A stretch of DNA of 62,213 nucleotides from a virus, in the IMG/VR virus record IMGVR_UViG_3300021225_000381, positions 1 to 62,213 of that record, one strand, 5' to 3'. Below the pieces are notes generated by a model. That model made no database searches. It was not told where the DNA came from and worked only from the letters and a program-made list of their open reading frames with translations. Within the stretch, counting starts at the first letter, position 1. The number at the start of each line of letters is the position of its first letter. Below are positions 1 through 62,213 of the stretch, piece by piece. The position numbers and the translations under genes were made by a program.

Positions 1-228
1 AGAAAATACCGCTAAATGCGTTTTCGCGCTCCCCGCTGGTCCATTCACAAACACCATATTATTTCTCGGACTTTGAGACATATAATAAAATGTCTGTTGA
101 TTATCAGTCATTGGGTAATTGTTTTTCAAATACAAATTTGCTAAATCAAATCCCTTTTTGATGTGTTCAGTAAATTCTTCTGTCACATCCCGTTCTTTCC
201 TCTTGCGAGGTGTCTTTTTAACTGACAT
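1..228 (-). CDS. phoH: PhoH-like ATPase, N-terminal part (runs off the window)
   Basis: The 5' end of a minus-strand gene; 76 codons are visible before the window edge. After a basic, charged start, residues about 58-72 read NNMVFVNGPAGSAKTHLAV, a Walker A loop in the form typical of PhoH-family P-loop ATPases (GPAG.GKT.LA). PhoH-like genes are common in T4-like phages; their role is thought to be in RNA or phosphate-stress metabolism but is unsettled. The start ATG is at 228, preceded by a TAAATA box, and it is divergent from the sugar operon. The family call is fairly sure; completeness cannot be judged. Confidence 0.8.
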   Translation of the reverse strand, partial: MSVKKTPRKRKERDVTEEFTEHIKKGFDLANLYLKNNYPMTDNQQTFYYMSQSPRNNMVFVNGPAGSAKTHLAVFS

Positions 229-237
229 ATGTATTAT

Positions 238-243
238 TATTTA
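238..243 (-). promoter_or_regulatory. late-type TAAATA box for phoH
   Basis: TAAATA on the minus strand, 9 nt before the PhoH start codon, in the context GTTAAATAATAA that recurs before many genes of this phage. Promoter function is inferred. Confidence 0.5.
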
Positions 244-255
244 ACAGAAAGACAC

Positions 256-283
256 TTGATTTTTATCAATCTCTTGGTAAATT
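256..283 (+). promoter_or_regulatory. sigma70-like promoter of the sugar operon
   Basis: TTGATT, a 16-nt spacer and TAAATT, followed by only 7 nt before the ATG at 291. The same spacing recurs at 55277-55304 and 57872-57899. It would start transcription at about the start codon of the first gene of the island. Confidence 0.6.
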
Positions 284-290
284 TATTGAT

Positions 291-1028
291 ATGAAAATCG
301 CATTTGCTGGAGCGCATAATACTGGAAAATCGACATTGATTAAGTCATTTTTACAAAAATGGCCGATGTATAAAACCCCACTTAAAACATATAGAGATAT
401 TATCAAGGAGAATGATCTAAAGCATTCGTCAAATACCACAGCGGAGACACAATTACTTATTTTAGATTGGATGACACAATCTTTGGAGATAAATAAAAAT
501 GAAAAATATGTGGTGTATGATCGTTGCCCTTTAGACAACTTGGTATACACTCTCCATGCCACTGAAAGAGATTTGGTATCGGAAGATGTTCTTGGTATTA
601 CTGTTGATGTAGTTCGTCGTTCTTTGAAGAATCTTGATATTATTTTCTGGATTAAATACGACCCCTCTATTAAAGTAGTTGCTGATGGATTGAGAGACAC
701 AAATCTAGAATATGTTAAAGAAATTGATGATATCTTCACAGGACTTTACGAACAGTATTCTGATCACTTAGAGGATACACCTTTCTTTATTTCAGAGGAC
801 TGCCCTGCAATCATTCCCATTGAAAATATCCCAAATCTTGATGATAGAATTGCTTGGGTTGGTGAATTTATCAATACAAAAGGTGATTTAATTGAAACGG
901 AAAGCAGTGTTCTCGATCCTAAAAATTTAGAGATGATGGAACAAATGTTGAAAGAACAAGGTCAGTGGAAAGAAAAAGATAACGAATTTAAGAATTTGAC
1001 TAAACAAATTAAGAATTTTAAAGTATGA
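291..1028 (+). CDS. P-loop nucleoside/nucleotide kinase-like ATPase
   Basis: A 245-residue protein opening with a Walker A loop, GAHNTGKST (residues 7-15), and a later VVYDRCPLDN segment (about 82-91) that resembles the DR..D lid/substrate region of thymidylate-kinase-like and AAA_28 proteins. Such proteins phosphorylate small nucleosides or cofactors; the substrate here is unknown. The C-terminal 50 residues are charged and helical. It is first in the glycosyltransferase operon and overlaps the next gene by 4 nt (ATGA), so it may support sugar-nucleotide supply, but that is inference. Confidence 0.65.
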   Translation: MKIAFAGAHNTGKSTLIKSFLQKWPMYKTPLKTYRDIIKENDLKHSSNTTAETQLLILDWMTQSLEINKNEKYVVYDRCPLDNLVYTLHATERDLVSEDVLGITVDVVRRSLKNLDIIFWIKYDPSIKVVADGLRDTNLEYVKEIDDIFTGLYEQYSDHLEDTPFFISEDCPAIIPIENIPNLDDRIAWVGEFINTKGDLIETESSVLDPKNLEMMEQMLKEQGQWKEKDNEFKNLTKQIKNFKV

Positions 1029-1873
1029 GGATTGATAAAATAGGAGTTGGTATCATCACATGCGGAAGACCCGACATGTATAAAAAATTAGAAGAATCGC
1101 TTCGGCAATGTGATGCTCACATTGATGTCTTGTATGTTTTCGAGGACACAAAAAATGAACGATCTTACGGTGACGGTGGATATGTCGAAGGATCTTTTGT
1201 TTGGCGAAACAAACAAACACGTATAGAAACACTCCAAAAAAATATAGGAGTGGGTGCTTCTAAAAATAGAGCATTATCATTTTTAATTGACGTTGGGTGT
1301 GAGCATATCTTCTTGATTGAAGATGATATGTTTATCAAAAAACCTGATGTATTTCGAGCATATATTAACGCCTCTAAGAAAAGTGGTATCCAACACTTCA
1401 ATTTTTCACAACATGGATTTGCTAATAAAGTGAGAGATGATATGGGTAATATCACCCCTAATCCAAAAATAACCGTGAAGTATGATGATATTGGAATATC
1501 GTTTTACCAACACTGCGTTGGTTCATTTTCATATTATTCTAGGAAATGTTTAAGTGATGTCGGTCTGATGGATGATAGATATTATAATGCTTGTGAACAC
1601 GTTGACCACACATATGAGATTATTAAAAAAGGATATCATCCTCCTTTTTGGTGGTTTGCTGATATTGAAAATTCTTGGGAATATATTGGTGATGATGGGT
1701 GGTCAATGGAAACATCTTCCATTTGTTCCAGTCCATCGTTTGTGAAAAATGTCGAAAATGCTGATAAAGTGTTTTTCGAAAAACACGGACATTTGCCAGC
1801 ACAGACACCTTTAGCTGAAATGGATGAATTCGGAAAATCTTTAAAAGAAATTAAGAAAAAATGGATGATTTGA
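1025..1873 (+). CDS. GT-A fold glycosyltransferase (GT2-like)
   Basis: 282 residues. The N-terminus (IGVGIITCGRPDMYKKLEES) is a typical GT-A nucleotide-binding start, NIGVGASKNRAL precedes the acidic core, and IFLIEDDMFI supplies the metal-binding DXD-type motif near residue 100. It probably moves a sugar from a nucleotide donor to an unknown acceptor in the host cytoplasm. It overlaps both neighbours, as expected in a translationally coupled operon. Donor and acceptor cannot be read from sequence. Confidence 0.75.
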   Translation: MRIDKIGVGIITCGRPDMYKKLEESLRQCDAHIDVLYVFEDTKNERSYGDGGYVEGSFVWRNKQTRIETLQKNIGVGASKNRALSFLIDVGCEHIFLIEDDMFIKKPDVFRAYINASKKSGIQHFNFSQHGFANKVRDDMGNITPNPKITVKYDDIGISFYQHCVGSFSYYSRKCLSDVGLMDDRYYNACEHVDHTYEIIKKGYHPPFWWFADIENSWEYIGDDGWSMETSSICSSPSFVKNVENADKVFFEKHGHLPAQTPLAEMDEFGKSLKEIKKKWMI

Positions 1874-2550
1874 CGATTGTAACGTGTAATTGCGATACTC
1901 CAGACCTTATCGCGAATCTTAAAAAATCTATAGAAAAAAATTGCACAGTATTGCCTAAAATAATGGTGATAGATACTGGAAAATCATCTATGATGGGAGT
2001 TCAAAATATTAAAATGTTGAACACCTCACATGGAAATGCTGTCAATGCTGCTTTCGATCTTGTGGAAACTAGATACATGTTACTCGTCGATTCCGATGTC
2101 TTGTTCTTACAAGATATAACAAAACCATATGAAACCTTTAAAGAAGATGGATTTGCTCTAATGGGAGAAGTTGTTGGTGATCGTGGCGGAAAATCATTAT
2201 ATCCGAGAGTGAATCCTTGGTTTTGCTTTATAGATTTAGAACAGTTGAAAACGAATAATATTAGATTCTACGATCATTATAGAACTAAAGAAATAAAATC
2301 TGAAAGAATTTATGATATCGGATCTACAATGTTTGAAGATGTTATCAAAGCAGAATTAACAGTTGCAAACGCTAAAATGGAAAATAAATACTTCAAACAT
2401 TACGAAGGCATGTCTTGGAGAGTTCAGAAATATAACCCCAGCAATGGAGATACCGATATTGATATCGGAGGAACTCATGATAATATCCATCTTTTTAATT
2501 TGGGGTTACAAGTCATTGAACAATATAATAAAGATGTTGCTAATTTATGA
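1861..2550 (+). CDS. GT-A fold glycosyltransferase (GT2-like)
   Basis: 229 residues beginning LTIVTCNCDTPDLI, with the DXD-type motif in YMLLVDSDVLF at about residue 80, the classic place for a GT-A enzyme. The HGNAVNAAFD segment just before is the usual GN..ARN-like donor loop. It overlaps the previous gene by 13 nt and the next by 4 nt. Specificity is unknown. Confidence 0.7.
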   Translation: MDDLTIVTCNCDTPDLIANLKKSIEKNCTVLPKIMVIDTGKSSMMGVQNIKMLNTSHGNAVNAAFDLVETRYMLLVDSDVLFLQDITKPYETFKEDGFALMGEVVGDRGGKSLYPRVNPWFCFIDLEQLKTNNIRFYDHYRTKEIKSERIYDIGSTMFEDVIKAELTVANAKMENKYFKHYEGMSWRVQKYNPSNGDTDIDIGGTHDNIHLFNLGLQVIEQYNKDVANL

Positions 2551-3164
2551 AAAAATTGAACGAATATTTCGATAAAATTTATTGTATAAATCTGGATAGA
2601 CGACCAGATAGATGGGAAAAATGTTCCAATCTCTTTGAAAGAGATGGTATAATTGTCGATAGATTTTCTGCTATTGATAAAAATAATATCAAAAATGAAT
2701 CTAAAATAGCTAATGGACCTCTAGCTTGCTTATCTAGTCATTGGAATATTTTAAATAAAGCTCTTAAAGAAGGGTATGAGAAAATATTAGTATTTGAAGA
2801 TGACGTATCATTCGATGAGGGCTTGAATTCTTTTTTTGAGAATAACTTGATAGATGTTCCTGATGATTGGAAATTTTTATACTTGGGTGGTAATCATTTG
2901 AATGGTTTAACACATGTTAAAAATAATGTATTTAGAATGGTGTCATCTTTAACAACACATGCATATGCCATCAAATGTGATATTATACCTAAAATACTAC
3001 ACCTGATTGCTGAAGCAAATGCACCCGTAGATGTTTACTACGCAGCTTTCCATAGAGCATTTCCATCTTATGTTTTGAAAAACGGTGAAAAGTCTGTAGT
3101 GTGGCAGGGTGATGATTATAGTGATGTGGATGAATGTAAATGTGATTACACATGGTTGAAGTGA
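2547..3164 (+). CDS. GT25-family glycosyltransferase (LPS-type)
   Basis: 205 residues. KIYCINLDRRPDRWEKC near residues 11-27 is the hallmark N-terminus of the GT25 (LpsA/LOS) family, and ACLSSHWNIL followed by ILVFEDDVSF (about 82-91) gives the GT25 SH and EDD motifs. Known members add galactose or other sugars to lipooligosaccharide, or glycosylate collagen lysines. It starts on the ATGA of the previous gene. This is one of the more secure family calls in the island. Confidence 0.8.
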   Translation: MKKLNEYFDKIYCINLDRRPDRWEKCSNLFERDGIIVDRFSAIDKNNIKNESKIANGPLACLSSHWNILNKALKEGYEKILVFEDDVSFDEGLNSFFENNLIDVPDDWKFLYLGGNHLNGLTHVKNNVFRMVSSLTTHAYAIKCDIIPKILHLIAEANAPVDVYYAAFHRAFPSYVLKNGEKSVVWQGDDYSDVDECKCDYTWLK

Positions 3165-3165
3165 T

Positions 3166-3867
3166 ATGATAGATAAACCACTATTATCATTATGTGTTCC
3201 TTGCTACGAAATGAGTGGTGTTGGGGTGAAGTATTTGAGTGAATCTTTATCAATTATAAGAGCGCAGGAATGTGATCTATCGAATGTCGAAATTATCGTT
3301 TCTGACCATTCTCTTGATAATGAAATTGAAAAGTGTTGTGATAATTTTAAAGATTTAAATATCAAATATTTTAAAAATTCTCATGGGCGTGGATCGATGT
3401 CGGCAAATTTAAATAACTGTATTAAAAATAGCTCTGGTAAATACATCAAACCATTGTTCCAAGATGATTTTTTTTATAATTCAAAATCATTAAAACATGT
3501 TCTGAATAACTTAGAAGATACTTGGTATGCTCATGAATACACACATTTGAACGGTGATACCAATGCATATTATAATCAGAGAACTCCATATAGTAACGAT
3601 AATTTCATTAATGGTATTAATACATTAGGACCACCGAGTGTAATATATTTTATCAACGATGATAATTTCTTCGATGAGAAACTTTCATATATGATGGACA
3701 CAGAATTCTATCATAGAATGATTATGAAATATGGACAACCGACTATTTTACAGAGTAATATTCCGTTGGGAGTGGTGAGAACTTGGTCTGGACAAACAAC
3801 CCAAGCAACCACCAGCCACATGATTGACAATGAACATTTTTATATTAAATCCAAATACGAAAAATAA
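3166..3867 (+). CDS. GT2-family glycosyltransferase
   Basis: 233 residues with the GT2 opening LLSLCVPCYE, a GSMSANLNNCI donor loop and the metal motif in KPLFQDDFFY at about residue 100. PPSVIYFINDDNFFDEKLSYMMD is the usual acceptor-side region after the core. It starts 1 nt after the previous stop. The substrate is unknown. Confidence 0.75.
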   Translation: MIDKPLLSLCVPCYEMSGVGVKYLSESLSIIRAQECDLSNVEIIVSDHSLDNEIEKCCDNFKDLNIKYFKNSHGRGSMSANLNNCIKNSSGKYIKPLFQDDFFYNSKSLKHVLNNLEDTWYAHEYTHLNGDTNAYYNQRTPYSNDNFINGINTLGPPSVIYFINDDNFFDEKLSYMMDTEFYHRMIMKYGQPTILQSNIPLGVVRTWSGQTTQATTSHMIDNEHFYIKSKYEK

Positions 3868-4779
3868 ATGATCACAACAAATTTGACGGGGAATTTAGGG
3901 AATCATATGTGGCAATATGCTGTGTGTAGAATTATAGCTGAATATAAAGGTTACGAGTGGGGGATTACGTCTTCCCCTACTCATGATTATTTCAACGGGG
4001 ATAACCAGATGAAATTTATGAATGTTGATTTTGGTAAACCAGTTGAAGGTATAACCAAAGAGTTTCATGAAAGGTGGATAAGTATCTATCACGTTGATCA
4101 AGTTAATGTTACCGTCTTGGATAAACGTCTTTACCATATTGAAGATAATACCATAATGTTGGGTGATAATGGTGCATTTGGTGGATTATTTCAATCAGAG
4201 GATTATATTATAGATAGGAGATCTGACGTATTAGAATGGTTTTCTATTAATGATGACTATAAGAAAAAATATGATGATCAATTATCAGAGATGGGTATTT
4301 CCTTAAATGACGATTTATGTGTGATTAATTTTAGAGGTGGTGAATATACAGGATTATATAATGTTTTATTGAGGAAAGAATATTGGAGGGATTCAATAAA
4401 TCATATGTTGAAAAACAATTCAAATATGAAATTCTTGGTTATTACTGATGATGTGAATCTTAGTAAAACATTCATGCCGTTTGATATTCCAACTATTCAT
4501 GTTGATGTTGGATTTGATTTTTATGTAGTGAATCAAGCTAAGTGGCTGATCATATCCAATTCGTCTTTTGGATGGTGGGCAGCTTGGTTGAATACAAAAT
4601 GTAAAGAAATCATAGCTCCAAAATATTGGGCTAGACACAATGTGAGCAATGGATATTGGGCGACAGGGGATGTATATTCTAGATTTTTCAAATATATTGA
4701 TCGTGATGGGAATATGTTCAATTACGATGAGTGTAAAGAAGAAGCGCAACAATTTTACAAACAACACAATATATTATGA
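3868..4779 (+). CDS. GT11-like fucosyltransferase (alpha-1,2 type)
   Basis: 303 residues. GNLGNHMWQYA at the N-terminus corresponds to the GxGNQxFQYA motif of GT11, INFRGGEY (about 152-159) to the donor-binding HxRRGDY motif in weakened form, and ISNSSFGWWAAWL to the C-terminal SNSTFSWWAAxL motif. GT11 enzymes transfer L-fucose from GDP-fucose. It is more diverged than the two GT11 genes at 9.1 and 10.7 kb, and the missing HxRR arginine makes its donor less certain. Confidence 0.75.
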   Translation: MITTNLTGNLGNHMWQYAVCRIIAEYKGYEWGITSSPTHDYFNGDNQMKFMNVDFGKPVEGITKEFHERWISIYHVDQVNVTVLDKRLYHIEDNTIMLGDNGAFGGLFQSEDYIIDRRSDVLEWFSINDDYKKKYDDQLSEMGISLNDDLCVINFRGGEYTGLYNVLLRKEYWRDSINHMLKNNSNMKFLVITDDVNLSKTFMPFDIPTIHVDVGFDFYVVNQAKWLIISNSSFGWWAAWLNTKCKEIIAPKYWARHNVSNGYWATGDVYSRFFKYIDRDGNMFNYDECKEEAQQFYKQHNIL

Positions 4780-5642
4780 GAAAAATTTACGACTGTTTTA
4801 TATTTTTTAATGAATTAGATTTATTAGAACTCCGCTTCAATATACTAGATGAATATGTCGATTATTTCGTGTTGTGTGAAGCGGATGTTACCCATAGTGG
4901 TCTTCCGAAATCTTATATTTTCGAAGATAATAAAGAGAGATTTTCCAAATTTCTCCATAAAATAATTCATATTAAAATTAACGATATTCCAACAGATTTC
5001 ACGAATCTACCAACCATAGATACTCCCAAATCATTCGATGAGGAATGTCTGAAAGATATATACAAATTTATAAATGACACGAAATTATTTATCCCCGAAA
5101 TACATCCCCATTATGGGCGGGATTTCTTTCAAAAAGAATCTGTGAGAAGGGGATTAGTGGATTGTTCAGATGATGATATAATCATATTGTCTGATTGTGA
5201 TGAAATCCCAAACCCTGAAATTTTATCAAAAGTTGATAAGTTTATTGATATGGAGCCGTTCTTTACCCTCCAACAAACCACTTATTATTACTATATAAAT
5301 TTATTGAAAGAATACAATTGGAAAGGTTCTCGGATCAGTAGATTTAAAAATATTAAACACTATTCATTCAATGAACTACGAGCGCAAAAAAATTGTGAGT
5401 TATCAAATGGAGGGTGGCACTTTAGTTTTATGGGTGATCAAAATCACGTTAAAAATAAAATAAAGGCTTATTCCCACCAAGAACTCAACAATCAAGATAT
5501 TCTCGACAAAATTAATTTCAATATTGAGAATAATATCGATCCGTTTTCAAGAAGTAAACTTGAATTAGTTCCAGTAGATGAATCTTATCCAAAATATTTG
5601 TTGAATAATATTGAAAAATATCACCACATGATTAAACAATAA
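4776..5642 (+). CDS. GT17-family glycosyltransferase
   Basis: 288 residues matching the GT17 pattern: YDCFIFFNELDLLELRFNI at the start, VDYFVLCEADVTHSG around 28-42, ESVRRGLVDCSDDDIIILSD with the DXD-like SDCDEIPNP near 145. GT17 includes the bisecting GlcNAc transferase MGAT3 and many bacterial and phage homologues of unknown acceptor. It is coupled to the upstream gene by an ATGA overlap. Confidence 0.8.
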   Translation: MRKIYDCFIFFNELDLLELRFNILDEYVDYFVLCEADVTHSGLPKSYIFEDNKERFSKFLHKIIHIKINDIPTDFTNLPTIDTPKSFDEECLKDIYKFINDTKLFIPEIHPHYGRDFFQKESVRRGLVDCSDDDIIILSDCDEIPNPEILSKVDKFIDMEPFFTLQQTTYYYYINLLKEYNWKGSRISRFKNIKHYSFNELRAQKNCELSNGGWHFSFMGDQNHVKNKIKAYSHQELNNQDILDKINFNIENNIDPFSRSKLELVPVDESYPKYLLNNIEKYHHMIKQ

Positions 5643-5645
5643 AAT

Positions 5646-6290
5646 ATGATCGATCTTCCAAATGTTACATTAATTGCGATGACATCTGTGAAAATTCCAC
5701 AGACTATAAAAGCTTTGCAGTATAGTATGCGTGGTATAAATTTTGGGGCTGTTAAAATTGTTTCTGACGTTACACCCGAAAATCTTCCTGATCAAATCAC
5801 TCACGAATTCACTGAAAAAATGTCAAATATAGACGAGTGGAATCATGATATAATTTATAAATTAGGGAAACACGTTGATACAGAATTTTTAATTTTGATT
5901 CATGATGATGGGTTTATAATTAATCCTGAAATGTGGAGAGATGAATTTTTAAAATACGATTACATTGGCGCACCATGGCCGCTTCCCAATGATAATTTTT
6001 CTTACAGAGATATAAATGGTGAATTAATACGAGTCGGCAATAGTGTTTCTTTAAGAAGTAAAAAATTGACAGATCTAGCTTCAGAATTAAAATTGGAATG
6101 GAAATCTTTCCATGGATTTAGTAATGAAGATGGGTTTATATGCGTCAATTATCGTCACGTATACAAAGAGCATGGGATGAAATTTGCGGATATTGATGTT
6201 GCTAAATATTTTTCACATGAAACCCAATTACCAGAAACCATAGGAATTAAACCATTTGCTTTCCATGGGAAAAAAGGATTATTTGATTAA
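5646..6290 (+). CDS. DUF5672-type glycosyltransferase-like protein
   Basis: 214 residues. EFLILIHDDGFIINP (about 80-94), YDYIGAPWP, VGNSVSLRSKKL and the C-terminal KPFAFHGKKG follow the order of motifs in the DUF5672 family, which occurs in glycan clusters and is presumed to be a glycosyltransferase. The HDDGF segment would be the metal site. It is the last gene before a 152-nt gap that splits the island. Confidence 0.7.
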   Translation: MIDLPNVTLIAMTSVKIPQTIKALQYSMRGINFGAVKIVSDVTPENLPDQITHEFTEKMSNIDEWNHDIIYKLGKHVDTEFLILIHDDGFIINPEMWRDEFLKYDYIGAPWPLPNDNFSYRDINGELIRVGNSVSLRSKKLTDLASELKLEWKSFHGFSNEDGFICVNYRHVYKEHGMKFADIDVAKYFSHETQLPETIGIKPFAFHGKKGLFD

Positions 6291-6305
6291 TATGGAATTT
6301 TGGAA

Positions 6306-6371
6306 TTTCCAAGAATCAAATAAAATTAAGACCCTTGACTTTTTACAAGAAGGTATTAGAATTCTTGGAAA
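6306..6371. repeat. inverted repeat, 11-bp arms
   Basis: TTTCCAAGAAT at 6306-6316 is the exact reverse complement of ATTCTTGGAAA at 6361-6371. The arms enclose the promoter-like sequence at 6335. It lies in the only sizeable gap of the glycosyltransferase island. Confidence 0.6.
6335..6362 (+). promoter_or_regulatory. sigma70-like promoter in the island gap
   Basis: TTGACT, 16 nt, TAGAAT, then 9 nt to an ATG that opens only a 7-codon frame (MWKTLIM). The geometry matches the other TTGACA-16-TAAnnT promoters of the window. It could drive the second half of the island or be the remnant promoter of a lost gene. Confidence 0.4.
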
Positions 6372-6397
6372 ATGTGGAAGACGCTCATTATGTAATC

Positions 6398-6414
6398 GAG
6401 AGATTCGAACCCCT
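6398..6414 (-). other. tRNA T-arm remnant
   Basis: Minus-strand GGGGTTCGAATCTC resembles a tRNA T-arm with a canonical TTCGAAT loop, but the stem has G-T pairs and no matching acceptor, anticodon or D-arm is present. Probably a relic of a tRNA gene. Confidence 0.35.
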
Positions 6415-6442
6415 ATATTTTTAATTCAACCATAAAATAATT

Positions 6443-7729
6443 ATGATCTTAAAAGAAGATATCAAAACACTGGTAGGCAATCATGTATCGCCTTATATCT
6501 ACAATGCTAAAGAATTTAAAGCTGGTAAAACACCGATTTATTATTCTGGTCCATACTGGGATAATCGAGAGACTGAAGCAGCATTAGATTCATTTTTAAA
6601 TGGTAAGTGGATCACTGCTGGAGAAAAGGTTCATAAATTTGAAAGTCAATTTTCTAAAAGGTTTAATACCAAATATGGACATATGGTGAACTCTGGAAGT
6701 TCCGCGAATCTTGTTTTAATTTCAGCATTAAAACGAAGATTTAATTGGCAAGACGGAGATGAAGTGATTGTATCTCCTGTTGGGTTCGCTACTACCGTTT
6801 CTGTTATCTATCAAAATAAATTAACTCCTGTATTTGTTGATATTGAATGGGATACTTTAAACTTCGATTTAGAACAAATCGAATCCAAAATAACAAATAA
6901 AACAAAAGCTATTTTTGTCTCTCCAGTATTGGGAAATCCTCCTGATATGGATAGATTGATTGCTATCAGTGAAAAACATGGAATTCTTTTGGTAGGTGAT
7001 AATTGCGATAGTTTGGGGAGTAAGTGGGATGGAAAATATCTCAATGAATACTACGTAGCGTATTCTAATTCTTTTTATCCTGCTCACCATATCTCAACTG
7101 GAGAGGGTGGTATGGTATGTTCAAACGATATCGAACTTAAAAAATTGTTTGTTAGTTTGAGTTGGTGGGGTAGAGATTGTTACTGTGTGGGGGCTGCAAA
7201 TTTGCTTCCTTGTGGAACATGTGGTAATAGATTTGATAATTGGTTGGAGAATTTTGACGGTGTTATAGATCATAAATATGTTTTTTCTGAAATGGGGTAT
7301 AATTTAAAACCTTTAGATTTACAAGGTGCTATCGGTTTGGTTCAGCTTGAAAAATTGGATGAAATGGAATCCAATAGAAGAAATTCTAATCGTAAAATAT
7401 CAGAAATTTTCAATAAACATATCTCTAATATTAGAAGCCCGAAAGTTTTAGAAAAAGCAGATCCTTGTTGGTTCGGCACACCATTTATCTGTGAAGATAT
7501 TGGCGTTAAGCATAGAATCGTTAAGCATTTAGAAGATAATAAAATTCAAACGAGAAATTATTTTGCTGGAAATATTCTCTTACATCCTGGGTATAAAAAC
7601 TTGGATGACTATAAAAAATATCCCGAAGCTAACAAAGTGTTGAATTCTGTATTTTTTGTTGGGGCTGCACCGCATTACACGCAGCCAGTATTTGATTATA
7701 TTGAAGACGTAATTTCAAAATTCCAATGA
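6443..7729 (+). CDS. rfbH: RfbH/E1-type CDP-4-keto-6-deoxyglucose 3-dehydrase
   Basis: 428 residues of the DegT/DnrJ/EryC1 aminotransferase fold, but of the dehydrase branch. The segment NSFYPAHHISTGEGG has histidine where aminotransferases keep the PLP lysine, and RDCYC..(8)..CGTCGNRF carries the cysteines that bind the [2Fe-2S] cluster in E1. DHKYVFSEMGYNLKPLDLQGA follows as in RfbH. E1 with an E3 reductase removes the C-3 hydroxyl of CDP-4-keto-6-deoxyglucose on the way to 3,6-dideoxyhexoses (abequose, paratose, tyvelose). No RfbF, RfbG or E3 gene is seen here, so the host would have to supply those steps. Overlaps the next gene by 4 nt. Confidence 0.85.
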   Translation: MILKEDIKTLVGNHVSPYIYNAKEFKAGKTPIYYSGPYWDNRETEAALDSFLNGKWITAGEKVHKFESQFSKRFNTKYGHMVNSGSSANLVLISALKRRFNWQDGDEVIVSPVGFATTVSVIYQNKLTPVFVDIEWDTLNFDLEQIESKITNKTKAIFVSPVLGNPPDMDRLIAISEKHGILLVGDNCDSLGSKWDGKYLNEYYVAYSNSFYPAHHISTGEGGMVCSNDIELKKLFVSLSWWGRDCYCVGAANLLPCGTCGNRFDNWLENFDGVIDHKYVFSEMGYNLKPLDLQGAIGLVQLEKLDEMESNRRNSNRKISEIFNKHISNIRSPKVLEKADPCWFGTPFICEDIGVKHRIVKHLEDNKIQTRNYFAGNILLHPGYKNLDDYKKYPEANKVLNSVFFVGAAPHYTQPVFDYIEDVISKFQ

Positions 7730-8541
7730 TATCTGTATTTGGTGGTAGTGGTTTTATAGGACAGGCTTTTTGTGATAAAAAGAAGTCCGATGTCGTAATC
7801 ATAGATAGAAACTCTTTCACTCCTCTTAGTGATAAAGTTTTATACTTGATAAGCACCGTTGATAATTACAACGTTTTAACAGATTCTAAGTTAGATATAA
7901 ATACAAATCTCATTCATCTTATGAACGTATTGGATGAATGTAGAAAAATAAAAGGTATGGAATTTACCTTTATAAGTTCTTGGTTTGTATATGGGGACAC
8001 CACCCTTCCAGCTAGAGAGGATTCGATTTGCAATCCAAGAGGATTTTATTCGATAACTAAATATGCGGCTGAATTGTTAATCCATTCTTACTGTAAAACA
8101 TTCAATATTAATTATAAAATAATAAGATTAGGTAATGTGGTTGGAAATACTGATTCTAAAATTTCAAAAAAGAAAAACGCTCTTCAATATTTGATAAATG
8201 AGATGAAGGAAAACAACCCGATTAATCTCTATAACAATGGTTATTTTTATAGAGATTATATCCATATAGATGATGTTGTTTCTGGTATTGAATTTTTAAT
8301 GTCTGAAGGAAAAAGTGGTGAAACATATAATTTATCGAGTGGGAAACCAATCTTATTCAGAGATATTATAGATTATGCACATCGAGCAATAAATTCTTCT
8401 AGCGAAATAGGAAGTATGGAAGCATCAGATTTCCATAAAATTGTACAAGTTGAGTCGATGTATTTAGATACATCGAAAATAAATGATATGGGATTCCATA
8501 CGGAGAATAATATATATGAAATTATAAATAAATTACTATGA
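7726..8541 (+). CDS. extended SDR NAD(P)-sugar epimerase/reductase
   Basis: 271 residues. GGSGFIG (6-12) is the Rossmann dinucleotide loop, FISSWFVYG the serine region, and YSITKYAAE the catalytic YxxxK. RDYIHIDDVVSGI and YNLSSGKPI are typical of extended SDR sugar-nucleotide enzymes. Directly coupled to the RfbH-like gene, it is a good candidate for the 4-ketoreductase or epimerase that finishes a 3,6-dideoxyhexose (RfbJ/RfbS/RfbE-like role); that assignment rests on context. The loop Asp/Glu after beta-2 cannot be used safely to choose NAD or NADP. Confidence 0.8.
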   Translation: MISVFGGSGFIGQAFCDKKKSDVVIIDRNSFTPLSDKVLYLISTVDNYNVLTDSKLDINTNLIHLMNVLDECRKIKGMEFTFISSWFVYGDTTLPAREDSICNPRGFYSITKYAAELLIHSYCKTFNINYKIIRLGNVVGNTDSKISKKKNALQYLINEMKENNPINLYNNGYFYRDYIHIDDVVSGIEFLMSEGKSGETYNLSSGKPILFRDIIDYAHRAINSSSEIGSMEASDFHKIVQVESMYLDTSKINDMGFHTENNIYEIINKLL

Positions 8542-9134
8542 AAACATTGAAACAAATTTTAAATGAATATAAACTGAATATTTTCGATGAAGAAAATATG
8601 AGAGTTAATCCCAATTACGGGACAGATAAAGGTCATCCAAAATCTTATATAGATAAATTTTATGAAGATTTCTTTAAAAAATTTAGAGACAATAATAACA
8701 CTATAGTCGAAATTGGGGTTAGAAGTGGAGCATCTTTAAAATTATGGAGAGAATACTTTTCAGAAGATAGTAAAATATATGGTTTAGATAATCTATATGA
8801 TAAAAATGAACATTCTGTACCAATAAATAATGAATGGATTTCTGGAAAAAATGTTGAGTATATAGTAGGAGACGCATATACCGAGGAAATAGCGAATAAA
8901 TTTGAAAATATAACGATTCTTATCGATGATGGCCCTCATTCTCCAGATTCTCATGTTAAATTGTTGGAATTATATTCTGATAAAATAGAAAAGGGAGGTG
9001 TTATTATAATAGAAGATGTTGGTTATGATCCAAACGGATTACTCAACATATTGAAAAAAACTCCAAAGGCAGAATTTTCATATTTTGATTTTGGAACATA
9101 CTACGATAACAAAATTATATTGTTTCAATTTTAA
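8538..9134 (+). CDS. class I SAM-dependent methyltransferase
   Basis: 198 residues. YGTDKGHPKSYIDKFYEDFF leads into TIVEIGVRSGASLKLWREYF (SAM motif I with GxRxG), IYGLDN (motif II acidic) and ITILIDDGPHSPDSH. This layout is that of the MycE/CmcI-like sugar or antibiotic O-methyltransferases. It most likely methylates a sugar made or transferred by its neighbours. ATGA overlap with the SDR gene. Confidence 0.75.
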   Translation: MKTLKQILNEYKLNIFDEENMRVNPNYGTDKGHPKSYIDKFYEDFFKKFRDNNNTIVEIGVRSGASLKLWREYFSEDSKIYGLDNLYDKNEHSVPINNEWISGKNVEYIVGDAYTEEIANKFENITILIDDGPHSPDSHVKLLELYSDKIEKGGVIIIEDVGYDPNGLLNILKKTPKAEFSYFDFGTYYDNKIILFQF

Positions 9135-9136
9135 AT

Positions 9137-9904
9137 ATGTCTAATTGTTACGTGAATGTTATTGGCGGTGTCGGTAATCAGTTATTCCAAATAGCTGCTG
9201 GTTATGCTTATGCCAAAAAACATGGTAAGAAATTGATCATCAATCCTTATAATTGGTTTGCTGGTCAAGGAACCAATCCTTTAGTGTATAAGGATACGAT
9301 TTTCAAGAATTTTGAATATGGTAAGTGTCTCACTAGAGATGTGATCGGCATCCACGAAAAACGATTTAATTATGATGAATTACCCTTTTATGAAGGAACA
9401 GTGTCATTGAACGGATACTTCCAATCTTTGAAATATTTCGAGGAATATAAAGATGAATTTATATCATTATTAAATTTACCAGAAGTTGATATCCCCACAC
9501 ATTTAGGTGTTGTCAATATCGCTTTTCATATAAGAAGAGGTGATTATCTCAATCATGCACCGATACATCACGTATGTAAAACTGAATATTTTAATAAAAT
9601 GTTTGATATCTTCACACCCGAAGTTGTAAAGGGTGCTAAAATTTGGGGATTCACAGATTCACCTGAAATTGTTTTGGAGGAATTTAAAGGTAAAGAATTC
9701 ACTATAATGAAATCGCAATCTGATATTAAAGAACTTGCTTTAATGTCAAAGTGTGATATTATCGTGGGGAGTAATTCTACTTTTTCTTGGTGGGCATCTT
9801 TGATTGGAAATACCGAAGCATATTTTCCATCTAAGTGGTTTGCTGATGGTAGAGAAGCAACTGATATTTATCATCATAAAATGGTATTAATTAATGATTT
9901 CTGA
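9137..9904 (+). CDS. GT11 alpha-1,2-fucosyltransferase (copy 1)
   Basis: 255 residues with all GT11 motifs: IGGVGNQLFQIAAGYAYA (9-26), FHIRRGDY (about 130-137) for GDP-fucose binding, and IIVGSNSTFSWWASLIGN near the C-terminus. It is a close paralogue of the gene at 10670, and the DNA around the SNSTFSWW block is almost identical in the two. It presumably fucosylates a glycan in the cytoplasm of the host. The stop overlaps the next start by 11 nt. Confidence 0.85.
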   Translation: MSNCYVNVIGGVGNQLFQIAAGYAYAKKHGKKLIINPYNWFAGQGTNPLVYKDTIFKNFEYGKCLTRDVIGIHEKRFNYDELPFYEGTVSLNGYFQSLKYFEEYKDEFISLLNLPEVDIPTHLGVVNIAFHIRRGDYLNHAPIHHVCKTEYFNKMFDIFTPEVVKGAKIWGFTDSPEIVLEEFKGKEFTIMKSQSDIKELALMSKCDIIVGSNSTFSWWASLIGNTEAYFPSKWFADGREATDIYHHKMVLINDF

Positions 9905-10673
9905 TTTGAAAATAACACATAATTCTGGTTTTTTTTCTTGTTGCTCTGTCGCATTACAAGACATTTGTAACTATTATAATAATCGTTCTCATTTCCCTAT
10001 AGTAGACAGGTCAGAACAATTTTATTGGTATAAAGAATTTCAAAATCAAGACCTATCTTCTATAATTTTCTCTGAAAAGGAGAAACCAATAGTTGATAGT
10101 AAAATTATTAATTTCGATTGGTTGACTCAATTCACACCATATAGAAAATTAGATTTCACAGCTTTAACGCCTTTGGTAAATTCTTACTTCAGTCCTTCAA
10201 ATTTGATATTAGATAGACTGGAACAATTGAAAAAAGACGTGGGTCAAAATCCTGAAAATATTATCAGCGTTTGTTATAGAGGTAATGACAAGGTTACTGA
10301 GACTATGGTAGCACCCTACAGCACTTTTATCAAACCATTGGAAAATATCGTTCAAAAATATGAAAATCCACTTTTTTATCTTCAAACGGATGAGATAGAA
10401 TTTGCTGATTTCTTTACCAAAAAATATCCAAACACTTTTATAAATAATAAAATTCCTTTAATTAAAAGAAATATGAGTGTGGCAATGCAACATGTTATTC
10501 CTATGTTCAGTAAAGAAAAGTTCGAATTTTCTTGCGATTTTTTGGCTAGTTTATTATTCATGAGTCAAACTGGTTCAGTTGTTACTCATAGTGGAAATGT
10601 TGGAGTGTGGCTCGCATTATACCGTGGTCATGTTAATAATCTTTATCAATATTTGAACGGTTCTTGGGTATGA
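9894..10673 (+). CDS. GT23/NodZ-like fucosyltransferase-fold protein
   Basis: 259 residues. ISVCYRGNDKVTET (about 121-134) resembles the HxRRTDKxGTE motif of NodZ and GT23 alpha-1,6-fucosyltransferases, and FYLQTDE followed by KKYPN matches the later TDD..KYP region; SGNVGVWLALYRG would be the third GT-B fucosyltransferase block. The match is partial and the arginine pair is reduced to one. It sits between two GT11 paralogues, which fits fucose handling. Confidence 0.6.
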   Translation: MISDLKITHNSGFFSCCSVALQDICNYYNNRSHFPIVDRSEQFYWYKEFQNQDLSSIIFSEKEKPIVDSKIINFDWLTQFTPYRKLDFTALTPLVNSYFSPSNLILDRLEQLKKDVGQNPENIISVCYRGNDKVTETMVAPYSTFIKPLENIVQKYENPLFYLQTDEIEFADFFTKKYPNTFINNKIPLIKRNMSVAMQHVIPMFSKEKFEFSCDFLASLLFMSQTGSVVTHSGNVGVWLALYRGHVNNLYQYLNGSWV

Positions 10674-11434
10674 GTAAATGTTACATAGATTTAATGGGTG
10701 GTGTTGCTAATCAGATATTTCAAGTAGCTGCTGGATATTCCTATGCTAAAAAGTATGATAAAGATTTAGTATTAAATCCTTCAAATTGGCACGCTACACA
10801 AGGTAATAATTCGTTATTTTATAGGGATACTTTATTCAAAAATTTCAAATACGGTTTCACTGATTATAATTCAGAAATGTATTCGGAGAAAAATTTTGGA
10901 TATGATCCTATACCATATTTTGAAGAAAGTGTTGCTCTGAATGGATATTTTCAAACATTAAAATATTTTGAAAATGATAAAGATGAATTTATTTCACTTT
11001 TGAATTTACCATTAGTCGAGACTTCTGATAAGAAAGAAGGCAACACAGAGATTGGTATACATATAAGAAGAGGAGACTATCTAAATTTTTCTAAAAGATT
11101 ACATGTATGCAACACTGATTATTTTAGATATTTTTTTGAAAAATACAAAGGTTGTGATATTAAAGTGTTCACCGATAGTAAACAAAAAGTTCAACAAGAA
11201 TTTGATGGTTATGATTTTCAAATCATAAAATTGAAAACAGATATTGAAGAGTTGACAAGAATGAGTAAGTGTGATATTATCGTTGGGAGTAATTCCACTT
11301 TTTCTTGGTGGGCATCTTTGATTGGGAATAAGGAATGTTATTTTCCCTCCGTGTGGTTTGCTGATCTACCGCATAATTATTACAAAGATATCTACAGGGA
11401 AGATATGAACATCCACTATATTAATAATGTATAA
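10670..11434 (+). CDS. GT11 alpha-1,2-fucosyltransferase (copy 2)
   Basis: 254 residues from the ATG at 10670, which overlaps the preceding TGA (ATGA); an upstream TTG at 10664 is less likely. LMGGVANQIFQVAAGYSYA, IHIRRGDYL and IIVGSNSTFSWWASLIGN are the GT11 motifs. It shares long blocks with the gene at 9137, so the pair looks like a tandem duplication separated by the GT23-like gene. The differences lie mostly in the middle (acceptor-side) region. Confidence 0.85.
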   Translation: MSKCYIDLMGGVANQIFQVAAGYSYAKKYDKDLVLNPSNWHATQGNNSLFYRDTLFKNFKYGFTDYNSEMYSEKNFGYDPIPYFEESVALNGYFQTLKYFENDKDEFISLLNLPLVETSDKKEGNTEIGIHIRRGDYLNFSKRLHVCNTDYFRYFFEKYKGCDIKVFTDSKQKVQQEFDGYDFQIIKLKTDIEELTRMSKCDIIVGSNSTFSWWASLIGNKECYFPSVWFADLPHNYYKDIYREDMNIHYINNV

Positions 11435-11687
11435 CGCTATCAATCACCTACTTTTCGATAAAAAAAGTGAAATGACCAATGAATTATTGGAAGAATTTTC
11501 ACCTTTTATGGTTAGCAGATATTTAAGTTTTTACGATAAAAATCTGCTGAAGTATACCAATGAAACATTGAACAAATATTCTCAAATATTCGAGACAGAT
11601 GAAGAAAGATTCAGATTTTTTGAGAATGTTATACCAAAATTGAAACGTAAAAAAATAGATTATCTTTCCAAAAAGAAAAAAGTATGA
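11427..11687 (+). CDS. small protein of unknown function in the sugar operon
   Basis: 86 residues, mostly helical and charged, with many aromatic residues (MVSRYLSFYDKNLLKY) and a lysine-rich C-terminus. I recognise no family. Overlaps of 8 nt upstream and 4 nt downstream show that it is part of the operon and translated with it. Confidence 0.6.
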   Translation: MYNAINHLLFDKKSEMTNELLEEFSPFMVSRYLSFYDKNLLKYTNETLNKYSQIFETDEERFRFFENVIPKLKRKKIDYLSKKKKV

Positions 11688-12445
11688 AAGCTTTAGTCGT
11701 TTGCCCTACTTACGGTAGAATACCATATTTGGGTCGAATGTTGGCATCATTTTTGATCCAAAATCATGCAGATAAACATCTGGTGATTATAAACGATGAT
11801 CCTAATATTACTTTAAGATGTAAGCATAATAATGTCACCACCATAAATGTTTGTAAAAGAATAACAGTGGGTGAAAAAAGAAATATTGGAATTGTCGCTA
11901 AAAACGACTCTGATGTAATTTTTCCTTTCGATGATGACGATCTTTTTTTACCAAATAGGATATCTAATAATATTTTTAAAATTGGTAACGGTGTTCAAGC
12001 TTATAGAAATAGAATAGCTTACGTCACATATAATAATAAATTTGTAATCGATAATTCACCACCTAACTGTATTTCTTTTTTGAAAGAAACGTGGACTAAT
12101 GTTGGAGGATATCCAAGTCTTTCAGATGGTAGTGATGATAGTGTTCTCCATAATAAAATATCATCCACCAATAATTTATTATTAGAAGATAATAATGAAA
12201 TAGATTTTATTTACAATTTCAGTGGTGTTAATTATCACCTATCATCTGGGCAAAAAATGGAACACATTGAAAAAGTAGCTTACAATCAATTAGTCAAATT
12301 GGATCTTCTTAAAAAAGAATATTGGATAGAACCAGATTTTAAAAAATATAGAATGATGATAGAAATGGTCAAGTATTATAAAGAGATAGAAAGACCTTTC
12401 AATATTAAACATGTGGGAGATGCTGAATTGATTATTGACAATTAA
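11684..12445 (+). CDS. GT-A fold glycosyltransferase (GT2-like)
   Basis: 253 residues. KALVVCPTYGRIPYLGRML is a clear GT2 N-terminus, VGEKRNIGI the donor loop, and VIFPFDDDDLFLPNRI (about 86-101) the metal-binding acidic cluster. ETWTNVGGYP is the usual acceptor-side segment of GT2 enzymes. It is the last gene of the glycosyltransferase operon; a new promoter-like sequence follows. Confidence 0.8.
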   Translation: MKALVVCPTYGRIPYLGRMLASFLIQNHADKHLVIINDDPNITLRCKHNNVTTINVCKRITVGEKRNIGIVAKNDSDVIFPFDDDDLFLPNRISNNIFKIGNGVQAYRNRIAYVTYNNKFVIDNSPPNCISFLKETWTNVGGYPSLSDGSDDSVLHNKISSTNNLLLEDNNEIDFIYNFSGVNYHLSSGQKMEHIEKVAYNQLVKLDLLKKEYWIEPDFKKYRMMIEMVKYYKEIERPFNIKHVGDAELIIDN

Positions 12446-12461
12446 AATATCATAGTAAATA
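12435..12461 (+). promoter_or_regulatory. promoter with TTGACA and TAAATA box for the gp31-like gene
   Basis: TTGACA at 12435-12440, 15 nt, TAAATA at 12456-12461, then exactly 5 nt to the ATG at 12467. Confidence 0.55.
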
Positions 12462-12466
12462 TTTAC

Positions 12467-12886
12467 ATGTCTGTATCTATTGATGTATTAGCTCCTCAAA
12501 AATCACATATCGACTTGGCTGATAGCTCGCTCCCTAGTGACTTCGGCTTGGATGATTATAAGTTGTCTAAATTGTTCGACGATGTGATGCTTCTCGAATA
12601 TTGTGATCTTGTTTCAGGTGAAGAAACTGGTGACTATATTTTACGTGGTGGGATTGCTATCCCAGTAGCCCAAGTCCATAACGCATGGCGAAAAGGTAAA
12701 GTTATCTTGAAAGGACCGAATGTTCGATATACTGAAGTTGGTGATATCGTGGTATTCCCGAATAATATGGGGATTCCGATTACCAACTTGGAAGTTACTG
12801 GGCATGGAAAAGTGAAGAACGGATTGTTCTTGAATGAGCAGCGCATGTTTGGCGTTTGTGAAGTAAATGCTTCAAAAGATAACTAA
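12467..12886 (+). CDS. GroES/gp31-like head-assembly co-chaperonin
   Basis: 139 residues. The second half (IPVAQVHNAWRKGKVILKGP, VRYTEVGDIVVFPNN, EQRMFGVCEV) has the length and the GD.V.F / E..M/I.AV pattern of the GroES beta-barrel, and the middle segment could be the mobile loop that meets GroEL. T4 gp31 replaces GroES to fold the capsid protein gp23, which this phage also encodes. The similarity is at fold-motif level, so an unrelated beta-barrel protein is possible. Confidence 0.6.
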   Translation: MSVSIDVLAPQKSHIDLADSSLPSDFGLDDYKLSKLFDDVMLLEYCDLVSGEETGDYILRGGIAIPVAQVHNAWRKGKVILKGPNVRYTEVGDIVVFPNNMGIPITNLEVTGHGKVKNGLFLNEQRMFGVCEVNASKDN

Positions 12887-13283
12887 ATTGGGGTTGCAAC
12901 GAATGTTGAATCGTCACGTATGTGACATTCTAATAGTTCGTAGAAGACCTGAACGCGCATTTGGAAGACCTCTTCTGAGACAAATGTTATGCACTAATAG
13001 CATGGATATTTTACGCTCAGAGAATGGTCTAAGGGTTCTCAATTATAGCGGGTCTTTTGTCCCGAAAAAAGTTGATGAGCGCAAACATAATCTTGTTGTT
13101 ACTTGGGATATCATGATGCAGGATTATAGAAACGTGAATATGGATGAATGTTATCTGATGCAGAAAATACCAGCAGATGATAATTTTTGGGAATATTTCA
13201 ACGAAAATATTATGACTCTTAGCCCCCAAGAAAAAATGCGCTATATGGATTTAGATTTAACATTGGAAACATGGATAAAATAG
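12867..13283 (+). CDS. unknown phage protein, possible SH3/Sm-like barrel (WYL_2 type)
   Basis: 138 residues from the ATG at 12867, overlapping the gp31-like gene by 20 nt; an internal Met at residue 13 is an alternative start. The central part (RQMLCTNSMDILRSENG, later HNLVVTWDIMMQDYRNVNMD) recalls the small SH3-like domain annotated in many T4-like phages as DUF2693/WYL_2, but the match is by eye. The function is unknown. Confidence 0.55.
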   Translation: MLQKITKLGLQRMLNRHVCDILIVRRRPERAFGRPLLRQMLCTNSMDILRSENGLRVLNYSGSFVPKKVDERKHNLVVTWDIMMQDYRNVNMDECYLMQKIPADDNFWEYFNENIMTLSPQEKMRYMDLDLTLETWIK

Positions 13284-13600
13284 AAAAATTTTTAAAAAGA
13301 ATCATATTCACCGATGTGAAATTTGTTTTGAATAATAAAAATATAAAATCTGGAAAAATCCAGATGTTTAATACCAAACAAAATTTTATTCGATTCAAAA
13401 TTGATGAAGAATCTCAAATAAAAGAATGGGAGATATCATACCCATATGATATTAAAAAAACTCAAAATGGATATATTTTCGATTATTCTTTGAGTGCGTT
13501 CTGTCCAAGAACCGAGGAAGTATATTGGAAAATGAAAGCGATTAATAAGTCAGATTCATCCAAATTTTTTGATAATTACCTTTATGTATTGACATCCTAA
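13271..13600 (+). CDS. small protein of unknown function
   Basis: 109 residues, basic and beta-rich, with alternating hydrophobic residues (IIFTDVKFVLNNKN, NFIRFKIDEESQIKEWEISY). No family recognised. It overlaps the preceding gene by 13 nt and is followed by a hairpin-bearing gap before the helicase. Confidence 0.55.
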   Translation: MDKIEKFLKRIIFTDVKFVLNNKNIKSGKIQMFNTKQNFIRFKIDEESQIKEWEISYPYDIKKTQNGYIFDYSLSAFCPRTEEVYWKMKAINKSDSSKFFDNYLYVLTS

Positions 13601-13611
13601 AATTACGTGGT

Positions 13612-13657
13612 AAGATTTCCATATCAAATATTTTTTTGATATTGAATTTGGAATCTT
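13612..13657 (+). terminator. AT-rich hairpin between the small genes and the helicase
   Basis: AAGATTTCCA / TTGGAATCTT outer arms and an inner ATATCAAA / TTTGATAT stem, with T-runs in the loop and A-run after it. It could be a weak terminator or a structured leader of the helicase mRNA. Confidence 0.4.
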
Positions 13658-13662
13658 AAAAA

Positions 13663-15288
13663 ATGCGTAATCTAATACTAAACTTTCCAGAGGGATTCAA
13701 CCCTCGTGATAAACAAGCTAAAGCTCTTAATGCTATTGAAAAAGCATTTGAGAATGGTAAAAAATTTGTAATTGTTCATGCTGATACTGGTGTCGGTAAG
13801 ACACACTTGGCTAAAACTCTTGGTAATGTATCTAGAGATGTGCCTGTAGAATTTGAACGAATCGTTAAAAATTACAGCGTTTTTGCTGAAAACGGTGCGG
13901 AATTGGTTGCCGATTTCGAACCGTTTGGTTGTTACTCTTTAACGATTACCAAGTCTCTTCAAGATCAATATCAAAATACTTTCAATGAAACGGGAGTCTT
14001 GAAGGGTAAGAGTAATTACCAATGTGATGTTGATGATACACTGTCAGTCGATGTCGCACCTTGCATCTATGTCGCAAACCAGAAAAATGAATGTTGGAAA
14101 GCAAATCGTTGTCCTTATTACAACTCTCGTAATAACATGCTCACTTCAAAATTTTCTGCTTTGAATTACAGTATGTTCTTCTCTCTACCCAATCATCTCA
14201 AGAAAAGACAAATTATTGTTTGCGACGAAGGCTCGGAATTAGAAGAGCAATTGGTCGGTCAATTCACATGTGAAGTGGACATTCCATTTCTTATGAAGAC
14301 TCAAACGCTGGTCACGCCATTTCCAAACGATGATAAGAATAAGACTAAAGTGTTGGCATGGGTGAGTAAAGTAGCAGAAAGTGTGAAGAATTCAGTTGAA
14401 GAATATAAAAATTGGTTCGCTGATAATAGTAATAAAAAAGACATCATCACTTTCAATAAAAAGAAACAGGAATATACTAAGCTTACAAATCTTCAAAATT
14501 CTTTGGAATTGTTGATTGATACTTTCTATGATAGTGATTATATTGTGGAGAGATTGGAGAATGGTATCCGATTCATCCCATTGAAAGTCGATGTTCTTTC
14601 GAAATATCTTTTTCAATATGCTGAAAAAGTAGTCATCCTCTCTGCTACGATTATTGATCCGAATGCTTATTGTGATTCTCTCGGTATTAAGGACTATGAA
14701 TATATTCACATTGGAACGGATTTTGATCCTGAAAAATCTCCGATTCATATCATGGCGAAACAGAAATTAAATTTTCAAAATTTGAAATCAATGCTTCCAA
14801 CTTTGATTAAACAAATTAAAGGAATCATGGAACACCATGCTGATGAAAAAGGTATTATCCATACCCACACTCAATATCTCGCAGATTACATTCGGGAAAA
14901 TATTAATTCTCCTCGATTGCTCTGTAGAGAAGCGGGAGTGAACAATGAGCAGCTTCTTGAAATTCATGAAGCATCCAAAGAACCCACGATTCTAGTGTCC
15001 CCTTCCATGACTTATGGTGTGGATTTGAAAGGTGATTTATCTCGTTTCCAGATTATTCTTAAAGCACCTTGGCTACCAACAAAAGATGTTCGGGTGGAGA
15101 AGCTGATGAAAATTGATAAAGAATGGTATGGGAATGCGATGTTGAAGACTCTGCTTCAGGCTTGCGGTCGCAGTGTTCGCGCCCATGATGACTGGTGTGA
15201 AACTTACATACTTGACGGGAGCATTTTTGATGCTATTAATAGAAACAAGAAGAAGCTTCCGAAGTTCTTCCTAGACAGATTTAATTAA
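13663..15288 (+). CDS. DinG/XPD-type superfamily 2 DNA helicase with Fe-S cysteines
   Basis: 541 residues. Walker A is ADTGVGKTHLA (about 40-50), the DEAH-like box is VCDEGSELEE (about 186), and QACGRSVRAHDDW (about 498) is motif VI. Four cysteines at about residues 121, 134, 144 and 150 (YQCD, APCIY, NECWK, RCPYY) sit where XPD and DinG bind a 4Fe-4S cluster. Such enzymes unwind DNA 5' to 3' and resolve R-loops or G-quadruplexes. T4 itself uses Dda, UvsW and gp41 rather than a DinG enzyme. Coupled 1 nt before the AAA ATPase gene. Confidence 0.8.
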   Translation: MRNLILNFPEGFNPRDKQAKALNAIEKAFENGKKFVIVHADTGVGKTHLAKTLGNVSRDVPVEFERIVKNYSVFAENGAELVADFEPFGCYSLTITKSLQDQYQNTFNETGVLKGKSNYQCDVDDTLSVDVAPCIYVANQKNECWKANRCPYYNSRNNMLTSKFSALNYSMFFSLPNHLKKRQIIVCDEGSELEEQLVGQFTCEVDIPFLMKTQTLVTPFPNDDKNKTKVLAWVSKVAESVKNSVEEYKNWFADNSNKKDIITFNKKKQEYTKLTNLQNSLELLIDTFYDSDYIVERLENGIRFIPLKVDVLSKYLFQYAEKVVILSATIIDPNAYCDSLGIKDYEYIHIGTDFDPEKSPIHIMAKQKLNFQNLKSMLPTLIKQIKGIMEHHADEKGIIHTHTQYLADYIRENINSPRLLCREAGVNNEQLLEIHEASKEPTILVSPSMTYGVDLKGDLSRFQIILKAPWLPTKDVRVEKLMKIDKEWYGNAMLKTLLQACGRSVRAHDDWCETYILDGSIFDAINRNKKKLPKFFLDRFN

Positions 15289-15289
15289 T

Positions 15290-16432
15290 ATGAGCAAATT
15301 AAAAGAGACAATTAAAAAAGCACTAGAAAAAACTTATTGGGTAAATTCCGTAGGATCGTTTAAAAATTTTTCCGATTATCCCCAAGAATTTGAACAGAAA
15401 TTTGGGAACATCTCCCTCAATACTATTGTCCTAGATGATTACCTGATAGATGCTAGAAGACTGAATGATATTCAAGATTTTTTCAGAAAATGGAATTTTG
15501 ATGTGACACAGCAATATAAAATCAACGATTTTAAATCTGGTTATTATTTCAATGATTCTTTATATTTGATGGTTCGCTGTAATTTTGGACTACCAGAGAA
15601 TAAAGTTGATAAAGAGAATGATGAGGAAGATGGCTTCGTTGGTTTGGAAAGCGGTGTAATATCCATATCATTCTGCCCTTTGATTGAAAATCGTGATAAT
15701 ATTCACAAATTCATAGACGAGTTGGTGGAAATGAATGTTTTATTTATCCCTGATTCGGAAAAGAATTTCTACATGATTGCTCAGAATGCTCAAGGATTGT
15801 ATAAACAAAAAACCACATTCAATAATATTGAAATTAAAGATGGTGAGTATTCTTTGTATTATGGTGATGATTTCCCATATGAAAAAATTATTAAATTTTC
15901 CGATGAGAAATCGAATAATCTGATGGTATTTTACGGACCCCCTGGGTGTGGGAAGACCAACTTTATCAAAAACATGATAACAAAATTTGAAAATGATGTT
16001 ATTTATGTTCCACCATCTATGGTTAATATTATCGCAGAGCCGAGTTTTGTATCCTTCATGTTACAAAATCAAGGATGCACTTTGATTGTCGAAGATGCTG
16101 AACAGATTTTGTGTAATGAGAGAAGCTCTGCTACAACGAATTTATTGAATTTGACTGACGGATTTTTGAAAGATGCGTTGAAAATTAAAGTCATTGCCAC
16201 TATGAATGCTGATATCAAATCAATTGATACTGCTCTATTGCGTAAGGGTAGATTACATTTATCACATAATTTTGGCAAACTCTCCGCAAAATTCGCCAAT
16301 AGATTGGCAAAACATTGCGGTATCAATCATACTTTTGAAGAAGAAACGGCATTGTGTGACATCTTCAACGTTGAAGAATTCGATTCACCTCTGAAGAAGC
16401 AAGAAAGAGCAATTGGATTTGGAAATTTTTGA
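15290..16432 (+). CDS. AAA family ATPase
   Basis: 380 residues. The first 200 residues have no recognised domain. The AAA module follows: Walker A FYGPPGCGKTNF (about 214-225), Walker B TLIVEDAEQIL, sensor 1 VIATMNAD and the arginine-finger region ALLRKGRLHL. The order matches classic AAA proteins of the Bcs1/proteasomal type, which remodel or unfold protein partners. It starts 1 nt after the helicase stop, which suggests joint work, but the substrate is unknown. Confidence 0.75.
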   Translation: MSKLKETIKKALEKTYWVNSVGSFKNFSDYPQEFEQKFGNISLNTIVLDDYLIDARRLNDIQDFFRKWNFDVTQQYKINDFKSGYYFNDSLYLMVRCNFGLPENKVDKENDEEDGFVGLESGVISISFCPLIENRDNIHKFIDELVEMNVLFIPDSEKNFYMIAQNAQGLYKQKTTFNNIEIKDGEYSLYYGDDFPYEKIIKFSDEKSNNLMVFYGPPGCGKTNFIKNMITKFENDVIYVPPSMVNIIAEPSFVSFMLQNQGCTLIVEDAEQILCNERSSATTNLLNLTDGFLKDALKIKVIATMNADIKSIDTALLRKGRLHLSHNFGKLSAKFANRLAKHCGINHTFEEETALCDIFNVEEFDSPLKKQERAIGFGNF

Positions 16433-16445
16433 TTAAGTAATATGA

Positions 16446-18386
16446 GTGAAGGATTATAGTTACTTTTTCGAAAATTCCAACCTCCTCAATCTGTTTGTAG
16501 CAGCATTTGATGATGCTTTCGTGTATCGTTATGATACAAAAACAAGACAAGCAAAGGAAAAAATTGAAGTTCGTTATGTGAATGGACCAAAACATCGTGT
16601 TCTATTCGACTTGAGTGATAAGGCGAAGTCTTTGACTTTGCCCGTTGTCACTATCGAGCAAACTGGCTTATCCCGTGATTCATCGAGAATTCAAAACAAA
16701 GATCAATTTTTATATAGAAAGCAATTAGATGCTACGAATAGATTATCCAAAATCCCAACACCAATTCCTGTCAATCTTACTCTGGATGTAAATATCATCT
16801 GTTATTTTAAGGAGGATCTGGATCAAATTATTCAGAATTTTGTAGTTAATTGTAACCCATATATCATCGTTTCTTGGAAAATTCCAGAGAAATTTGATAT
16901 GCCTTTTATCGACGAAATCAGAAGCGAAATACAATGGTCGGGTGATATTTCTTACGACAATCCTAAAGACTTATCGCCAGATGTGAAATGGAGAATTTCT
17001 GCATCTACTTCATTCACTGTCAAAGGATGGTTGTTCAAGGATCACGAACAGACACAAAAACCAATTTATGTCATAGAATCAAATTTCCATGCTCTTCCCG
17101 TATCGAATCGTTTCTGTGATGTAAATGATTATGATAAAATAAAATTAGATGGTGTTCAAAGTGAAACCGTTTCAATTAGTGCTTATCCAGAATTCACTAA
17201 TTATTTCGTTAACGGTAATCCACATACAGCTATTAGTCTTGAAAATCTAAATGAAAAAACATTCACTTTTTACGGAAAAAGATTCAATTACGACAATTCT
17301 TGGTATCTCAGTGGTGGTAATATTTCAAAACTTATTTTAGAAAAAGTCGAAACTTCTAAATCTCCTGCGATTTTTGCTTATAGAATACCGAATGATTTAG
17401 TGACAATCTTTAGCGATAATATTGCAACTATAACTTTCCCATTCAATTATTTTGAAAATTTGAGCGGTGAATTTAAGTTCATAACGGCAAACAAAGTTGC
17501 TTGGACTGAAAGTATCAATTTGTCAGTAATTGATAATCAAAATTTCACACCAATTGTAAGCACGACACCACCAGTAAGCACGACACCACCACCTCTACCA
17601 ACTCCAATATATTTGAATGAACAAGTTATTTCAGGTGTCGATACCAGACTTGTAAATAAAAGTCCAACATCTGCTTTGAGTTTATATACAGTCAGAAATC
17701 ACACATCAGGTATTTACACTAGAAATCTTAGTGCTTGGTGTGCTGATTTGCCGAAAGTTCTGACATGTATAAGCCCATGGAATAGCTCTGGTGTTAATAA
17801 TTATGCTGGGACTCTTATTAGTCCTAGACACATTATTTTTGCTGCTCATTATCAAATTCCTACCAATGCTCAAATAAGATTTGTCGATGTTAATAATAAT
17901 GTAATCACCAGAACGATGATTAGTAAAATTACTCATCCTGATTACACACCATATTATCCAGATTTGACTGTTGGATTATTGGATTCGGATGTTCCTTCTG
18001 AAATATCATTTGCGAAAGTTTTACCAAATAATTGGGCTGAATACATCACATCATTCTCCCCTAGAATACCAGCATTGACTTTAGACCAAGAGGAAAAAGC
18101 TCTAGTCACAGACTGGACATCGGAAAATACATATTCAGGATTTTCTGCTCCAATAGATTCCAAGAGATTGGAATTTTATGAAGCTAAAATAGCGGGAGAT
18201 TCTGGTAATCCAGCAATCATTATTATCAACAATGAACCCGTTATTCTCACTGTTTGGACTTTCGGTGGTGCTGGTTCTGGAACTTCCATAGGAAATCAAA
18301 AAGTTAAGTTGAATGAAATGATGACAACTCTTGGTGGCGGTTATCAATTAACAGAAATTGATTTATCGGGATTCACTAAACCATAA
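16446..18386 (+). CDS. gp15: gp15-like tail sheath stabilizer fused to a trypsin-like serine protease
   Basis: 646 residues from a GTG at 16446; an ATG four bases upstream is out of frame and stops at once. Residues 1-150 match the tail sheath stabilizer/completion family of T4 gp15 (LNLFVAAFDDAFVYRYD, IEVRYVNGPKHRVLF, LPVVTIEQTGLSRDSSR, PVNLTLDVNI). A beta-rich region to about 365 is followed by a proline/threonine linker (STTPPVSTTPPPLPTP). Residues about 390-640 look like a chymotrypsin-fold protease: AAHY (His468), YPDLTVGLL (Asp506) and AGDSGNP (Ser586). T4 gp15 is 272 residues and has no protease. The frame is unbroken, so the fusion is not an obvious frameshift artefact. Confidence 0.8.
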   Translation: MKDYSYFFENSNLLNLFVAAFDDAFVYRYDTKTRQAKEKIEVRYVNGPKHRVLFDLSDKAKSLTLPVVTIEQTGLSRDSSRIQNKDQFLYRKQLDATNRLSKIPTPIPVNLTLDVNIICYFKEDLDQIIQNFVVNCNPYIIVSWKIPEKFDMPFIDEIRSEIQWSGDISYDNPKDLSPDVKWRISASTSFTVKGWLFKDHEQTQKPIYVIESNFHALPVSNRFCDVNDYDKIKLDGVQSETVSISAYPEFTNYFVNGNPHTAISLENLNEKTFTFYGKRFNYDNSWYLSGGNISKLILEKVETSKSPAIFAYRIPNDLVTIFSDNIATITFPFNYFENLSGEFKFITANKVAWTESINLSVIDNQNFTPIVSTTPPVSTTPPPLPTPIYLNEQVISGVDTRLVNKSPTSALSLYTVRNHTSGIYTRNLSAWCADLPKVLTCISPWNSSGVNNYAGTLISPRHIIFAAHYQIPTNAQIRFVDVNNNVITRTMISKITHPDYTPYYPDLTVGLLDSDVPSEISFAKVLPNNWAEYITSFSPRIPALTLDQEEKALVTDWTSENTYSGFSAPIDSKRLEFYEAKIAGDSGNPAIIIINNEPVILTVWTFGGAGSGTSIGNQKVKLNEMMTTLGGGYQLTEIDLSGFTKP

Positions 18387-18450
18387 AAAACATTTTGAGA
18401 TAAATAATATTATCCGAACGATATTTAATTGAATAATTGACAAATCTCCT

Positions 18451-18456
18451 TAAATA
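18451..18456 (+). promoter_or_regulatory. late-type TAAATA box for the portal gene
   Basis: CTTAAATAATAAGT directly before the ATG; 6-nt gap. A TTGACA lies only 8 nt upstream of the box, and a second TAAATAATATT occurs near 18402 without a start codon after it. Confidence 0.55.
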
Positions 18457-18462
18457 ATAAGT

Positions 18463-20265
18463 ATGGCGGGTATCGGCAGTTCAACAACACCATCTTCAAA
18501 CAAACAATATCAAGGGAGCGATGGTAAAGGCTCCACTTTTGATAGGAATATGCAATCCTATTTGAAGAATCGTGGGAACTTTATTGAACAAACTCCTGAC
18601 GAAGCGAAGAACACCAAATATAAATATTTCCAAAAAATTGGTCTTCGTAGACCAGAAGCGATTGCAAAGAACTCTGTAGCACTTAATAACGACTGGAATA
18701 ATACAGCGTTTTCTGCTATCTATCAAGACAAATCCTTCACGGATTTGATGTATTCTCAAGCTTCGGAGGAAAAACCAGGTCGTCTCAGAGACTATCGCAT
18801 GATCGCATCATTCTCTGAAGTGGCAGACGCTTTAGATGAAATTTGTGATGAGACGATCAATGTTGATGAAAATGGTGAAATTGTGACTCTATCTTTCCGT
18901 AATACAGATTTGGAATCGGAAAAAAAAGAAGATTTACAAAAAGAATTTTCCAAATTTGTCTCCATGATGGAATTAGATGACAACGGATGGCATTATTTTC
19001 GACAATTTCTTATCGAAGGTGAACTGTTTTTCGAATTGATTCTGAAAGAAGACTACATCAGACAAGGTGTTGTTGCTATTAAAAATCTCCCTGCTGATCA
19101 ATTTGATCCTGTCTATGACAATATTCAAACAATGTTGGTCAAAGCTTTTATTTACAAAAAGCCTATTTTTTCTAGTGTTGATAACAAAAAAGTCGAACGC
19201 TACGAATATATCCCATTTGAAAAGAATCAAGTTCTCTATGTAAACAGCGGACAATACAATGAAACCAAAGATTTCATTATTCCTTTCATCGAGAATTGCC
19301 GTAGAGCTTATAGACAGCTTTCGATGATTGAAGATTCTGTGGTCATTCACAGAATGGTTCACGCTCCTCTCCGATTTCTTTTCAACGTGGATGTTGGTAG
19401 ATTACCAGTTCCACAAGCGGAAGCGTATCTGAGAAAATTACAAAGTCAATATTGGTCTACAAAAACTTTCGATATCGACCAAGGTGATATTGTTAAAAAA
19501 TATGCTCCCCAATCCACTTTGGATTCTTTCTGGTTCGCTAAAAGACATGGTCAAGAAGCAACTACCGTGGAAACTTTCGGTGGTCAACCATCGGATGGTA
19601 ATCTCGATGTTCTAGATTGGTTTATTAAGAAACTTTATCGTTCTTTGAAAACTCCCACTTCTCGTCTGAATGATGAGACGGGTTATAATGATGGAACGGA
19701 AATGCTTCGCGAAGAACTCAAGTTCGCGAAAATGATCATTCGTCAGCAACAAAGATTTGCACAAGGTATCAAACGAGCATTCATCACGCATCTCAAATTC
19801 AAAGGAATGTTTGAAGAATATGATCTTTTTGAAGATAATATTCGAATAGAATTCAATGTTCCGACGAATTTCTACGACATGAGAGAGAGTCAAAAACTCA
19901 ATCTCAAAATCGAAACATTTAATAATATTGTTTCCAATGAATTCGTATCCACTACTTTCGCAATGAAAAAATATTTGGAATGGAAAGATTCAGATATTTT
20001 AGCAAATCGTCATTTCTTGAGAAATGAAGCAGAATTCTTGTTCGAAATTGAACAAATTAAAGCCAATGGACCTAACTGGAAAGAACTCGCAGCACAACAA
20101 GCTGAAGGTGATATGGGTGGCTTAGGTGGTGGCGGTGGTGGCGGTATGCCTCCAGACTTCGGTGGTGCAGGCGCAACAATCGGTGGTGGTGAGGAAGCAG
20201 ATTTAGGTGCTGGTGAAGAAGCTCCACCAGCAGAAGCACCAGAAACTCCTGAAGCAGAAGTTTAA
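18463..20265 (+). CDS. gp20: portal protein (T4 gp20-like)
   Basis: 600 residues, slightly longer than T4 gp20 (524). LRDYRMIASFSEVADALDEICDE (about 107-129) and the conserved stretch ELFFELILKEDYIRQGVVAIKNLP are gp20 landmarks, as are PTSRLNDETGYNDGTEMLREELKF near 410. The C-terminus is a glycine- and acid-rich tail (GGLGGGGGGGMPP) that is probably disordered. The dodecameric portal is the DNA gate and the nucleus for head assembly. It has its own TAAATA box and is followed 1 nt later by a small gene. Confidence 0.9.
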   Translation: MAGIGSSTTPSSNKQYQGSDGKGSTFDRNMQSYLKNRGNFIEQTPDEAKNTKYKYFQKIGLRRPEAIAKNSVALNNDWNNTAFSAIYQDKSFTDLMYSQASEEKPGRLRDYRMIASFSEVADALDEICDETINVDENGEIVTLSFRNTDLESEKKEDLQKEFSKFVSMMELDDNGWHYFRQFLIEGELFFELILKEDYIRQGVVAIKNLPADQFDPVYDNIQTMLVKAFIYKKPIFSSVDNKKVERYEYIPFEKNQVLYVNSGQYNETKDFIIPFIENCRRAYRQLSMIEDSVVIHRMVHAPLRFLFNVDVGRLPVPQAEAYLRKLQSQYWSTKTFDIDQGDIVKKYAPQSTLDSFWFAKRHGQEATTVETFGGQPSDGNLDVLDWFIKKLYRSLKTPTSRLNDETGYNDGTEMLREELKFAKMIIRQQQRFAQGIKRAFITHLKFKGMFEEYDLFEDNIRIEFNVPTNFYDMRESQKLNLKIETFNNIVSNEFVSTTFAMKKYLEWKDSDILANRHFLRNEAEFLFEIEQIKANGPNWKELAAQQAEGDMGGLGGGGGGGMPPDFGGAGATIGGGEEADLGAGEEAPPAEAPETPEAEV

Positions 20266-20266
20266 T

Positions 20267-20680
20267 ATGAAAAATCTAGATTATAAAAATTTAGCTTTAT
20301 TGTATGAAAGTGTGTATGATGATAACACCCACGATGATTATTTACAAGGTAATTGTGCTTCTCTAGCTCTTAAATTACACGATTTAACAGGGTGGAAAAT
20401 TTTTATATTATCAAATCCAGAAGGGTATCCCTTAGATGGTGATAAAATCGAATACACACACGTAGCAGTTGAACATCCATCAGGTAGATATTTTGACACT
20501 AAAGGTTTGCGAAGTAATAAACAAATAGCTTATGATTTTGGAATTGATTATCTCAAACCTTACGAAATCACTCGAAAAAAATTAATCAAATTATTAAAAG
20601 ATGATGGTCCGTTTGACTGTTATTTGGATGAAGATGAAATCCAGAGATATGCTGAATATTTAGTTAAAAAATATTCTTAA
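20267..20680 (+). CDS. small papain-like fold candidate protein
   Basis: 137 residues starting at the ATG 1 nt after the portal stop; a longer frame beginning inside the portal gene is unlikely. GNCASLALKLHDLTGW (about 26-41), then YTHVAVEHPSGRYFDTKG, puts a Cys, a His and an Asp in the order seen in small papain-like or NlpC-like proteins found in phages and toxins. No activity is established. It may be a virion-associated or moron protein. Confidence 0.55.
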   Translation: MKNLDYKNLALLYESVYDDNTHDDYLQGNCASLALKLHDLTGWKIFILSNPEGYPLDGDKIEYTHVAVEHPSGRYFDTKGLRSNKQIAYDFGIDYLKPYEITRKKLIKLLKDDGPFDCYLDEDEIQRYAEYLVKKYS

Positions 20681-21351
20681 TTTAAGGGAATATTGTAGCT
20701 TTTAGCACAATCTCTTGCTTTTTGATCGGATGGTAAAATAGATCCATGCCACAGGTAGTCCTGTCCACCTTTTATCGGTCCTAATGGTCTAACTTTTATT
20801 ACCCACTCACCCAAACTTTCATCTCTAGAATTTTTGAATTTTAATTTTCCAGAATATTGCGACATTGTATCTGATGAGTATTCCCATCTTCTCATAAAAT
20901 CGTCCAATTGTTCTCCATCTTCAATGAAATTTTTCCAATTTTGTTTAAGTAGTTCTTCTGAGGAAGTTCCACATAAATGACAATAAGATTCATTAACTTG
21001 AATATTCAAACCTTTAGACGTTGTTCTAAAGGATGGTTTAGGGTTCAACCAAAACAAAGCTTCAATTTCAGCTTTTACTATATTCAGCGAATCTTTCATG
21101 GAACCACCACCATTTGGGGAAATCTCATATTCGACTCGCTTCACTCTATCATCTAAATTCATTACACACTCTTTAATTTCTTGTAAAGTGCTGGGTATCA
21201 AGTGTTTTGATTTGTTGTATTCCTGATGTTTTTTATATTTGTCGGTCAACCACGTTCTAACACGTTTTATAGACAATAGAACGCTACCTAAAACGCTAAA
21301 AACTAGAGTAAGGGCTTGCGCATTTTGTGTGATAAAATCCCATAAATTCAT
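20677..21351 (-). CDS. membrane-anchored PAS-domain protein
   Basis: 224 residues on the opposite strand within the virion module. A single transmembrane helix (about residues 12-30, LTLVFSVLGSVLLSI) is followed by a basic and coiled segment with the SPNGGGSMKDSLNIV motif, then a PAS-like domain (about 108-215: LNIQVNESYCHLCGTSSEEL, NFIEDGEQLDDF, WVIKVRPLG, DYLWHGSILP). PAS domains sense ligands, redox state or light. Holin- or sensor-like roles at the inner membrane can be imagined, but none is shown. It has its own TAAATA box and ends 4 nt inside the convergent upstream gene. Confidence 0.65.
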   Translation of the reverse strand: MNLWDFITQNAQALTLVFSVLGSVLLSIKRVRTWLTDKYKKHQEYNKSKHLIPSTLQEIKECVMNLDDRVKRVEYEISPNGGGSMKDSLNIVKAEIEALFWLNPKPSFRTTSKGLNIQVNESYCHLCGTSSEELLKQNWKNFIEDGEQLDDFMRRWEYSSDTMSQYSGKLKFKNSRDESLGEWVIKVRPLGPIKGGQDYLWHGSILPSDQKARDCAKSYNIPLN

Positions 21352-21356
21352 AGTAT

Positions 21357-21362
21357 TATTTA
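21357..21362 (-). promoter_or_regulatory. late-type TAAATA box for the PAS gene
   Basis: TAAATA on the minus strand with exactly 5 nt before the ATG at 21351; it overlaps the 3' end of the next minus-strand gene. Confidence 0.55.
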
Positions 21363-21656
21363 TTCACAGAAGCTAACACAATTTAATGCAGAGTTATAAT
21401 AAAATTTAGTTCCATTATTTGACAAAGCAGACCACCCAGTATCAGTTGGTTTTTCACAAACAGGGAAATAATATTGAGTCCCATTATTGGCTGATGGTTG
21501 AATAAATATAGTGCTTTGCCCCCAAAGGATGAAATCATTTGCGGAAAGATAATAATATCTAGAACCGTTATTACTATTGGGATTCCAATCTGAAACAGTG
21601 GGAACACCGCAAGATAATTTGTAATAGACTGTGCCGTTATTAGACTCAAATGACAT
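21360..21656 (-). CDS. small four-repeat protein (NNG..YY repeats)
   Basis: 98 residues made of four imperfect repeats of about 25 residues, each containing NNG[ST].[FVRQK]YY (NNGTVYY, NNGSRYYY, NNGTQYY, NNGTKFYY) and often a PxxxxW turn. No signal peptide. The composition suggests a small beta-solenoid or a surface/fibre accessory protein. Own TAAATA box; it belongs with the PAS gene as an opposite-strand pair between portal and neck genes. Confidence 0.6.
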   Translation of the reverse strand: MSFESNNGTVYYKLSCGVPTVSDWNPNSNNGSRYYYLSANDFILWGQSTIFIQPSANNGTQYYFPVCEKPTDTGWSALSNNGTKFYYNSALNCVSFCE

Positions 21657-21661
21657 ATTAT

Positions 21662-21667
21662 TATTTA
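21662..21667 (-). promoter_or_regulatory. late-type TAAATA box for the repeat protein
   Basis: TAAATA on the minus strand, exactly 5 nt before the ATG at 21656. Back to back with the box at 21673 on the plus strand. Confidence 0.55.
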
Positions 21668-21672
21668 GCGAT

Positions 21673-21678
21673 TAAATA
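21673..21678 (+). promoter_or_regulatory. late-type TAAATA box for the neck gene
   Basis: TAAATA then GTATT (5 nt) before the ATG at 21684. The divergent boxes at 21662 and 21673 are only 5 nt apart. Confidence 0.55.
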
Positions 21679-21683
21679 GTATT

Positions 21684-22826
21684 ATGAGTCTTTGCCAAAT
21701 CGAACCAATTTCAGCTTTCATGTCAACAAATCTCAATTCTAAAATTGAGTGCTATCAGCGTTTAGGTGAAAGGATTTTGAGAACATTGGGTCATCCAATG
21801 ATCAACGTGGAATTACATTATGATCAATTACATGAAGCTATTTCAATGGCTATTGATTTCTATACAAAATATGCTGGTTATACGAAAGAATATTTGATTT
21901 TTAATAGTGATATATACGATAAAAATAAAGGTGTGCGTCTGGATACTCTTTTTACTGTCGCTAATTCTGGTTACACTCCATCTGAAAAACTTCAAAATAA
22001 AAGAACAGGACCACAACCAGATTCAGAAATTAAATTTCCTGACTCATTATTTGTATCACTTTCAACGATTCCTAAAACATATTTCAATTCGTCATCATCT
22101 TTAAGTGCTGTTATCCCTGAAGAGGGTATTCAAAGTATGCAAATTATTGATAAAGCTACATACGATTTAATTACTTCATTTGACCAAACACTGACATCTT
22201 TATTCAAAGAATCGTATCAAAAACCTTTCACCATCCAATGTGAACCACAAGATGATGTGAAAACTATCAATAATATGTTTGATTATGATGTTATGGATTA
22301 TCGCAAAGTGGTTGATGTTATTTCTTTCGAAGAGGGTTCGACAACTGGTGTCAATACCTTATTTTCTGTTGAACAAACCATGGCACAACAGAGCTTTCAT
22401 GCTTATAGTTTGGGTAACTATGGATTCGATATCCTTTCTTGGCATACCGTGAAAGATTGGATCGACACCCGAGAAAAAGTATTTGCCACGAGAAGGGATA
22501 TTTATTTCGATCCAAGAACTCAGTATTTACGTTTGATCCCTCAACCGAGAAATACTCGTTTCTATGGTTTGTTAACGTGTTACGTTGAAAGACCTTTGAG
22601 AGATTTGATAAAAGAAAAATGGGTCTTGGAATACTCGACCGCGATTTGTAAAATAATGTGGGGTAGAGTTTTAACGAAAATCACAGGAGTCACTCTACCA
22701 GGTGGTGGAAGCATGGATGGTTCTACGGTTCTACAAGAAGGTATAACTGAGAAAAAAGAACTAGAAGAATTGTTATTCGATGGTGGTTACGGTGATTACG
22801 ATATGCCACTTATGTCTGTTTTTTAA
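21684..22826 (+). CDS. neck / head-completion protein (gp13/gp14-like)
   Basis: 380 residues. RLGERILRTLGHPMINVEL followed by EAISMAIDFYTKYAGYTKEYLIF is the pattern of neck proteins in T4-like phages (a helix with LRxLGxPxxxVEL, then an acidic helix with DxxxxFYxxY), and the long beta-rich remainder ends FDGGYGDYDMPLMSVF. Neck proteins seal the portal after packaging and join the tail. T4 has gp13 and gp14; I cannot tell which one this replaces. Own TAAATA box, then a tail-fibre gene. Confidence 0.65.
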   Translation: MSLCQIEPISAFMSTNLNSKIECYQRLGERILRTLGHPMINVELHYDQLHEAISMAIDFYTKYAGYTKEYLIFNSDIYDKNKGVRLDTLFTVANSGYTPSEKLQNKRTGPQPDSEIKFPDSLFVSLSTIPKTYFNSSSSLSAVIPEEGIQSMQIIDKATYDLITSFDQTLTSLFKESYQKPFTIQCEPQDDVKTINNMFDYDVMDYRKVVDVISFEEGSTTGVNTLFSVEQTMAQQSFHAYSLGNYGFDILSWHTVKDWIDTREKVFATRRDIYFDPRTQYLRLIPQPRNTRFYGLLTCYVERPLRDLIKEKWVLEYSTAICKIMWGRVLTKITGVTLPGGGSMDGSTVLQEGITEKKELEELLFDGGYGDYDMPLMSVF

Positions 22827-22836
22827 TCATTGCTAA

Positions 22837-22863
22837 TTGACATATTAACTATCCCACTAAATA
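22837..22863 (+). promoter_or_regulatory. promoter with TTGACA and TAAATA box for the first fibre gene
   Basis: TTGACA at 22837-22842, 15 nt, TAAATA at 22858-22863, 6 nt, ATG. Same arrangement as at 12435. Confidence 0.55.
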
Positions 22864-22869
22864 ATAAAG

Positions 22870-25800
22870 ATGAGACTGTTTAGCGAAGAGGTGAAAATCA
22901 CCTCGTCTAACTCTCCTCTAAACATCTTACAAGTTAAAGATTTTTCAGAAGTCTTTTTCGGTGTTTTTGAGGTGCAGATAAACGAAAATAAATATGTAGT
23001 TGAAAAGATTTCCGAAGAAAATGGAAATCCGATTGTTTCTATTCTGGTGGAAGATGGAGACGCGAAAGCGCAGTATCCTTTCTTACTTCTGAAAGGAAAA
23101 CAAGAAATTTATTTCAACTCTGAAAGCGAACCAGTCGAAATTTTTGAATCTAAAATTGAAAATGCGGATGAGCAGGAAGATGAAGTGATTCAAAATATCA
23201 TCGAAGAATGTTCTAATGTTGAAATTATAGATGATAAAAAAGAACAGATCATCAAAGAAATCAATAAAATAAAAAGAGAAGCGACTGAAAATTCTCTGAA
23301 AATTCTCGAAAATAATAAATTAAAAAAAATACGGGAAATTAAAAATGAGAGTAATAAGAAGGAAAAAGCTCTCAAAGAGTATTTGGAATCTGCAAGAGAA
23401 AAACTTGTAAATGAATTTACTAACATTTCTAATAAAATTAGAAAAGAATTAATATCGGATAATGATTACAAATTTGAAGAAATCCGTGAAAGCGTAGATT
23501 TAAAAATTCAAGATATTGCTGATAATCTAAAAGAATCTCTTGAAAATAATTTCGAAAATTCTTCCAAACTGATTGATAAATCAGTAAAAAAATTAGTCAA
23601 AGAATTATATGAAACTAATATCAACCCTAGAGTGGATAAAGAACTCAATGATATCGCTCTTGAGATTGTAGAGAAAGTTTCAGAAATTGATAAAAACTTA
23701 AATAATAAGCTGAATAAAAAAGCTGACGCTTCCTTGTTGGAAGATGTCAACAAGGAAATTGATGCGATTCGTGATGCTAATATCGAACTCAATAATTCTT
23801 TGAATAAAGGAGTTCAGAAAGCACTTTCTCGTGTCGGGAATGTTGATAAAAAAATCGTAGAGATTTCTGGAGAATTTGAAAAAATTTCTGAAGAATTTGA
23901 AAAGAAAATCGCCGACACGGAGCAGGAAATAACACAGTATTTCGATGAAAAATTATCTTTAATAAAAGAAGAAACATTGGATATTACTGATGAGGCTCGT
24001 AGCTATTTTCAAAATTTGATACAAGAAAGTAGGGAAAATTTACTCACTGAAATTCGTAAAATTAAAAATGAAAAACCTGTAGAGTATATCTTGGAATCTA
24101 AAAAAGGCGAACCAATCGTTAAAGATTGGGACTCCATCGAAAAAGAATGGAATAAAAAAATCCATGACAAATTCGAAAATTATAAAACAGATTTAAGAAA
24201 ATATGTAGCTGTTTATGCTTCTGGTGGTGGAACTAACGCTACGCAATATCAGGATGGTGGGACAATAAATGGTGATCTCATCGTTAAGGGAACTATTTCT
24301 GCTAATGAATATATCGGTTTACCCCCTCTTAATTATCTACCACTTTCTGGCGGAACTGTTACAGGTGATGTATCTGTAACTGGATTGCTTTCAGCGAATA
24401 GAATTGGTTTCAATACAGGTGCAGGGTTAACAGCAGGAGTAGGTCAGCTAACATGGAATGATCAAGATGGAACTCTCGATCTTGGTCTCAAAGGTGGCAA
24501 TGTAACTCTCCAAATCGGTCAAGAGACAGTAGCGCGTGTTGTTAATAAAACAGGTGCTAATCTTCTTGAATCCCAGTATCGTGTTGTGCGTATTCGTTCT
24601 ACAGCGGAAGGTGGTGCTCAAGGTCAACGTCTCGCTATTGTATTAGCACAAGCAAATAATGACCCGAATAGCGTTGATACTATCGGTCTTGTAACAGAGA
24701 ATATTACACTCAATCAAGAAGGATTTGTTACAACAAGTGGGTTAGTTAGAGGTATCAACACAACTGGATCACTTCAAGGTGAGACATGGCTGGATGGTGA
24801 TGTACTTTATCTATCACCTACAACACCGGGTGTATTAACAAAGGTTAAACCACAAGCACCAAATCATACCGTTGTAGTTGGCTTTGTTGTTTATGCTCAT
24901 TCAAACCAAGGTAAAATTTTCGTCAAGGTTGATAATGGGTATGAGATAGATGAACTTCATAATGTTAGAATCACGAGCGTATCTGCTAATGATGTCTTGA
25001 AGTATAATGGTGCTGCGGGTGTCTGGGAAAATTCCAATACACTAACACTAAGTGCTTTATCAGCAGATCGCATCTATACAACTCAACTCGACGCTCTTTC
25101 TGCAAACATTACTGTTGTAGATATCAAGCAATACGAACTATCAGGTTTTAATGTAACTGGTAATGTTACTATCAATGGTAGTGTAAGTTCGCAGAATATT
25201 TCCGCTGGTAATATCTTTACAAATGGATTGCCAGTCGCGACTCCAGTTGACCCTGTTCGCACAACATTAACAGGTAATGGAGTGTTAAGCAGCTTTGCAA
25301 TTAACGGTGCAGCAAATTTAATTAATCCTAGTGCGTTGATTGTTGCTATTGATGGTGTGTTGCAGGAACCAAGTGTTGACTATCTTGTTAATAACGGTAC
25401 AATCACTTTTACAAGTCCATTACCAAATGGTAGAAAAGCAGTTGTTATTAGCCCGAGCAATTCACTAATTGCAGGTCAAGTTGTACCAAGTGATGGTAGT
25501 GTAACAAGTGCTAAGATTGCAGGTGGTGTTAGTATTAGCGAGCCAGTTTTAACTAATCCAATCATTAATAATGGTACTTTAAGTAGTACTATTAATAATA
25601 CAGCATTTTCGCTCAATAATGAACAATTTGTTGCACAAGTTAATTCTCGAAATGCTAGTACTCGCCCAGTTGTCGCATACTTTAACGATTTTGATGGTTC
25701 GGTTGCTGGATTAAGTGTTGGCGGTAACGGGACTGGTTTACTTGATGATAGTTCTGCGGCACCTCTCTGTTATGGCATTCAAAGGATTTCTACTGCCGGG

Positions 25801-26319
25801 GCAAATGGAGATGTGAGATCATTATGGCATAGGGCTGCTGGAGGAATGTCTATTATAGGTAGTAGGTTTAGAGCTTGTTTTGCGATAGATAATACAATTA
25901 GTAGTGATATTATTATTGGATTAGGATGGGCAGCAAGTGGTGTTTTTGGATTATCATATAGATCTGGACAAGATAATAATGCCTTTACATTCGTTCGAGC
26001 AAATGGTTCTACTGTCGATAGTGGTACATATACTACTCTTAGTACACAATATACCCCTCAATCTGGAAATTTTAATAGTGGTAAAAGATATATTGTTGAT
26101 TTCACTTGTATTAATTCTAATAACGTTAATCTTGTAATACAAGAAGCAGATTGGAATAATAATAATTGGATAACAGTTGTTTCTGAAATAGTAAATTCAC
26201 CAAATTATTGGAGTGCTTTAAGACATAGCTTTCATGCTCGCGTAATAAGTAGAACTGCTGCAATTAGATCTCTATGGTTTGATTGGGTTTCTTTTGAGAA
26301 TTCAACATTTCAACGTTAA
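22870..26319 (+). CDS. long tail fibre / receptor-binding protein 1
   Basis: 1149 residues. The N-terminal 90 residues form a small beta domain that may attach to the virion. Residues about 95-440 are highly charged with heptad character (long coiled coil). Then come glycine-rich fibre repeats (INGDLIVKGTISANEYIGLP, LPLSGGTVTGDVSVTG), a beta region and the SALIVAIDGVLQEP block. The C-terminal domain of about 220 residues is a probable jelly roll ending DWVSFEN, similar to that of the third fibre gene. It probably binds the host surface. Own TTGACA/TAAATA promoter. Confidence 0.75.
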   Translation: MRLFSEEVKITSSNSPLNILQVKDFSEVFFGVFEVQINENKYVVEKISEENGNPIVSILVEDGDAKAQYPFLLLKGKQEIYFNSESEPVEIFESKIENADEQEDEVIQNIIEECSNVEIIDDKKEQIIKEINKIKREATENSLKILENNKLKKIREIKNESNKKEKALKEYLESAREKLVNEFTNISNKIRKELISDNDYKFEEIRESVDLKIQDIADNLKESLENNFENSSKLIDKSVKKLVKELYETNINPRVDKELNDIALEIVEKVSEIDKNLNNKLNKKADASLLEDVNKEIDAIRDANIELNNSLNKGVQKALSRVGNVDKKIVEISGEFEKISEEFEKKIADTEQEITQYFDEKLSLIKEETLDITDEARSYFQNLIQESRENLLTEIRKIKNEKPVEYILESKKGEPIVKDWDSIEKEWNKKIHDKFENYKTDLRKYVAVYASGGGTNATQYQDGGTINGDLIVKGTISANEYIGLPPLNYLPLSGGTVTGDVSVTGLLSANRIGFNTGAGLTAGVGQLTWNDQDGTLDLGLKGGNVTLQIGQETVARVVNKTGANLLESQYRVVRIRSTAEGGAQGQRLAIVLAQANNDPNSVDTIGLVTENITLNQEGFVTTSGLVRGINTTGSLQGETWLDGDVLYLSPTTPGVLTKVKPQAPNHTVVVGFVVYAHSNQGKIFVKVDNGYEIDELHNVRITSVSANDVLKYNGAAGVWENSNTLTLSALSADRIYTTQLDALSANITVVDIKQYELSGFNVTGNVTINGSVSSQNISAGNIFTNGLPVATPVDPVRTTLTGNGVLSSFAINGAANLINPSALIVAIDGVLQEPSVDYLVNNGTITFTSPLPNGRKAVVISPSNSLIAGQVVPSDGSVTSAKIAGGVSISEPVLTNPIINNGTLSSTINNTAFSLNNEQFVAQVNSRNASTRPVVAYFNDFDGSVAGLSVGGNGTGLLDDSSAAPLCYGIQRISTAGANGDVRSLWHRAAGGMSIIGSRFRACFAIDNTISSDIIIGLGWAASGVFGLSYRSGQDNNAFTFVRANGSTVDSGTYTTLSTQYTPQSGNFNSGKRYIVDFTCINSNNVNLVIQEADWNNNNWITVVSEIVNSPNYWSALRHSFHARVISRTAAIRSLWFDWVSFENSTFQR
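25234..25530 (+). repeat. fibre repeat block, copy A
   Basis: About 290 bp encoding VDPVRTTLTGNGVLS through SALIVAIDGVLQEP to VVPSDGSVTSAKIA. It recurs with clear DNA similarity at 26786-27070 in the next gene. Confidence 0.7.
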
Positions 26320-26325
26320 ACAAAA

Positions 26326-26331
26326 TAAATA
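26326..26331 (+). promoter_or_regulatory. late-type TAAATA box for fibre gene 2
   Basis: TAAATA, 6 nt, ATG at 26338. Confidence 0.5.
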
Positions 26332-26337
26332 CTAATA

Positions 26338-27624
26338 ATGGCAATTACCCAAATATCAAATGATGTAGTTTTGGACAATACAATTGCTCCAGCTAAATTA
26401 AATGTCGCATCGAGTATGAAGACATTTCTTGGCAATGCAACCTCTGCAAATTTAGCATCAGCCGTAGCTGGAACAACTGGATCTGGCAATCTTGTTTTTA
26501 GTACATCACCATCTTTTACAACCCCAGCTTTAGGCACACCAACAAGCGGCACACTAACAAACTGTGTTGGTTTGCCAATATCAACAGGTGTCTCAGGTTT
26601 AGGTACAAACGTAGCAACCTTTTTAGCAACGCCAACTTCAGCAAATTTATTAGCTGCAATAACTGATGAAACTGGTAGTGGTACTTTGGTGTTTAATACA
26701 AATCCAACTTTTCAAGGTGCTAATGTTACTGGTACACTCGCTGTCACAGGATCAGTAACAATTAATGGGCTATCGGCGGCAACGGTTGTTGATCCTGTTC
26801 GTACGACTTTAACAGGTAATGGTGTATTAAGTGCTTTCTCAATTAGTGGAGCAACAAATCTTATTAACCCAAGTGCATTGATTGTTGCTATTGATGGTGT
26901 ATTACAAGAACCTGTTGTTGACTATAGTGTTAATAATGGAACTATTACTTTTACAGATCCGCTTGCTAGTGGTGCTAAAGCTGTTGTGATTAGTCCCAGT
27001 AATGCTTTAGTGGCGGGACAGGTTGTGCCTAGTGATGGTAGTGTAACGAGTGCTAAGATTGCTACTAGTGTTACTTTAACTACGCCAACGATCAATGACG
27101 CGACTTTGACTAGTCCAACAATCACAGGAACAACATCAGTTTCAAATAACGGTGTTACAAGAACAGGACAAGTTTTAGTTGAAAATTCATTTTGGCGTGC
27201 AGTATTGACATCTGATGCAACTACTACTGGTAGCGCATCACTCAACCCAACAGGATTTGAAATACCAGTTGTCGGAGGAAAAATAAATAGATTGTATTGC
27301 TTGTTTAAGATAACTGGAACCACGGGATCTACTCACGGTGGGCAATTACTAGGAACATTTAATTTAACGGCGGCAGATTCATCAATGCTTTACAAAAGGC
27401 CCGGGTTTGAAACAGAAAGTTTTGTATTGCAATCTTCTCCATATCAGAGTTTTGGTGTATTTAATTCAACTGGAACATCAACTCAGACAGCCGAATACAT
27501 AGGAATCATAAAGCCTTCAACGAGCGGTGTATTGAGATTATTTATTAACAATGCAACCAATACTTCAACGAGCACAGTGACACTTTTAAAGGGAGCGTAC
27601 ATGGAAAACACAATCTTAGACTAA
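26338..27624 (+). CDS. tail fibre protein 2
   Basis: 428 residues. The N-terminus (NTIAPAKLNVASSMKTFL) is paralogous to that of fibre gene 3. Then come the widespread phage-fibre repeats GTPTSGTLTNCVGLP, GVSGLGTNVATFLATPTSANL and DETGSGTLVFNTNP. The IDGVLQEP block shared with fibre gene 1 follows, and a C-terminal beta domain of about 140 residues (GKINRLYCLFKITGTTGS) is not shared with the others. It is a probable adhesin or fibre segment with an exchangeable tip. Confidence 0.75.
   Translation: MAITQISNDVVLDNTIAPAKLNVASSMKTFLGNATSANLASAVAGTTGSGNLVFSTSPSFTTPALGTPTSGTLTNCVGLPISTGVSGLGTNVATFLATPTSANLLAAITDETGSGTLVFNTNPTFQGANVTGTLAVTGSVTINGLSAATVVDPVRTTLTGNGVLSAFSISGATNLINPSALIVAIDGVLQEPVVDYSVNNGTITFTDPLASGAKAVVISPSNALVAGQVVPSDGSVTSAKIATSVTLTTPTINDATLTSPTITGTTSVSNNGVTRTGQVLVENSFWRAVLTSDATTTGSASLNPTGFEIPVVGGKINRLYCLFKITGTTGSTHGGQLLGTFNLTAADSSMLYKRPGFETESFVLQSSPYQSFGVFNSTGTSTQTAEYIGIIKPSTSGVLRLFINNATNTSTSTVTLLKGAYMENTILD
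26786..27070 (+). repeat. fibre repeat block, copy B
   Basis: Second copy of the block at 25234; long identical stretches (for example around ATTGATGGTGT and AGTGATGGTAGTGTAAC) mixed with synonymous and coding changes. Confidence 0.7.
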
Positions 27625-27655
27625 TATGTCCCTACTACAACAAATTATACCAACT

Positions 27656-27661
27656 TAAATA
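27656..27661 (+). promoter_or_regulatory. late-type TAAATA box for fibre gene 3
   Basis: CTTAAATAATTTT before ATG at 27667; exactly 5-nt gap. Confidence 0.55.
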
Positions 27662-27666
27662 ATTTT

Positions 27667-29073
27667 ATGCCAGTCACACAAGTAAAAAACAATGTAATTG
27701 CTAACAACACTATCGCACCAGCAAAGCTGAATGTGACGAGTTCAATGCAGACATTTCTAAGCAGTGCAACGAGTGCAAATTTAGCTACTACTATTGCAGA
27801 TGAAACTGGTAGTGGAAGTTTGGTGTTTGCTACATCACCTACACTAACTACACCAACAATTGCTACAGTTAACGGTAGTACATCTTCAAATGGTAGTATT
27901 ACTATTCAAGGAACGTCAAATGCCACAAGAACTACGAGCAATGTTGATTTACAACCAAGTGGTGGTGGTGTAACAATCGGAGGAACAACACGTAATGCTA
28001 GTGCTATTTTTCAAATTAATAGCACAACTCTAGGGTTTTTACCTCCAGTAATGACAATCGCTCAACGAAATGCTATAGCATCACCTGCTGCTGGTTTAGT
28101 AGTTTATTCTTCTGATGCATTTGAGTTGAGCTTTTACAATGGCACAAGCTGGGGTGACGTGTTTAGCAGTCATCCTGCGAGCTTTACGAGTGCGACTCTT
28201 GCTGCTGCTGTTAGCGATGAAACTGGTAGTGGTAGTTTAGTATTTGGAACATCGCCTACTATCACAAGTCCAACTATTGCTACATCACTTACATTAAATG
28301 CCACAAATTACACTTATGGAGCTGGAGCAAGAGAAGCATTGCTAAATAGCATGAGCAACCGCTTTGTATATAAAGATGGATTAGTCCCATTTGCTGAGAT
28401 CTTTGAAGACTTCCCTACATTTGGAAATCTTGGCGCTACTGCAACTATCGGAACTCATGGGTGGACATTTGAACGAACTGCTGGTACTGGAGCTACAAAC
28501 TCTGTATATACTGCTTCAAGTGATTCTGCAAGCTATAGAGCATGGGGAGTAATTAGTAATACAACAGCAAATACAATCAATGCTGTGAACTTATTACGCT
28601 TATCCACATACAACGGCCAAACAGCGTCACCCTATGGAATGAGTATTCAGTCCTGCTTTTGTGTTGATAGCACAAGTCAGGCTATCTATTATATGTCATT
28701 TGCTGGTGGTGGGACAAATTTAGATTTAAGAGTTAATTTTTCAAATGGATCTATCGAACTTTTAAGGAACGGTCAATCTGCTATAGTTTTGGTGTCTGGA
28801 CTAACTTTTTCAACTGGGAATTTTGCATCCGGAACACGTTATAGATTATTTTTCAGGCCACTCTCAACAACTCAAACTGAGGTTTATTTTTCTAGCTCCC
28901 CGTGGAATAGCTCTACATGGACAACATTGGTAAATCAAGTATTTACACACACCGCATATTCTGCACTTGGATGGAGCTCAACAACGCCTTATGTTGGCAT
29001 TCTAACATTGGAAGCTGTGTCTAAAACGTGTTATGTTGATTGGGTCGCAATTCGCCAAGAAATTCAACGATAA
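27667..29073 (+). CDS. tail fibre protein 3
   Basis: 468 residues. The N-terminus (NTIAPAKLNVTSSMQTFL) and DETGSGSLVFATSP repeats are paralogous to fibre gene 2. A common fibre module follows (FLPPVMTIAQRNAIASPAAG, then YNGTSWGDV). The C-terminal domain of about 220 residues (FEDFPTFGNLG to YVDWVAIRQEIQR) has the same layout as the tip of fibre gene 1, including a GNFxSGxRY segment. Probably a host-recognition fibre. Confidence 0.75.
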   Translation: MPVTQVKNNVIANNTIAPAKLNVTSSMQTFLSSATSANLATTIADETGSGSLVFATSPTLTTPTIATVNGSTSSNGSITIQGTSNATRTTSNVDLQPSGGGVTIGGTTRNASAIFQINSTTLGFLPPVMTIAQRNAIASPAAGLVVYSSDAFELSFYNGTSWGDVFSSHPASFTSATLAAAVSDETGSGSLVFGTSPTITSPTIATSLTLNATNYTYGAGAREALLNSMSNRFVYKDGLVPFAEIFEDFPTFGNLGATATIGTHGWTFERTAGTGATNSVYTASSDSASYRAWGVISNTTANTINAVNLLRLSTYNGQTASPYGMSIQSCFCVDSTSQAIYYMSFAGGGTNLDLRVNFSNGSIELLRNGQSAIVLVSGLTFSTGNFASGTRYRLFFRPLSTTQTEVYFSSSPWNSSTWTTLVNQVFTHTAYSALGWSSTTPYVGILTLEAVSKTCYVDWVAIRQEIQR

Positions 29074-29084
29074 TATATAACCTT

Positions 29085-29459
29085 ATGATAGAACCACTAA
29101 CCTATAAAGAACAAAATAGAGAGTACTCACTTAAAGTACTCAAAGCAGTACGTCACCTTATGCTAACAATGAATGAAGCATATCGTGATTTTTGGAATCG
29201 TGAACCACAATTGATCGTTGATAGTCTCAATGAAGATGTTGATCTTGCTCTTGAAAGATTTCATAGCAATACCATGCTAGGAATTGTTTTGAATGATCGA
29301 GCAAGTGCAGCAGGTCTAGCTGACCGAGTATATGTAACTATGCCAGAAGGTTATTCATATGACAGCGATGCTCGAACATTTAGCTATTCTGATCCATCGG
29401 TTGTAGTAGAGCCTGAGCCTGAAGTGATTGTTGAAGAACCTGATGATGATATAGCTTAA
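29085..29459 (+). CDS. small acidic protein of unknown function
   Basis: 124 residues from the ATG at 29085, 11 nt after the fibre stop; a longer frame starts inside the fibre gene and is unlikely. Mostly helical (REYSLKVLKAVRHLMLTMNE) with a very acidic, valine/proline-rich tail (EPEPEVIVEEPDDDIA). No family recognised; position suggests a virion or fibre accessory protein. Its stop overlaps the next start. Confidence 0.6.
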   Translation: MIEPLTYKEQNREYSLKVLKAVRHLMLTMNEAYRDFWNREPQLIVDSLNEDVDLALERFHSNTMLGIVLNDRASAAGLADRVYVTMPEGYSYDSDARTFSYSDPSVVVEPEPEVIVEEPDDDIA

Positions 29460-29923
29460 TGGGCAATCTAGGTTTATCAAAACGTAATAGTAAATTTTAT
29501 CAAGGATTTTATTCTCCCAAAAATCCTCAAAAGTATATTGGTAAATTGGATAATATTATATATCGTTCTGGTTTAGAATTAAAATTGTTTCGATGGGCTG
29601 ATAATAATCCTAATGTTCTCGAATGGAATAGTGAGGAAGTTTCGATTCCATATTTTGACACCGTTCAAAAGAAAAATAGAAAATATTTTATTGATGCTTA
29701 TGTAAAAATAAAAGAAGGTGACAAAATTAAAAAATATCTCATAGAAGTTAAACCATGGAAACAAACCCAAGAACCAAAAGCTACGAAAGGTAAGAAAAAA
29801 TCTAATTTACTATACGAACAAGTGGCTTGGAGAAATAATTGTGATAAATGGAAATTTGCTAAAGAATTCGCAAAGAAATATGAAATGGAATTCATAATTA
29901 TCACGGAAAAAGAATTAAATTGA
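29459..29923 (+). CDS. gp4: head-completion nuclease (T4 gp4-like)
   Basis: 154 residues, close to T4 gp4 (150). YRSGLELKLFRWADNNPNVL, then VSIPYF, YFIDAYV and IEVKPW form the PD-(D/E)xK-type active site: Glu40, Asp79 and Glu96-Val-Lys98. In T4, gp4 (gp50) completes the head after packaging so that tails can join. It overlaps the previous gene by 1 nt. Confidence 0.85.
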   Translation: MGNLGLSKRNSKFYQGFYSPKNPQKYIGKLDNIIYRSGLELKLFRWADNNPNVLEWNSEEVSIPYFDTVQKKNRKYFIDAYVKIKEGDKIKKYLIEVKPWKQTQEPKATKGKKKSNLLYEQVAWRNNCDKWKFAKEFAKKYEMEFIIITEKELN

Positions 29924-29945
29924 TAGAAATACTATCCATTAAACA

Positions 29946-29951
29946 TAAATA
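29946..29951 (+). promoter_or_regulatory. late-type TAAATA box for gp21
   Basis: TAAATA, ATATC (5 nt), ATG at 29957. Confidence 0.55.
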
Positions 29952-29956
29952 ATATC

Positions 29957-30622
29957 ATGGCGTTGAAACTTAAATTAATCGCAGAGAATCCTGACGTGTT
30001 TGATAACTTTGAAGTTATTGAAGAGCAATCTAATCGAAACAGTTCATCCAACCTTTATGTTAAAGGTCCTTTTATCGGATGTAATACTGTTAATAAAAAT
30101 AAAAGAATGTATCGACTTGATGATACCAGATCAGAAGTTCAAAGATACATTAATGAGATGGTGCTTCCAGGTAGAGCGATGGGCGAATTGAATCACCCCA
30201 CAAGTGCTGATGTGAATCTCGAAAGAGCGTGTCACTTGGTCACAGAATTACATGAAGTCGATGATTATTTCGTAGGGAAAGCTAAAGTTTTATCAACTCC
30301 TACTGGGCAGATCCTCCGTGCGCTCATTAATGATGGTGTTAAGGTTGGTATGTCCACCCGTGCGCTTGGTCAATTGATGGAAAACCGTGATTATAATTTG
30401 GTTCAAAATATGCATTTAGTGGCTATCGACGCTGTTGCCGATCCATCTTATCCAAAAGCTTTTGTCAATGGTATTTTAGAAAGTAAAACTTATGTCGTAG
30501 AACAAGACGGTTCATTCGAAGAAGTTTATGAGAATTTTGAAAAGACGATTAAAACTCTTCCGAAACATGATGTTGAATCTTATCTTCGTCAACAAATCAT
30601 AAAATTTATCAATAGTATCTAA
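29957..30622 (+). CDS. gp21: prohead core protease (T4 gp21-like)
   Basis: 221 residues (T4 gp21, 212). GRAMGELNHPTS places the catalytic His at residue 80 and VGMSTRALG the catalytic Ser at 133, as in the U35/S80 family, where the T4 residues are His85 and Ser140. The protease digests the scaffold and trims gp23 inside the prohead. It lies directly upstream of its presumed substrates. Confidence 0.9.
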   Translation: MALKLKLIAENPDVFDNFEVIEEQSNRNSSSNLYVKGPFIGCNTVNKNKRMYRLDDTRSEVQRYINEMVLPGRAMGELNHPTSADVNLERACHLVTELHEVDDYFVGKAKVLSTPTGQILRALINDGVKVGMSTRALGQLMENRDYNLVQNMHLVAIDAVADPSYPKAFVNGILESKTYVVEQDGSFEEVYENFEKTIKTLPKHDVESYLRQQIIKFINSI

Positions 30623-30625
30623 ATA
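30620..30625 (+). promoter_or_regulatory. late-type TAAATA box for the gp68-like gene
   Basis: CTAAATAATAAT then ATG at 30631; exactly 5-nt gap. It overlaps the gp21 stop codon. Confidence 0.55.
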
Positions 30626-30630
30626 ATAAT

Positions 30631-31164
30631 ATGCCATCTAAAACAGAAAAACAAAAAAAATTCTTCGGTGCAGTAATGGGAGCCAAGAAAGGTCAGAAAG
30701 GTGTTTCTGGTGAAGCTAAAAAAGTAGCCAAAGAAATGCCGAAAAAAGAAATTAAAAAATTTCTCAAGACCGAAGAAGAAGACGAACAATCCGTGACTAA
30801 AAAAATGAAACAGGGAGGTGGTAAAGCTGTTTTTGAAGGACCTAAAGTGAAAGAACGTAGGCATTTCGCCCCACCAACTAAAGTTGAAAAACCGAAAAAA
30901 GGTAAAGGTTCTTACGAACGTAAAAAACCTGTAGAAGAAGATGAAGAGAAAAAAGCTTGTTGGAAAGGCTACGAGAAAAAGGGTATGAAAAAGAAAGGCG
31001 ATAAGATGGTCAATAATTGTGTCAAAGAGTCCGTTTCAATTCTCAAATTTGTCGAAGCTATCATGGCTGAAAATCACGCCGAAGCTCACAAACATCTTAA
31101 AGATGTTATTAATCAGAAGCTTCAACAAAAAATTTCCCAAGAAATTGAAAAACCTTTGTTCTAA
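30631..31164 (+). CDS. prohead core protein, gp67/gp68-like
   Basis: 177 residues, extremely lysine-rich. The N-terminus (KTEKQKKFFGAVMGAKKG, KVAKEMPKKEIKKFLK) matches a small basic phage protein family (DUF3008-like). ACWKGYEKKGMKKKGDKMV is a motif seen next to capsid genes of T4-like phages, and the last 45 residues (FVEAIMAENHAEAHKHLKDV) resemble the helical core proteins gp67/gp68. Position between gp21 and gp22 matches a core component. It may be a fusion of two ancestral proteins. Confidence 0.6.
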   Translation: MPSKTEKQKKFFGAVMGAKKGQKGVSGEAKKVAKEMPKKEIKKFLKTEEEDEQSVTKKMKQGGGKAVFEGPKVKERRHFAPPTKVEKPKKGKGSYERKKPVEEDEEKKACWKGYEKKGMKKKGDKMVNNCVKESVSILKFVEAIMAENHAEAHKHLKDVINQKLQQKISQEIEKPLF

Positions 31165-31190
31165 ATCATAAAAAAAATATATCAAATCTC

Positions 31191-31196
31191 TAAATA
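31191..31196 (+). promoter_or_regulatory. late-type TAAATA box for gp22
   Basis: CTAAATAATATT then ATG at 31202; exactly 5-nt gap. Confidence 0.55.
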
Positions 31197-31201
31197 ATAT
31201 T

Positions 31202-32086
31202 ATGAAGAAAAACAAACAGAAACTTTTCTCTGAAGATGTTCAAAAAAGTCTTGGTCTTACCGACGAGTCAGTTGTAGCTATTCAAGAAGCTTTAGAAGCT
31301 AAAATTGATCTTGCTGTTGAAGCTGCTCTCGAACAACAAGATGAAGTCTACGCTAATAAATTAAAATCTTTGATGGAGTCGGTTGATAAAGACCGCACTA
31401 TTAAAATGAAAAAATTGATGGAAGCTTTTGATAGAGACAAGACTGCTAAATTGGTTAAAGTTGTTAAGAAATATGAAAGAGAACAACAAGGTGATCTCGT
31501 CAAATTCAAAAAACAATTGACCGAATCTGTTAGTGCTTATCTGGATGAATTCCTGAATGAATCAGTTCCTGCTAAAGATATCGAACAAGCAGTTAAAAAT
31601 AAAACTGCTATTAATGTTCTCGAAAATCTTCGTAGAGTATTGGGTATCGACCTTGCTGTTATGAAAGAATCTGTTGCTGGTCCTATTATGGAAGGTAAAC
31701 AAGAGATTGACAAGCTTCGTAGCGAAAACGTTGAGTTGAAAAAGAATCTTAAATTCCTCACCGAAGGAAAAGAACAAGCTGAAGTTAAACTTTTCCTTGA
31801 AGGTAAAACTTCTAAATATCCAGAAGCTAAAAAGAACTTCTTGAAAAAAGCTCTTGGCGACAAATCGTTGTCGTTCATCAAAGAAAATTTTGATTACACC
31901 GTTCGTCTTTTCGAAAAACAAGAGAAGAAACAACTTGAAGTAATCAAAGAAGAGGCTCTACAAAGTCGTAAACATAAACCAGATTTCGTGAAAAATCAAA
32001 AAGTTATCACGGAAAAGGTAAATAATGATGTAGAGGAAAATAATCCTTATTTGAGCGTCCTTCAATCGATGGAGTTCAAACGATAA
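31202..32086 (+). CDS. gp22: prohead scaffolding core protein (T4 gp22-like)
   Basis: 294 residues (T4 gp22, 269), almost wholly charged and helical: LDLAVEAAL-type N-terminal half, then a long coiled segment (RSENVELKKNLKFLTEGKEQ) and KTSKYPEAKKNFLKKALGDKS, a block typical of gp22. The C-terminus NPYLSVLQSMEFKR is short and basic. It forms the inner core of the prohead and is degraded by gp21. Confidence 0.85.
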   Translation: MKKNKQKLFSEDVQKSLGLTDESVVAIQEALEAKIDLAVEAALEQQDEVYANKLKSLMESVDKDRTIKMKKLMEAFDRDKTAKLVKVVKKYEREQQGDLVKFKKQLTESVSAYLDEFLNESVPAKDIEQAVKNKTAINVLENLRRVLGIDLAVMKESVAGPIMEGKQEIDKLRSENVELKKNLKFLTEGKEQAEVKLFLEGKTSKYPEAKKNFLKKALGDKSLSFIKENFDYTVRLFEKQEKKQLEVIKEEALQSRKHKPDFVKNQKVITEKVNNDVEENNPYLSVLQSMEFKR

Positions 32087-32148
32087 TTTCCACCCCGCAC
32101 TATGAGGAAGTAATTCCTGAACAAATGTGAATAGAAAGTCAAATATAT

Positions 32149-33630
32149 ATGAATATCCCACAAACTGACATCCAAGGCTCAAAAATGCAAAAAGCTGTTG
32201 CTAAATGGCGTAAAGTGCTGGACTATAGCTCGAACTCGATTCCTGCTATCCAGAACGAACACGTTTACAAAACGACTGCTATGTTGCTTGAGAACCAAGA
32301 ACAGTGGTGCTTTCAAGAATCTAACACAGCATCTAGCGGTGGTGTGTTTGGCGCGGCTGCTTCCCTTGGCAACGGTATCGCTAACAGCGACTCCTATGCT
32401 AGCGGTGACGCACGTCTGCCAAAGATTCTTATTCCTATGATTAGACGCACTTTCCCTGAATTGATTTCCAACGAAATTGTTGGTGTTCAGCCTATGGGCG
32501 GACCTGTTGGTCTTGCTTTCGCTCTTCGTTATGCCTACCAAGGTGATACTCTGAGCGATGGTAGTATCGACGGTAAACCTACTGGCGGTGGCGCAGGTTC
32601 CAGCTTTGGTAATCAGCTTAAAGCTGCTTACACTGGTACTGATGGCCTCGGAGCAATTGGCTCTGATAACTCCGACGAACTTGGTTTTCAACTTCTGGAC
32701 ACACGTTTTACTGGCACATCTGCTGCTTTCCTCTCTGGTCATGCCGAGTGGACATTTGCAGATCAAGACCGTGGTATTGCTGAACTCTTGAATAATTACG
32801 AGTTGACGGGTAAAATCCCTCAAATCGAACTCAAGTTTGACAAGACCGCTGTTGAAGCTGGTACACGTAGATTGGCTACACGTTGGTCGGTCGAGTTGGA
32901 ACAAGACATTAAAAACATGAACGGTATTGATATCGATGGTGAACTTACGAATGCTATGTCGTATGAGATCCAAGCTGAAATCGACCGTGAAGTTGTAATG
33001 CGTATGATCCAAACCGCCTTCAATGCTGGGCCTGGAGCAGGTTTCTCCATCTGGAGTCCTGTTAGTGCGGATGGTCGTTGGACTGCTGAAAGAAATATTA
33101 CCTTCTATCAACGCTTGCTTATCGAAAGTGGTCGTATGGCTGCTCGTAACCGTAGAGGTGCTGCTAACTTTGTTATCGCAACTCCTCGTGTTTGCAGCAT
33201 CCTTGAAATGCTTCCTGACTTCAAAGTTTTTGAAATCAATGGAACTGTTTCCACGGCTGGTGTAGGTATTGCTAAAGTTGGTACTGTTGGTAGCCGCTGG
33301 ACGGTTTATCGTGATACTCGGACTGAAGTTCAGAACTCTTCATTGTATGGAAATAGAGGTTACTCTTCTAACAATCCAAACGGTGTTGAATACGCTCTCT
33401 TGGGCTACAAAGGTTCTGAATACTATGACACAGGTATTATTTACTGCCCATACATCCCGATTATGGTGCAACGCACAATTGGACCGAATGATTTCGCTCC
33501 TCGCGTTGGACTCATGACCCGTTATGGTATCGTAAACAATATCTTCGGTGCTAATCTTTATTATCACCTGATCATTGTCAAAGGTCTTGGTACTGCGTTT
33601 ACTCCTGGTTCAATTTCGACATATTTATAA
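32149..33630 (+). CDS. gp23: major capsid protein (T4 gp23-like)
   Basis: 493 residues (T4 gp23, 521). DARLPKILIPMIRRTFPELISNEIVGVQPM and LAFALRYAY are hallmark gp23 sequences, with DIKNMNGIDIDGELTNAMSYE further on. The first 50 or so residues before the SGGVFGAAAS segment probably form the propeptide removed by gp21; Glu residues near 50-60 are candidate cleavage sites. Unlike its neighbours this gene has no TAAATA box close to the ATG; it may be read from the gp22 promoter. A strong terminator follows. Confidence 0.93.
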   Translation: MNIPQTDIQGSKMQKAVAKWRKVLDYSSNSIPAIQNEHVYKTTAMLLENQEQWCFQESNTASSGGVFGAAASLGNGIANSDSYASGDARLPKILIPMIRRTFPELISNEIVGVQPMGGPVGLAFALRYAYQGDTLSDGSIDGKPTGGGAGSSFGNQLKAAYTGTDGLGAIGSDNSDELGFQLLDTRFTGTSAAFLSGHAEWTFADQDRGIAELLNNYELTGKIPQIELKFDKTAVEAGTRRLATRWSVELEQDIKNMNGIDIDGELTNAMSYEIQAEIDREVVMRMIQTAFNAGPGAGFSIWSPVSADGRWTAERNITFYQRLLIESGRMAARNRRGAANFVIATPRVCSILEMLPDFKVFEINGTVSTAGVGIAKVGTVGSRWTVYRDTRTEVQNSSLYGNRGYSSNNPNGVEYALLGYKGSEYYDTGIIYCPYIPIMVQRTIGPNDFAPRVGLMTRYGIVNNIFGANLYYHLIIVKGLGTAFTPGSISTYL

Positions 33631-33680
33631 TTTATTATAAATCGTTGAAACTCAAGTAGTTACAACCAAACAATCTTTTA

Positions 33681-33712
33681 AAACCGCGAGTGCCGAAGAA
33701 CTCGCGGTTTTC
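33681..33712 (+). terminator. intrinsic terminator after gp23
   Basis: AAACCGCGAG / CTCGCGGTTT, a perfect 10-bp stem with a 10-nt loop followed by TCTCGTTT, 50 nt after the capsid stop. The A-run before the stem could let it work for the convergent gene as well. Confidence 0.8.
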
Positions 33713-33716
33713 TCGT

Positions 33717-34520
33717 TTACACATCACAACCGCGAATCTCATTTATGATATACAATTCGGTATTTGGTGGAAAGGGGTGTTTAGTCATTGATGTTCTTCG
33801 TTTGAAGACGAACTTACCATTTCTTCTGGCATCTATAAATATATTATATTCTGTTTTATACACATCCATAAATTCTGTAATTGTTTTCGTTTCGACAATT
33901 TCATTACCATCTGGAAATAGTATTTTATAAGTAGTTATTTTTTGACTATATTTTATCAAATCTTTATTTCGATCTATTTCTTTTTGGGTTGGACCTTGTA
34001 ACTTTCTACGCTTTTTTAGGGACTCTATTCTTTTTCGATTACCTTCAATATAAACTTTATCGTAATAATTCGGGTCATTATCCATTCTATATTTTTTACT
34101 CTCATTTGCTTTCTTGTGTCCCAGTAATTGTTCTTCGGATAAACCATTTGCATATTGTCTCCTTTTACCCTCGCTAATTTTTTTAAACACTTCTTGTTTT
34201 TGTTCATCGTTCATATAATAAGTGAAATATCCACCGCAACCACCTTTTTGAATATTATAACATTTATTACCAAATATATATTTCAACAAACGAATCATCC
34301 GTATTTCCAATTGATCTAAATGCTCTGAAGATTTTATTTTCAATTTTAACCAACGAATGCTGAAATTTTCTTTACCATATTTTAAAAAAGCTTTTTTGAG
34401 AGCATATCCAGAACCCATATATTTCGTGTTGGGTTGCCAGTAATGCTTACCACCATAAACTTTACCGTTGATTAAATTTCTTACGATGTATAACCTTTTT
34501 TCTCTAATAACAGTATCCAT
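33717..34520 (-). CDS. GIY-YIG homing endonuclease (Seg-like)
   Basis: 267 residues on the opposite strand. LYIVRNLINGKVYGGKHY (9-26) is the GIY-YIG core in the variant YIV/YGG form, with KYMGSGYALKKAFLKYGKENF as the following catalytic arginine/lysine region, and NIQKGGCGG closing the domain near 95. The rest is basic DNA-binding sequence. T4 carries related seg genes, including one next to the capsid gene. Own TAAATA box; a free-standing mobile gene. Confidence 0.85.
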   Translation of the reverse strand: MDTVIREKRLYIVRNLINGKVYGGKHYWQPNTKYMGSGYALKKAFLKYGKENFSIRWLKLKIKSSEHLDQLEIRMIRLLKYIFGNKCYNIQKGGCGGYFTYYMNDEQKQEVFKKISEGKRRQYANGLSEEQLLGHKKANESKKYRMDNDPNYYDKVYIEGNRKRIESLKKRRKLQGPTQKEIDRNKDLIKYSQKITTYKILFPDGNEIVETKTITEFMDVYKTEYNIFIDARRNGKFVFKRRTSMTKHPFPPNTELYIINEIRGCDV

Positions 34521-34525
34521 ATTAG

Positions 34526-34531
34526 TATTTA
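34526..34531 (-). promoter_or_regulatory. late-type TAAATA box for the GIY-YIG gene
   Basis: CTAAATACTAAT then ATG at 34520; exactly 5-nt gap. Confidence 0.5.
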
Positions 34532-34599
34532 GTAGTTAGCAGGATAAATACAAACAGAATCAGGAGTGGAGTCTATTCCTAAAATTTGATCAAATTTGC

Positions 34600-34605
34600 T
34601 AAATA
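34600..34605 (+). promoter_or_regulatory. late-type TAAATA box
   Basis: CTAAATAATAAC then ATG at 34611; exactly 5-nt gap. Confidence 0.55.
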
Positions 34606-34610
34606 ATAAC

Positions 34611-35063
34611 ATGAGCATTTATACGTTCCAACAAAATCTTCTTTCCGCTGAAAAAACTGGCAGTCCAAATCTTACCGACACGAGACTCTCTGCGACAGGT
34701 GTGACCTATCTATCAGGTGACAATGTTGTCGTTGGTTCACGACAATTGGGTGTTGTTTCTCTGTCGAGTGATGACGCAGGTCTGACATTCACCTCTATTC
34801 AAATTTCAGTCGGCACTACTGTTAATACTGTATCAACATTCAACATTTCAAATTTTCCGAATGTCACAGTGAATGTGCTTGGTTCTGTGTTTAATATTCC
34901 TGCATCGTTGCACAATACTAACATGGCGATTGTAAACACTGATAATTCATATACAGTATTCCCATTCTTGAGTAATGTTACAACTGTCCCAGTTTCAGCA
35001 TTATCTGCAACCTTCTCAGTTTCCACACCAGATACTCGTAGAAAGAGATTGCTTGGTTATTGA
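34611..35063 (+). CDS. beta-rich protein of unknown function, probable virion component
   Basis: 150 residues from the ATG at 34611; a TTG five codons upstream is inside the promoter box and unlikely. Serine/threonine/valine-rich with alternating beta pattern (FNISNFPNVTVNVLGSVFN), ending in a basic DTRRKRLLGY. Own TAAATA box and own terminator, so an independent unit. A head decoration or tail protein is plausible from position only. Confidence 0.6.
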   Translation: MSIYTFQQNLLSAEKTGSPNLTDTRLSATGVTYLSGDNVVVGSRQLGVVSLSSDDAGLTFTSIQISVGTTVNTVSTFNISNFPNVTVNVLGSVFNIPASLHNTNMAIVNTDNSYTVFPFLSNVTTVPVSALSATFSVSTPDTRRKRLLGY

Positions 35064-35093
35064 TAAATAAACCATTTTAATATTTTTATATAG

Positions 35094-35124
35094 AAAGCAC
35101 ACGGTTGATTCGTGTGCTTTTTTC
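35094..35124 (+). terminator. intrinsic terminator
   Basis: AAAGCACACG / CGTGTGCTTT, 10-bp stem with 7-nt loop, followed by TTTTC. It lies between the 150-residue gene and the gp5-like gene. Confidence 0.8.
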
Positions 35125-35125
35125 T

Positions 35126-35131
35126 TAAATA
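35126..35131 (+). promoter_or_regulatory. late-type TAAATA box for the baseplate gene
   Basis: CTTAAATAATATT then ATG at 35137; exactly 5-nt gap, immediately after the terminator. Confidence 0.55.
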
Positions 35132-35136
35132 ATATT

Positions 35137-36318
35137 ATGTTTATTAAGAACAGTTCTGGTATTCAAGGGCAACAACAAGATGAGTCTTTTTATAGGGGAA
35201 TTGTTGTAAAAAATGACGACCCTCTGAAATTAAACAGAGTTAAAGTATATGTTCCCGAATTATCTAATCAACCATTCGAAGAATGGTTTGAAAAATTAGA
35301 TGATATTAAAGTTAAAACGCCAGGTAGAGATAGTTGGTCAGATAGTTCATTGTTCAATGAAATGATTGAAAATATTCCTTGGGCTGAACCGTGTTACCCT
35401 TTGATGGGTGAATCAGGAGGATCTAGATCGTATAATAGTGGAAGTGGAACAGATTCTACTATCTCTGATGGTAATTATGCCGAAGGTTTCGAAGATGGTC
35501 AATATCCAACAGAATTTAACACAGTGGGGAATGTTGTCGAATTTTCACCACCGATAAAATTATCAAATTACGGCTATGCTGATGATAGCACACCAGATAG
35601 TTACAGTGCTAATGGAATCGGACATAAAAATAATCGATTGATAGATGGTAAATCAGCAGCGGTTACAAAAAGTTTGGCTGATAGATTAGGTTTACAACAC
35701 AATGATTGGTTCAGAGTGAAAACATCTAGAGGTGTTTTCGAATTACAATATGGTGATACTGTTCCATCTTATGATAAAAGAACTGGTCCTCTACCAGAAA
35801 CAATTGATATTTACAGAAGAACTGGTGGAAATAATTCATGGGGTGGTAAAATATTTTCTTTGGAAAAATTGGAAGCATCTGAAAATACCGACAATCAATT
35901 TGATAATATTGACACTGGTGATGATGAACCACCATCTTTACTACCACCATTAAATGATTCAAATAAACCAGATCCAATAGAACCAGTTGATACTGTTTCT
36001 GGCGCACCAGCACGTCTTTACGAAAACAGAGCTACTATGGTTAATGATCCATTCTCCAATCCTTTAGAATCATCGTCTATGAAATGTAATAGTTATTCAT
36101 TTGGATACGCACCTCAAAATATGACGAATCAGCCGAAAGGTGCTATCGGTATTCCAGAAGTCGGATCTAAAGTTTGGATATTCCATTATTTAGGAGATCT
36201 AAATTTTCCTGTTTATTTTGGCGTGACCCAAGATTTCAAAGGATTAGCGACAGTTAATAAAACCGATAATTTGATGGGAATGTCTCCTTATTATCCAAAC
36301 GATTTTGAAAACACGTAA
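35137..36318 (+). CDS. gp5: baseplate hub OB-fold protein (gp5 N-terminal-like)
   Basis: 393 residues. FYRGIVVKNDDPLKLNRVKVYVPEL (about 19-43), NIPWAEPCYP, and the C-terminal GAIGIPEVGSKVWIFHYLGD with FPVYFGV form the OB-fold of the T4 gp5 N-terminus, split by a long polar insert. No lysozyme domain is present, unlike T4 gp5. It would sit at the centre of the baseplate below the tail tube. Followed 2 nt later by the spike-like gene. Confidence 0.75.
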   Translation: MFIKNSSGIQGQQQDESFYRGIVVKNDDPLKLNRVKVYVPELSNQPFEEWFEKLDDIKVKTPGRDSWSDSSLFNEMIENIPWAEPCYPLMGESGGSRSYNSGSGTDSTISDGNYAEGFEDGQYPTEFNTVGNVVEFSPPIKLSNYGYADDSTPDSYSANGIGHKNNRLIDGKSAAVTKSLADRLGLQHNDWFRVKTSRGVFELQYGDTVPSYDKRTGPLPETIDIYRRTGGNNSWGGKIFSLEKLEASENTDNQFDNIDTGDDEPPSLLPPLNDSNKPDPIEPVDTVSGAPARLYENRATMVNDPFSNPLESSSMKCNSYSFGYAPQNMTNQPKGAIGIPEVGSKVWIFHYLGDLNFPVYFGVTQDFKGLATVNKTDNLMGMSPYYPNDFENT

Positions 36319-36320
36319 AT

Positions 36321-38084
36321 ATGGCCACTAAAAAATATAATATTAATACGAATAAAAATAAAAAAGGTTTTACAACTGATTGTGTAATTCCTAAACAAAT
36401 ATCATTATCATGTCCTGATAATCTACTATCGAATTCTACCACAACACCATCTCAATCAGCATTATCAGCTATTGATACTGGAAATTCCGTAATTAATAAA
36501 ATATATAGAAATAGGTTTGCTATAAATCAAAGAGGTGGATCTATTGTTATCAACAACACAACGGACGACGAGAGTGTTCATATTTCTCATAGATCTGGTA
36601 GTAATTTTAATATCAACAATAATGTAAACACTGAACTTGCAACCAATAATAAACAAATAATGGTTCAAAATGATAAATTTGAAACTGTCAAAAATGATAG
36701 TGTTGAGTTTATCGGAGGTGATTACAATTTAAGAGTCGGTGGAACATCTTACATTTATAAAGGATATAAAGATGAGACGGAGATAAGAGCGCACGATGAA
36801 TGGAAAGATGTTTTCAAAAAAATCGCTGATAATAATTCCAAGTTCAAAATAAAAAGAGGTGGATATTCATTACCAAATGGACAACCAACCGAGATGGATG
36901 GTGAACGCTCCAACAACCCTGTAATCGGATCACAAGTTTTCGTAGTGGAGAATTTATTCGCAGGATATCAAAGCATTCCAACTGTTACCAGTAATATCGA
37001 TGAAGTAGCCACTTACAAACCAATTAAAAATAGAGTAGGTACACCACCATCAATAAAGACTATCAAAAAAGAAGATATTGCGAAAAGTGCTGGAAATAGC
37101 GGCTCTAAAGCTCCAGGTGTGTTAGAATTCGGTGCTGAAAAATCTGCCTCCACTGAAAACGGTAAATGGATTGAAAATGCTGATGTTCTTAATATGGAAG
37201 AACAAGTGTTGGAAGCACAATCCATATTGACTGAAATTGAAGGAAGAATGGGTGACGGTGGTGACGAACATCTGATTACAAAGCGTAATAAATTTGAAAC
37301 TGTCGGTGCAGTGTTCAATGATTACCCATCTGTTAAGATTGATGAAAAGGGTAGAAGTCAGCCATTTGAAATGCTCGTATCTGATACTGGAACATATAAA
37401 AATCATGACGCAATACCAATTTTAGAAGAGGTTGATAATTCTTCTAATTTCCCATGTGGGAATGATACGAAAATTATAGGTAATTCGTATAAAAGAAATG
37501 TTGGTTCAGGTGGTATCTCAATGAAGACTTCTGGAACATATGAAATGGGTGGCACTATTTTAAGAGGCGGATTCAAACAGATAATTCTGAATTCATCTCA
37601 TGGTATTCATATAGGTTCAGAGAATGGTGTTGAGATACAATCCTTAAAGACTATCACTCTTAGAACAGCTAGACAAGTATATGTCGAATCGTCTTTAGGT
37701 GTTAAAAATAATTTGATTGTTGGTGGTGGTTTATCTGTCGAAGGTGAAACATATCTCCAACATGTAACAGCACCATTGGAAGTTCAACAAACTGAAAATA
37801 CCGTAGTTCAAGGTAAGTTTTCAACCAGTTTACCGCTCACATTAAGAATTGGAACCGCTGTTGTTCCTGGAATAGGTCTATGCCCTGTTTTCGCTGAACC
37901 TTTGGATAATTTAATAACTATCTATCCACATAGTCACCATTTTAATAATTTACCATTGAATCTCATGGCATCAAATAAAGATGTGAGAAAGGAAGCGCAT
38001 GTGAATGGTATTAATAAACACGATTCTATTGCACCTTCTTTCCCACAAGTTCATGAGAAGAAATATCCGAGAGTGGTTAATTAA
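36321..38084 (+). CDS. baseplate central spike-like protein (gp5 C-terminal-like)
   Basis: 587 residues. INQRGGSIVINNTTDDESVHISHRSGS and DKFETVKNDSVEFIGGDYNLRVG are typical of the stem of gp5/VgrG spikes, and the 400-500 region (GIHIGSENGVEIQS, ITLRTARQVYVES) is beta-helix-like. PHSHHF near the C-terminus could bind metal. Together with the preceding gene it appears to make up a split gp5: hub domain and spike on separate polypeptides. It ends by overlapping the nrdA stop on the other strand. Confidence 0.65.
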   Translation: MATKKYNINTNKNKKGFTTDCVIPKQISLSCPDNLLSNSTTTPSQSALSAIDTGNSVINKIYRNRFAINQRGGSIVINNTTDDESVHISHRSGSNFNINNNVNTELATNNKQIMVQNDKFETVKNDSVEFIGGDYNLRVGGTSYIYKGYKDETEIRAHDEWKDVFKKIADNNSKFKIKRGGYSLPNGQPTEMDGERSNNPVIGSQVFVVENLFAGYQSIPTVTSNIDEVATYKPIKNRVGTPPSIKTIKKEDIAKSAGNSGSKAPGVLEFGAEKSASTENGKWIENADVLNMEEQVLEAQSILTEIEGRMGDGGDEHLITKRNKFETVGAVFNDYPSVKIDEKGRSQPFEMLVSDTGTYKNHDAIPILEEVDNSSNFPCGNDTKIIGNSYKRNVGSGGISMKTSGTYEMGGTILRGGFKQIILNSSHGIHIGSENGVEIQSLKTITLRTARQVYVESSLGVKNNLIVGGGLSVEGETYLQHVTAPLEVQQTENTVVQGKFSTSLPLTLRIGTAVVPGIGLCPVFAEPLDNLITIYPHSHHFNNLPLNLMASNKDVRKEAHVNGINKHDSIAPSFPQVHEKKYPRVVN

Positions 38085-39733
38085 CCCTCACATGATTTAC
38101 ATGTCATAATAGATCTTGACAAATCTTGACTAGGGTTGGATGAACGCTGGTAATACAAAGACTTAATACCTTGCTCCCATGCAAAGATCATCAACTCATT
38201 GATTTCTTTTGGTTTTGTGCCAGCAGGAATCATGAGATTGAGAGATTGCCCCTGATCAATATATGGTTGTCGTTGAGCAGCATGGATTACAACTTCTTTT
38301 TGAGAAATTTCTGCAAATGTTTTGAAAACATCTTTCTCATGTTCTGTGAGAAAATCGAGATGTTGAACACTACCACCGTGGAGTAGAATACTCTTCCAAG
38401 TTTCTTTATCATCTTTACCTTTGGATTTCAGAACTTCTTCAAGTTTTGGATTGCGGTAAGTAAATTGACCTTTGGCAAGATTCTTAACGAAGTAGTTGCT
38501 GTTAAGAGGCTCAATGCTAGGACTCACCTGACCAAGAATAAAGCTGGAACTCGTAGTGGGTGCAATAGCGATAGTTGTAGTATTGCGACGACCATAACCT
38601 TTCAATACTTCTGGTTCACCAAACATTGCTGCGAGTTTTTCTGATGTATTGTCAGCACGTTTTCTGATTTCTGAAAAAATTGAGATATTCTCAAAATGCG
38701 CGTCCATGCTTTCCCATGCAATCATTTTTGATTGCAGGTAGTTGTGATATCCAAGAACACCCATACCTAATGCTCGATGATTCTTGGCAAAATTATGAGC
38801 AGCTTCCATCAAACGATCACCTTTAGTCTTCTCGATAAATTCTGTCATAACAGCATCCAAGAACATCACCATTGTTTCAACAGCATCAGTCTTTTCAATC
38901 TCATCCCACCAAAGCAAATTCAAAGAAGACAAGCAACAAACAAACGACTCGTCTTTAGTTGATGGTAGAAAAATCTCAGAGCAAAGGTTACTCGCATTGA
39001 TTCTATAGCCTTTATCTTTGTAAACTTTAGGTGCTTGGTTATTGGCGTTATCCGTGAAGAATACATATGGATAACCAGTCTCAGAACGCTTCTTAATCAC
39101 TGCTGCCCATCTGCGTCTTTTCTCTTTGTCACCATCAATCATTGATTGCATCCATCCTTCAGGAACTGTAACACCGATAGACATCTCTTGAATAGAATGA
39201 CCCTCAGAAAGAATCTTCATGAATTCATCGAAGTCACCATGATCAATCGGTAGATACGCTGCAAAGCTGCCTCTACGTGCGCTTCCTTGGCTAATGATTT
39301 TTGCCACGTTGTCAAACAATTCCATACAACGAACAGCCCCTTCCGCAACACCACCAGTAGAGATTTTAGAACCTCTTGGGCGGATATCGCCAAAGTATCC
39401 AGAAGTCCCCCCACCAACTTTAGTCATCATCCCAACTTCAGCTTGCTTGATTAGGAAATCTTCAACACTATCACCAATATGGGAATTAAAACAAGAAATA
39501 GGATTACCCCTCTCATTACCAAAATTCATCCACACGGGAGTGGATAGGCTATAAAAGCCACGAGACATATAATCAACGAATTTATCAGCAAACCCGTCAA
39601 TACCGAGTATTTTCTGTGCATTATTAGCAATTTCTTCAATTCTTTCAAATGGAGATTGCCCCTCGCGGAGATATCCTTGTTCCAAAAATTTGATAGAATC
39701 TTCATTTAACCAGTAGTATTTTTCTCTTGTCAT
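38081..39733 (-). CDS. nrdA: ribonucleotide reductase large subunit, class I
   Basis: 550 residues, shorter than E. coli NrdA (761), and starting at the catalytic barrel, so the N-terminal ATP-cone appears absent. NPISCFNSHIGDS has the first redox Cys, SNLCSEIFLPS the N-x-C-x-E of the active site thiyl radical, and FVCCLSSLNL the partner Cys. The C-terminal CKSCEG is the CxxC tail that re-reduces the site. It makes dNDPs for phage replication. It lies 3 nt after nrdB and is read from the same mRNA. Confidence 0.92.
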   Translation of the reverse strand: MTREKYYWLNEDSIKFLEQGYLREGQSPFERIEEIANNAQKILGIDGFADKFVDYMSRGFYSLSTPVWMNFGNERGNPISCFNSHIGDSVEDFLIKQAEVGMMTKVGGGTSGYFGDIRPRGSKISTGGVAEGAVRCMELFDNVAKIISQGSARRGSFAAYLPIDHGDFDEFMKILSEGHSIQEMSIGVTVPEGWMQSMIDGDKEKRRRWAAVIKKRSETGYPYVFFTDNANNQAPKVYKDKGYRINASNLCSEIFLPSTKDESFVCCLSSLNLLWWDEIEKTDAVETMVMFLDAVMTEFIEKTKGDRLMEAAHNFAKNHRALGMGVLGYHNYLQSKMIAWESMDAHFENISIFSEIRKRADNTSEKLAAMFGEPEVLKGYGRRNTTTIAIAPTTSSSFILGQVSPSIEPLNSNYFVKNLAKGQFTYRNPKLEEVLKSKGKDDKETWKSILLHGGSVQHLDFLTEHEKDVFKTFAEISQKEVVIHAAQRQPYIDQGQSLNLMIPAGTKPKEINELMIFAWEQGIKSLYYQRSSNPSQDLSRSIMTCKSCEG

Positions 39734-39736
39734 ATA

Positions 39737-40711
39737 TTAAAATAAATCGTCTTCGTCGTAAGATTGTGAATTTTTAGCGTATTCCACGGGTCTTGAGTGG
39801 AAAAAGTCGGTCATATTAGGAGCTAGCAATTGTTCATCGAACCAGAATGTTTCATCTAAAAGATTAGTATCAATTTCGAAAACTTTAGGAAATCCAATAC
39901 CAACCAAAGAGTCATTAATTCTGTTTTTAATAAATTCTTTCAAAATTGGTGCAGATAAACCTTTCTCATCAATACCATTAACCATCCAATCGATGATTTT
40001 ACTTTCAGCAATGAAAGCTTGTTCCGCTTCGTGTAGTATACGTTCTTCTAGCTCTTTGTCAAATAATTCTGGATGTTCTTCACGGATCGTATTGATAATC
40101 TTCATACCGACCATGGCATGAATCGCTTCCTCATTACGAGTGTAGCGCACTTGTTGATCAGTGTCTTTCAAAACATTTTTATTTTTAGCAAACCAATTGA
40201 TAACATAAAATTGGCTAAACAAAGAAACATTTTCCACGAATAATGTGAAAAGAATCAGCGCATAGAGATATTGTTTTTTAGAATCTTTATAAAAGCGGTG
40301 TGTATATTTTTTAAGATACTTCACACGACCCTGAATCCATTCAAGTTTCAGGTTCTCTTCGAAAATATCTTCCATGTCTAATTCATCCAAGAGTCTTTCG
40401 TATGCATTATTATGAATTACTTCTACGTTCGCCATTACGAAGCCGAGATCGGAAAGTGATGGGTGAGGTAGATTCTCACCAAGCTTTGACCAAAAAGTTT
40501 TAACAGCAACTTCAATTTGACCAATTGCTGACAAAGTTCTAACAATAATTTCTCTTTCTTCATCATTCAAAACTGTTTTGAATTGATGATAATCTGCTTT
40601 GAAACTGAATTCTTTATCAGTCCAAAAGCCTTGATGCATAGCCTCAATAAATTGTGTTGTCCATGGATATTTGTTCGGTTTCCTACTAATTTGTTCTTCA
40701 AAAATGCTCAT
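39737..40711 (-). CDS. nrdB: ribonucleotide reductase small subunit, class I
   Basis: 324 residues. NVEVIHNNAY contains the ExxH metal ligands and, four residues on, the tyrosine in the position of the E. coli radical Tyr122. FVENVSLF and NEEAIHAM supply the remaining Glu and ExxH ligands. The first carboxylate is the Glu of QIEVAVKTFW rather than the Asp of E. coli NrdB. The C-terminal YDEDDLF tail should dock onto NrdA. First gene of the nrdBA pair; a TAAATA box lies 10 nt upstream. Confidence 0.92.
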   Translation of the reverse strand: MSIFEEQISRKPNKYPWTTQFIEAMHQGFWTDKEFSFKADYHQFKTVLNDEEREIIVRTLSAIGQIEVAVKTFWSKLGENLPHPSLSDLGFVMANVEVIHNNAYERLLDELDMEDIFEENLKLEWIQGRVKYLKKYTHRFYKDSKKQYLYALILFTLFVENVSLFSQFYVINWFAKNKNVLKDTDQQVRYTRNEEAIHAMVGMKIINTIREEHPELFDKELEERILHEAEQAFIAESKIIDWMVNGIDEKGLSAPILKEFIKNRINDSLVGIGFPKVFEIDTNLLDETFWFDEQLLAPNMTDFFHSRPVEYAKNSQSYDEDDLF

Positions 40712-40721
40712 AATCGTCTAT

Positions 40722-40727
40722 TATTTA
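40722..40727 (-). promoter_or_regulatory. TAAATA box upstream of nrdB
   Basis: GAATAAATAATAGACGATT before the ATG at 40711; the gap of 10 nt is longer than the usual 5. Confidence 0.4.
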
Positions 40728-40795
40728 TTCTCTATCTCCCTTCATTCCTCTCTTAATTTTTTATCATTCGTCGCACTAAATAGTGCCACGTAACA

Positions 40796-40818
40796 AAAAA
40801 AAGTCAACCACTTTTTTT
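40796..40818 (-). terminator. AT-only hairpin after the ClpP-like gene
   Basis: AAAAAAAGT / ACTTTTTTT with a 5-nt loop, overlapping the stop of the ClpP-like gene. Weak because it is almost all A-T. A perfect palindrome GCACTAAATAGTGC lies beside it at 40773-40786. Confidence 0.35.
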
Positions 40819-41464
40819 AGAGAATCTCATCAACGATTCCATACTCAAGACATTCTTGAGCATTTAACCAAATATCCCTTTTTAATATTTCTTCCAATTT
40901 TTTCATGGGCATTTTGGTGTATTTTTTATAAAAATCTTTTGAGATTTTCATCAAATTACTACAATTGAAAAATTCATCTTCAATTTCTGCAAATTTACCA
41001 TACACACCAGAACTTAATTGATGGATTAATAGGTGGGAATATTGACCGATAAATCTTCTATGTCCAACTGCGATTAGTAATGTTCCAGCAGACGCTACGC
41101 TACCATCGACGTAGGTGTAAATTTTAGATTTCAAACGACGAATCGTGTCAATTGCTGCAAAAGCAGCGAAGATGCTACCACCGTATGTATTAACATGCAA
41201 ATGAATTATCGGATCGTAATTTTCATCCAGACATTTAATAGTCTGTAATTTTGCATCTAATTGAAGAAGGACTCTATTCAATTCTAAAATACTACCCTCA
41301 TCAACATCAGCATAAAATAAAACTTTATTATTAATTATTCTAATACCTTGAATAACAGTATCACCATCTGTATCACTATTATCCAAAGATTTAATGACCA
41401 AACTTTTTAGTAAAGCATCATCATCCATTTTTTCATCTTCACTCCGATAACGCCATTTTTTCAT
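40817..41464 (-). CDS. clpP: ClpP-like serine protease
   Basis: 215 residues. IIHLHVNTYGGSIFAAFAAIDTI is the ClpP oxyanion region, DGSVASAGTLL has the nucleophile Ser125, LLIHQ the catalytic His148, and KRDIWLNAQECLEYGIVDEI the Asp region. ClpP-like proteins in phages are head proteases or regulatory proteases; a separate gp21 protease exists here, so head maturation is unlikely to be its only role. No Clp ATPase is seen nearby. Own TAAATA box, divergent from a small gene. Confidence 0.85.
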   Translation of the reverse strand: MKKWRYRSEDEKMDDDALLKSLVIKSLDNSDTDGDTVIQGIRIINNKVLFYADVDEGSILELNRVLLQLDAKLQTIKCLDENYDPIIHLHVNTYGGSIFAAFAAIDTIRRLKSKIYTYVDGSVASAGTLLIAVGHRRFIGQYSHLLIHQLSSGVYGKFAEIEDEFFNCSNLMKISKDFYKKYTKMPMKKLEEILKRDIWLNAQECLEYGIVDEIL

Positions 41465-41471
41465 ATATTAT

Positions 41472-41477
41472 TATTTA
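41472..41477 (-). promoter_or_regulatory. TAAATA box for the ClpP-like gene
   Basis: GTTAAATAATAATAT before ATG at 41464; 7-nt gap. It lies only 2 nt from the start codon of the divergent gene at 41480. Confidence 0.5.
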
Positions 41478-41479
41478 AC

Positions 41480-41824
41480 ATGGAAAATCTTCTTATCAAA
41501 TTAAATAATATCGTGGATAAAAATTTACAAAACATTTACGCTGATTTGATTCTAGAATACCAAAGTGGGTTCAATCCTCCACAAAGAGTCGCTAAACAAG
41601 AAGTCCCCCAAGAAGCAGGGACGAAGTTATCTTACAATAAACAAACCATAGGTGTTGCACCGCCAATGGTTACGTCTAATGTTTACGGAGAACAGGAAGA
41701 AGAACCAACAGGAATTTTGAAAATTGTTCAAGAAGTTGAAGATGAATGTATGGGAGATTCCGATCAGATTAATAATGCTGTAAGATTAGCTTTCAGCAAA
41801 TTAAAAGAAAAATTAAACAAATAA
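41480..41824 (+). CDS. small acidic protein of unknown function
   Basis: 114 residues: a helical N-terminus (LLIKLNNIVDKNLQNIYADLI), a central proline/glycine-rich stretch and an acidic helical end (KIVQEVEDECMGDSDQINN). No family recognised. No box of its own is visible on the plus strand. It is followed 8 nt later by a lipoprotein gene and then a terminator. Confidence 0.55.
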   Translation: MENLLIKLNNIVDKNLQNIYADLILEYQSGFNPPQRVAKQEVPQEAGTKLSYNKQTIGVAPPMVTSNVYGEQEEEPTGILKIVQEVEDECMGDSDQINNAVRLAFSKLKEKLNK

Positions 41825-41832
41825 TTAATATT

Positions 41833-41994
41833 ATGAAAAAAATATTAATTTCGATAATCACAATATTTATTTTAAATTCTTGCGGAATTCCTTTTAAAAT
41901 AGAAATTCGTAATAGTTCATTTGGTAGAAATGCTGACGGTTCAATATTTTTTGGTTATAAATCGAAAGCACCAGCAGTTCTCAATGACAAATAA
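41833..41994 (+). CDS. small lipoprotein, candidate outer-membrane spanin
   Basis: 53 residues. MKKILISIITIFILNSCG is a signal peptide ending in a lipobox (L-N-S-C) with Cys17 as the lipidation site, leaving a 37-residue polar mature peptide. Phage o-spanins (Rz1) have exactly this build, and the endolysin gene is next door on the other strand. No partner i-spanin is obvious. A terminator follows. Confidence 0.65.
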   Translation: MKKILISIITIFILNSCGIPFKIEIRNSSFGRNADGSIFFGYKSKAPAVLNDK

Positions 41995-42016
41995 AAATTA
42001 ATAATAATTTTAACAG

Positions 42017-42062
42017 ACCCGCCACGCCTCTACTTGTAAGCGCACTTTGGCGGGTGTTTTTT
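42017..42062 (+). terminator. intrinsic terminator between convergent genes
   Basis: ACCCGCC / GGCGGGT stem with a 26-nt loop and a GTTTTTT tail. It ends the lipoprotein transcript just before the convergent endolysin gene. Confidence 0.75.
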
Positions 42063-42795
42063 AAAAATGTGCAAATTGGAAATGCATCCAATCCATGTTT
42101 CTTTCTCTTCCCAAAGAAACACCGCCTTCATTCTCCACTATTTTCCAGAAAGCATCATACTCTGGTCTTGCCAGAGTTGCTCTGTTTCTACCCCATTTGA
42201 GTTGGTTCCTGTCAGGATCTATATCTACTGCAATTCCCCACGAATGCATAGAATAAGAATTACCACCACGCATTTTGCGAACATTAAGACAACCGCCGAA
42301 TAAATCCAAACGCAGTTCTCGAATCTTTTCAATACCGTAATGTTCTAAAGTTTTTTTAAAAATTCTCTCTAATGAATCTTTGACTTTCTCGTGGCATGTT
42401 ATTTTTGTAACTTTAGATTTCAAATCCCATGCTAATCTCATTTCATAAGGTAATTCTAAGGTTGTTTGATTGGTCCCAACTTTACCGTAGAATTCTACCA
42501 ATTCTGAATAATTTTGTTTAGGCCAATTATTATCAGTATTCGGTTTCGCTTTTACAATATGCAAAGCATTTACAATACCGTTCCAAGTAACTGGACCGTC
42601 CACTGCATCAGGTTTTAAACGTAAAAATTTCTGAACATTTCTAATTTTTTCATTTACGCCACCTTTAACATTCGTCTTACCAGTTAGGTGAGTTTCTATC
42701 GTGCTCCATGTTTTAATACCAGCGAAACCATCAACAACCAAATTTAAGTGTTGTTGGACACTCTTAACAATATCACGCTTACCTTCGAAATTCAT
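42061..42795 (-). CDS. endolysin: peptidoglycan-binding repeats plus M15 peptidase
   Basis: 244 residues. VQQHLNLVVDGFAGIKTWSTI and VQKFLRLKPDAVDGPVTWNGI are two PG-binding-1-like repeats (1-80). The C-terminal half is a VanY/M15-type D-Ala peptidase: YSMHSWGIAVDIDP gives the first His and Asp zinc ligands and DWMHFQF the last His. It cleaves peptide cross-links at lysis. No signal peptide, so a holin is expected elsewhere. A TATAAATA box lies 2 nt before the ATG. Confidence 0.85.
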   Translation of the reverse strand: MNFEGKRDIVKSVQQHLNLVVDGFAGIKTWSTIETHLTGKTNVKGGVNEKIRNVQKFLRLKPDAVDGPVTWNGIVNALHIVKAKPNTDNNWPKQNYSELVEFYGKVGTNQTTLELPYEMRLAWDLKSKVTKITCHEKVKDSLERIFKKTLEHYGIEKIRELRLDLFGGCLNVRKMRGGNSYSMHSWGIAVDIDPDRNQLKWGRNRATLARPEYDAFWKIVENEGGVSLGRERNMDWMHFQFAHF

Positions 42796-42797
42796 AT

Positions 42798-42805
42798 TAT
42801 TTATA
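42798..42805 (-). promoter_or_regulatory. TATAAATA box upstream of the endolysin gene
   Basis: A full T4-style TATAAATA on the minus strand, 2 nt before the ATG. It overlaps the end of the DUF1353 gene; the short gap leaves its role uncertain. Confidence 0.35.
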
Positions 42806-43205
42806 CACCGTAGTTTTCGAATCTTTTTCTCCAGATTGGATATGACCCCGCGACAACTGCACTATAAATAGCCCATCTACTCGCGAAACCAACGCCAGAT
42901 TCTTTCATCAATTCTAAAAACATCCAGTTAGATTCTCTCCATGTATATTCATCATTAAATGGTGAGAAACACCAATCATGAACCAAAGCAGCGGTGAACG
43001 CTGAACCAAATGGTCCAACGATAGGCCACGCAAATTTCGGAGCGGAAACACCGTCTGTGATAAATCCTTTGGGGACTGTTATTAATTTACCTTTATAGTA
43101 ACAACGGAAATTTTTCAAAAGACGAAATTTTCTCGTTCCATTCACCATCCCTAAATCTTCCAAACGAACTTTATCAGGAAAAACTTTTTTATTTATCGCA
43201 CTCAC
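42801..43205 (-). CDS. DUF1353-family protein
   Basis: 134 residues if translation starts at the GTG at 43205, which lies exactly 5 nt after a TAAATA box as in neighbouring genes; a frame opening further upstream would include the box itself. KLITVPKGFITDGVSAPKFAWPIVGPFGSAFTAALVHDWCF is the family signature with conserved D, H and D. DUF1353 proteins are common in phages near lysis genes; the function is unknown. The C-terminus has two weakly hydrophobic helices. Confidence 0.8.
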   Translation of the reverse strand: MSAINKKVFPDKVRLEDLGMVNGTRKFRLLKNFRCYYKGKLITVPKGFITDGVSAPKFAWPIVGPFGSAFTAALVHDWCFSPFNDEYTWRESNWMFLELMKESGVGFASRWAIYSAVVAGSYPIWRKRFENYGV

Positions 43206-43210
43206 ATTAT

Positions 43211-43216
43211 TATTTA
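43211..43216 (-). promoter_or_regulatory. late-type TAAATA box for the DUF1353 gene
   Basis: GTTAAATAATAAT then GTG at 43205; exactly 5-nt gap. It decides the choice of a GTG start. Confidence 0.55.
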
Positions 43217-43228
43217 ACCAAAAACTTG

Positions 43229-43256
43229 ACAAATGAAAAAACGCTGATAAGTTGAA
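43229..43256 (+). promoter_or_regulatory. possible sigma70-like promoter of thyX
   Basis: TTGACA, 16 nt, TAAGTT, followed by GAAGGAAATTTGAAT before the ATG at 43269. Unusually for this phage an AAGGA Shine-Dalgarno-like sequence is present. Confidence 0.45.
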
Positions 43257-43268
43257 GGAAATTTGAAT

Positions 43269-43949
43269 ATGAGTAACAAAAACAAAGTAACCCTATTAGG
43301 ATATTACGGGAGCGACGAAATTATCGCTTGTAGTGCATGGACATCCACAAGTCGCGATTTAACAGAAGATAAGAAATCTCGCATTCCAAAATTGATTGAC
43401 ATGCTATGGAGTAATGGTCATGAGACACCTTTCGAAAAGGGAACAGTCCACTTCCTAGTCGATACTGAAATCGCTAGTCATATCCATGTGATCAAGCATA
43501 GAATTGCTTCTGTTAATGCTGAGTCTGCTCGATACAAGGAGTTGAAAGAAGATAAGTTTTATCTTCCTGAAGATTGGATCGGGATCAACGCTTCTCGTCC
43601 TCAATCTAATGATGTGGAAGAATTTATCGGTGGCTATGAAACATGGCGACAAATTCTTGAGGGATATACTGAATTAGGTAATAAGCTTTACCATGCTTGT
43701 CTTAAAGACCTTGAGCCTGTTCTTGGACGTAAACGTGCAAAAGAATCCGCTCGCTTCTTTAAGACTTACAATAGTCAAATTGAGGGAGATGTTATGTTCA
43801 ATATGCGATCTTTTGCAAACTTTCTCAAGCTTCGCCGCAGCGAACACGCGCAAAAAGAAATTCGTGAAATCGCTGATGAAATGCTACAGCTTGTGAGAAA
43901 TATTGATGGAAATCCTTTCGAACACACGCTAAAAGCTTGGGGTTATTAA
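43269..43949 (+). CDS. thyX: FAD-dependent thymidylate synthase
   Basis: 226 residues from the ATG at 43269; a TTG two codons upstream is less likely. VIKHRIASVNAESARYKEL is the ThyX signature (RHR-x7-S, here with K in the first position), and SFANFLKLRRSEHAQKEIREIA is the conserved C-terminal block. It makes dTMP from dUMP with FAD and methylene-tetrahydrofolate, complementing NrdA/B. It is followed 1 nt later by the kinase fusion gene. Confidence 0.92.
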   Translation: MSNKNKVTLLGYYGSDEIIACSAWTSTSRDLTEDKKSRIPKLIDMLWSNGHETPFEKGTVHFLVDTEIASHIHVIKHRIASVNAESARYKELKEDKFYLPEDWIGINASRPQSNDVEEFIGGYETWRQILEGYTELGNKLYHACLKDLEPVLGRKRAKESARFFKTYNSQIEGDVMFNMRSFANFLKLRRSEHAQKEIREIADEMLQLVRNIDGNPFEHTLKAWGY

Positions 43950-43950
43950 T

Positions 43951-45030
43951 ATGAAAAAAGTATTTGTCAGTGGTTGTTACGATATTATCCATGCTGGACA
44001 TATTAAATTTTTTCAAGATGCTAAAGCTCTTGGTGACTATTTGATCGTGTGCTTTGCATCTAGTAAGGTATTGGAGAATCATAAAGACAGAAAATCTTCT
44101 TTACCAGATGATCATAAAGAAGAAATTTTGAAAAATTTAAAATGTGTTGATGAAGTGGTTAAAGGTGAACATTATGTTTTGGGATTGGATTTCAAACAAC
44201 ACTTTTTAAGAACAAAACCAGACATTTTAGCAGTCACGGAAGATGATTTATATTCCGAATCTAAGAAAAAATTGTGTGAAGAGACAGGAGTATCTTATGT
44301 AGTATTACCAAAGACACCGCCAAAATTTGATCCTGTTTCCACCACTACAATTATTAATAGAATTAAAGCACCTTCGAAATTACCTTTAAGAGTTGATTTT
44401 GCTGGTGGATGGTTAGATGTTCCGAAAAATTCTAAAAATGATTCTTTTATCGTGAATTGCGCAATTCGCCCATTCGTCTCTTTGAGAAAATGGCGTTATC
44501 CCATACGTTCTGGTTTGGGCGGTTCCGCTGCTTGGGCAATTCTTAATGGGGAAGATAGCTTCGAAAAAGAGTTAAAAATGGGTGCAGGATGGCAAGATCC
44601 TGCTATTATAAAAGAAACTGGTGTTTGCGTTTGGAATTCTGGTGACACACCAAGATTAGAAATCAAAAAATCTGGAGATTTCTTAAATGGGAAAATGGGT
44701 TTATATTGGACTGGTAAATATCACGATACTAAAAATTTAGTAGATATACAAAGAAATTACGATAAGATAGCACAAGCCAGTGTGATTGCCAAAGAAGCTG
44801 TATATTCCAGTGATATTTCTTTATTAGCGAAAGCTATCAATTTAACATACGAAACACAATTAGAGGAAGGTATGGATGAATTACCAAACATACCAAACGC
44901 CATAGCTAAAAAATATTGCGGTAGTGGACATGGTGGATATGCTCTCTATCTTTTTAAAAATATTTTTGATAGAAATAATGTTTTTGATTTTGAATTGGAA
45001 TATATCGAACCTTATTATAATTTACATTAA
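43951..45030 (+). CDS. nucleotidyltransferase - GHMP sugar kinase fusion
   Basis: 359 residues. Residues 1-135 are a TagD/RfaE-C type nucleotidyltransferase: GCYDIIHAGHIKFFQDAKALGD with the HxGH motif and STTTIINRI at the ISSTxIR position. Residues 140-359 are a GHMP kinase: LRVDFAGGWLDVP, RSGLGGSAAWAIL (ATP loop) and CGSGHGGYALYL (motif 3). In HldE the kinase is PfkB-type and first; here it is GHMP-type and second, closer in logic to FKP or HddA. It would salvage a sugar to its NDP form for the glycosyltransferase island. Substrate unknown. Confidence 0.75.
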   Translation: MKKVFVSGCYDIIHAGHIKFFQDAKALGDYLIVCFASSKVLENHKDRKSSLPDDHKEEILKNLKCVDEVVKGEHYVLGLDFKQHFLRTKPDILAVTEDDLYSESKKKLCEETGVSYVVLPKTPPKFDPVSTTTIINRIKAPSKLPLRVDFAGGWLDVPKNSKNDSFIVNCAIRPFVSLRKWRYPIRSGLGGSAAWAILNGEDSFEKELKMGAGWQDPAIIKETGVCVWNSGDTPRLEIKKSGDFLNGKMGLYWTGKYHDTKNLVDIQRNYDKIAQASVIAKEAVYSSDISLLAKAINLTYETQLEEGMDELPNIPNAIAKKYCGSGHGGYALYLFKNIFDRNNVFDFELEYIEPYYNLH

Positions 45031-45033
45031 AAT

Positions 45034-45417
45034 ATGAAAACCATAATAGCGGGAAGCCGTAATAATATCGAATATCAAGATGTTCTTACAGCAATACGAG
45101 AGTGTCCGTGGTCTTCTGAAATCACAGAAGTCGTTGCAGGTAAAGCTCGTGGTGTTGATACACTTGGAGAACAATGGGCAATCGAAAATAATATTTCAAT
45201 CAAAGAATTTCCCGCCGATTGGAAAAAATTTGGTAAATCTGCTGGTCATCGTAGAAATGAGCAGATGGGTGATTATGCCGATGCTTTAATTGCTGTGTGG
45301 GATGGTGAATCGAAAGGCACTAAGCATATGATCGATTATTCTAAAAATAAAAGATTGAGAGTTTTTATTTATAATTTGAAAGAGAAAAAATCATTGCTTT
45401 CTCAGATCTTCAGTTAA
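45034..45417 (+). CDS. DUF2493/SLOG-family protein (YspA-like)
   Basis: 127 residues. TIIAGSRNNIEYQDVL, VVAGKARGVDTLGEQWA, AGHRRNEQM and VWDGESKGTKHMID are the ordered motifs of the SLOG nucleotide-binding fold (DUF2493). SLOG proteins bind or cleave nucleotide-derived ligands and some act in defence or phage counter-defence. It is 3 nt after the kinase fusion gene. Confidence 0.8.
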   Translation: MKTIIAGSRNNIEYQDVLTAIRECPWSSEITEVVAGKARGVDTLGEQWAIENNISIKEFPADWKKFGKSAGHRRNEQMGDYADALIAVWDGESKGTKHMIDYSKNKRLRVFIYNLKEKKSLLSQIFS

Positions 45418-45420
45418 ATA
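45415..45420 (+). promoter_or_regulatory. TAAATA box
   Basis: GTTAAATAATTTAGT before the ATG at 45428; 7-nt gap. It overlaps the stop of the SLOG gene. Confidence 0.45.
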
Positions 45421-45427
45421 ATTTAGT

Positions 45428-45625
45428 ATGATTAAAGTATTATCAAACAATAGCGTTAAATTATGTTGTAAAGGTCGCGGATGCCCTGTAGTTAAAGAAC
45501 TTGCAGATGGTATGGTGGAAATTACAGATGACGATGGTAATAAGATCGTTGTTAAAAAAGAAGAAGCTCTTCTAATTTCCGATGGTGTGAAAACTATTGA
45601 TAATCAGAAGCTTATTCTTGGATGA
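45428..45625 (+). CDS. small protein of unknown function
   Basis: 65 residues; a KLCCKGRGCPVV segment with three cysteines, then alternating beta sequence (GMVEITDDDGNKIVVKKEEA). No family recognised. Coupled by ATGA to the following membrane protein. Confidence 0.6.
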   Translation: MIKVLSNNSVKLCCKGRGCPVVKELADGMVEITDDDGNKIVVKKEEALLISDGVKTIDNQKLILG

Positions 45626-45921
45626 GTCTTTGGTTCCAATCTTTTGTATTAATCGGTGCGTGTTTGATCCTGAAATACGGATCAATCTTGAATCCTATTC
45701 GAGATCGTTTGACTAAAATGAAATTATTTGAAAAATTATTTAAATGTTGTATGTGTCTTGGATTTTGGGTCGGATGTTTCTTCGGAATGTTCTGGTCAGG
45801 CACACCATTCTTAATCCCTCTTTGGGGGTTCTATTCTTCATCCATTTGTTGGTTTGCTGATTACTTGACCATGGTGATTGACAAATATTTGAATAATGGT
45901 AATATTGACCCATGGAAATAA
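45622..45921 (+). CDS. small membrane protein with CxxC.GFW motif
   Basis: 99 residues with about three hydrophobic segments (5-18, 45-60, 66-85). FKCCMCLGFWVGCFFG resembles the cysteine-containing motif of phage membrane proteins of the DUF1360 type. The function is unknown. It overlaps the MazG-like gene by 10 nt. Confidence 0.6.
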   Translation: MSLWFQSFVLIGACLILKYGSILNPIRDRLTKMKLFEKLFKCCMCLGFWVGCFFGMFWSGTPFLIPLWGFYSSSICWFADYLTMVIDKYLNNGNIDPWK

Positions 45922-46238
45922 ACGAATACCAAGAAGAAGCAATCAAAACTGCGGTCTACGGTGAAGGACAGAAAATCATCTATCCAACTCTAGGACTAAC
46001 TGGAGAGGCTGGAGAGGTCGCTGAAAAAGTTAAGAAAGTTCTGCGTGATAATGCAGGTGTGTTTACTGATGAACAAAAATTAGAAATCGCGAAAGAGATT
46101 TCTGATGTTCTTTGGTATTGTGCTACATTGGCGAGAGATATTGGATATACCTTAGAACAAATCGCTGAAATTAATTTACAAAAATTAAGATCAAGGCAAG
46201 AGCGTGGTGTTATTTCTGGTTCAGGTGATAATCGATAA
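45912..46238 (+). CDS. mazG: MazG-like nucleotide pyrophosphohydrolase
   Basis: 108 residues, a single MazG domain. GLTGEAGEVAEKVKKVLRD supplies the ExxE pair and EISDVLWYCATLARDIG the ExxD pair that bind magnesium. Phage MazG proteins are thought to hydrolyse (d)NTPs or modulate (p)ppGpp. It sits close to the dNTP genes, which fits pool control. Confidence 0.8.
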   Translation: MEINEYQEEAIKTAVYGEGQKIIYPTLGLTGEAGEVAEKVKKVLRDNAGVFTDEQKLEIAKEISDVLWYCATLARDIGYTLEQIAEINLQKLRSRQERGVISGSGDNR

Positions 46239-46248
46239 TGTAGAAAAT

Positions 46249-46494
46249 ATGAAAGATTATAATTTACCTGAATTATCAAAAGATTGGTTGGAAGCATTAG
46301 AGAGAGCTAAATTTCAAGAACGATGTCGTAGGAACATTTATGAGAGACATTATTCGAGTAAAATGTCGTATAAACGTTTTATTTATATTGGACTATTGGA
46401 ACAAGAAGTAATACATCATCGTATAGATGCTGAATATGCTAGAGAATTGTTGAAAAAATTCGATATCGATCATCCTAATGATAAATATTGTTAA
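46249..46494 (+). CDS. small protein of unknown function
   Basis: 81 residues from the ATG at 46249; a longer frame opens inside mazG. Its C-terminus (HHRIDAEYARELLKKFDIDHP) resembles a relic reading HRIDAEEWINKYDENHP at 48273-48347, so a paralogue or fragment exists 2 kb away. Rich in R, K, E and Y; no family recognised. Confidence 0.6.
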   Translation: MKDYNLPELSKDWLEALERAKFQERCRRNIYERHYSSKMSYKRFIYIGLLEQEVIHHRIDAEYARELLKKFDIDHPNDKYC

Positions 46495-46497
46495 ATA
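46492..46497 (+). promoter_or_regulatory. late-type TAAATA box
   Basis: TAAATA, ATATA (5 nt), ATG at 46503; overlaps the previous stop codon. Confidence 0.5.
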
Positions 46498-46502
46498 ATA
46501 TA

Positions 46503-47093
46503 ATGAAAACATTTTATCAATTCTTTTGGGAAGCATTTTCGGATATTGGAAAAATATCCCCTGAAATACTGAAAAAGGGTTACAAATTGAACTCTGATGA
46601 CTCTGAAAAATTCAAACCTGTTGATTGGAGAAATTTTTACAAAATTATCAATGGTTATATGAGATCAGATGATAGTAACTCTGCTCCAAAAGGTATTAGA
46701 GATAACATCACTCTTTATAAACCAGAGGAATATGCTAAAATGAAATGTTTCATTGGTCCAAACAACACCAGTGGATATTGTATCAAAGATGGTGACGAAT
46801 TGGTTTCTGTTTTTTCTTATATGAAATCATCAGGCGATGCCATCGTCCAAAGTGCTATCAAGAACGGTGTTAGACGTTTAGACTGTTTTGCAAAACAAGA
46901 TGGTGAAGGTGGTATTAAAAATGTTGGATTATTTAAACTTTATAGTAGAAATGGTTTTGTTATTGACACTGATAAAAATGATGATACAATGCCTTATCCA
47001 GTGTTTAACGGTATTTCTTATTATGTTGATGAAAATGGTAATATTGACAGGAATGCCGAGACAGTGGTTGTTTACATGAAATTGGCAAGATGA
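46503..47093 (+). CDS. unknown phage protein, possibly GNAT-like
   Basis: 196 residues from the ATG at 46503, exactly 5 nt after a TAAATA box; an upstream TTG is inside the box. GYCIKDGDELVSVFSYMKSSGDAIVQSAIKNGVRRLDCFAKQ followed by FKLYSRNGFV resembles acetyltransferase-like phage and polymorphic-toxin proteins in which G..I..A...GV..LDCF and Y...GF mark the fold. The identification is weak. ATGA overlap with the next gene. Confidence 0.5.
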   Translation: MKTFYQFFWEAFSDIGKISPEILKKGYKLNSDDSEKFKPVDWRNFYKIINGYMRSDDSNSAPKGIRDNITLYKPEEYAKMKCFIGPNNTSGYCIKDGDELVSVFSYMKSSGDAIVQSAIKNGVRRLDCFAKQDGEGGIKNVGLFKLYSRNGFVIDTDKNDDTMPYPVFNGISYYVDENGNIDRNAETVVVYMKLAR

Positions 47094-47380
47094 TAGTAAT
47101 TTATCCAAAAAAATATGAAAAAAATTGCCCATCAAAGCTTGATGGTGTGGAGTTTGTAAAAACAGATGATAAATTTGATGTGGCACCTTCTGGTATGTTT
47201 GAAACATTTATATTGATGGTTGAACATATGGAAGGCGTTTCTAAATTTAATTATTCGTTATGCTTTGATGCTGATAAAAATCAGCATGTCGCGATTACAA
47301 AAATCGATTGTAATTTCCATTCTAGAAACCTAGAAATGTTGATAAATAATTTGAAAAAAATGGAGGAAAATTGGCAATGA
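47090..47380 (+). CDS. small protein of unknown function
   Basis: 96 residues, mixed alpha/beta (MIVIYPKKYEKNCPSKLDG, NYSLCFDADKNQHVAITK). No family recognised. It overlaps both neighbours by 4 nt and is clearly co-translated with them. Confidence 0.55.
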   Translation: MIVIYPKKYEKNCPSKLDGVEFVKTDDKFDVAPSGMFETFILMVEHMEGVSKFNYSLCFDADKNQHVAITKIDCNFHSRNLEMLINNLKKMEENWQ

Positions 47381-48051
47381 AAAGTACAGATATAAATCAG
47401 ATCGGGGAAATTTATTCAGATTTATTGAATGAAAGTAGTCTGAGTAGGGTTTTGAATAAAATAAAAAATCACTCAGGTGGTATTATCACGGCTTTTAGAG
47501 GTGATATCCCTTACAAACAAAATCTATTGAATAATAAGAAAATACTTGCATATCTACAATCAAAAGGTTATTCGATAACTTCCGTGTTGGGAACATTTAT
47601 TGAAAATTTTGAAGATGATGATAAAAAAGAAGAAATTTTAGCTAGAAGAGCTGGCGGTGAATATTATAATAAAACCCCGAAAGACGTTAATGAACGTTCT
47701 TTCTTCGTTGTTAATGATAAAATTGTGGGTGATGATGGTGGTCAATTAGCTAAAGATTTATATAAATTGGGTAAAGCGTTTAATCAAGACTCAGTGTTAA
47801 TCATACCAGCAGGTGGAGAAGGTGCTTATTTATGGGGTACTTCAGGTAGCGAAGGTGCTTACCCTGGTTTAGGTGTCAAACAAGTAGTTGGTAAAGGTAT
47901 ATTCGGACAACATTCTGGACCATTCTTAACAAAAGTTAAAGGGCGTGAATTCGCCTTCGAAGAAGTCGAAGAACCCAAAACCATAAATGGTAAGAGAAGT
48001 CAACATATCTTATTGAAAGAAATTCAAAAAATCGTCGATAATTTAAAATGA
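47377..48051 (+). CDS. unknown phage protein with DUF3293-like layout
   Basis: 224 residues from the ATG at 47377. IITAFRGDIPYKQNLLNNKKILAYLQSKGYSITSVLGTFIEN, then SFFVVND and KLGKAFNQDSVLIIPAGGEGAYLW, gives a beta-alpha order like DUF3293 or similar phage proteins, ending KRSQHILLKEIQKIV. I cannot assign a function. It overlaps the next gene by 4 nt. Confidence 0.55.
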   Translation: MKSTDINQIGEIYSDLLNESSLSRVLNKIKNHSGGIITAFRGDIPYKQNLLNNKKILAYLQSKGYSITSVLGTFIENFEDDDKKEEILARRAGGEYYNKTPKDVNERSFFVVNDKIVGDDGGQLAKDLYKLGKAFNQDSVLIIPAGGEGAYLWGTSGSEGAYPGLGVKQVVGKGIFGQHSGPFLTKVKGREFAFEEVEEPKTINGKRSQHILLKEIQKIVDNLK

Positions 48052-48272
48052 AAAAGTTCCAAGATTTCTTTGATGAATACTTCAAGAAAGTTAAGAAGAA
48101 AAATCTTCCAAAAACAGAAGTTTCCAAAGGTGAGAAAGTAGAACAAGAACATGTCAATCCTTCTAAAAGAAGGACTACTTTAGGTAAGAAATTATCGAAA
48201 ACGATTGCTAAACAACATGTTGAAGAAGATCCACAATATTATTCCAAAATGGAAAAGTGGCATAAAGATTAA
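48048..48272 (+). CDS. DUF5661-like small protein, possibly truncated
   Basis: 74 residues. KVEQEHVNPSKRRTTLGKKL and IAKQHVEEDPQYYSKMEKW follow the E.EHG...KIA..HL.E.P.YY pattern of DUF5661. Its last 12 codons lie in a 38-bp repeat also found at 49136. Directly after the TAA, in the same frame, an open stretch reads HRIDAEEWINKYDENHP up to 48347, so either this gene was once longer or a relic is abutted to it. Confidence 0.6.
   Translation: MKKFQDFFDEYFKKVKKKNLPKTEVSKGEKVEQEHVNPSKRRTTLGKKLSKTIAKQHVEEDPQYYSKMEKWHKD
48235..48272 (+). repeat. 38-bp direct repeat, left copy
   Basis: Runs from AATATTATTCC to CATAAAGATTAA and encodes the C-terminus of the DUF5661-like protein. It is identical to 49136-49173. 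The two copies bracket the kinase-fold gene. Confidence 0.9.
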
Positions 48273-48347
48273 CATCGTATAGATGCGGAAGAATGGATAA
48301 ATAAATATGATGAGAACCATCCCACAGAAAAATTTAATCAATTTTGA
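48273..48347 (+). pseudogene. gene relic (C-terminus similar to the gene at 46249)
   Basis: An open frame continuing from the DUF5661-like gene after its stop, reading HRIDAEEWINKYDENHP then TEKFNQF and a stop at 48345-48347. It resembles HRIDAEYARELLKKFDIDHP of the gene at 46249, and the DNA shares CATCGTATAGATGC. No start codon of its own. It overlaps the start of the next gene in another frame. Confidence 0.5.
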
Positions 48348-49137
48348 AAATTTTATCAAAATAATTTATGAAAAACAAACACGATACACTCCTGACAGAA
48401 TCCCATCTGGAGCGGAACAAGGCTATACTGGAAGAGGTGGAAAAAAACTCAAAGCTGCCACCACTGTCGCTTACAGAAGCCATGAATCAATACGAGATGA
48501 TTCGATCCCAGAGTTCACAACGGAAAAAGAATACAAGAAAAAAGTCATTGGTAGGAATCTAATGGCAAAGCGGGTTAAACCAGTAGAAGAGAAATGGTTG
48601 ACCCGTTGGGCTGAACAAGTTGGTCTGATTATGGACAATGACGAATTCGACCGTAAATGGTATGAACAAGGTAAAAAGGGAGAAGCGGAAAACAACGTTT
48701 ATTTCGATGAGGAGTCCCAAAGATGGTTTAAGAGGAACAATTTGTCATATCACACCACATATTTAGAATTCTTCTATAGACTTGCGCTACACAACGCATC
48801 TTTTCCTGAAGCTCCATATGCTTTAGAGGGGTTTGTAATCAATGACGGGGAATTACAACCAGTTATTTCACAACCTCATGTTAGAGCCACCAAAGGAGCA
48901 TCTCCCGTAGATGTTGAGCGACTGATGAATAAATTAGGTTATTCGAAAATTCAAGGAACAGATCACGATTACATCAATCGAGAAAAAGGAATTCGTGTAG
49001 AAGATATGCACGATGAAAATGTCTTAATGGATGAGAATGGGAATATCTTTGTGGTAGATCCTGTAATTTATTTGGACGATGAAGGGAAAAAACATCGCAT
49101 CACATCTAAAGATCCATTGTTACACGAACTTAAATAA
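48307..49137 (+). CDS. polyvalent-protein-type kinase-fold protein in a repeat-flanked cassette
   Basis: 276 residues. GEAENNVYFDEESQRWFKRNNLSYHTTYLEFFYRLALHN resembles the N-lobe of the kinase-like domain found in phage polyvalent proteins. YALEGFVINDGELQPVISQPHV is its hinge, and VEDMHDENVLMDENGNIFVVDPVI is the catalytic-loop/DFG-like region (D..xxN...VDP). The N-terminal 60 residues are basic, including the YTGRGG and AYRSHESIRDDSIPEF stretches. It is preceded by ATAAATAAAT and flanked by 38-bp direct repeats, so it looks like an inserted cassette. Kinase activity is not shown. Confidence 0.65.
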   Translation: MMRTIPQKNLINFENFIKIIYEKQTRYTPDRIPSGAEQGYTGRGGKKLKAATTVAYRSHESIRDDSIPEFTTEKEYKKKVIGRNLMAKRVKPVEEKWLTRWAEQVGLIMDNDEFDRKWYEQGKKGEAENNVYFDEESQRWFKRNNLSYHTTYLEFFYRLALHNASFPEAPYALEGFVINDGELQPVISQPHVRATKGASPVDVERLMNKLGYSKIQGTDHDYINREKGIRVEDMHDENVLMDENGNIFVVDPVIYLDDEGKKHRITSKDPLLHELK

Positions 49138-49173
49138 TATTATTCCAAAATGGAAAAGTGGCATAAAGATTAA
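49136..49173 (+). repeat. 38-bp direct repeat, right copy
   Basis: Identical to 48235-48272. It begins in the stop region of the kinase-fold gene and ends across the stop codon of the convergent cca gene. Confidence 0.9.
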
Positions 49174-50690
49174 TTTCTTTTGAAATAATCAAACCACTCA
49201 TTAAACTGATTGTTTTTCAGAATACCTGCGGCAATCGTTTTCATTTCGTCTTCTTTTGGTTCTCTACCAGCATTCAATTCTTCTAGAGTATATTCTTGTA
49301 ATGCGGATGTGATATCCCTGAACTTTGATTTATCCTTAATAAGAATCGGGAACCATTCCATCAATTTATTTCCGCTGAAATATTGTTTCAGACGTTTTCT
49401 AGTTTCATCCTCTGAGCCTCCAATCTTAGACACTTTTTCTTCGGCTCTTTTAACTTTATCCCAAAATTCTTGTTCATTAAAGAGACCAGAACCTCTTGAT
49501 GCTTCATCACAATAACCAACTGCTTTGATTGTTTCCCATGCAGGGTTTTGAATCAATTTTGTGAGTGTTTTAATATTTAATTTATCGAGATTGTGGATGA
49601 GCATGTGCTTATCCACCGCTGCTAAGATATTTTTTTTGTCTTGCTGAGACAGTTCATTGAATCTTAGTCTCTCGAAAATCCCTTCAACAATAGGAACACC
49701 AGCAGCTTCATGACCATGATAACTACTGAATCCATTGTCTTTTTTACCTCTAGTCGTAGCTTTTCCAAAGTCATGGAACAATACAGCTAAATTAATCACA
49801 GGGTCTTTGTAAGGAGAAGCGTTCAGACACTCATAGATGTGTCCTAATACTTGAGATTCTCCTTCAGGGTGATGTTGTGGATCATGATCAAAACCTTCCA
49901 TCTGCGTGAATTCAGGAAGAATATCATGTAGGATTTTTGTATCTTGTAATTTCTTCAAGAAATTTGCAAGCGTTCTACCAGTCTTGGCAGACTTATAAAA
50001 TTCTTTTGAAATACTTTCTTTGGAAATCGCTTTTGGATCTTGAAGCAAATGCTTTAATTCGATAGCCGCTTTCTTAGTATTTTCCTCGATTTCGAAATCC
50101 ATCTTGGCGGCGAATCGGAAAACACGAAGAATCCTTGTAGCATCTTCCATGAATCTCTTCTTGGCATCTCCTACAGCACGGACGATTTTGTTTTTCAAAT
50201 CCTCCAGACCACCTTGATAATCTACGATCTTACCATTCTCATCCAATCCGAAAGAATTGATTGTTAGGTCTCTACGTTCCGTATCCGCTTGGAATGAATC
50301 AGTCTCGGTTGAGACATTGGCTTGTCTACCAATGTCGCCAGAATCAGTTCTGAATTTTGCCAAATCATAAACATATCCTTTCCAGAGGATAGCATATACT
50401 GGTTGGGAATCGTTCTTGGAAATATTTCTCAATTCAAAATGTTTCTTCAATTGTTCCACGGGAATATTGGTAGCCAAATCCACATCATCAATTGCGTTAC
50501 CCATGAGCAAGTCACGAGGAACACCACCGACGATATAGATTTCACCTTTCAATTTCGCTTTGATATTCTTCATCAAATCCAAAGCAACTTGAAGTTCTTC
50601 GGATTCGGAAACAGCTTTATCCCATTTCTGGTCAAAATCTTCCACATACTCACGCATGAGTTTGTGATACAATTTATGGAAATTTTTCAT
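49170..50690 (-). CDS. cca: CCA-adding tRNA nucleotidyltransferase with HD domain
   Basis: 506 residues. IYIVGGVPRDLLMGNAIDDVDLAT (about 51-74) is the class II nucleotidyltransferase active site (GG.xRD, DxD), RRDLTINSF the conserved B region, and DATRILRVFRFAAK the neck. AVLFHDFGKATT near 305 is an HD phosphohydrolase motif, giving the length of bacterial Cca/HD enzymes. It adds or repairs the 3' CCA of tRNAs. The tRNA cluster starts about 800 nt upstream on the same strand. Own TAAATA box with a 5-nt gap. Confidence 0.88.
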   Translation of the reverse strand: MKNFHKLYHKLMREYVEDFDQKWDKAVSESEELQVALDLMKNIKAKLKGEIYIVGGVPRDLLMGNAIDDVDLATNIPVEQLKKHFELRNISKNDSQPVYAILWKGYVYDLAKFRTDSGDIGRQANVSTETDSFQADTERRDLTINSFGLDENGKIVDYQGGLEDLKNKIVRAVGDAKKRFMEDATRILRVFRFAAKMDFEIEENTKKAAIELKHLLQDPKAISKESISKEFYKSAKTGRTLANFLKKLQDTKILHDILPEFTQMEGFDHDPQHHPEGESQVLGHIYECLNASPYKDPVINLAVLFHDFGKATTRGKKDNGFSSYHGHEAAGVPIVEGIFERLRFNELSQQDKKNILAAVDKHMLIHNLDKLNIKTLTKLIQNPAWETIKAVGYCDEASRGSGLFNEQEFWDKVKRAEEKVSKIGGSEDETRKRLKQYFSGNKLMEWFPILIKDKSKFRDITSALQEYTLEELNAGREPKEDEMKTIAAGILKNNQFNEWFDYFKRN

Positions 50691-50695
50691 TATTT

Positions 50696-50701
50696 TATTT
50701 A
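50696..50701 (-). promoter_or_regulatory. late-type TAAATA box for cca
   Basis: ATTAAATAAAATA then ATG at 50690; exactly 5-nt gap. Confidence 0.5.
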
Positions 50702-51172
50702 ATACAATTCTTTCTGAATGGAAGTTAAATACTCTCCATCAATCTCCCTAACCATCTTAGATTCAACCACGCTATCAGGATTGTTGATAATAACGGAAAG
50801 ATTTTCATTTCTGATATCACCTTCTCCTGTATTCTTATAGAACGCGATATCATAATTCCCCAATTTCTTAGAGTAATCATATCCATGATCTGTTCCATCA
50901 TCAGGTAATAATTCGGGATACACATTCTCAATTCGGATAATCAATTCGTAAAGATAATACTTGTCAAATTTACCTTCATCGTTGATCATGTAATCAGCAC
51001 GAATCATGGCTTGTTGCCAAGTTCCTGCGTGAGAACCTGATTGATAATCATTTTTTTCAGGTCGAGCCGATGAGCGATAAACTTTAAGATAGTGAGTATT
51101 CATGATATCTTGGAGTGTAGTATTTGGGGATAGCTCTTGGATATCGTAGAATGATTCTAGAAATGTTCGCAT
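50699..51172 (-). CDS. unknown protein, possible ADP-ribosyltransferase fold
   Basis: 157 residues. YLKVYRSSARPEKNDYQSGSHAGTWQQAMIRADYMI, then YYLYELIIRIENVYPEL and FYKNTGEGDIRNENLSVIINNPDSVV, has the order R - GSHAGT - Y.L - EGDIRN.S that recalls small ART-like domains of phage polyvalent proteins (an E near the end as catalytic residue). The match is by eye and uncertain. It precedes cca on the same strand and has its own TAAATA box. Confidence 0.5.
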   Translation of the reverse strand: MRTFLESFYDIQELSPNTTLQDIMNTHYLKVYRSSARPEKNDYQSGSHAGTWQQAMIRADYMINDEGKFDKYYLYELIIRIENVYPELLPDDGTDHGYDYSKKLGNYDIAFYKNTGEGDIRNENLSVIINNPDSVVESKMVREIDGEYLTSIQKELY

Positions 51173-51177
51173 GGTAT

Positions 51178-51183
51178 TATTTA
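51178..51183 (-). promoter_or_regulatory. late-type TAAATA box
   Basis: ATTAAATAATACC then ATG at 51172; exactly 5-nt gap. Confidence 0.5.
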
Positions 51184-51204
51184 ATCTATTGACAGAGGAA
51201 GGAA

Positions 51205-51291
51205 ATGGGTTATATTGAGATTGTGAAAAACAAAAGAGTTATCATAGGTGAGGATGTGTATGAAATTAGCGCAATGGTGGTAATATTATGA
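51205..51291 (+). CDS. possible 28-residue ORF
   Basis: MGYIEIVKNKRVIIGEDVYEI..., 28 codons, preceded by GAGGAAGGAA, one of the few Shine-Dalgarno-like sequences in the window, and overlapping the next ORF by ATGA. Short beta-like sequence; unknown. Confidence 0.45.
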   Translation: MGYIEIVKNKRVIIGEDVYEISAMVVIL

Positions 51292-51467
51292 AAGAATGGA
51301 ATGATGAGAATGTTGTTGATAAATGTGTTCAATTGATATTAAACGAAATTGATGAGGAAATCATGGATCGTTACACTTGGGATTGGGAATTTAGACAATC
51401 TGTTGATAGAGTGATGGACAATCCTCCACGTGTTCCATGGATAGATAATATGAGTGGTAGGGCGTAG
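51288..51467 (+). CDS. possible 59-residue acidic ORF
   Basis: 59 residues (MKEWNDENVVDKCVQLILNE...), acidic and tryptophan-containing, coupled to the preceding ORF. Its 3' end runs over the 3' end of the tRNA-Gln gene on the other strand, so its last codons are constrained by the tRNA. Unknown function. Confidence 0.5.
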   Translation: MKEWNDENVVDKCVQLILNEIDEEIMDRYTWDWEFRQSVDRVMDNPPRVPWIDNMSGRA

Positions 51468-51530
51468 AGGACTCGAACCCCTACTAACAGAATCAAAATC
51501 TGCGGTGCTAGCCGATTACACCAACGCCCA
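51455..51530 (-). tRNA. tRNA-Gln (anticodon TTG)
   Basis: Cloverleaf with T-arm GGGGTTCGAGTCCTC, anticodon arm GCAGA-TTTTGAT-TCTGT and acceptor GGGCGT/ACGCCC with a weak T1-T72 pair, as tRNA-Gln tolerates. Discriminator A and CCA are encoded. Confidence 0.85.
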
Positions 51531-51540
51531 ATTAAAAAAT

Positions 51541-51616
51541 GGTGGATACATGTGGGACTCGAACCCACGACATTCTGCTTGCAAGGCAGACGTTCTACCA
51601 ACTGAACTAATGACCC
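51541..51616 (-). tRNA. tRNA-Ala (anticodon TGC), imperfect acceptor
   Basis: D-arm GTTC..GAAC, anticodon arm TCTGC-CTTGCAA-GCAGA and T-arm GTGGG-TTCGAGT-CCCAC are sound. The acceptor GGGTCAT/ATGTATC has about two mismatches and the 3' side seems one base too long before ACCA. It may be functional after editing or be decaying. Confidence 0.7.
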
Positions 51617-51626
51617 GTTGAAAAAA

Positions 51627-51704
51627 TGGTCTAGTCGGTTCGATTCGAACGAACGTTGTTCCTGCTTCCAAAGCAGGTGTGTTAGACCTCTCCACCACGA
51701 CTAG
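51627..51704 (-). tRNA. tRNA-Pro (anticodon TGG)
   Basis: Perfect acceptor CTAGTCG/CGACTAG with A and encoded CCA, anticodon arm CCTGC-TTTGGAA-GCAGG, T-arm GTTCG-TTCGAAT-CGAAC. The D-stem has one mismatch. Confidence 0.8.
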
Positions 51705-51714
51705 ATGTTAAAAA

Positions 51715-51801
51715 TGGTGCGTTAGGTAGAATTCGAATCTACTAAGCCCGAAGGCTGCGGTTTTACAGACCGCCGCGACTCTCCTACTTCGCCGCTAACG
51801 C
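51715..51801 (-). tRNA. tRNA-Tyr (anticodon GTA)
   Basis: 87 nt with the long variable arm expected for bacterial tRNA-Tyr. Acceptor GCGTTAG/CTAACGC, A, encoded CCA; anticodon arm GCGGT-CTGTAAA-ACCGC. Confidence 0.88.
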
Positions 51802-51810
51802 ATTAAAAAA

Positions 51811-51884
51811 TGGAGCCTCCAGCAGAATTCGAATCTGCATCACCCGATTACAAATCGGGAGTTCTACCATTGAACTATGGAGGC
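51811..51884 (-). tRNA. tRNA-Thr (anticodon TGT)
   Basis: Acceptor GCCTCCA/TGGAGGC, T, encoded CCA; anticodon arm CCCGA-TTTGTAA-TCGGG; canonical TTCGAAT T-loop. Confidence 0.88.
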
Positions 51885-51887
51885 ATA

Positions 51888-51963
51888 TGGTACTTCTACG
51901 GGGACTTGAACCCGCGATCTAAGGATTGAAAATCCTTTGTCCTGACCTTTAGACGATAGAAGC
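51888..51963 (-). tRNA. tRNA-Glu (anticodon TTC)
   Basis: Anticodon arm AAGGA-TTTTCAA-TCCTT, acceptor GCTTCTA/TAGAAGT with G-T at 1-72, A, encoded CCA. The T-loop is TTCAAGT. Confidence 0.85.
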
Positions 51964-51968
51964 ATTAA

Positions 51969-52044
51969 TGGCTCCCAAGGTAGGGTTCGAACCTACGACC
52001 CAGCGGTTAACAGCCGCTTGCTCTACCAACTGAGCTACTTGGGA
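51969..52044 (-). tRNA. tRNA-Asn (anticodon GTT)
   Basis: Acceptor TCCCAAG/CTTGGGA, G, encoded CCA; anticodon arm AGCGG-CTGTTAA-CCGCT; complete cloverleaf. Confidence 0.9.
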
Positions 52045-52046
52045 AT

Positions 52047-52121
52047 TGGTGGGATCAGAAGGACTCGAACCTTCAGCTTACTCCTTAAAAGGGAGTTATT
52101 CTACCATTGAATTATGATCCC
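52047..52121 (-). tRNA. tRNA-Lys (anticodon TTT)
   Basis: Acceptor GGGATCA/TGATCCC, A, encoded CCA; anticodon arm ACTCC-CTTTTAA-GGAGT. Last gene at the 5' end of the compact tRNA block. Confidence 0.88.
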
Positions 52122-52194
52122 ATAAAAATATATTTCAACATTCTCTATTAGTCTTTCACCACTCTCTAGCAGTTCAGGTCGCTTCGTTCACCTC

Positions 52195-52226
52195 TAAAAT
52201 AAAAAACCCCATCTTTTCAGATGAGG
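52195..52226 (-). terminator. intrinsic terminator upstream of the tRNA block
   Basis: Read on the minus strand: CCTCATCT-GAAA-AGATGGGG followed by TTTTTTATTTT. It closes the small unit at 52259-52338 before the tRNA genes. Confidence 0.8.
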
Positions 52227-52258
52227 CGCGAAATCCAATATGTCTTACTAAAACACAA

Positions 52259-52321
52259 TCATTCACGCCGCCACCCATTCGGTGTCGCTGGCTTGTTTTG
52301 ATTATATTGTTCGTATTTCAT
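52259..52321 (-). CDS. possible 20-residue peptide gene
   Basis: MKYEQYNQNKPATPNGWRRE, with a TAAATA box 11 nt upstream and a terminator about 35 nt downstream, so promoter, ORF and terminator form a tidy unit. The peptide is very short; the transcript could instead be a small RNA. Confidence 0.4.
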   Translation of the reverse strand: MKYEQYNQNKPATPNGWRRE

Positions 52322-52332
52322 GTTGTTATTAG

Positions 52333-52338
52333 TATTTA
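52333..52338 (-). promoter_or_regulatory. TAAATA box of the 20-codon unit
   Basis: GCTAAATACTAATAACAAC before the ATG at 52321; 11-nt gap. Confidence 0.4.
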
Positions 52339-52356
52339 GCATTCCTCGTAACTTTT

Positions 52357-52593
52357 TCAAGTCTTTTTCTTCAATTTTTTTTTATTTTCAAATTCTTTTG
52401 TGATTTCATCATAAATATGATTTTTTCTTTTACCAAATAAATTCAGAATCTTATCCCATACTCTTTCCCATATCGGTGGATGATAATACAAACAGATTGG
52501 TTCAGGATCAATTTCAATTTTCCAATCCCCTTTTAATTTACGGGGGTGAGATTTGATCTCAATTTTCTCCATTTTGATTTCTACTTTATTCAT
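52357..52593 (-). CDS. small basic protein of unknown function
   Basis: 78 residues from the ATG at 52593. An N-terminal charged stretch, then PEPICLYYHPPIWERVWDKILNLFGKRK, possibly an amphipathic or membrane-associated helix, and a lysine-rich end. No family recognised. Third gene of a three-gene minus-strand unit. Confidence 0.5.
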   Translation of the reverse strand: MNKVEIKMEKIEIKSHPRKLKGDWKIEIDPEPICLYYHPPIWERVWDKILNLFGKRKNHIYDEITKEFENKKKLKKKT

Positions 52594-52598
52594 ATGTA

Positions 52599-52916
52599 TT
52601 ATTGAAAGGGTAGGTATCCCCCATCCCATCTTTTGATTTTATATTTTTCAATTAAAGCTTCAAACGCTTCCACAATTTCATCAATTGAAACATCATTCAA
52701 TTTTTCTGGACTATCGTTCTTCAACATTATAGCCAATTCAAACACTGCATCTTTCAATGATAATTCTGGTCCTTTGAATAGTGTATCCTTTGAAGATAGG
52801 AACGTAAGATCATCTAAAAGTTCATAATTTAAAGATGTTACTTTATCATCATCTTTGAATAGTGCGATTCTAGCACCGAATGATGAAGCGTCCGCTATTA
52901 TTTTAATTCTAATCAT
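52599..52916 (-). CDS. small protein of unknown function
   Basis: 105 residues, acidic, beta-alpha start (MIRIKIIADASSFGARIALF) then helices (LKDAVFELAIMLKN, IDEIVEAFEALIEKY). No family recognised. It overlaps the upstream basic ORF by 8 nt. Confidence 0.55.
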   Translation of the reverse strand: MIRIKIIADASSFGARIALFKDDDKVTSLNYELLDDLTFLSSKDTLFKGPELSLKDAVFELAIMLKNDSPEKLNDVSIDEIVEAFEALIEKYKIKRWDGGYLPFQ

Positions 52917-53016
52917 AATCTTTATCTCTACAAGTTTTTTTCCATTTAAACCATTTCAACCATTTGCAAGTTGAGTAATCCGTTTTAAATTTCTTTCGTA
53001 ATTTTTTAAATTTCAT
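52909..53016 (-). CDS. possible 35-residue basic, tryptophan-rich peptide
   Basis: MKFKKLRKKFKTDYSTCKW..., 35 codons with 14 Lys/Arg-type residues and three Trp, overlapping the following gene by 8 nt. It starts 10 nt after the 3' end of tRNA-Gly. It could bind membranes or nucleic acid; unknown. Confidence 0.45.
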   Translation of the reverse strand: MKFKKLRKKFKTDYSTCKWLKWFKWKKTCRDKDYD

Positions 53017-53025
53017 CTGATGAAA

Positions 53026-53100
53026 TGGAGCGTCCAGTGGGACTCTAACCCACACACCGAACTTGGAAGGATCGGATGCTAACGATTACATCATAGACGC
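53026..53100 (-). tRNA. tRNA-Gly (anticodon TCC), unusual T-loop
   Basis: Acceptor GCGTCTA/TGGACGC with one T-G pair, T, encoded CCA; anticodon loop CTTCCAA with one mismatch in the stem. The T-loop is TTAGAGT, lacking the usual C56. Separate from the main tRNA block. Confidence 0.65.
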
Positions 53101-53103
53101 TTT

Positions 53104-53186
53104 TGGTTGCGGTGGGGTTTAATCCACACCGAAGCCTAGCTTATGAGACTATTTCAGTACCACTACTGATTGCCTCGCGACTGAGT
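53104..53186 (-). other. degenerate tRNA-Met-like sequence (CAT)
   Basis: An anticodon-like arm with loop CTCATAA, a D-arm TCAG..CTGA and a 3' CGCAACCA end like that of initiator tRNA are present, but acceptor and T-arm do not pair properly. Probably a decayed tRNA-Met gene. Confidence 0.4.
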
Positions 53187-53243
53187 AAGTATTTAATCAT
53201 AAGATTCTGATTTGTCAAGTATTGATAAATCGAACCCACATAC

Positions 53244-53249
53244 TAAATA
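53244..53249 (+). promoter_or_regulatory. TAAATA box for the HNH gene
   Basis: ACTAAATAATTATAATT before the ATG at 53259; 9-nt gap. Confidence 0.4.
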
Positions 53250-53258
53250 ATTATAATT

Positions 53259-53993
53259 ATGAAAAAGAATCGTAAATATACAAAAGAAGAAATAGAAATC
53301 GCTGTTAAAAATTCAAGAATGTATTCGGAAATATTTCTTAATTTGGGAGTCAAATTAAACGGTGGGTCTTATCCATGGATTAAAAATCTTATAAAGGAAT
53401 ATGGAATTTCAACAGATCATTTTTTAACTGATGAAGAAAGATATAAAATAAAAGGTGAACAGTTGCGAAGCTATCAAATCTTATCGTATGATAAACCTTT
53501 ACCGAACGGTAACAGATTAAAATCTGCAAAATTAAAAGATTATATGATTTATCATGGCGTTGAATACTGCTGCAATATATGTGGTTTGTCGGTGTGGAAC
53601 GATAACCCGATTACATTAGATATTGATCACGTTAATTCTAATCCACATGATAATCGGTTAGAAAATTTACAATTTATTTGTCCTAATTGTCATCGTATTA
53701 AAACATCGAACGAGAGAAAGAGTGATAAGTATGGTAATCGTTGCGAGGATTGTGGTGATATTATCAATAAAAAATCTACAAAATGTAAATCTTGTTTTAT
53801 AAAAAATCTCAACAGTGTTGAAAAAAAGAATAAAATAACTTGGCCGACAAATGAAGAATTGATGAAAATGGTCTGGGAAAAACCGACATCTCAAATATCT
53901 AAAGAATTAGGAGTCAGTGATAAAGCAATTGAAAAGAGAGTTCTTAAAATTGGTGGTAATAAACCACCAAGAGGTTATTGGAAAAAAAATTAA
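53259..53993 (+). CDS. HNH homing endonuclease
   Basis: 244 residues. CCNICGLSVWNDNPITLDIDHVNSNPHDNRLENLQFICPNCH is a full HNH domain with two zinc CxxC pairs (about 107-148), followed by a second CxxC zinc knuckle and a C-terminal helix-turn-helix (TSQISKELGVSDKAIEKRV) that would bind DNA. The N-terminus has a similar HTH-like repeat. A free-standing mobile gene next to the tRNA region. Confidence 0.85.
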   Translation: MKKNRKYTKEEIEIAVKNSRMYSEIFLNLGVKLNGGSYPWIKNLIKEYGISTDHFLTDEERYKIKGEQLRSYQILSYDKPLPNGNRLKSAKLKDYMIYHGVEYCCNICGLSVWNDNPITLDIDHVNSNPHDNRLENLQFICPNCHRIKTSNERKSDKYGNRCEDCGDIINKKSTKCKSCFIKNLNSVEKKNKITWPTNEELMKMVWEKPTSQISKELGVSDKAIEKRVLKIGGNKPPRGYWKKN

Positions 53994-54057
53994 TCATAAA
54001 AATTTTATTTGTCGAGTCATTTCTTACAAAGTGTGAGCAATGATGAAATTGTGAAGT

Positions 54058-54261
54058 TCATCGGGAGTATTCGACCCGCTTGTCAAGTCCAAGTCTTTTT
54101 TCATATGATTCAATTATTTTTTTATATGCTTTATTTTTATCATAAAGCGCGTTAAGTTCTTCCACGATATCAGAAAGATCACCAACGTCTCCTCCATTCA
54201 TGGGAGCGGAAATCCATTGATCTCCATTAAGTTCTGTATATAATGTATATCTGTCTTTCAT
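54058..54261 (-). CDS. small protein of unknown function
   Basis: 67 residues from the ATG at 54261, placed by an array-type promoter ending 6 nt upstream; a longer frame would overlap the neighbour by 110 nt. MKDRYTLYTELNGDQWISAP, then a helical coiled segment (VEELNALYDKNKAYKKIIES). Unknown. Confidence 0.6.
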   Translation of the reverse strand: MKDRYTLYTELNGDQWISAPMNGGDVGDLSDIVEELNALYDKNKAYKKIIESYEKRLGLDKRVEYSR

Positions 54262-54267
54262 GTCAGT

Positions 54268-54286
54268 ATTGTATTCTAGTTTTTTA
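54268..54286 (-). promoter_or_regulatory. array-type promoter (TTAAAAAACTAG-nn-TACAAT)
   Basis: -10-like TACAAT with 6 nt (ACTGAC) before ATG at 54261. Confidence 0.6.
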
Positions 54287-54631
54287 AAGACAATTCGCAG
54301 CCATTCTCGCCATTTCCCATCCTTGCTCCGTAGGTTCAAAACGAGCGCAAACGATATGATCATCCCCCAAAATATGTGGATCAAGTTTTCCAAAATATTT
54401 CAGGTCGATTTTACAACGAAGTAAAAGTAATTTATTTCCATTGAATGTTGTGCAACCTTCATAATTCACCAAAAGAATCATCCCCCTGTCTAACCTTTCC
54501 TCTTTCAGAACTTTGAATTTAAAAGGATTTGGATTTGGGGAGACATATTTTTCTTTTTCAAAAACATTCACCACTGAATAAGAAGGTGTTTGTGGTGTTG
54601 ATGACCCACTACTGAATAATTTAATTCCCAT
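54284..54631 (-). CDS. small protein of unknown function
   Basis: 115 residues. A Ser/Pro-rich start (GSSTPQTPSYSVV), then beta-rich sequence (PFKFKVLKEERLDRGMILLVNYEG, NGNKLLLLRCKIDLK). No family recognised. No promoter of its own is seen; it is read with the membrane gene upstream. Its end overlaps the promoter of the next gene. Confidence 0.6.
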   Translation of the reverse strand: MGIKLFSSGSSTPQTPSYSVVNVFEKEKYVSPNPNPFKFKVLKEERLDRGMILLVNYEGCTTFNGNKLLLLRCKIDLKYFGKLDPHILGDDHIVCARFEPTEQGWEMARMAANCL

Positions 54632-54644
54632 AATTTCATATTTT

Positions 54645-55010
54645 TTAATTTTTCAACCAAACGTAAGTTCCAAATAATGTAACATAGTGAATAAGCTGGT
54701 CAAGCCCAATTATACAGAAGAACTCATGAAATCTTTCTTCTTTATAGAGAGCGGATGATGCGCGACTCGTCACATAATCTGTGAGGAAATGCGCAACACC
54801 GTTGATCCCAATCCAACATAGACATTCAATAACATTATTTGGGAATATAAAGCTTGCCACTAATAACAAGCCGAAGGAATATAGTCCCACATGCTGCCCC
54901 AAATAAAAATTGGATTTACTTTTATTATTTGCCATCTCTCTTGTTTGAAGAAAAAAATCAAAAAACCAATGAAAAAATAGTATTGAAATAATTGTTTGTA
55001 TCGTGATCAT
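54645..55010 (-). CDS. DUF3307-family membrane protein
   Basis: 121 residues with three to four hydrophobic segments. FFDFFLQTREMANNKSKS, GQHVGLYSFG, GVAHFLTDYVTSR and IGLDQLIHYVTLF match the DUF3307 pattern of phage and bacterial membrane proteins with conserved D and H residues. The function is unknown. Start fixed by the promoter 6 nt upstream. Confidence 0.75.
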   Translation of the reverse strand: MITIQTIISILFFHWFFDFFLQTREMANNKSKSNFYLGQHVGLYSFGLLLVASFIFPNNVIECLCWIGINGVAHFLTDYVTSRASSALYKEERFHEFFCIIGLDQLIHYVTLFGTYVWLKN

Positions 55011-55016
55011 GTCAGT

Positions 55017-55034
55017 ATTATATTCTAGTTTTTA
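55017..55034 (-). promoter_or_regulatory. array-type promoter (TAAAAACTAG-nn-TATAAT)
   Basis: A consensus TATAAT with 6 nt (ACTGAC) before ATG at 55010; under ordinary geometry the start codon would be +1. Confidence 0.65.
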
Positions 55035-55237
55035 TCAACTTGTCCTTCCTCCACAATCAATCGGGTTCGAATATCCACGATCTGATACCAATCAAATTCG
55101 AATGGTTCTAATTTCGATTTGGCTATTTCTCGTGCAGACTCCAGATCGGGATAAGAATTTACATAATCATCCCATGCTCTCTGTGGATAATAAAATGCTC
55201 CCATGAATAATAAATAATTGTCTTCGTTTGCGTTCAT
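55025..55237 (-). CDS. small protein of unknown function
   Basis: 70 residues (NYLLFMGAFYYPQRAWDDYVNSYPDLESAREIAKSKLE...). The layout, with an aromatic start, Y..LE.A...A helix and WYQIVDIRT, resembles small phage proteins of unknown role. Its 3' end overlaps the promoter of the next gene. Confidence 0.6.
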   Translation of the reverse strand: MNANEDNYLLFMGAFYYPQRAWDDYVNSYPDLESAREIAKSKLEPFEFDWYQIVDIRTRLIVEEGQVDKN

Positions 55238-55243
55238 GATTGG

Positions 55244-55271
55244 AATATACCTTAGTTTTTATAATTGTCAA
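55244..55271 (-). promoter_or_regulatory. TTGACA-16-TATATT promoter with the CTAAG spacer motif
   Basis: TTGACA, a 16-nt spacer containing AAAAACTAAGG, TATATT, then 6 nt before ATG at 55237. It links the array-type motif to a normal -35 element. Confidence 0.65.
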
Positions 55272-55276
55272 GTCTA

Positions 55277-55304
55277 TTGACTTCCATAAAAAATAGAGTA
55301 AGAT
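55277..55304 (+). promoter_or_regulatory. sigma70-like promoter of lemA
   Basis: TTGACT, 16 nt, TAAGAT, then 9 nt to the ATG at 55314. Divergent from the promoter at 55244. Confidence 0.65.
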
Positions 55305-55313
55305 ACTTGCGAA

Positions 55314-55874
55314 ATGAATAAAACATTAATTACATCATTGGTTGTTGTTGGAAGCTTTATCTTCCTTGGTCTTATCTTCTTGTTCTCCGCTATCGGTAGC
55401 TTCAATAGCTACACGAAATTGGAGAATCTGGCGAAAGCTACACAAGAAGATAATAAAAACGTATTGGATAATACACGAAAAGCGATTCGAGAAGCAGCAG
55501 CGGTTTCCGATAAGGAAGTAGAAGCTCTGACGAATATCATCACGGGTTATGCTCAGGCAAGAGGTGGCAACACCGCAGGAGATGGTCAATTGGTGACTGT
55601 TGGTATGGTTCGTGAAGCAGTGCCGACAATTACCGAAGTTAAGACTTTGGCGAATCTACAGAACATTCTGGTCGCTGGTAGAAAGGATTGGCAATTCTCT
55701 CAAACCCGTCTTTTGGAAATCAAGAGACAAGGAGACGATATGATCACTCAGTTCCCATCAGGAATGATTCTTAAAATGTTTGGTAAACAAGAGATTCAAG
55801 TGGTGATTGTGACAAGTGCGGAAACCAAAGAGAATTTCCGAACAGGCGAAGATAACTCAAGCTGGATCAAGTAA
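55314..55874 (+). CDS. lemA: LemA-family membrane protein
   Basis: 186 residues. An N-terminal membrane helix (about 7-29), then the LemA helical bundle: SFNSYTKLENLAKATQEDNKNVLDNTRKAI in place of YN.LV.L...V..AW.QVD, and a C-terminal helix with TRLLEIKRQ followed by QFPSGMILKMFG. The family is widespread in bacteria and of uncertain function at the cytoplasmic membrane. Its stop overlaps the start of the next gene, so the two are co-translated. Confidence 0.75.
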   Translation: MNKTLITSLVVVGSFIFLGLIFLFSAIGSFNSYTKLENLAKATQEDNKNVLDNTRKAIREAAAVSDKEVEALTNIITGYAQARGGNTAGDGQLVTVGMVREAVPTITEVKTLANLQNILVAGRKDWQFSQTRLLEIKRQGDDMITQFPSGMILKMFGKQEIQVVIVTSAETKENFRTGEDNSSWIK

Positions 55875-56977
55875 TGACATTTGGATATTGGTTATTCTTG
55901 TTGATGATTATCCCTGTTGCGGCAGGGATTTTCGCATGGATTAAATTCCATACAATTGATATCAGAGAGAGCGGTGTGGGAATCGCCGCTGCTCTGCTGA
56001 CAATTTCGATGATCTTGGGTTTGTCGAAGTGTTCCAGTCAAAGAGATACAGAGACTTATTCAGGTAAAGTTGAAAAAGCAGTTCACATTCCCAAGTGGGA
56101 AGCAGAATGGCAGGAATTGGAAACATATACCACGACCGATAGTAATGGAAGAAGTCAGACTCATACTCGATTGGTCACGAGACATGAAACACATTATCCT
56201 AAATGGTATGTGGAAACGACTCTTGGAGAATTCAACATTGAGCCTTGGTTCTTTGATCAGATTTCCAAAAAGCACGGTGTGTCTGTAATAAAGGGTTATC
56301 GACCCAATTACGATAGCGGTGATCGAAATGATTATATTTCTTGGGTGAATGATGATCCTGAATTTTGTGATTACCCCTTGACGGAAACCAGAACATGGTC
56401 CAATCCTTTGAAAAATAGTAAAACATTGCATAATTATCAAAAAATATCCAAAGAAGAAGCGCAAAAGATGGGATTACCTGAATACCCCAAGAACTCCACA
56501 TTTGGATCATCGAGAATTATTGGTGATGTGGCAATCAATATTTGGAATTGGGATAAGATGAACAGTGCGCTCGGACCACAGAAACATGTCAACCTGATCC
56601 TAGTAAAGACTGATAGTATTGAAAAGGCGAAATACATTCAGGCTTATTGGCAAAACGGTAAAAAGAATGATCTGGTGATCTGCCATGGAGGTGTTAAAAA
56701 CGCACCCTCAGATTGGTGTTATGTTTTTGGATGGTCGAAGAGTGAATTAGTGAAACAAAATATCCAAACCCTTTTCTTGACGGAACCAGTAAATGGAGAT
56801 ATCTTAACAGAATTAAAACAAATTGTTCGTAAAGATTTCCAACCTCATGAATGGACGATGTATCAGGATACCGATTTTCTTATCCCCACAGGATGGGTAA
56901 TCGCGGCATTCATGATTTTGATTATTTCCCAAGCAGCAATTTATTATTTTTTCCACCAAGAACAACTATTCCCTTAA
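55874..56977 (+). CDS. membrane protein partner of LemA
   Basis: 367 residues. Two N-terminal hydrophobic segments (about 5-23 and 37-52) and one near the C-terminus (about 338-358) enclose a large polar, aromatic-rich domain that should lie on one face of the membrane. No family recognised. The 1-nt overlap with lemA and the shared promoter argue for a two-protein membrane complex, function unknown. Confidence 0.6.
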   Translation: MTFGYWLFLLMIIPVAAGIFAWIKFHTIDIRESGVGIAAALLTISMILGLSKCSSQRDTETYSGKVEKAVHIPKWEAEWQELETYTTTDSNGRSQTHTRLVTRHETHYPKWYVETTLGEFNIEPWFFDQISKKHGVSVIKGYRPNYDSGDRNDYISWVNDDPEFCDYPLTETRTWSNPLKNSKTLHNYQKISKEEAQKMGLPEYPKNSTFGSSRIIGDVAINIWNWDKMNSALGPQKHVNLILVKTDSIEKAKYIQAYWQNGKKNDLVICHGGVKNAPSDWCYVFGWSKSELVKQNIQTLFLTEPVNGDILTELKQIVRKDFQPHEWTMYQDTDFLIPTGWVIAAFMILIISQAAIYYFFHQEQLFP

Positions 56978-57000
56978 AATGAAATAGAGACTTTATTGAT

Positions 57001-57006
57001 TAAATA
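57001..57006 (+). promoter_or_regulatory. late-type TAAATA box
   Basis: ATTAAATAATAGA then ATG at 57012; exactly 5-nt gap. Confidence 0.55.
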
Positions 57007-57011
57007 ATAGA

Positions 57012-57869
57012 ATGAACAAAGACGAAATCTCCCTACAACAAATCTACCAAGAAATGGCTCTGACCAATCTACAAAAGATTGGTAAGTGGGAAGATAAAAA
57101 GAACAGACACGGATATGACAAAGCATCCATTGGTATCTTGTCATCTCCTGCTGGTTTGAAAAAGCTCGAAAACACTTTCAATAGAATTGGTAATTGGGAT
57201 TTCAATTTGTATTTCGTAAAGAAACCAAACGCATGGAAAGAAGCAGAAAAAGGTTTAGTCACACCCGAATATCTAAAAGAAAATCTTGGTCTGGAAGCTG
57301 GTAGAGATTACCCCCAACCAGAAAGAGATCAAATCACCATCTTCTTCACCAACAATGCCGCAGCCGAGAAAGTCCCTCTGACTCCATGGACAATCGCTCA
57401 TAGAATAGGACATGCTTTCGCTGCGACATTCAGACAAAGATATAACGATTTGAATTATATCAATAGAAACATATCAAACATCCTCAAAAATCTTTTCGAA
57501 CAAGCTTATAATATCAACACAAGTAATTCCAGAGATTTACGTTATTCATCTGATTATTATATAAGAGACTTCTTCCAAAAGATCGGTAAATTCCGTAGTG
57601 CAAGAATGGGGAAACTCGTAAGACCCGCAGAATTCTATCATGAAGCATTCGCTTATTGGTTACTACATGATGGAGAATTGGAATTCAATGATCCTCCAGA
57701 ATTTCTCCAAGACACCAACAGACAAGCATGGGGTAAATCCACAGCACGTAATTATCGGTTGGAAGATGAAGACGAAGCTTGGGAATATCTCAATCAATTC
57801 AAATATGCTTTAGATGAAATGTTCAATATCATGATCGGTAAACACATGGGAACAATCTCCATTATGTGA
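57012..57869 (+). CDS. metallopeptidase-like protein with altered HExxH
   Basis: 285 residues. PWTIAHRIGHAFA (about 125-137) has the two histidines of a zincin HExxH motif but Arg in place of the catalytic Glu, and EFYHEAFAYWLLHDGELEF (about 207-225) could supply the third ligand. Homologous phage proteins usually keep HE.GHA, so this copy may bind metal without being an active peptidase. The TAAATA box suggests late expression, perhaps in the virion. Confidence 0.6.
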   Translation: MNKDEISLQQIYQEMALTNLQKIGKWEDKKNRHGYDKASIGILSSPAGLKKLENTFNRIGNWDFNLYFVKKPNAWKEAEKGLVTPEYLKENLGLEAGRDYPQPERDQITIFFTNNAAAEKVPLTPWTIAHRIGHAFAATFRQRYNDLNYINRNISNILKNLFEQAYNINTSNSRDLRYSSDYYIRDFFQKIGKFRSARMGKLVRPAEFYHEAFAYWLLHDGELEFNDPPEFLQDTNRQAWGKSTARNYRLEDEDEAWEYLNQFKYALDEMFNIMIGKHMGTISIM

Positions 57870-57871
57870 TA

Positions 57872-57899
57872 TTGACAAAAGGATTCTCTATGCTAAATT
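57872..57899 (+). promoter_or_regulatory. sigma70-like promoter
   Basis: TTGACA, 16 nt, TAAATT, then 6 nt (ACGTAA) to the ATG at 57906; the start codon sits at the predicted +1. Confidence 0.65.
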
Positions 57900-57905
57900 A
57901 CGTAA

Positions 57906-58184
57906 ATGAAAATCCTGACAGAATATAAAAAGAACGGATACACTTTCTACCAATACAAAAGAGAGGGAGACTTCGCAATCTTCAAAGGAACCCAAGAAGG
58001 AAATAAACATGAGAATTGGGAAGTAATCCAAATCCAAAGTCATGATGGAAGAACTATCATGGGTAACGAAGTAGCAGCGGCTGAATATGCACCAAGTAAC
58101 GAACAATGGGGAGCCAAAGGATGGACTCATTCCCGATTGGAAGACGCAGAAGAGAAATTGAAAAAATTGTTGAGTAATGGATAG
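57906..58184 (+). CDS. small protein of unknown function
   Basis: 92 residues: a beta-rich start (YTFYQYKREGDFAIFKGTQEG), ENWEVIQIQSHDGRTIMGNEVAAAEYAPSNEQWGAKGWTHSRLED. This layout occurs in small phage proteins of unknown role. Start fixed by the promoter directly in front. It overlaps the next ORF by 8 nt. Confidence 0.65.
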   Translation: MKILTEYKKNGYTFYQYKREGDFAIFKGTQEGNKHENWEVIQIQSHDGRTIMGNEVAAAEYAPSNEQWGAKGWTHSRLEDAEEKLKKLLSNG

Positions 58185-58308
58185 AAACGATAAACATGAG
58201 ATTTTTGCTTTCCTCTGGATAATAGGGACAATGGTAGCATGGGTGAATCTCATAGGAGACTGCATGGTGAAAATAGCAGAACTCATTAGGTGGTTGAAAT
58301 TCCTATAA
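58177..58308 (+). CDS. small single-pass membrane protein
   Basis: 43 residues: MDRNDKHEI, then a hydrophobic helix (FAFLWIIGTMVAWVNLIG) and an amphipathic basic end (KIAELIRWLKFL). Coupled to the preceding gene. It could be a small holin-like or regulatory peptide; unknown. Confidence 0.5.
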   Translation: MDRNDKHEIFAFLWIIGTMVAWVNLIGDCMVKIAELIRWLKFL

Positions 58309-58397
58309 GAAAAATCCCGAAAAAATAATAAAAAAAATTTTTTGAGGAGGGCGCGAATATGGAAAAAATCCCGAAAAAATAATAAAAAAATTTTTTT
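58309..58397. repeat. two near-identical A/T-tract repeats
   Basis: 58309-58343 and 58362-58397 both read AATCCCGAAAAAATAATAAA ending in A/T runs. Between them GAGGAGG precedes a 7-codon frame (MEKIPKK), a rare strong Shine-Dalgarno match here. The A/T runs could act as terminators or a melting site. Confidence 0.6.
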
Positions 58398-58465
58398 CAA
58401 TAGTCGAATTTCCAAGAATTATATAAAAAATTATTTTGCCATGGCAACCCCCCGTCCCCCGACCC

Positions 58466-58523
58466 TCTTAAAAACTAGAAGCAAATCCTAACAACCCCCC
58501 CTAGTTTTTAAAAACACCCTCTT
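58466..58523. promoter_or_regulatory. cluster of three CTAG motifs in both orientations
   Basis: TTAAAAACTAG on the plus strand at about 58468 and 58513, and its reverse complement CTAGTTTTTAAAA at 58501, in a C-rich setting (several CCCCCC runs). It marks the boundary between the plus-strand genes and the minus-strand small-gene array. No TAAGAT-like -10 follows the plus-strand copies, so these may be operator-like sites rather than promoters. Confidence 0.45.
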
Positions 58524-58544
58524 AAAAACTAGAATGCGAGTACA

Positions 58545-58584
58545 TAAAAAAACGCCCCCGCATCCGTTAGGACACGAGGGCGTT
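58545..58584 (-). terminator. terminator of the small-gene array
   Basis: Minus strand: AACGCCC / GGGCGTT stem with inner pairing and a run of seven T. Ends transcription of the gene at 58604. Confidence 0.7.
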
Positions 58585-58609
58585 AGATGTTAGATGTTAG
58601 ATGTTAGAT
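58582..58609. repeat. four tandem 7-bp repeats GTTAGAT
   Basis: GTTAGAT x4 between terminator hairpin and stop codon of the next gene. A three-unit degenerate copy occurs at 58920-58940, also beside a hairpin, so hairpin plus heptads were duplicated. Confidence 0.7.
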
Positions 58610-58861
58610 GAACTTGTCAAAATCCATTTCAAAGATTTTGAAACCGTTATATTCAGCGCAATCTTCTGCTTCTGCTTTGTCCCAGAAGGTGCCTTCATAG
58701 TTACCTTCTTGATCTTCTAATACCCATTTTTTAGGCTTAGGGGGAAGCTCAGGGAGAGGGACTTGCATGTGCTTTTGTCCGCTCATGCGATAGGAAGCAT
58801 TGAGTTTAACGGCTTGCGCACGTTCCTTCTTGATGGCATTGTATTGATCGACAGTAATCAT
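58604..58861 (-). CDS. small array protein, unknown
   Basis: 85 residues: a helical basic start (QYNAIKKERAQAVKLNASYR), a proline-rich middle (PLPELPPKPKKW) and an end rich in W, D, A and F (NYEGTFWDKAEAEDCAEYNGFKIFEMD). The last part resembles short domains that link modified residues in phage proteins, but I assign no family. Own array promoter, 9-nt gap. Confidence 0.65.
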   Translation of the reverse strand: MITVDQYNAIKKERAQAVKLNASYRMSGQKHMQVPLPELPPKPKKWVLEDQEGNYEGTFWDKAEAEDCAEYNGFKIFEMDFDKFI

Positions 58862-58870
58862 GACAGGACT

Positions 58871-58889
58871 ATCTTACTTTAGTTTTTAA
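58871..58889 (-). promoter_or_regulatory. array-type promoter (TTAAAAACTAAAG-TAAGAT)
   Basis: TAAGAT, 9 nt before ATG at 58861; the CTAG core is altered to CTAA. Confidence 0.55.
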
Positions 58890-58891
58890 TT

Positions 58892-58919
58892 GCCCTCACA
58901 TCCGTTAGGACACGAGGGC
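58892..58919 (-). terminator. hairpin between array genes
   Basis: GCCCTCGTGTCC / GGATGTGAGGGC, 12 pairs with G-T pairs, 4-nt loop; followed on the minus strand directly by the next TTAAAAAC promoter instead of a T-run. Confidence 0.6.
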
Positions 58920-58934
58920 GTTAGATGCTAGATG

Positions 58935-59219
58935 TTAGACATGCCCGAGGACTTTCGCAGTCCTTGGGTTCTTGAATTTGTCAAGGACAATCGCAAGCTC
59001 CCCAGCACTCAAATGCGTGAGCTTCATCGTTTGCACGTTCATCGGGTGAATGCTCGCGCCTTGCGGTATCCATGCGACACGGTTTGTTCCGTCTTCAGTG
59101 AAGTGGAGAAGCACCCGATCATTCGGGAGTTCAATCACTTGTCCCGCTGAAGGGGACATGAAAGCAAGGAAAGCTTCGACGTGAGCGGCAGTGATGGTGG
59201 TGGTGTTCATGTTATTCAT
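58935..59219 (-). CDS. small array protein, unknown
   Basis: 94 residues. AHVEAFLAFMSPSAGQVIELPNDRVLLHFTEDGTNRVAWIP then a helical end. Mixed alpha/beta, no family recognised. ATG at 59219 chosen from the promoter 9 nt upstream; a second Met is at residue 4. Confidence 0.6.
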   Translation of the reverse strand: MNNMNTTTITAAHVEAFLAFMSPSAGQVIELPNDRVLLHFTEDGTNRVAWIPQGASIHPMNVQTMKLTHLSAGELAIVLDKFKNPRTAKVLGHV

Positions 59220-59228
59220 GGTGCAGTT

Positions 59229-59247
59229 ATCTTAGGCTAGTTTTTAA
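59229..59247 (-). promoter_or_regulatory. array-type promoter
   Basis: TTAAAAACTAGCC-TAAGAT, 9 nt before ATG at 59219. Confidence 0.65.
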
Positions 59248-59468
59248 GCCAAGGTGAAGTGTGCTTTATACTTGAACGTGTCAATCTCGCAGCGAGTGAT
59301 TGCACGTCCTTCAATCAGCAAGTCTTTCACCGCTGTATTGTAAAGCGGCTTGCCAGTAGTATTGACAGCACCGCACTCATTCACAAGGAATGAGACAAAC
59401 TCATGAGCGACAAGTTTACCCTTGTCGATGCCAGCGTGGAACTTAGTGGGAAGTGGAATGATTTTCAT
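59244..59468 (-). CDS. small array protein, unknown
   Basis: 74 residues (MKIIPLPTKFHAGIDKGKLVAHEFVSFLVNECG...). Compact alpha/beta sequence ending in FKYKAHFTLA; its stop lies in the next promoter. No family recognised. Confidence 0.6.
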   Translation of the reverse strand: MKIIPLPTKFHAGIDKGKLVAHEFVSFLVNECGAVNTTGKPLYNTAVKDLLIEGRAITRCEIDTFKYKAHFTLA

Positions 59469-59477
59469 GACGACACT

Positions 59478-59496
59478 ATCTTATTCTAGTTTTTTA
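59478..59496 (-). promoter_or_regulatory. array-type promoter
   Basis: TAAAAAACTAGAA-TAAGAT, 9 nt before ATG at 59468. The stop codon of the upstream gene is its first TAA. Confidence 0.65.
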
Positions 59497-59676
59497 CCAT
59501 AGCCCGTTCATTGGGCTATGGTGGTTTGCAATCGCTAGTTGCTTGGAGTCAATCCAAGCTTTAGCCTCTAACAGAGTGAGAAACCAGATTCTCCCATCTT
59601 TAGTGAGGACATCGTAACCCTTGTTGCCTTTGTCAAGGCTCCAAGCCATCAGGATTGTGTGATTTTTGTAAATCAT
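59494..59676 (-). CDS. small array protein, unknown
   Basis: 60 residues: HTILMAWSLDKGNKGYDVLTKDGRIWFLTLLEAKAWIDS, a short beta-hairpin/helix layout seen in many tiny phage proteins. Its last nine codons form one arm-pair of a perfect 10-bp hairpin. Confidence 0.6.
   Translation of the reverse strand: MIYKNHTILMAWSLDKGNKGYDVLTKDGRIWFLTLLEAKAWIDSKQLAIANHHSPMNGLW
59496..59522 (-). terminator. hairpin at the end of an array gene
   Basis: ACCATAGCCC / GGGCTATGGT, 10 perfect pairs, followed by TAAAAAACTAG on the minus strand. Overlaps coding sequence; it could be a terminator or an insulator before the next promoter. Confidence 0.6.
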
Positions 59677-59685
59677 GGTGCAGCT

Positions 59686-59704
59686 ATCTTAGGCTAGTTT
59701 TTTA
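59686..59704 (-). promoter_or_regulatory. array-type promoter
   Basis: TTAAAAAACTAGCC-TAAGAT, then AGCTGCACC (9 nt) before ATG at 59676. Confidence 0.65.
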
Positions 59705-59705
59705 A

Positions 59706-59906
59706 TCAGGCTTCTGCGATAAGATCATATTCCGATTCATATTTTTCAGAGTATCGAAAACCTTCAACACTCCATTCACTGATCCCGATGACATCAGGGA
59801 GATCCGCGATGAACGGGTACAAGGTACCCTTCAACTTAGTGGCACGGAGTGGTGGAGTGATGTTTCCGTTTCTCATCACGTAGCGTTTACCGAGTTCGAT
59901 TTTCAT
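59706..59906 (-). CDS. small array protein, unknown
   Basis: 66 residues: GKRYVMRNGNITPPLRATKLKGTLYPFIADLPDV then an acidic end (SEKYESEYDLIAEA). Resembles small SH3-like beta proteins; no family recognised. Confidence 0.6.
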   Translation of the reverse strand: MKIELGKRYVMRNGNITPPLRATKLKGTLYPFIADLPDVIGISEWSVEGFRYSEKYESEYDLIAEA

Positions 59907-59915
59907 GGTGCAGCT

Positions 59916-59934
59916 ATCTTAGGCTAGTTTTTTA
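59916..59934 (-). promoter_or_regulatory. array-type promoter
   Basis: TTAAAAAACTAGCC-TAAGAT, AGCTGCACC (9 nt), ATG at 59906. The TAA of TAAGAT is the stop codon of the preceding gene. Confidence 0.65.
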
Positions 59935-60029
59935 ATGAGTTTCTTTTGAATCTGCTTTTCCTTGCGGATAGCGGACTTGACTTGCTTCAGAGAAGCGCGG
60001 ACTTGCTTGAGCATGGCAGTGATTGACAT
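59919..60029 (-). CDS. 36-residue basic array peptide
   Basis: MSITAMLKQVRASLKQVKSA..., 36 codons, strongly basic amphipathic helix ending KKLIKKLA. It reads straight through the A-tract of the next promoter and stops inside its -10 element. Possible nucleic-acid or host-protein binder. Confidence 0.6.
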   Translation of the reverse strand: MSITAMLKQVRASLKQVKSAIRKEKQIQKKLIKKLA

Positions 60030-60035
60030 GTCAGT

Positions 60036-60054
60036 ATCTTACGCTAGTTTTTTA
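60036..60054 (-). promoter_or_regulatory. array-type promoter
   Basis: TAAAAAACTAGCG-TAAGAT, ACTGAC (6 nt), ATG at 60029. Confidence 0.65.
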
Positions 60055-60318
60055 GAACGTGCAGCATCCGCAGCACGGTGCATCTTCGCAGCGACCGTTA
60101 TAGTTGCGATAGAACGTGCCACCGCTTGTGCGGACTTCAAACGACACGCGACCGTTGCGACCGCTTGAACGTGGTGCGCTTTCCACCAGTGCTTGCGCTT
60201 CTTCAGCGTTAGCAGTGGGGACTTCCCAACCCTTGCGGACTGAGTTCCATCGCCCCCCCAAAGCTTTGATTTGGTCTTTAACGGGATAAGTGTTACCAGT
60301 GATAAGTGTAGTAGGCAT
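60052..60318 (-). CDS. array protein with YPVKDQIKALGGRW motif
   Basis: 88 residues. ITGNTYPVKDQIKALGGRWN followed by KGWEVPTANAEEAQALV is a short domain found in many phage, plasmid and conjugative proteins (TG.TYPVKD.LKALGGRW); the C-terminus is Cys-rich (CEDAPCCGCCTF), possibly metal-binding. Function unknown, but the domain often accompanies DNA-processing proteins. Confidence 0.7.
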   Translation of the reverse strand: MPTTLITGNTYPVKDQIKALGGRWNSVRKGWEVPTANAEEAQALVESAPRSSGRNGRVSFEVRTSGGTFYRNYNGRCEDAPCCGCCTF

Positions 60319-60324
60319 GTCAGT

Positions 60325-60343
60325 ATCTTAGGCTAGTTTTTAA
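60325..60343 (-). promoter_or_regulatory. array-type promoter
   Basis: TTAAAAACTAGCC-TAAGAT, ACTGAC (6 nt), ATG at 60318. Confidence 0.65.
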
Positions 60344-60484
60344 TTACGCGAAAAGGATGAAAGCAAGGTCGTGCGCATCTTTACGGGTGAATCGTTGCTT
60401 GTTGTGCTTACGATTCAGGCGGATACGAGTTGCGAGAATTTGACGCTCGCGTTGAGTGAGTCGGATGTTAGCGTATGGCTTCAT
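60344..60484 (-). CDS. 46-residue basic array protein
   Basis: MKPYANIRLTQRERQILATR..., 46 codons, with many Arg/Lys residues and a helical RERQILATRIRLNRK stretch; possibly a small DNA- or RNA-binding protein. Unknown. Confidence 0.6.
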   Translation of the reverse strand: MKPYANIRLTQRERQILATRIRLNRKHNKQRFTRKDAHDLAFILFA

Positions 60485-60493
60485 GGTGCAATC

Positions 60494-60513
60494 AGTTTAA
60501 GCTAGTTTTTTAA
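60494..60513 (-). promoter_or_regulatory. array-type promoter
   Basis: TTAAAAAACTAG-CT-TAAACT, 9 nt before ATG at 60484. Confidence 0.6.
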
Positions 60514-60785
60514 TTCCGTTTTGTTGTCTTTTGTGGTGAATTTTTCAACTGTCTTAGTTGACGAATCCAAAACTTCACCAAGTCTTTTCTGGTTTGAATT
60601 TGTCCGAAGTGGAAAAAACCGTCTTTTATGTCGAAGTCGCCAGGCTTATTTACCTTCATCATGAAGTCTAAAAAACCTGGGCGCATATGGCTTATCATCA
60701 AAGCGCATTGTCTTTTAGTCCAACCATCATGGCGGAACTTGTAATGAGTCTTTAACCAGTAAGTAGCTTGTTGCAAGTCGGTCAT
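60510..60785 (-). CDS. small array protein, unknown
   Basis: 91 residues: LQQATYWLKTHYKFRHDGWTKRQCALMISHMRPGFLDFMMKV, then a basic helical end (KFWIRQLRQLKNSPQKTTKRN). Helical and positively charged. No family recognised. Confidence 0.6.
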   Translation of the reverse strand: MTDLQQATYWLKTHYKFRHDGWTKRQCALMISHMRPGFLDFMMKVNKPGDFDIKDGFFHFGQIQTRKDLVKFWIRQLRQLKNSPQKTTKRN

Positions 60786-60791
60786 GTCCCA

Positions 60792-60811
60792 AGTTTAAGC
60801 TAGTTTTTTAA
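60792..60811 (-). promoter_or_regulatory. array-type promoter
   Basis: TTAAAAAACTAG-CT-TAAACT, 6 nt before ATG at 60785. Confidence 0.6.
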
Positions 60812-60819
60812 TAGGATTG

Positions 60820-60849
60820 CCCCCTCTCACTTACCACAGTGAGAGGGGG
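60820..60849 (-). terminator. strong hairpin between array genes
   Basis: CCCCCTCTCACT / AGTGAGAGGGGG, 12 perfect pairs with a 6-nt loop, placed between a stop codon and the next promoter. No T-run directly after it. Confidence 0.65.
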
Positions 60850-60860
60850 ACTTGCCATGA

Positions 60861-61103
60861 CTACGCCGAAAATTTTCCGTTAGAGTGAGCAATGGCGCAA
60901 CGCACCATGCCTTGCTGCTTGCTAGTGGTGACACTGTACTTGTCAGGATTTACCCAGAAAGTGCCGTCAGCATTGCGACGAGCAAGCGGGAAGTGATACC
61001 CATACGAGTAAATCGTATCCCCCTCAATGAAAAGCGAGCGAGTGGAATTTTTGCCAGTGGTTGCGCCGTTTACGAATTTGGTGATGATAGTTTTGTTGGA
61101 CAT
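60861..61103 (-). CDS. small array protein, unknown
   Basis: 80 residues: KTIITKFVNGATTGKNSTRSLFIEGDTIYSYGYHFPLARRNADGTFWVNPDKYSVTTSKQQG. The layout S...EGDTIYSYG.HFPLA....DG.F.VN..KYS.TTSKQQ resembles a recurrent small phage protein involved with short substitutions; function unknown. Confidence 0.65.
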   Translation of the reverse strand: MSNKTIITKFVNGATTGKNSTRSLFIEGDTIYSYGYHFPLARRNADGTFWVNPDKYSVTTSKQQGMVRCAIAHSNGKFSA

Positions 61104-61125
61104 GGTGTGTATTGGTTACGGTATC

Positions 61126-61144
61126 AGTTTACTCTAGTTTTTTA
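61126..61144 (-). promoter_or_regulatory. array-type promoter with a longer leader
   Basis: TAAAAAACTAGAG-TAAACT, but 22 nt before ATG at 61103, the one array gene whose predicted mRNA has a real leader. Confidence 0.5.
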
Positions 61145-61289
61145 CAAGGCGTGGTTTGATTCCATGGATATGCACCCATGTCTTCATGTGATGACGTGCT
61201 TGTGAATAGCACCATTCTGTTCTCCCATTGTAGGACATGAAAGCGATCATTCCAGAGGGATACGTGATTTCGATAGAATATCTAGGCAT
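61134..61289 (-). CDS. 51-residue array protein, unknown
   Basis: MPRYSIEITYPSGMIAFMSY..., 51 codons, beta start then a His-rich helix (ARHHMKTWVHIHG). Its stop is the TAG of the next CTAG motif, so coding sequence and promoter overlap. Confidence 0.6.
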   Translation of the reverse strand: MPRYSIEITYPSGMIAFMSYNGRTEWCYSQARHHMKTWVHIHGIKPRLVKN

Positions 61290-61295
61290 GTCAAT

Positions 61296-61314
61296 ATCTT
61301 AGGCTAGTTTTTAC
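61296..61314 (-). promoter_or_regulatory. array-type promoter
   Basis: TAAAAACTAGCC-TAAGAT, ATTGAC (6 nt), ATG at 61289. Confidence 0.65.
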
Positions 61315-61484
61315 AAGGCGGTGATTTGATCTTCATAGACTTCAAAAACGTCATCGTCTTGATCTTGAACGATGTAAGTATTCGATTCTTTGATGAAGTC
61401 GATGACAGTTCCTTGAAATTCGTAAGAGAAAACGTCACCTTTTATAGGGGAGACGACTACAGTGGAGTTGATGGAATATTTCAT
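61311..61484 (-). CDS. 57-residue array protein, SH3-like
   Basis: MKYSINSTVVVSPIKGDVFS..., 57 codons; alternating beta strands (FQGTVIDFIKE, TYIVQDQDDDVFEVYEDQI) suggest a small SH3-like barrel. Unknown function. Confidence 0.6.
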   Translation of the reverse strand: MKYSINSTVVVSPIKGDVFSYEFQGTVIDFIKESNTYIVQDQDDDVFEVYEDQITAL

Positions 61485-61494
61485 TGCGGTAATA

Positions 61495-61513
61495 ATCTTA
61501 GGCTAGTTTTTTA
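61495..61513 (-). promoter_or_regulatory. array-type promoter
   Basis: TTAAAAAACTAGCC-TAAGAT, 10 nt before ATG at 61484. Confidence 0.6.
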
Positions 61514-61518
61514 ATGGT

Positions 61519-61547
61519 GCAAGGTGCGTCATTTTGTCACACCTTGC
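61519..61547 (-). terminator. hairpin at the end of a tiny array gene
   Basis: GCAAGGTG / CACCTTGC, 8 perfect pairs with a 13-nt loop containing the stop codon of the 24-residue ORF; the next promoter follows at once. Confidence 0.5.
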
Positions 61548-61603
61548 ATGAAGTCGATCAGGTCTTGCAGGTCGCTATCGGATAGGGTAGTAATGTCAGG
61601 CAT
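61529..61603 (-). CDS. 24-residue acidic array peptide
   Basis: MPDITTLSDSDLQDLIDFMQ..., 24 codons, an acidic amphipathic helix. Supported by its own promoter with a 6-nt gap. Unknown. Confidence 0.5.
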   Translation of the reverse strand: MPDITTLSDSDLQDLIDFMQGVTK

Positions 61604-61609
61604 GGCTCA

Positions 61610-61627
61610 ATCTTACGCTAGTTTTTA
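61610..61627 (-). promoter_or_regulatory. array-type promoter
   Basis: AAAAACTAGCG-TAAGAT, 6 nt before ATG at 61603. Confidence 0.65.
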
Positions 61628-61870
61628 TCGGGGACCGTTGGTGAGTTTCCCCGCCATTTTGCGAGCAAATTTGCGAGCATCTTTGACAAGGTTAAAGACT
61701 TCCCAAAAATGTTTCCCGTTTTCGTCAAATCCTTTGACATGAAAGTCGTTAGGCTCACGAGAAAGAGTTGCTCTTGCTTCCCCCTTGCCGCCGTAAAGCT
61801 CCACGTATCCGCATCCAAAGGAGTAACCAGTGAGTGTACCATCTTGATTGTGAAATTTGGTTTTCGTCAT
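61625..61870 (-). CDS. small array protein, unknown
   Basis: 81 residues: GTLTGYSFGCGYVELYGGKGEARATLSREPNDFHVKGFDENGKHFWEVFNLVKDARKFARKMAG. Beta-rich first half, basic helical end. No family recognised. Confidence 0.6.
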   Translation of the reverse strand: MTKTKFHNQDGTLTGYSFGCGYVELYGGKGEARATLSREPNDFHVKGFDENGKHFWEVFNLVKDARKFARKMAGKLTNGPR

Positions 61871-61876
61871 GTCAAT

Positions 61877-61895
61877 ATCTTAGGCTAGTTTTTTA
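61877..61895 (-). promoter_or_regulatory. array-type promoter
   Basis: TAAAAAACTAGCC-TAAGAT, ATTGAC (6 nt), ATG at 61870. Confidence 0.65.
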
Positions 61896-62078
61896 TTTCA
61901 CTGTCTTCTGAATTTCTACAATCAGAATCAGAGAGCAGAGAGAACCGATGATTGCTACAATTCCAGAGATGAATTGAAAATAATCGATTTCCCCCTCACA
62001 TAGAAAGGTTGCAAAGATAGCTCCGAAAGGTGCAAGGATTGCAAGGATTGCGGCAAGGATAAGTAGTGTCGTTTTCAT
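61893..62078 (-). CDS. small two-pass membrane protein
   Basis: 61 residues with two hydrophobic helices (about 4-27 and 36-56) joined by a short acidic loop (CEGEIDYFQ). Topology N-in/C-in is likely. Such proteins include holins and superinfection-exclusion proteins, but no motif decides. Confidence 0.6.
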   Translation of the reverse strand: MKTTLLILAAILAILAPFGAIFATFLCEGEIDYFQFISGIVAIIGSLCSLILIVEIQKTVK

Positions 62079-62087
62079 GATAAACCA

Positions 62088-62106
62088 ATTTTATTCTAGT
62101 TTTTTA
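62088..62106 (-). promoter_or_regulatory. array-type promoter
   Basis: TAAAAAACTAGAA-TAAAAT, 9 nt before ATG at 62078. Confidence 0.6.
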
Positions 62107-62172
62107 ACACATGAAGTATGCAGTCCATGCCATAACGATGATGGCACCGAGAAGATGGGAGCGCGTACCCAT
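62104..62172 (-). CDS. possible 22-residue membrane peptide
   Basis: MGTRSHLLGAIIVMAWTAYF..., 22 codons, one hydrophobic helix; its stop falls in the A-tract of the next promoter as for other array genes. Its own promoter is not of the array type. From here to the window end no further gene is supported. Confidence 0.45.
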   Translation of the reverse strand: MGTRSHLLGAIIVMAWTAYFMC

Positions 62173-62213
62173 AACAATTAGAGTGAGAAAAAATAAACAA
62201 ATCAAAAGCATGT

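Follow-up and report, generated by a model that had tools for sequence, protein, structure and literature searches.

The stretch of DNA analyzed here, hereafter the window, is a 62,213-nucleotide viral sequence (IMG/VR record IMGVR_UViG_3300021225_000381, positions 1 to 62,213), which holds a T4-like set of structural genes, including those for the portal protein gp20, head closure, the maturation protease, and the major head protein. An earlier note, based on the letters alone, had described one open reading frame in this region as a tail completion protein joined through a Pro/Thr linker to a trypsin-like protease. The frame is indeed open over its entire length, with both boundaries exactly as the note had placed them, and the linker was located between the two halves of the protein (Table 1). 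The gene is unchanged on a contig from another sample (L003), with the surroundings displaying 99.97-100% DNA identity over ~18 kb, and is thus not an assembly artefact; its composition (GC 0.355 vs 0.354 for the window) does not indicate recent import. In these otherwise identical contigs, the portal protein differs in length within a repetitive stretch at its C terminus, with 600 amino acids in the window (~20107-20265) and 614 in L003 (~11686-11862).

Table 1. Coordinates of the gp15-protease fusion gene, its parts, and two further genes of the window
Feature	Coordinates	Strand	Basis and remarks
gp15-protease fusion gene	16446..18386	+	single ORF, GTG start, 646 aa; identical in L003/L062
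gp15 core (tail sheath stabilizer/tail terminator), residues 12-217	16479..17096	+	PF16724, PHROG 227
β-rich gp15 extension, residues ~218-361	17097..17528	+	alignments; protease-less relatives end at residue 359-367
Pro/Thr-rich linker, residues ~370-388, STTPPVSTTPPPLPTP	17553..17609	+	sequence; low confidence in the full-length model
Predicted chymotrypsin-fold (S1-like) protease domain, residues 390-646	17613..18383	+	AF2, Foldseek, homologs
Candidate catalytic His468 codon	17847..17849	+	aligned with trypsin His; 62/62 distinct domains
Candidate catalytic Asp506 codon	17961..17963	+	62/62 distinct domains; in none of the search patterns
Candidate catalytic Ser586 codon, in GDSGNP	18201..18203	+	aligned with trypsin GDSGGP; 62/62 distinct domains
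T4-like portal protein (gp20), adjoins the fusion gene downstream	18463..20265	+	Pfam PF07230, E 8e-89
Head maturation protease (gp21-like), a separate assembly protease of the phage	29957..30622	+	PHROG 207, E 5e-53

The N-terminal half is a T4 gp15 homolog, as the earlier note had recognized, although the similarity covers residues 12-217 rather than the first 150: this region matches T4-gp15_tss (Pfam PF16724; E 4.5e-13, profile positions 9-209 of 245), and the N terminus matches PHROG 227, 'tail sheath stabilizer' (E 4.8e-10). In addition, the T4 gp15 structures were matched with phmmer (E 0.003), and gp15 proteins of Kyanoviridae cyanophages and of Pelagibacter phage HTVC008M were aligned by tblastn to parts of residues 1-255. 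The β-rich stretch that follows, up to about residue 361, is shared with relatives devoid of the protease; strands are predicted in it, with pLDDT values of ~60-89 across most of residues 261-361 in the full-length model. Thus, whereas T4 gp15 consists of 272 amino acids and carries no enzyme, the window protein adds to a matching core a β-rich extension, a linker, and a protease. The portal, major head protein, and maturation protease genes on the same contig are a further likeness to T4, but the gene order is not, because in the window the portal gene directly follows gp15. The slot between these two genes (18386-18462 in the window) varies from ~20 to 2000 bp among related phages (L011-L052), in which it accommodates assorted small genes, including one for a 281-amino-acid possible glycosyltransferase in L024; as a side observation, it appears to be a cargo spot, the contents of which differ among relatives. 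Other genes of the window, all on the minus strand, include one within the structural block (20677-21351) for a protein with a hydrophobic N terminus and a weak PAS-like domain, with a counterpart in the corresponding position of L004 (10939-11616); one for a 98-amino-acid protein composed of imperfect SNNGTxYY repeats (21360-21656; L004 counterpart at 11754-12053); and those for the large and small subunits of ribonucleotide reductase (38084-40711).

When the C-terminal domain alone was searched against Pfam, PHROGs, and NCBIfam, nothing usable was retrieved. Structure prediction and comparison with the S1 family had been proposed as a check in the earlier note. An AlphaFold (AF2) model of residues 390-646, based on an alignment (A7) of the window domain and five relatives, three from phages and two from bacteria, reached a pLDDT of 75.6 and a pTM of 0.80, with the four other models scoring lower. 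In a Foldseek search with this model against the PDB, the best 50 matches were all S1 proteases (E ~1e-10, probability 1.00, TM ~0.5), including factors IXa and Xa, tryptase, elastase, and chymotrypsin. Among viral models, the top match was an uncharacterized protein of an uncultured Caudovirales phage (BFVD A0A6J7XEP5; TM 0.77); most of the next matches were serine proteases and polyproteins of viruses. At the sequence level, a 33-sequence profile of the domain family (A10) matched trypsins from the PDB (E 9e-4), the His, Asp, and Ser residues being aligned in register, and S1-family proteins accounted for 35 of the 36 matches up to E 1. In contrast, the Pfam Trypsin model (PF00089) does not match the window domain and touches only 3 of the 33 family members (best E 0.0037), which, together with the E value obtained for PDB trypsins, indicates a divergent S1-like family rather than a classical trypsin. 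A profile built from homologous domains that are not fused to gp15 matches the window protein with E ~2e-110; of 500 shuffled C termini searched as a control, none passed E 10. The model of the full-length protein is poor (pLDDT 57.9, pTM 0.33) and cannot place the domain relative to the gp15 ring. Taken together, these comparisons support a chymotrypsin fold of the S1 type for the modeled domain, and a fold unrelated to chymotrypsin, which would have spoken against the earlier proposal, was not obtained. With S1 and clan PA, the domain has in common the predicted fold, the order of His, Asp, and Ser, the GDSGxP motif, and the oxyanion Gly; it differs from S1 in being internal, without a free N terminus, in lacking an equivalent of Asp189, and, as a family, in a conserved RN...W signature ahead of the core.

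The three motifs singled out in the earlier note, AAH468Y, YPD506LTVGLL, and GDS586GNP, follow each other in the order found in chymotrypsin and align in trypsin register. His468, Asp506, Asp585, Ser586, and the oxyanion Gly584 are conserved in all 62 distinct domains aligned, down to ~25-30% identity, and the RN...W signature (residues 426-431) is present in 59 of them. Given that the large scan relied on the motifs HI[VIL][FLY]AAHY and GDSGNP[AVS][FIM], the set was split by motif as a check for bias. His and Asp are kept in each of the 47 domains found through the Ser motif only, Ser and Asp in the three found through the His motif only, and all three residues in the two found through neither; the conservation of Asp506, which is part of no search motif, is free of selection bias. 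The position equivalent to Asp189 of trypsin (six residues before Ser586, with the register counted back from Ser195) is occupied by Ala580 in the window and mostly by Asn or Ser in the relatives. Accordingly, cleavage after Lys or Arg is not expected, and 'trypsin-like', the term originally applied to the domain, holds for the fold, whereas trypsin specificity is unlikely. One gp15-fused homolog outside the set of 62, L160, has His, Asp, and Ser intact but carries YDSASP instead of GDSGNP; this replacement should damage the oxyanion hole and possibly has cost the protein its activity. We regard the window domain as a probably active enzyme that uses His468-Asp506-Ser586 for catalysis.

The domain is one member of a broader phage family associated with tails. 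Scans of viral contigs with a single sequence or with two to three sequences yielded few relatives; the scan with the six-sequence alignment (A7) identified the domain on at least 92 contigs, 80 of which were kept (L077-L156). In phages, the domain is C-terminal and located among tail genes, behind varied N-terminal parts, such as one resembling the distal subunit of long tail fibers (L087), FN3 and DUF285 domains (L082 and L084), or Ig-like domains (L070 and L090), whereas in L098 and L117, it is preceded by almost no N-terminal part. Repeats or linkers ahead of the domain are collagen-like or composed of GIGSTSV or SATPSP (L149, L103, and L125). Among 91 neighboring proteins, the commonest PHROGs with named functions were mostly tail fiber, tail assembly, minor tail, and virion structural proteins, with the single commonest one labeled hyaluronidase. 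For instance, UOF78081.1 of podovirus ct3Et533 (MW202510.1), annotated as hypothetical, contains the same domain as the window protein (25% identity, E 3e-7), without fusion to gp15, and its gene lies among tail genes; likewise, A0A6J7XEP5, annotated only as uncharacterized, contains the same protease domain without the gp15 fusion. Bacterial homologs were found in a few planctomycete and verrucomicrobial genomes, including one planctomycete and one Roseibacillus MAG, with the domain present in 2 of 149 planctomycete genomes, the first planctomycete included; they retain the same motifs, and their N termini look, in our reading, signal-like or lipobox-like. No homolog of the domain was found in the plasmids searched.

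Fusion of this domain to gp15 was observed in two distant T4-like lineages, with two distinct sequences in each. Among the complete genes at the 55 gp15 loci of the first lineage, only the window sequence (also present in L003/L062) and L021 are fused, and ~45 complete relatives encode a plain gp15 of 359-404 amino acids. Residues 1-240 of L021 display 92-100% amino acid identity per 40-residue block to the protease-less proteins of L011, L019, and L014, beyond which the identity falls to 46-69% and the protease is present; such a near-identical core followed by a divergent part with the protease shows that the end of the gene was replaced by recombination. Twenty records, among them G000 and those of L003 and L021, were searched whole, and no copy of the domain was detected in any of the 17 fusion-less ones. 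The second lineage is represented by L154 (523 amino acids) and L160 (519 amino acids; L160:1094-2650). L154 has the classical gp13-gp14-gp15 order (gp15 Pfam E 1.5e-61), with the protease positioned directly behind the gp15 core. Nearly 70 relatives in this lineage are without the protease and have a gp15 of ~245-260 amino acids, with a few of ~330. In the tree of the domain, the window and L021 form a pair (98/86), whereas L154 and L160 are placed elsewhere, with L153 and L155 (97/88); a single clade of gp15-fused domains, that is, a single origin, was not rejected in the AU test (p 0.31). Considering mainly the patchy distribution, the different junctions, and the distant gp15 cores, we regard two independent gains of the protease by gp15 as likely, albeit not proven. 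The fusion is unusual, with nearly all close relatives encoding a plain gp15, yet the arrangement is recurrent.

The gp15 of T4 is a hexameric ring that caps the sheath where the tail meets the head (PMC3004832). The C terminus of the terminator of phage XM1 extends into the sheath; for T4 gp15, the C-terminal region is missing from the crystal structure (PMC10457771). From these data, the simplest placement of the protease would be outside the neck, where, by analogy with the T4 hexamer, up to six exposed domains per virion might be carried around the neck on flexible Pro/Thr tethers. Combined with the tail-protein context of the domain in other phages, this placement makes an external protein target the best explanation. 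We thus favor, with a probability of roughly 0.6, the interpretation that the uncultured T4-like phage carries, at the C terminus of gp15, a mobile, probably active chymotrypsin-fold protease, the substrates of which would be proteins encountered outside the particle, prior to or in the course of adsorption. Possible targets would be host filaments, the S-layer, and outer-membrane or matrix proteins, with the action being analogous to that of tail-borne polysaccharide depolymerases on glycans. Exposure on the neck, enzymatic activity, and an extracellular substrate are all inferred, and several considerations count against this interpretation: the neck is distant from the host surface, so that cleavage of an outer-membrane receptor via a short tether is not obvious; no free N terminus is visible for classical zymogen-type activation; and the oxyanion motif of L160 is degenerate.

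The last of these points also bears on a different, though unlikely, function, in which the S1-like fold on the neck or fibers would be an adhesin that binds a host or environmental protein, with catalysis secondary or lost. Adhesion modules are typically swapped among tail fibers and Ig or FN3 proteins, and the degenerate motif in L160, with its otherwise intact triad, leaves room for a binding-only role; the invariance of the triad and the oxyanion Gly across the 62 domains, as well as the same motifs in bacterial homologs that look secreted, argue in the opposite direction. Somewhat less probable still is a protease of virion assembly or maturation, the substrates of which would be proteins of the neck, tail, or head or, in cis, gp15. 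Proteolytic maturation is normal for T4-like phages, and gp15 is located at the head-tail joint; nevertheless, a role of this kind is disfavored, and an obligatory one contradicted, by very close relatives that lack the domain although their gp15 core is nearly the same, by its absence from the 17 relative records, and by the phage encoding its own gp21-like protease. Besides, the domain elsewhere resides on fiber-like proteins.

Production of gp15 late and in the cytoplasm would be compatible with an intracellular protease, free or gp15-bound, directed at host proteins in host takeover or counter-defense. We consider this improbable, in view of the fusion to structural proteins, the extended linkers, and the secretion-type N termini of the bacterial homologs. 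Finally, the fusion could in principle have come from faulty contig assembly or be a chance product now in decay. No support for this was found; the same gene occurs on two contigs from different samples, further fusions are found in L021, L154, and L160, and the frame and catalytic residues are intact, so that such an origin is hardly credible. An externally acting, gp15-tethered protease would account best for the observations.

Phage tail enzymes that cut sugars and the cell wall are well known, and we know of no protein-cutting enzyme on the neck ring of a phage. Tail-borne depolymerases and tail-associated lysins are, like the domain described here, tail-carried enzymes swapped between phages, but they cut polysaccharide or peptidoglycan and are mounted on the spike or tail tip, whereas the window enzyme should cut protein and be mounted on the neck ring. 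In this sense, it would be an enzyme carried by the virion, in this case a protease, with an unusual point of attachment. A search of openly licensed papers, the coverage of which is incomplete, retrieved nothing relevant on trypsin-like proteases of phage tails or necks, and a survey of jumbo phages (PMC7824862) does not mention a trypsin-like peptidase. The parts are of known kinds, and the combination and the family are apparently undescribed in the open-license literature that could be searched. We give even odds to the broader proposition that these proteins constitute a widespread but hitherto unreported family of S1-like proteases displayed on virions, swapped as a module among tail fibers, other tail proteins, and, repeatedly, gp15, and that phages would use them to cut the protein barriers surrounding hosts, much as depolymerases deal with barriers of sugar. 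Because no Pfam, PHROG, or NCBIfam model exists for the family, its members would currently be annotated as hypothetical, and the present analysis identifies it as a family. The recurrence of the module in two T4-like lineages and its parallel use on tail fibers provide a natural experiment, in which nearly identical phages either have the module or lack it. The occurrence of the domain on gp15 and on tail proteins of many other phages suggests that phages carry on their particles a swappable, hitherto undescribed protein-cutting module.
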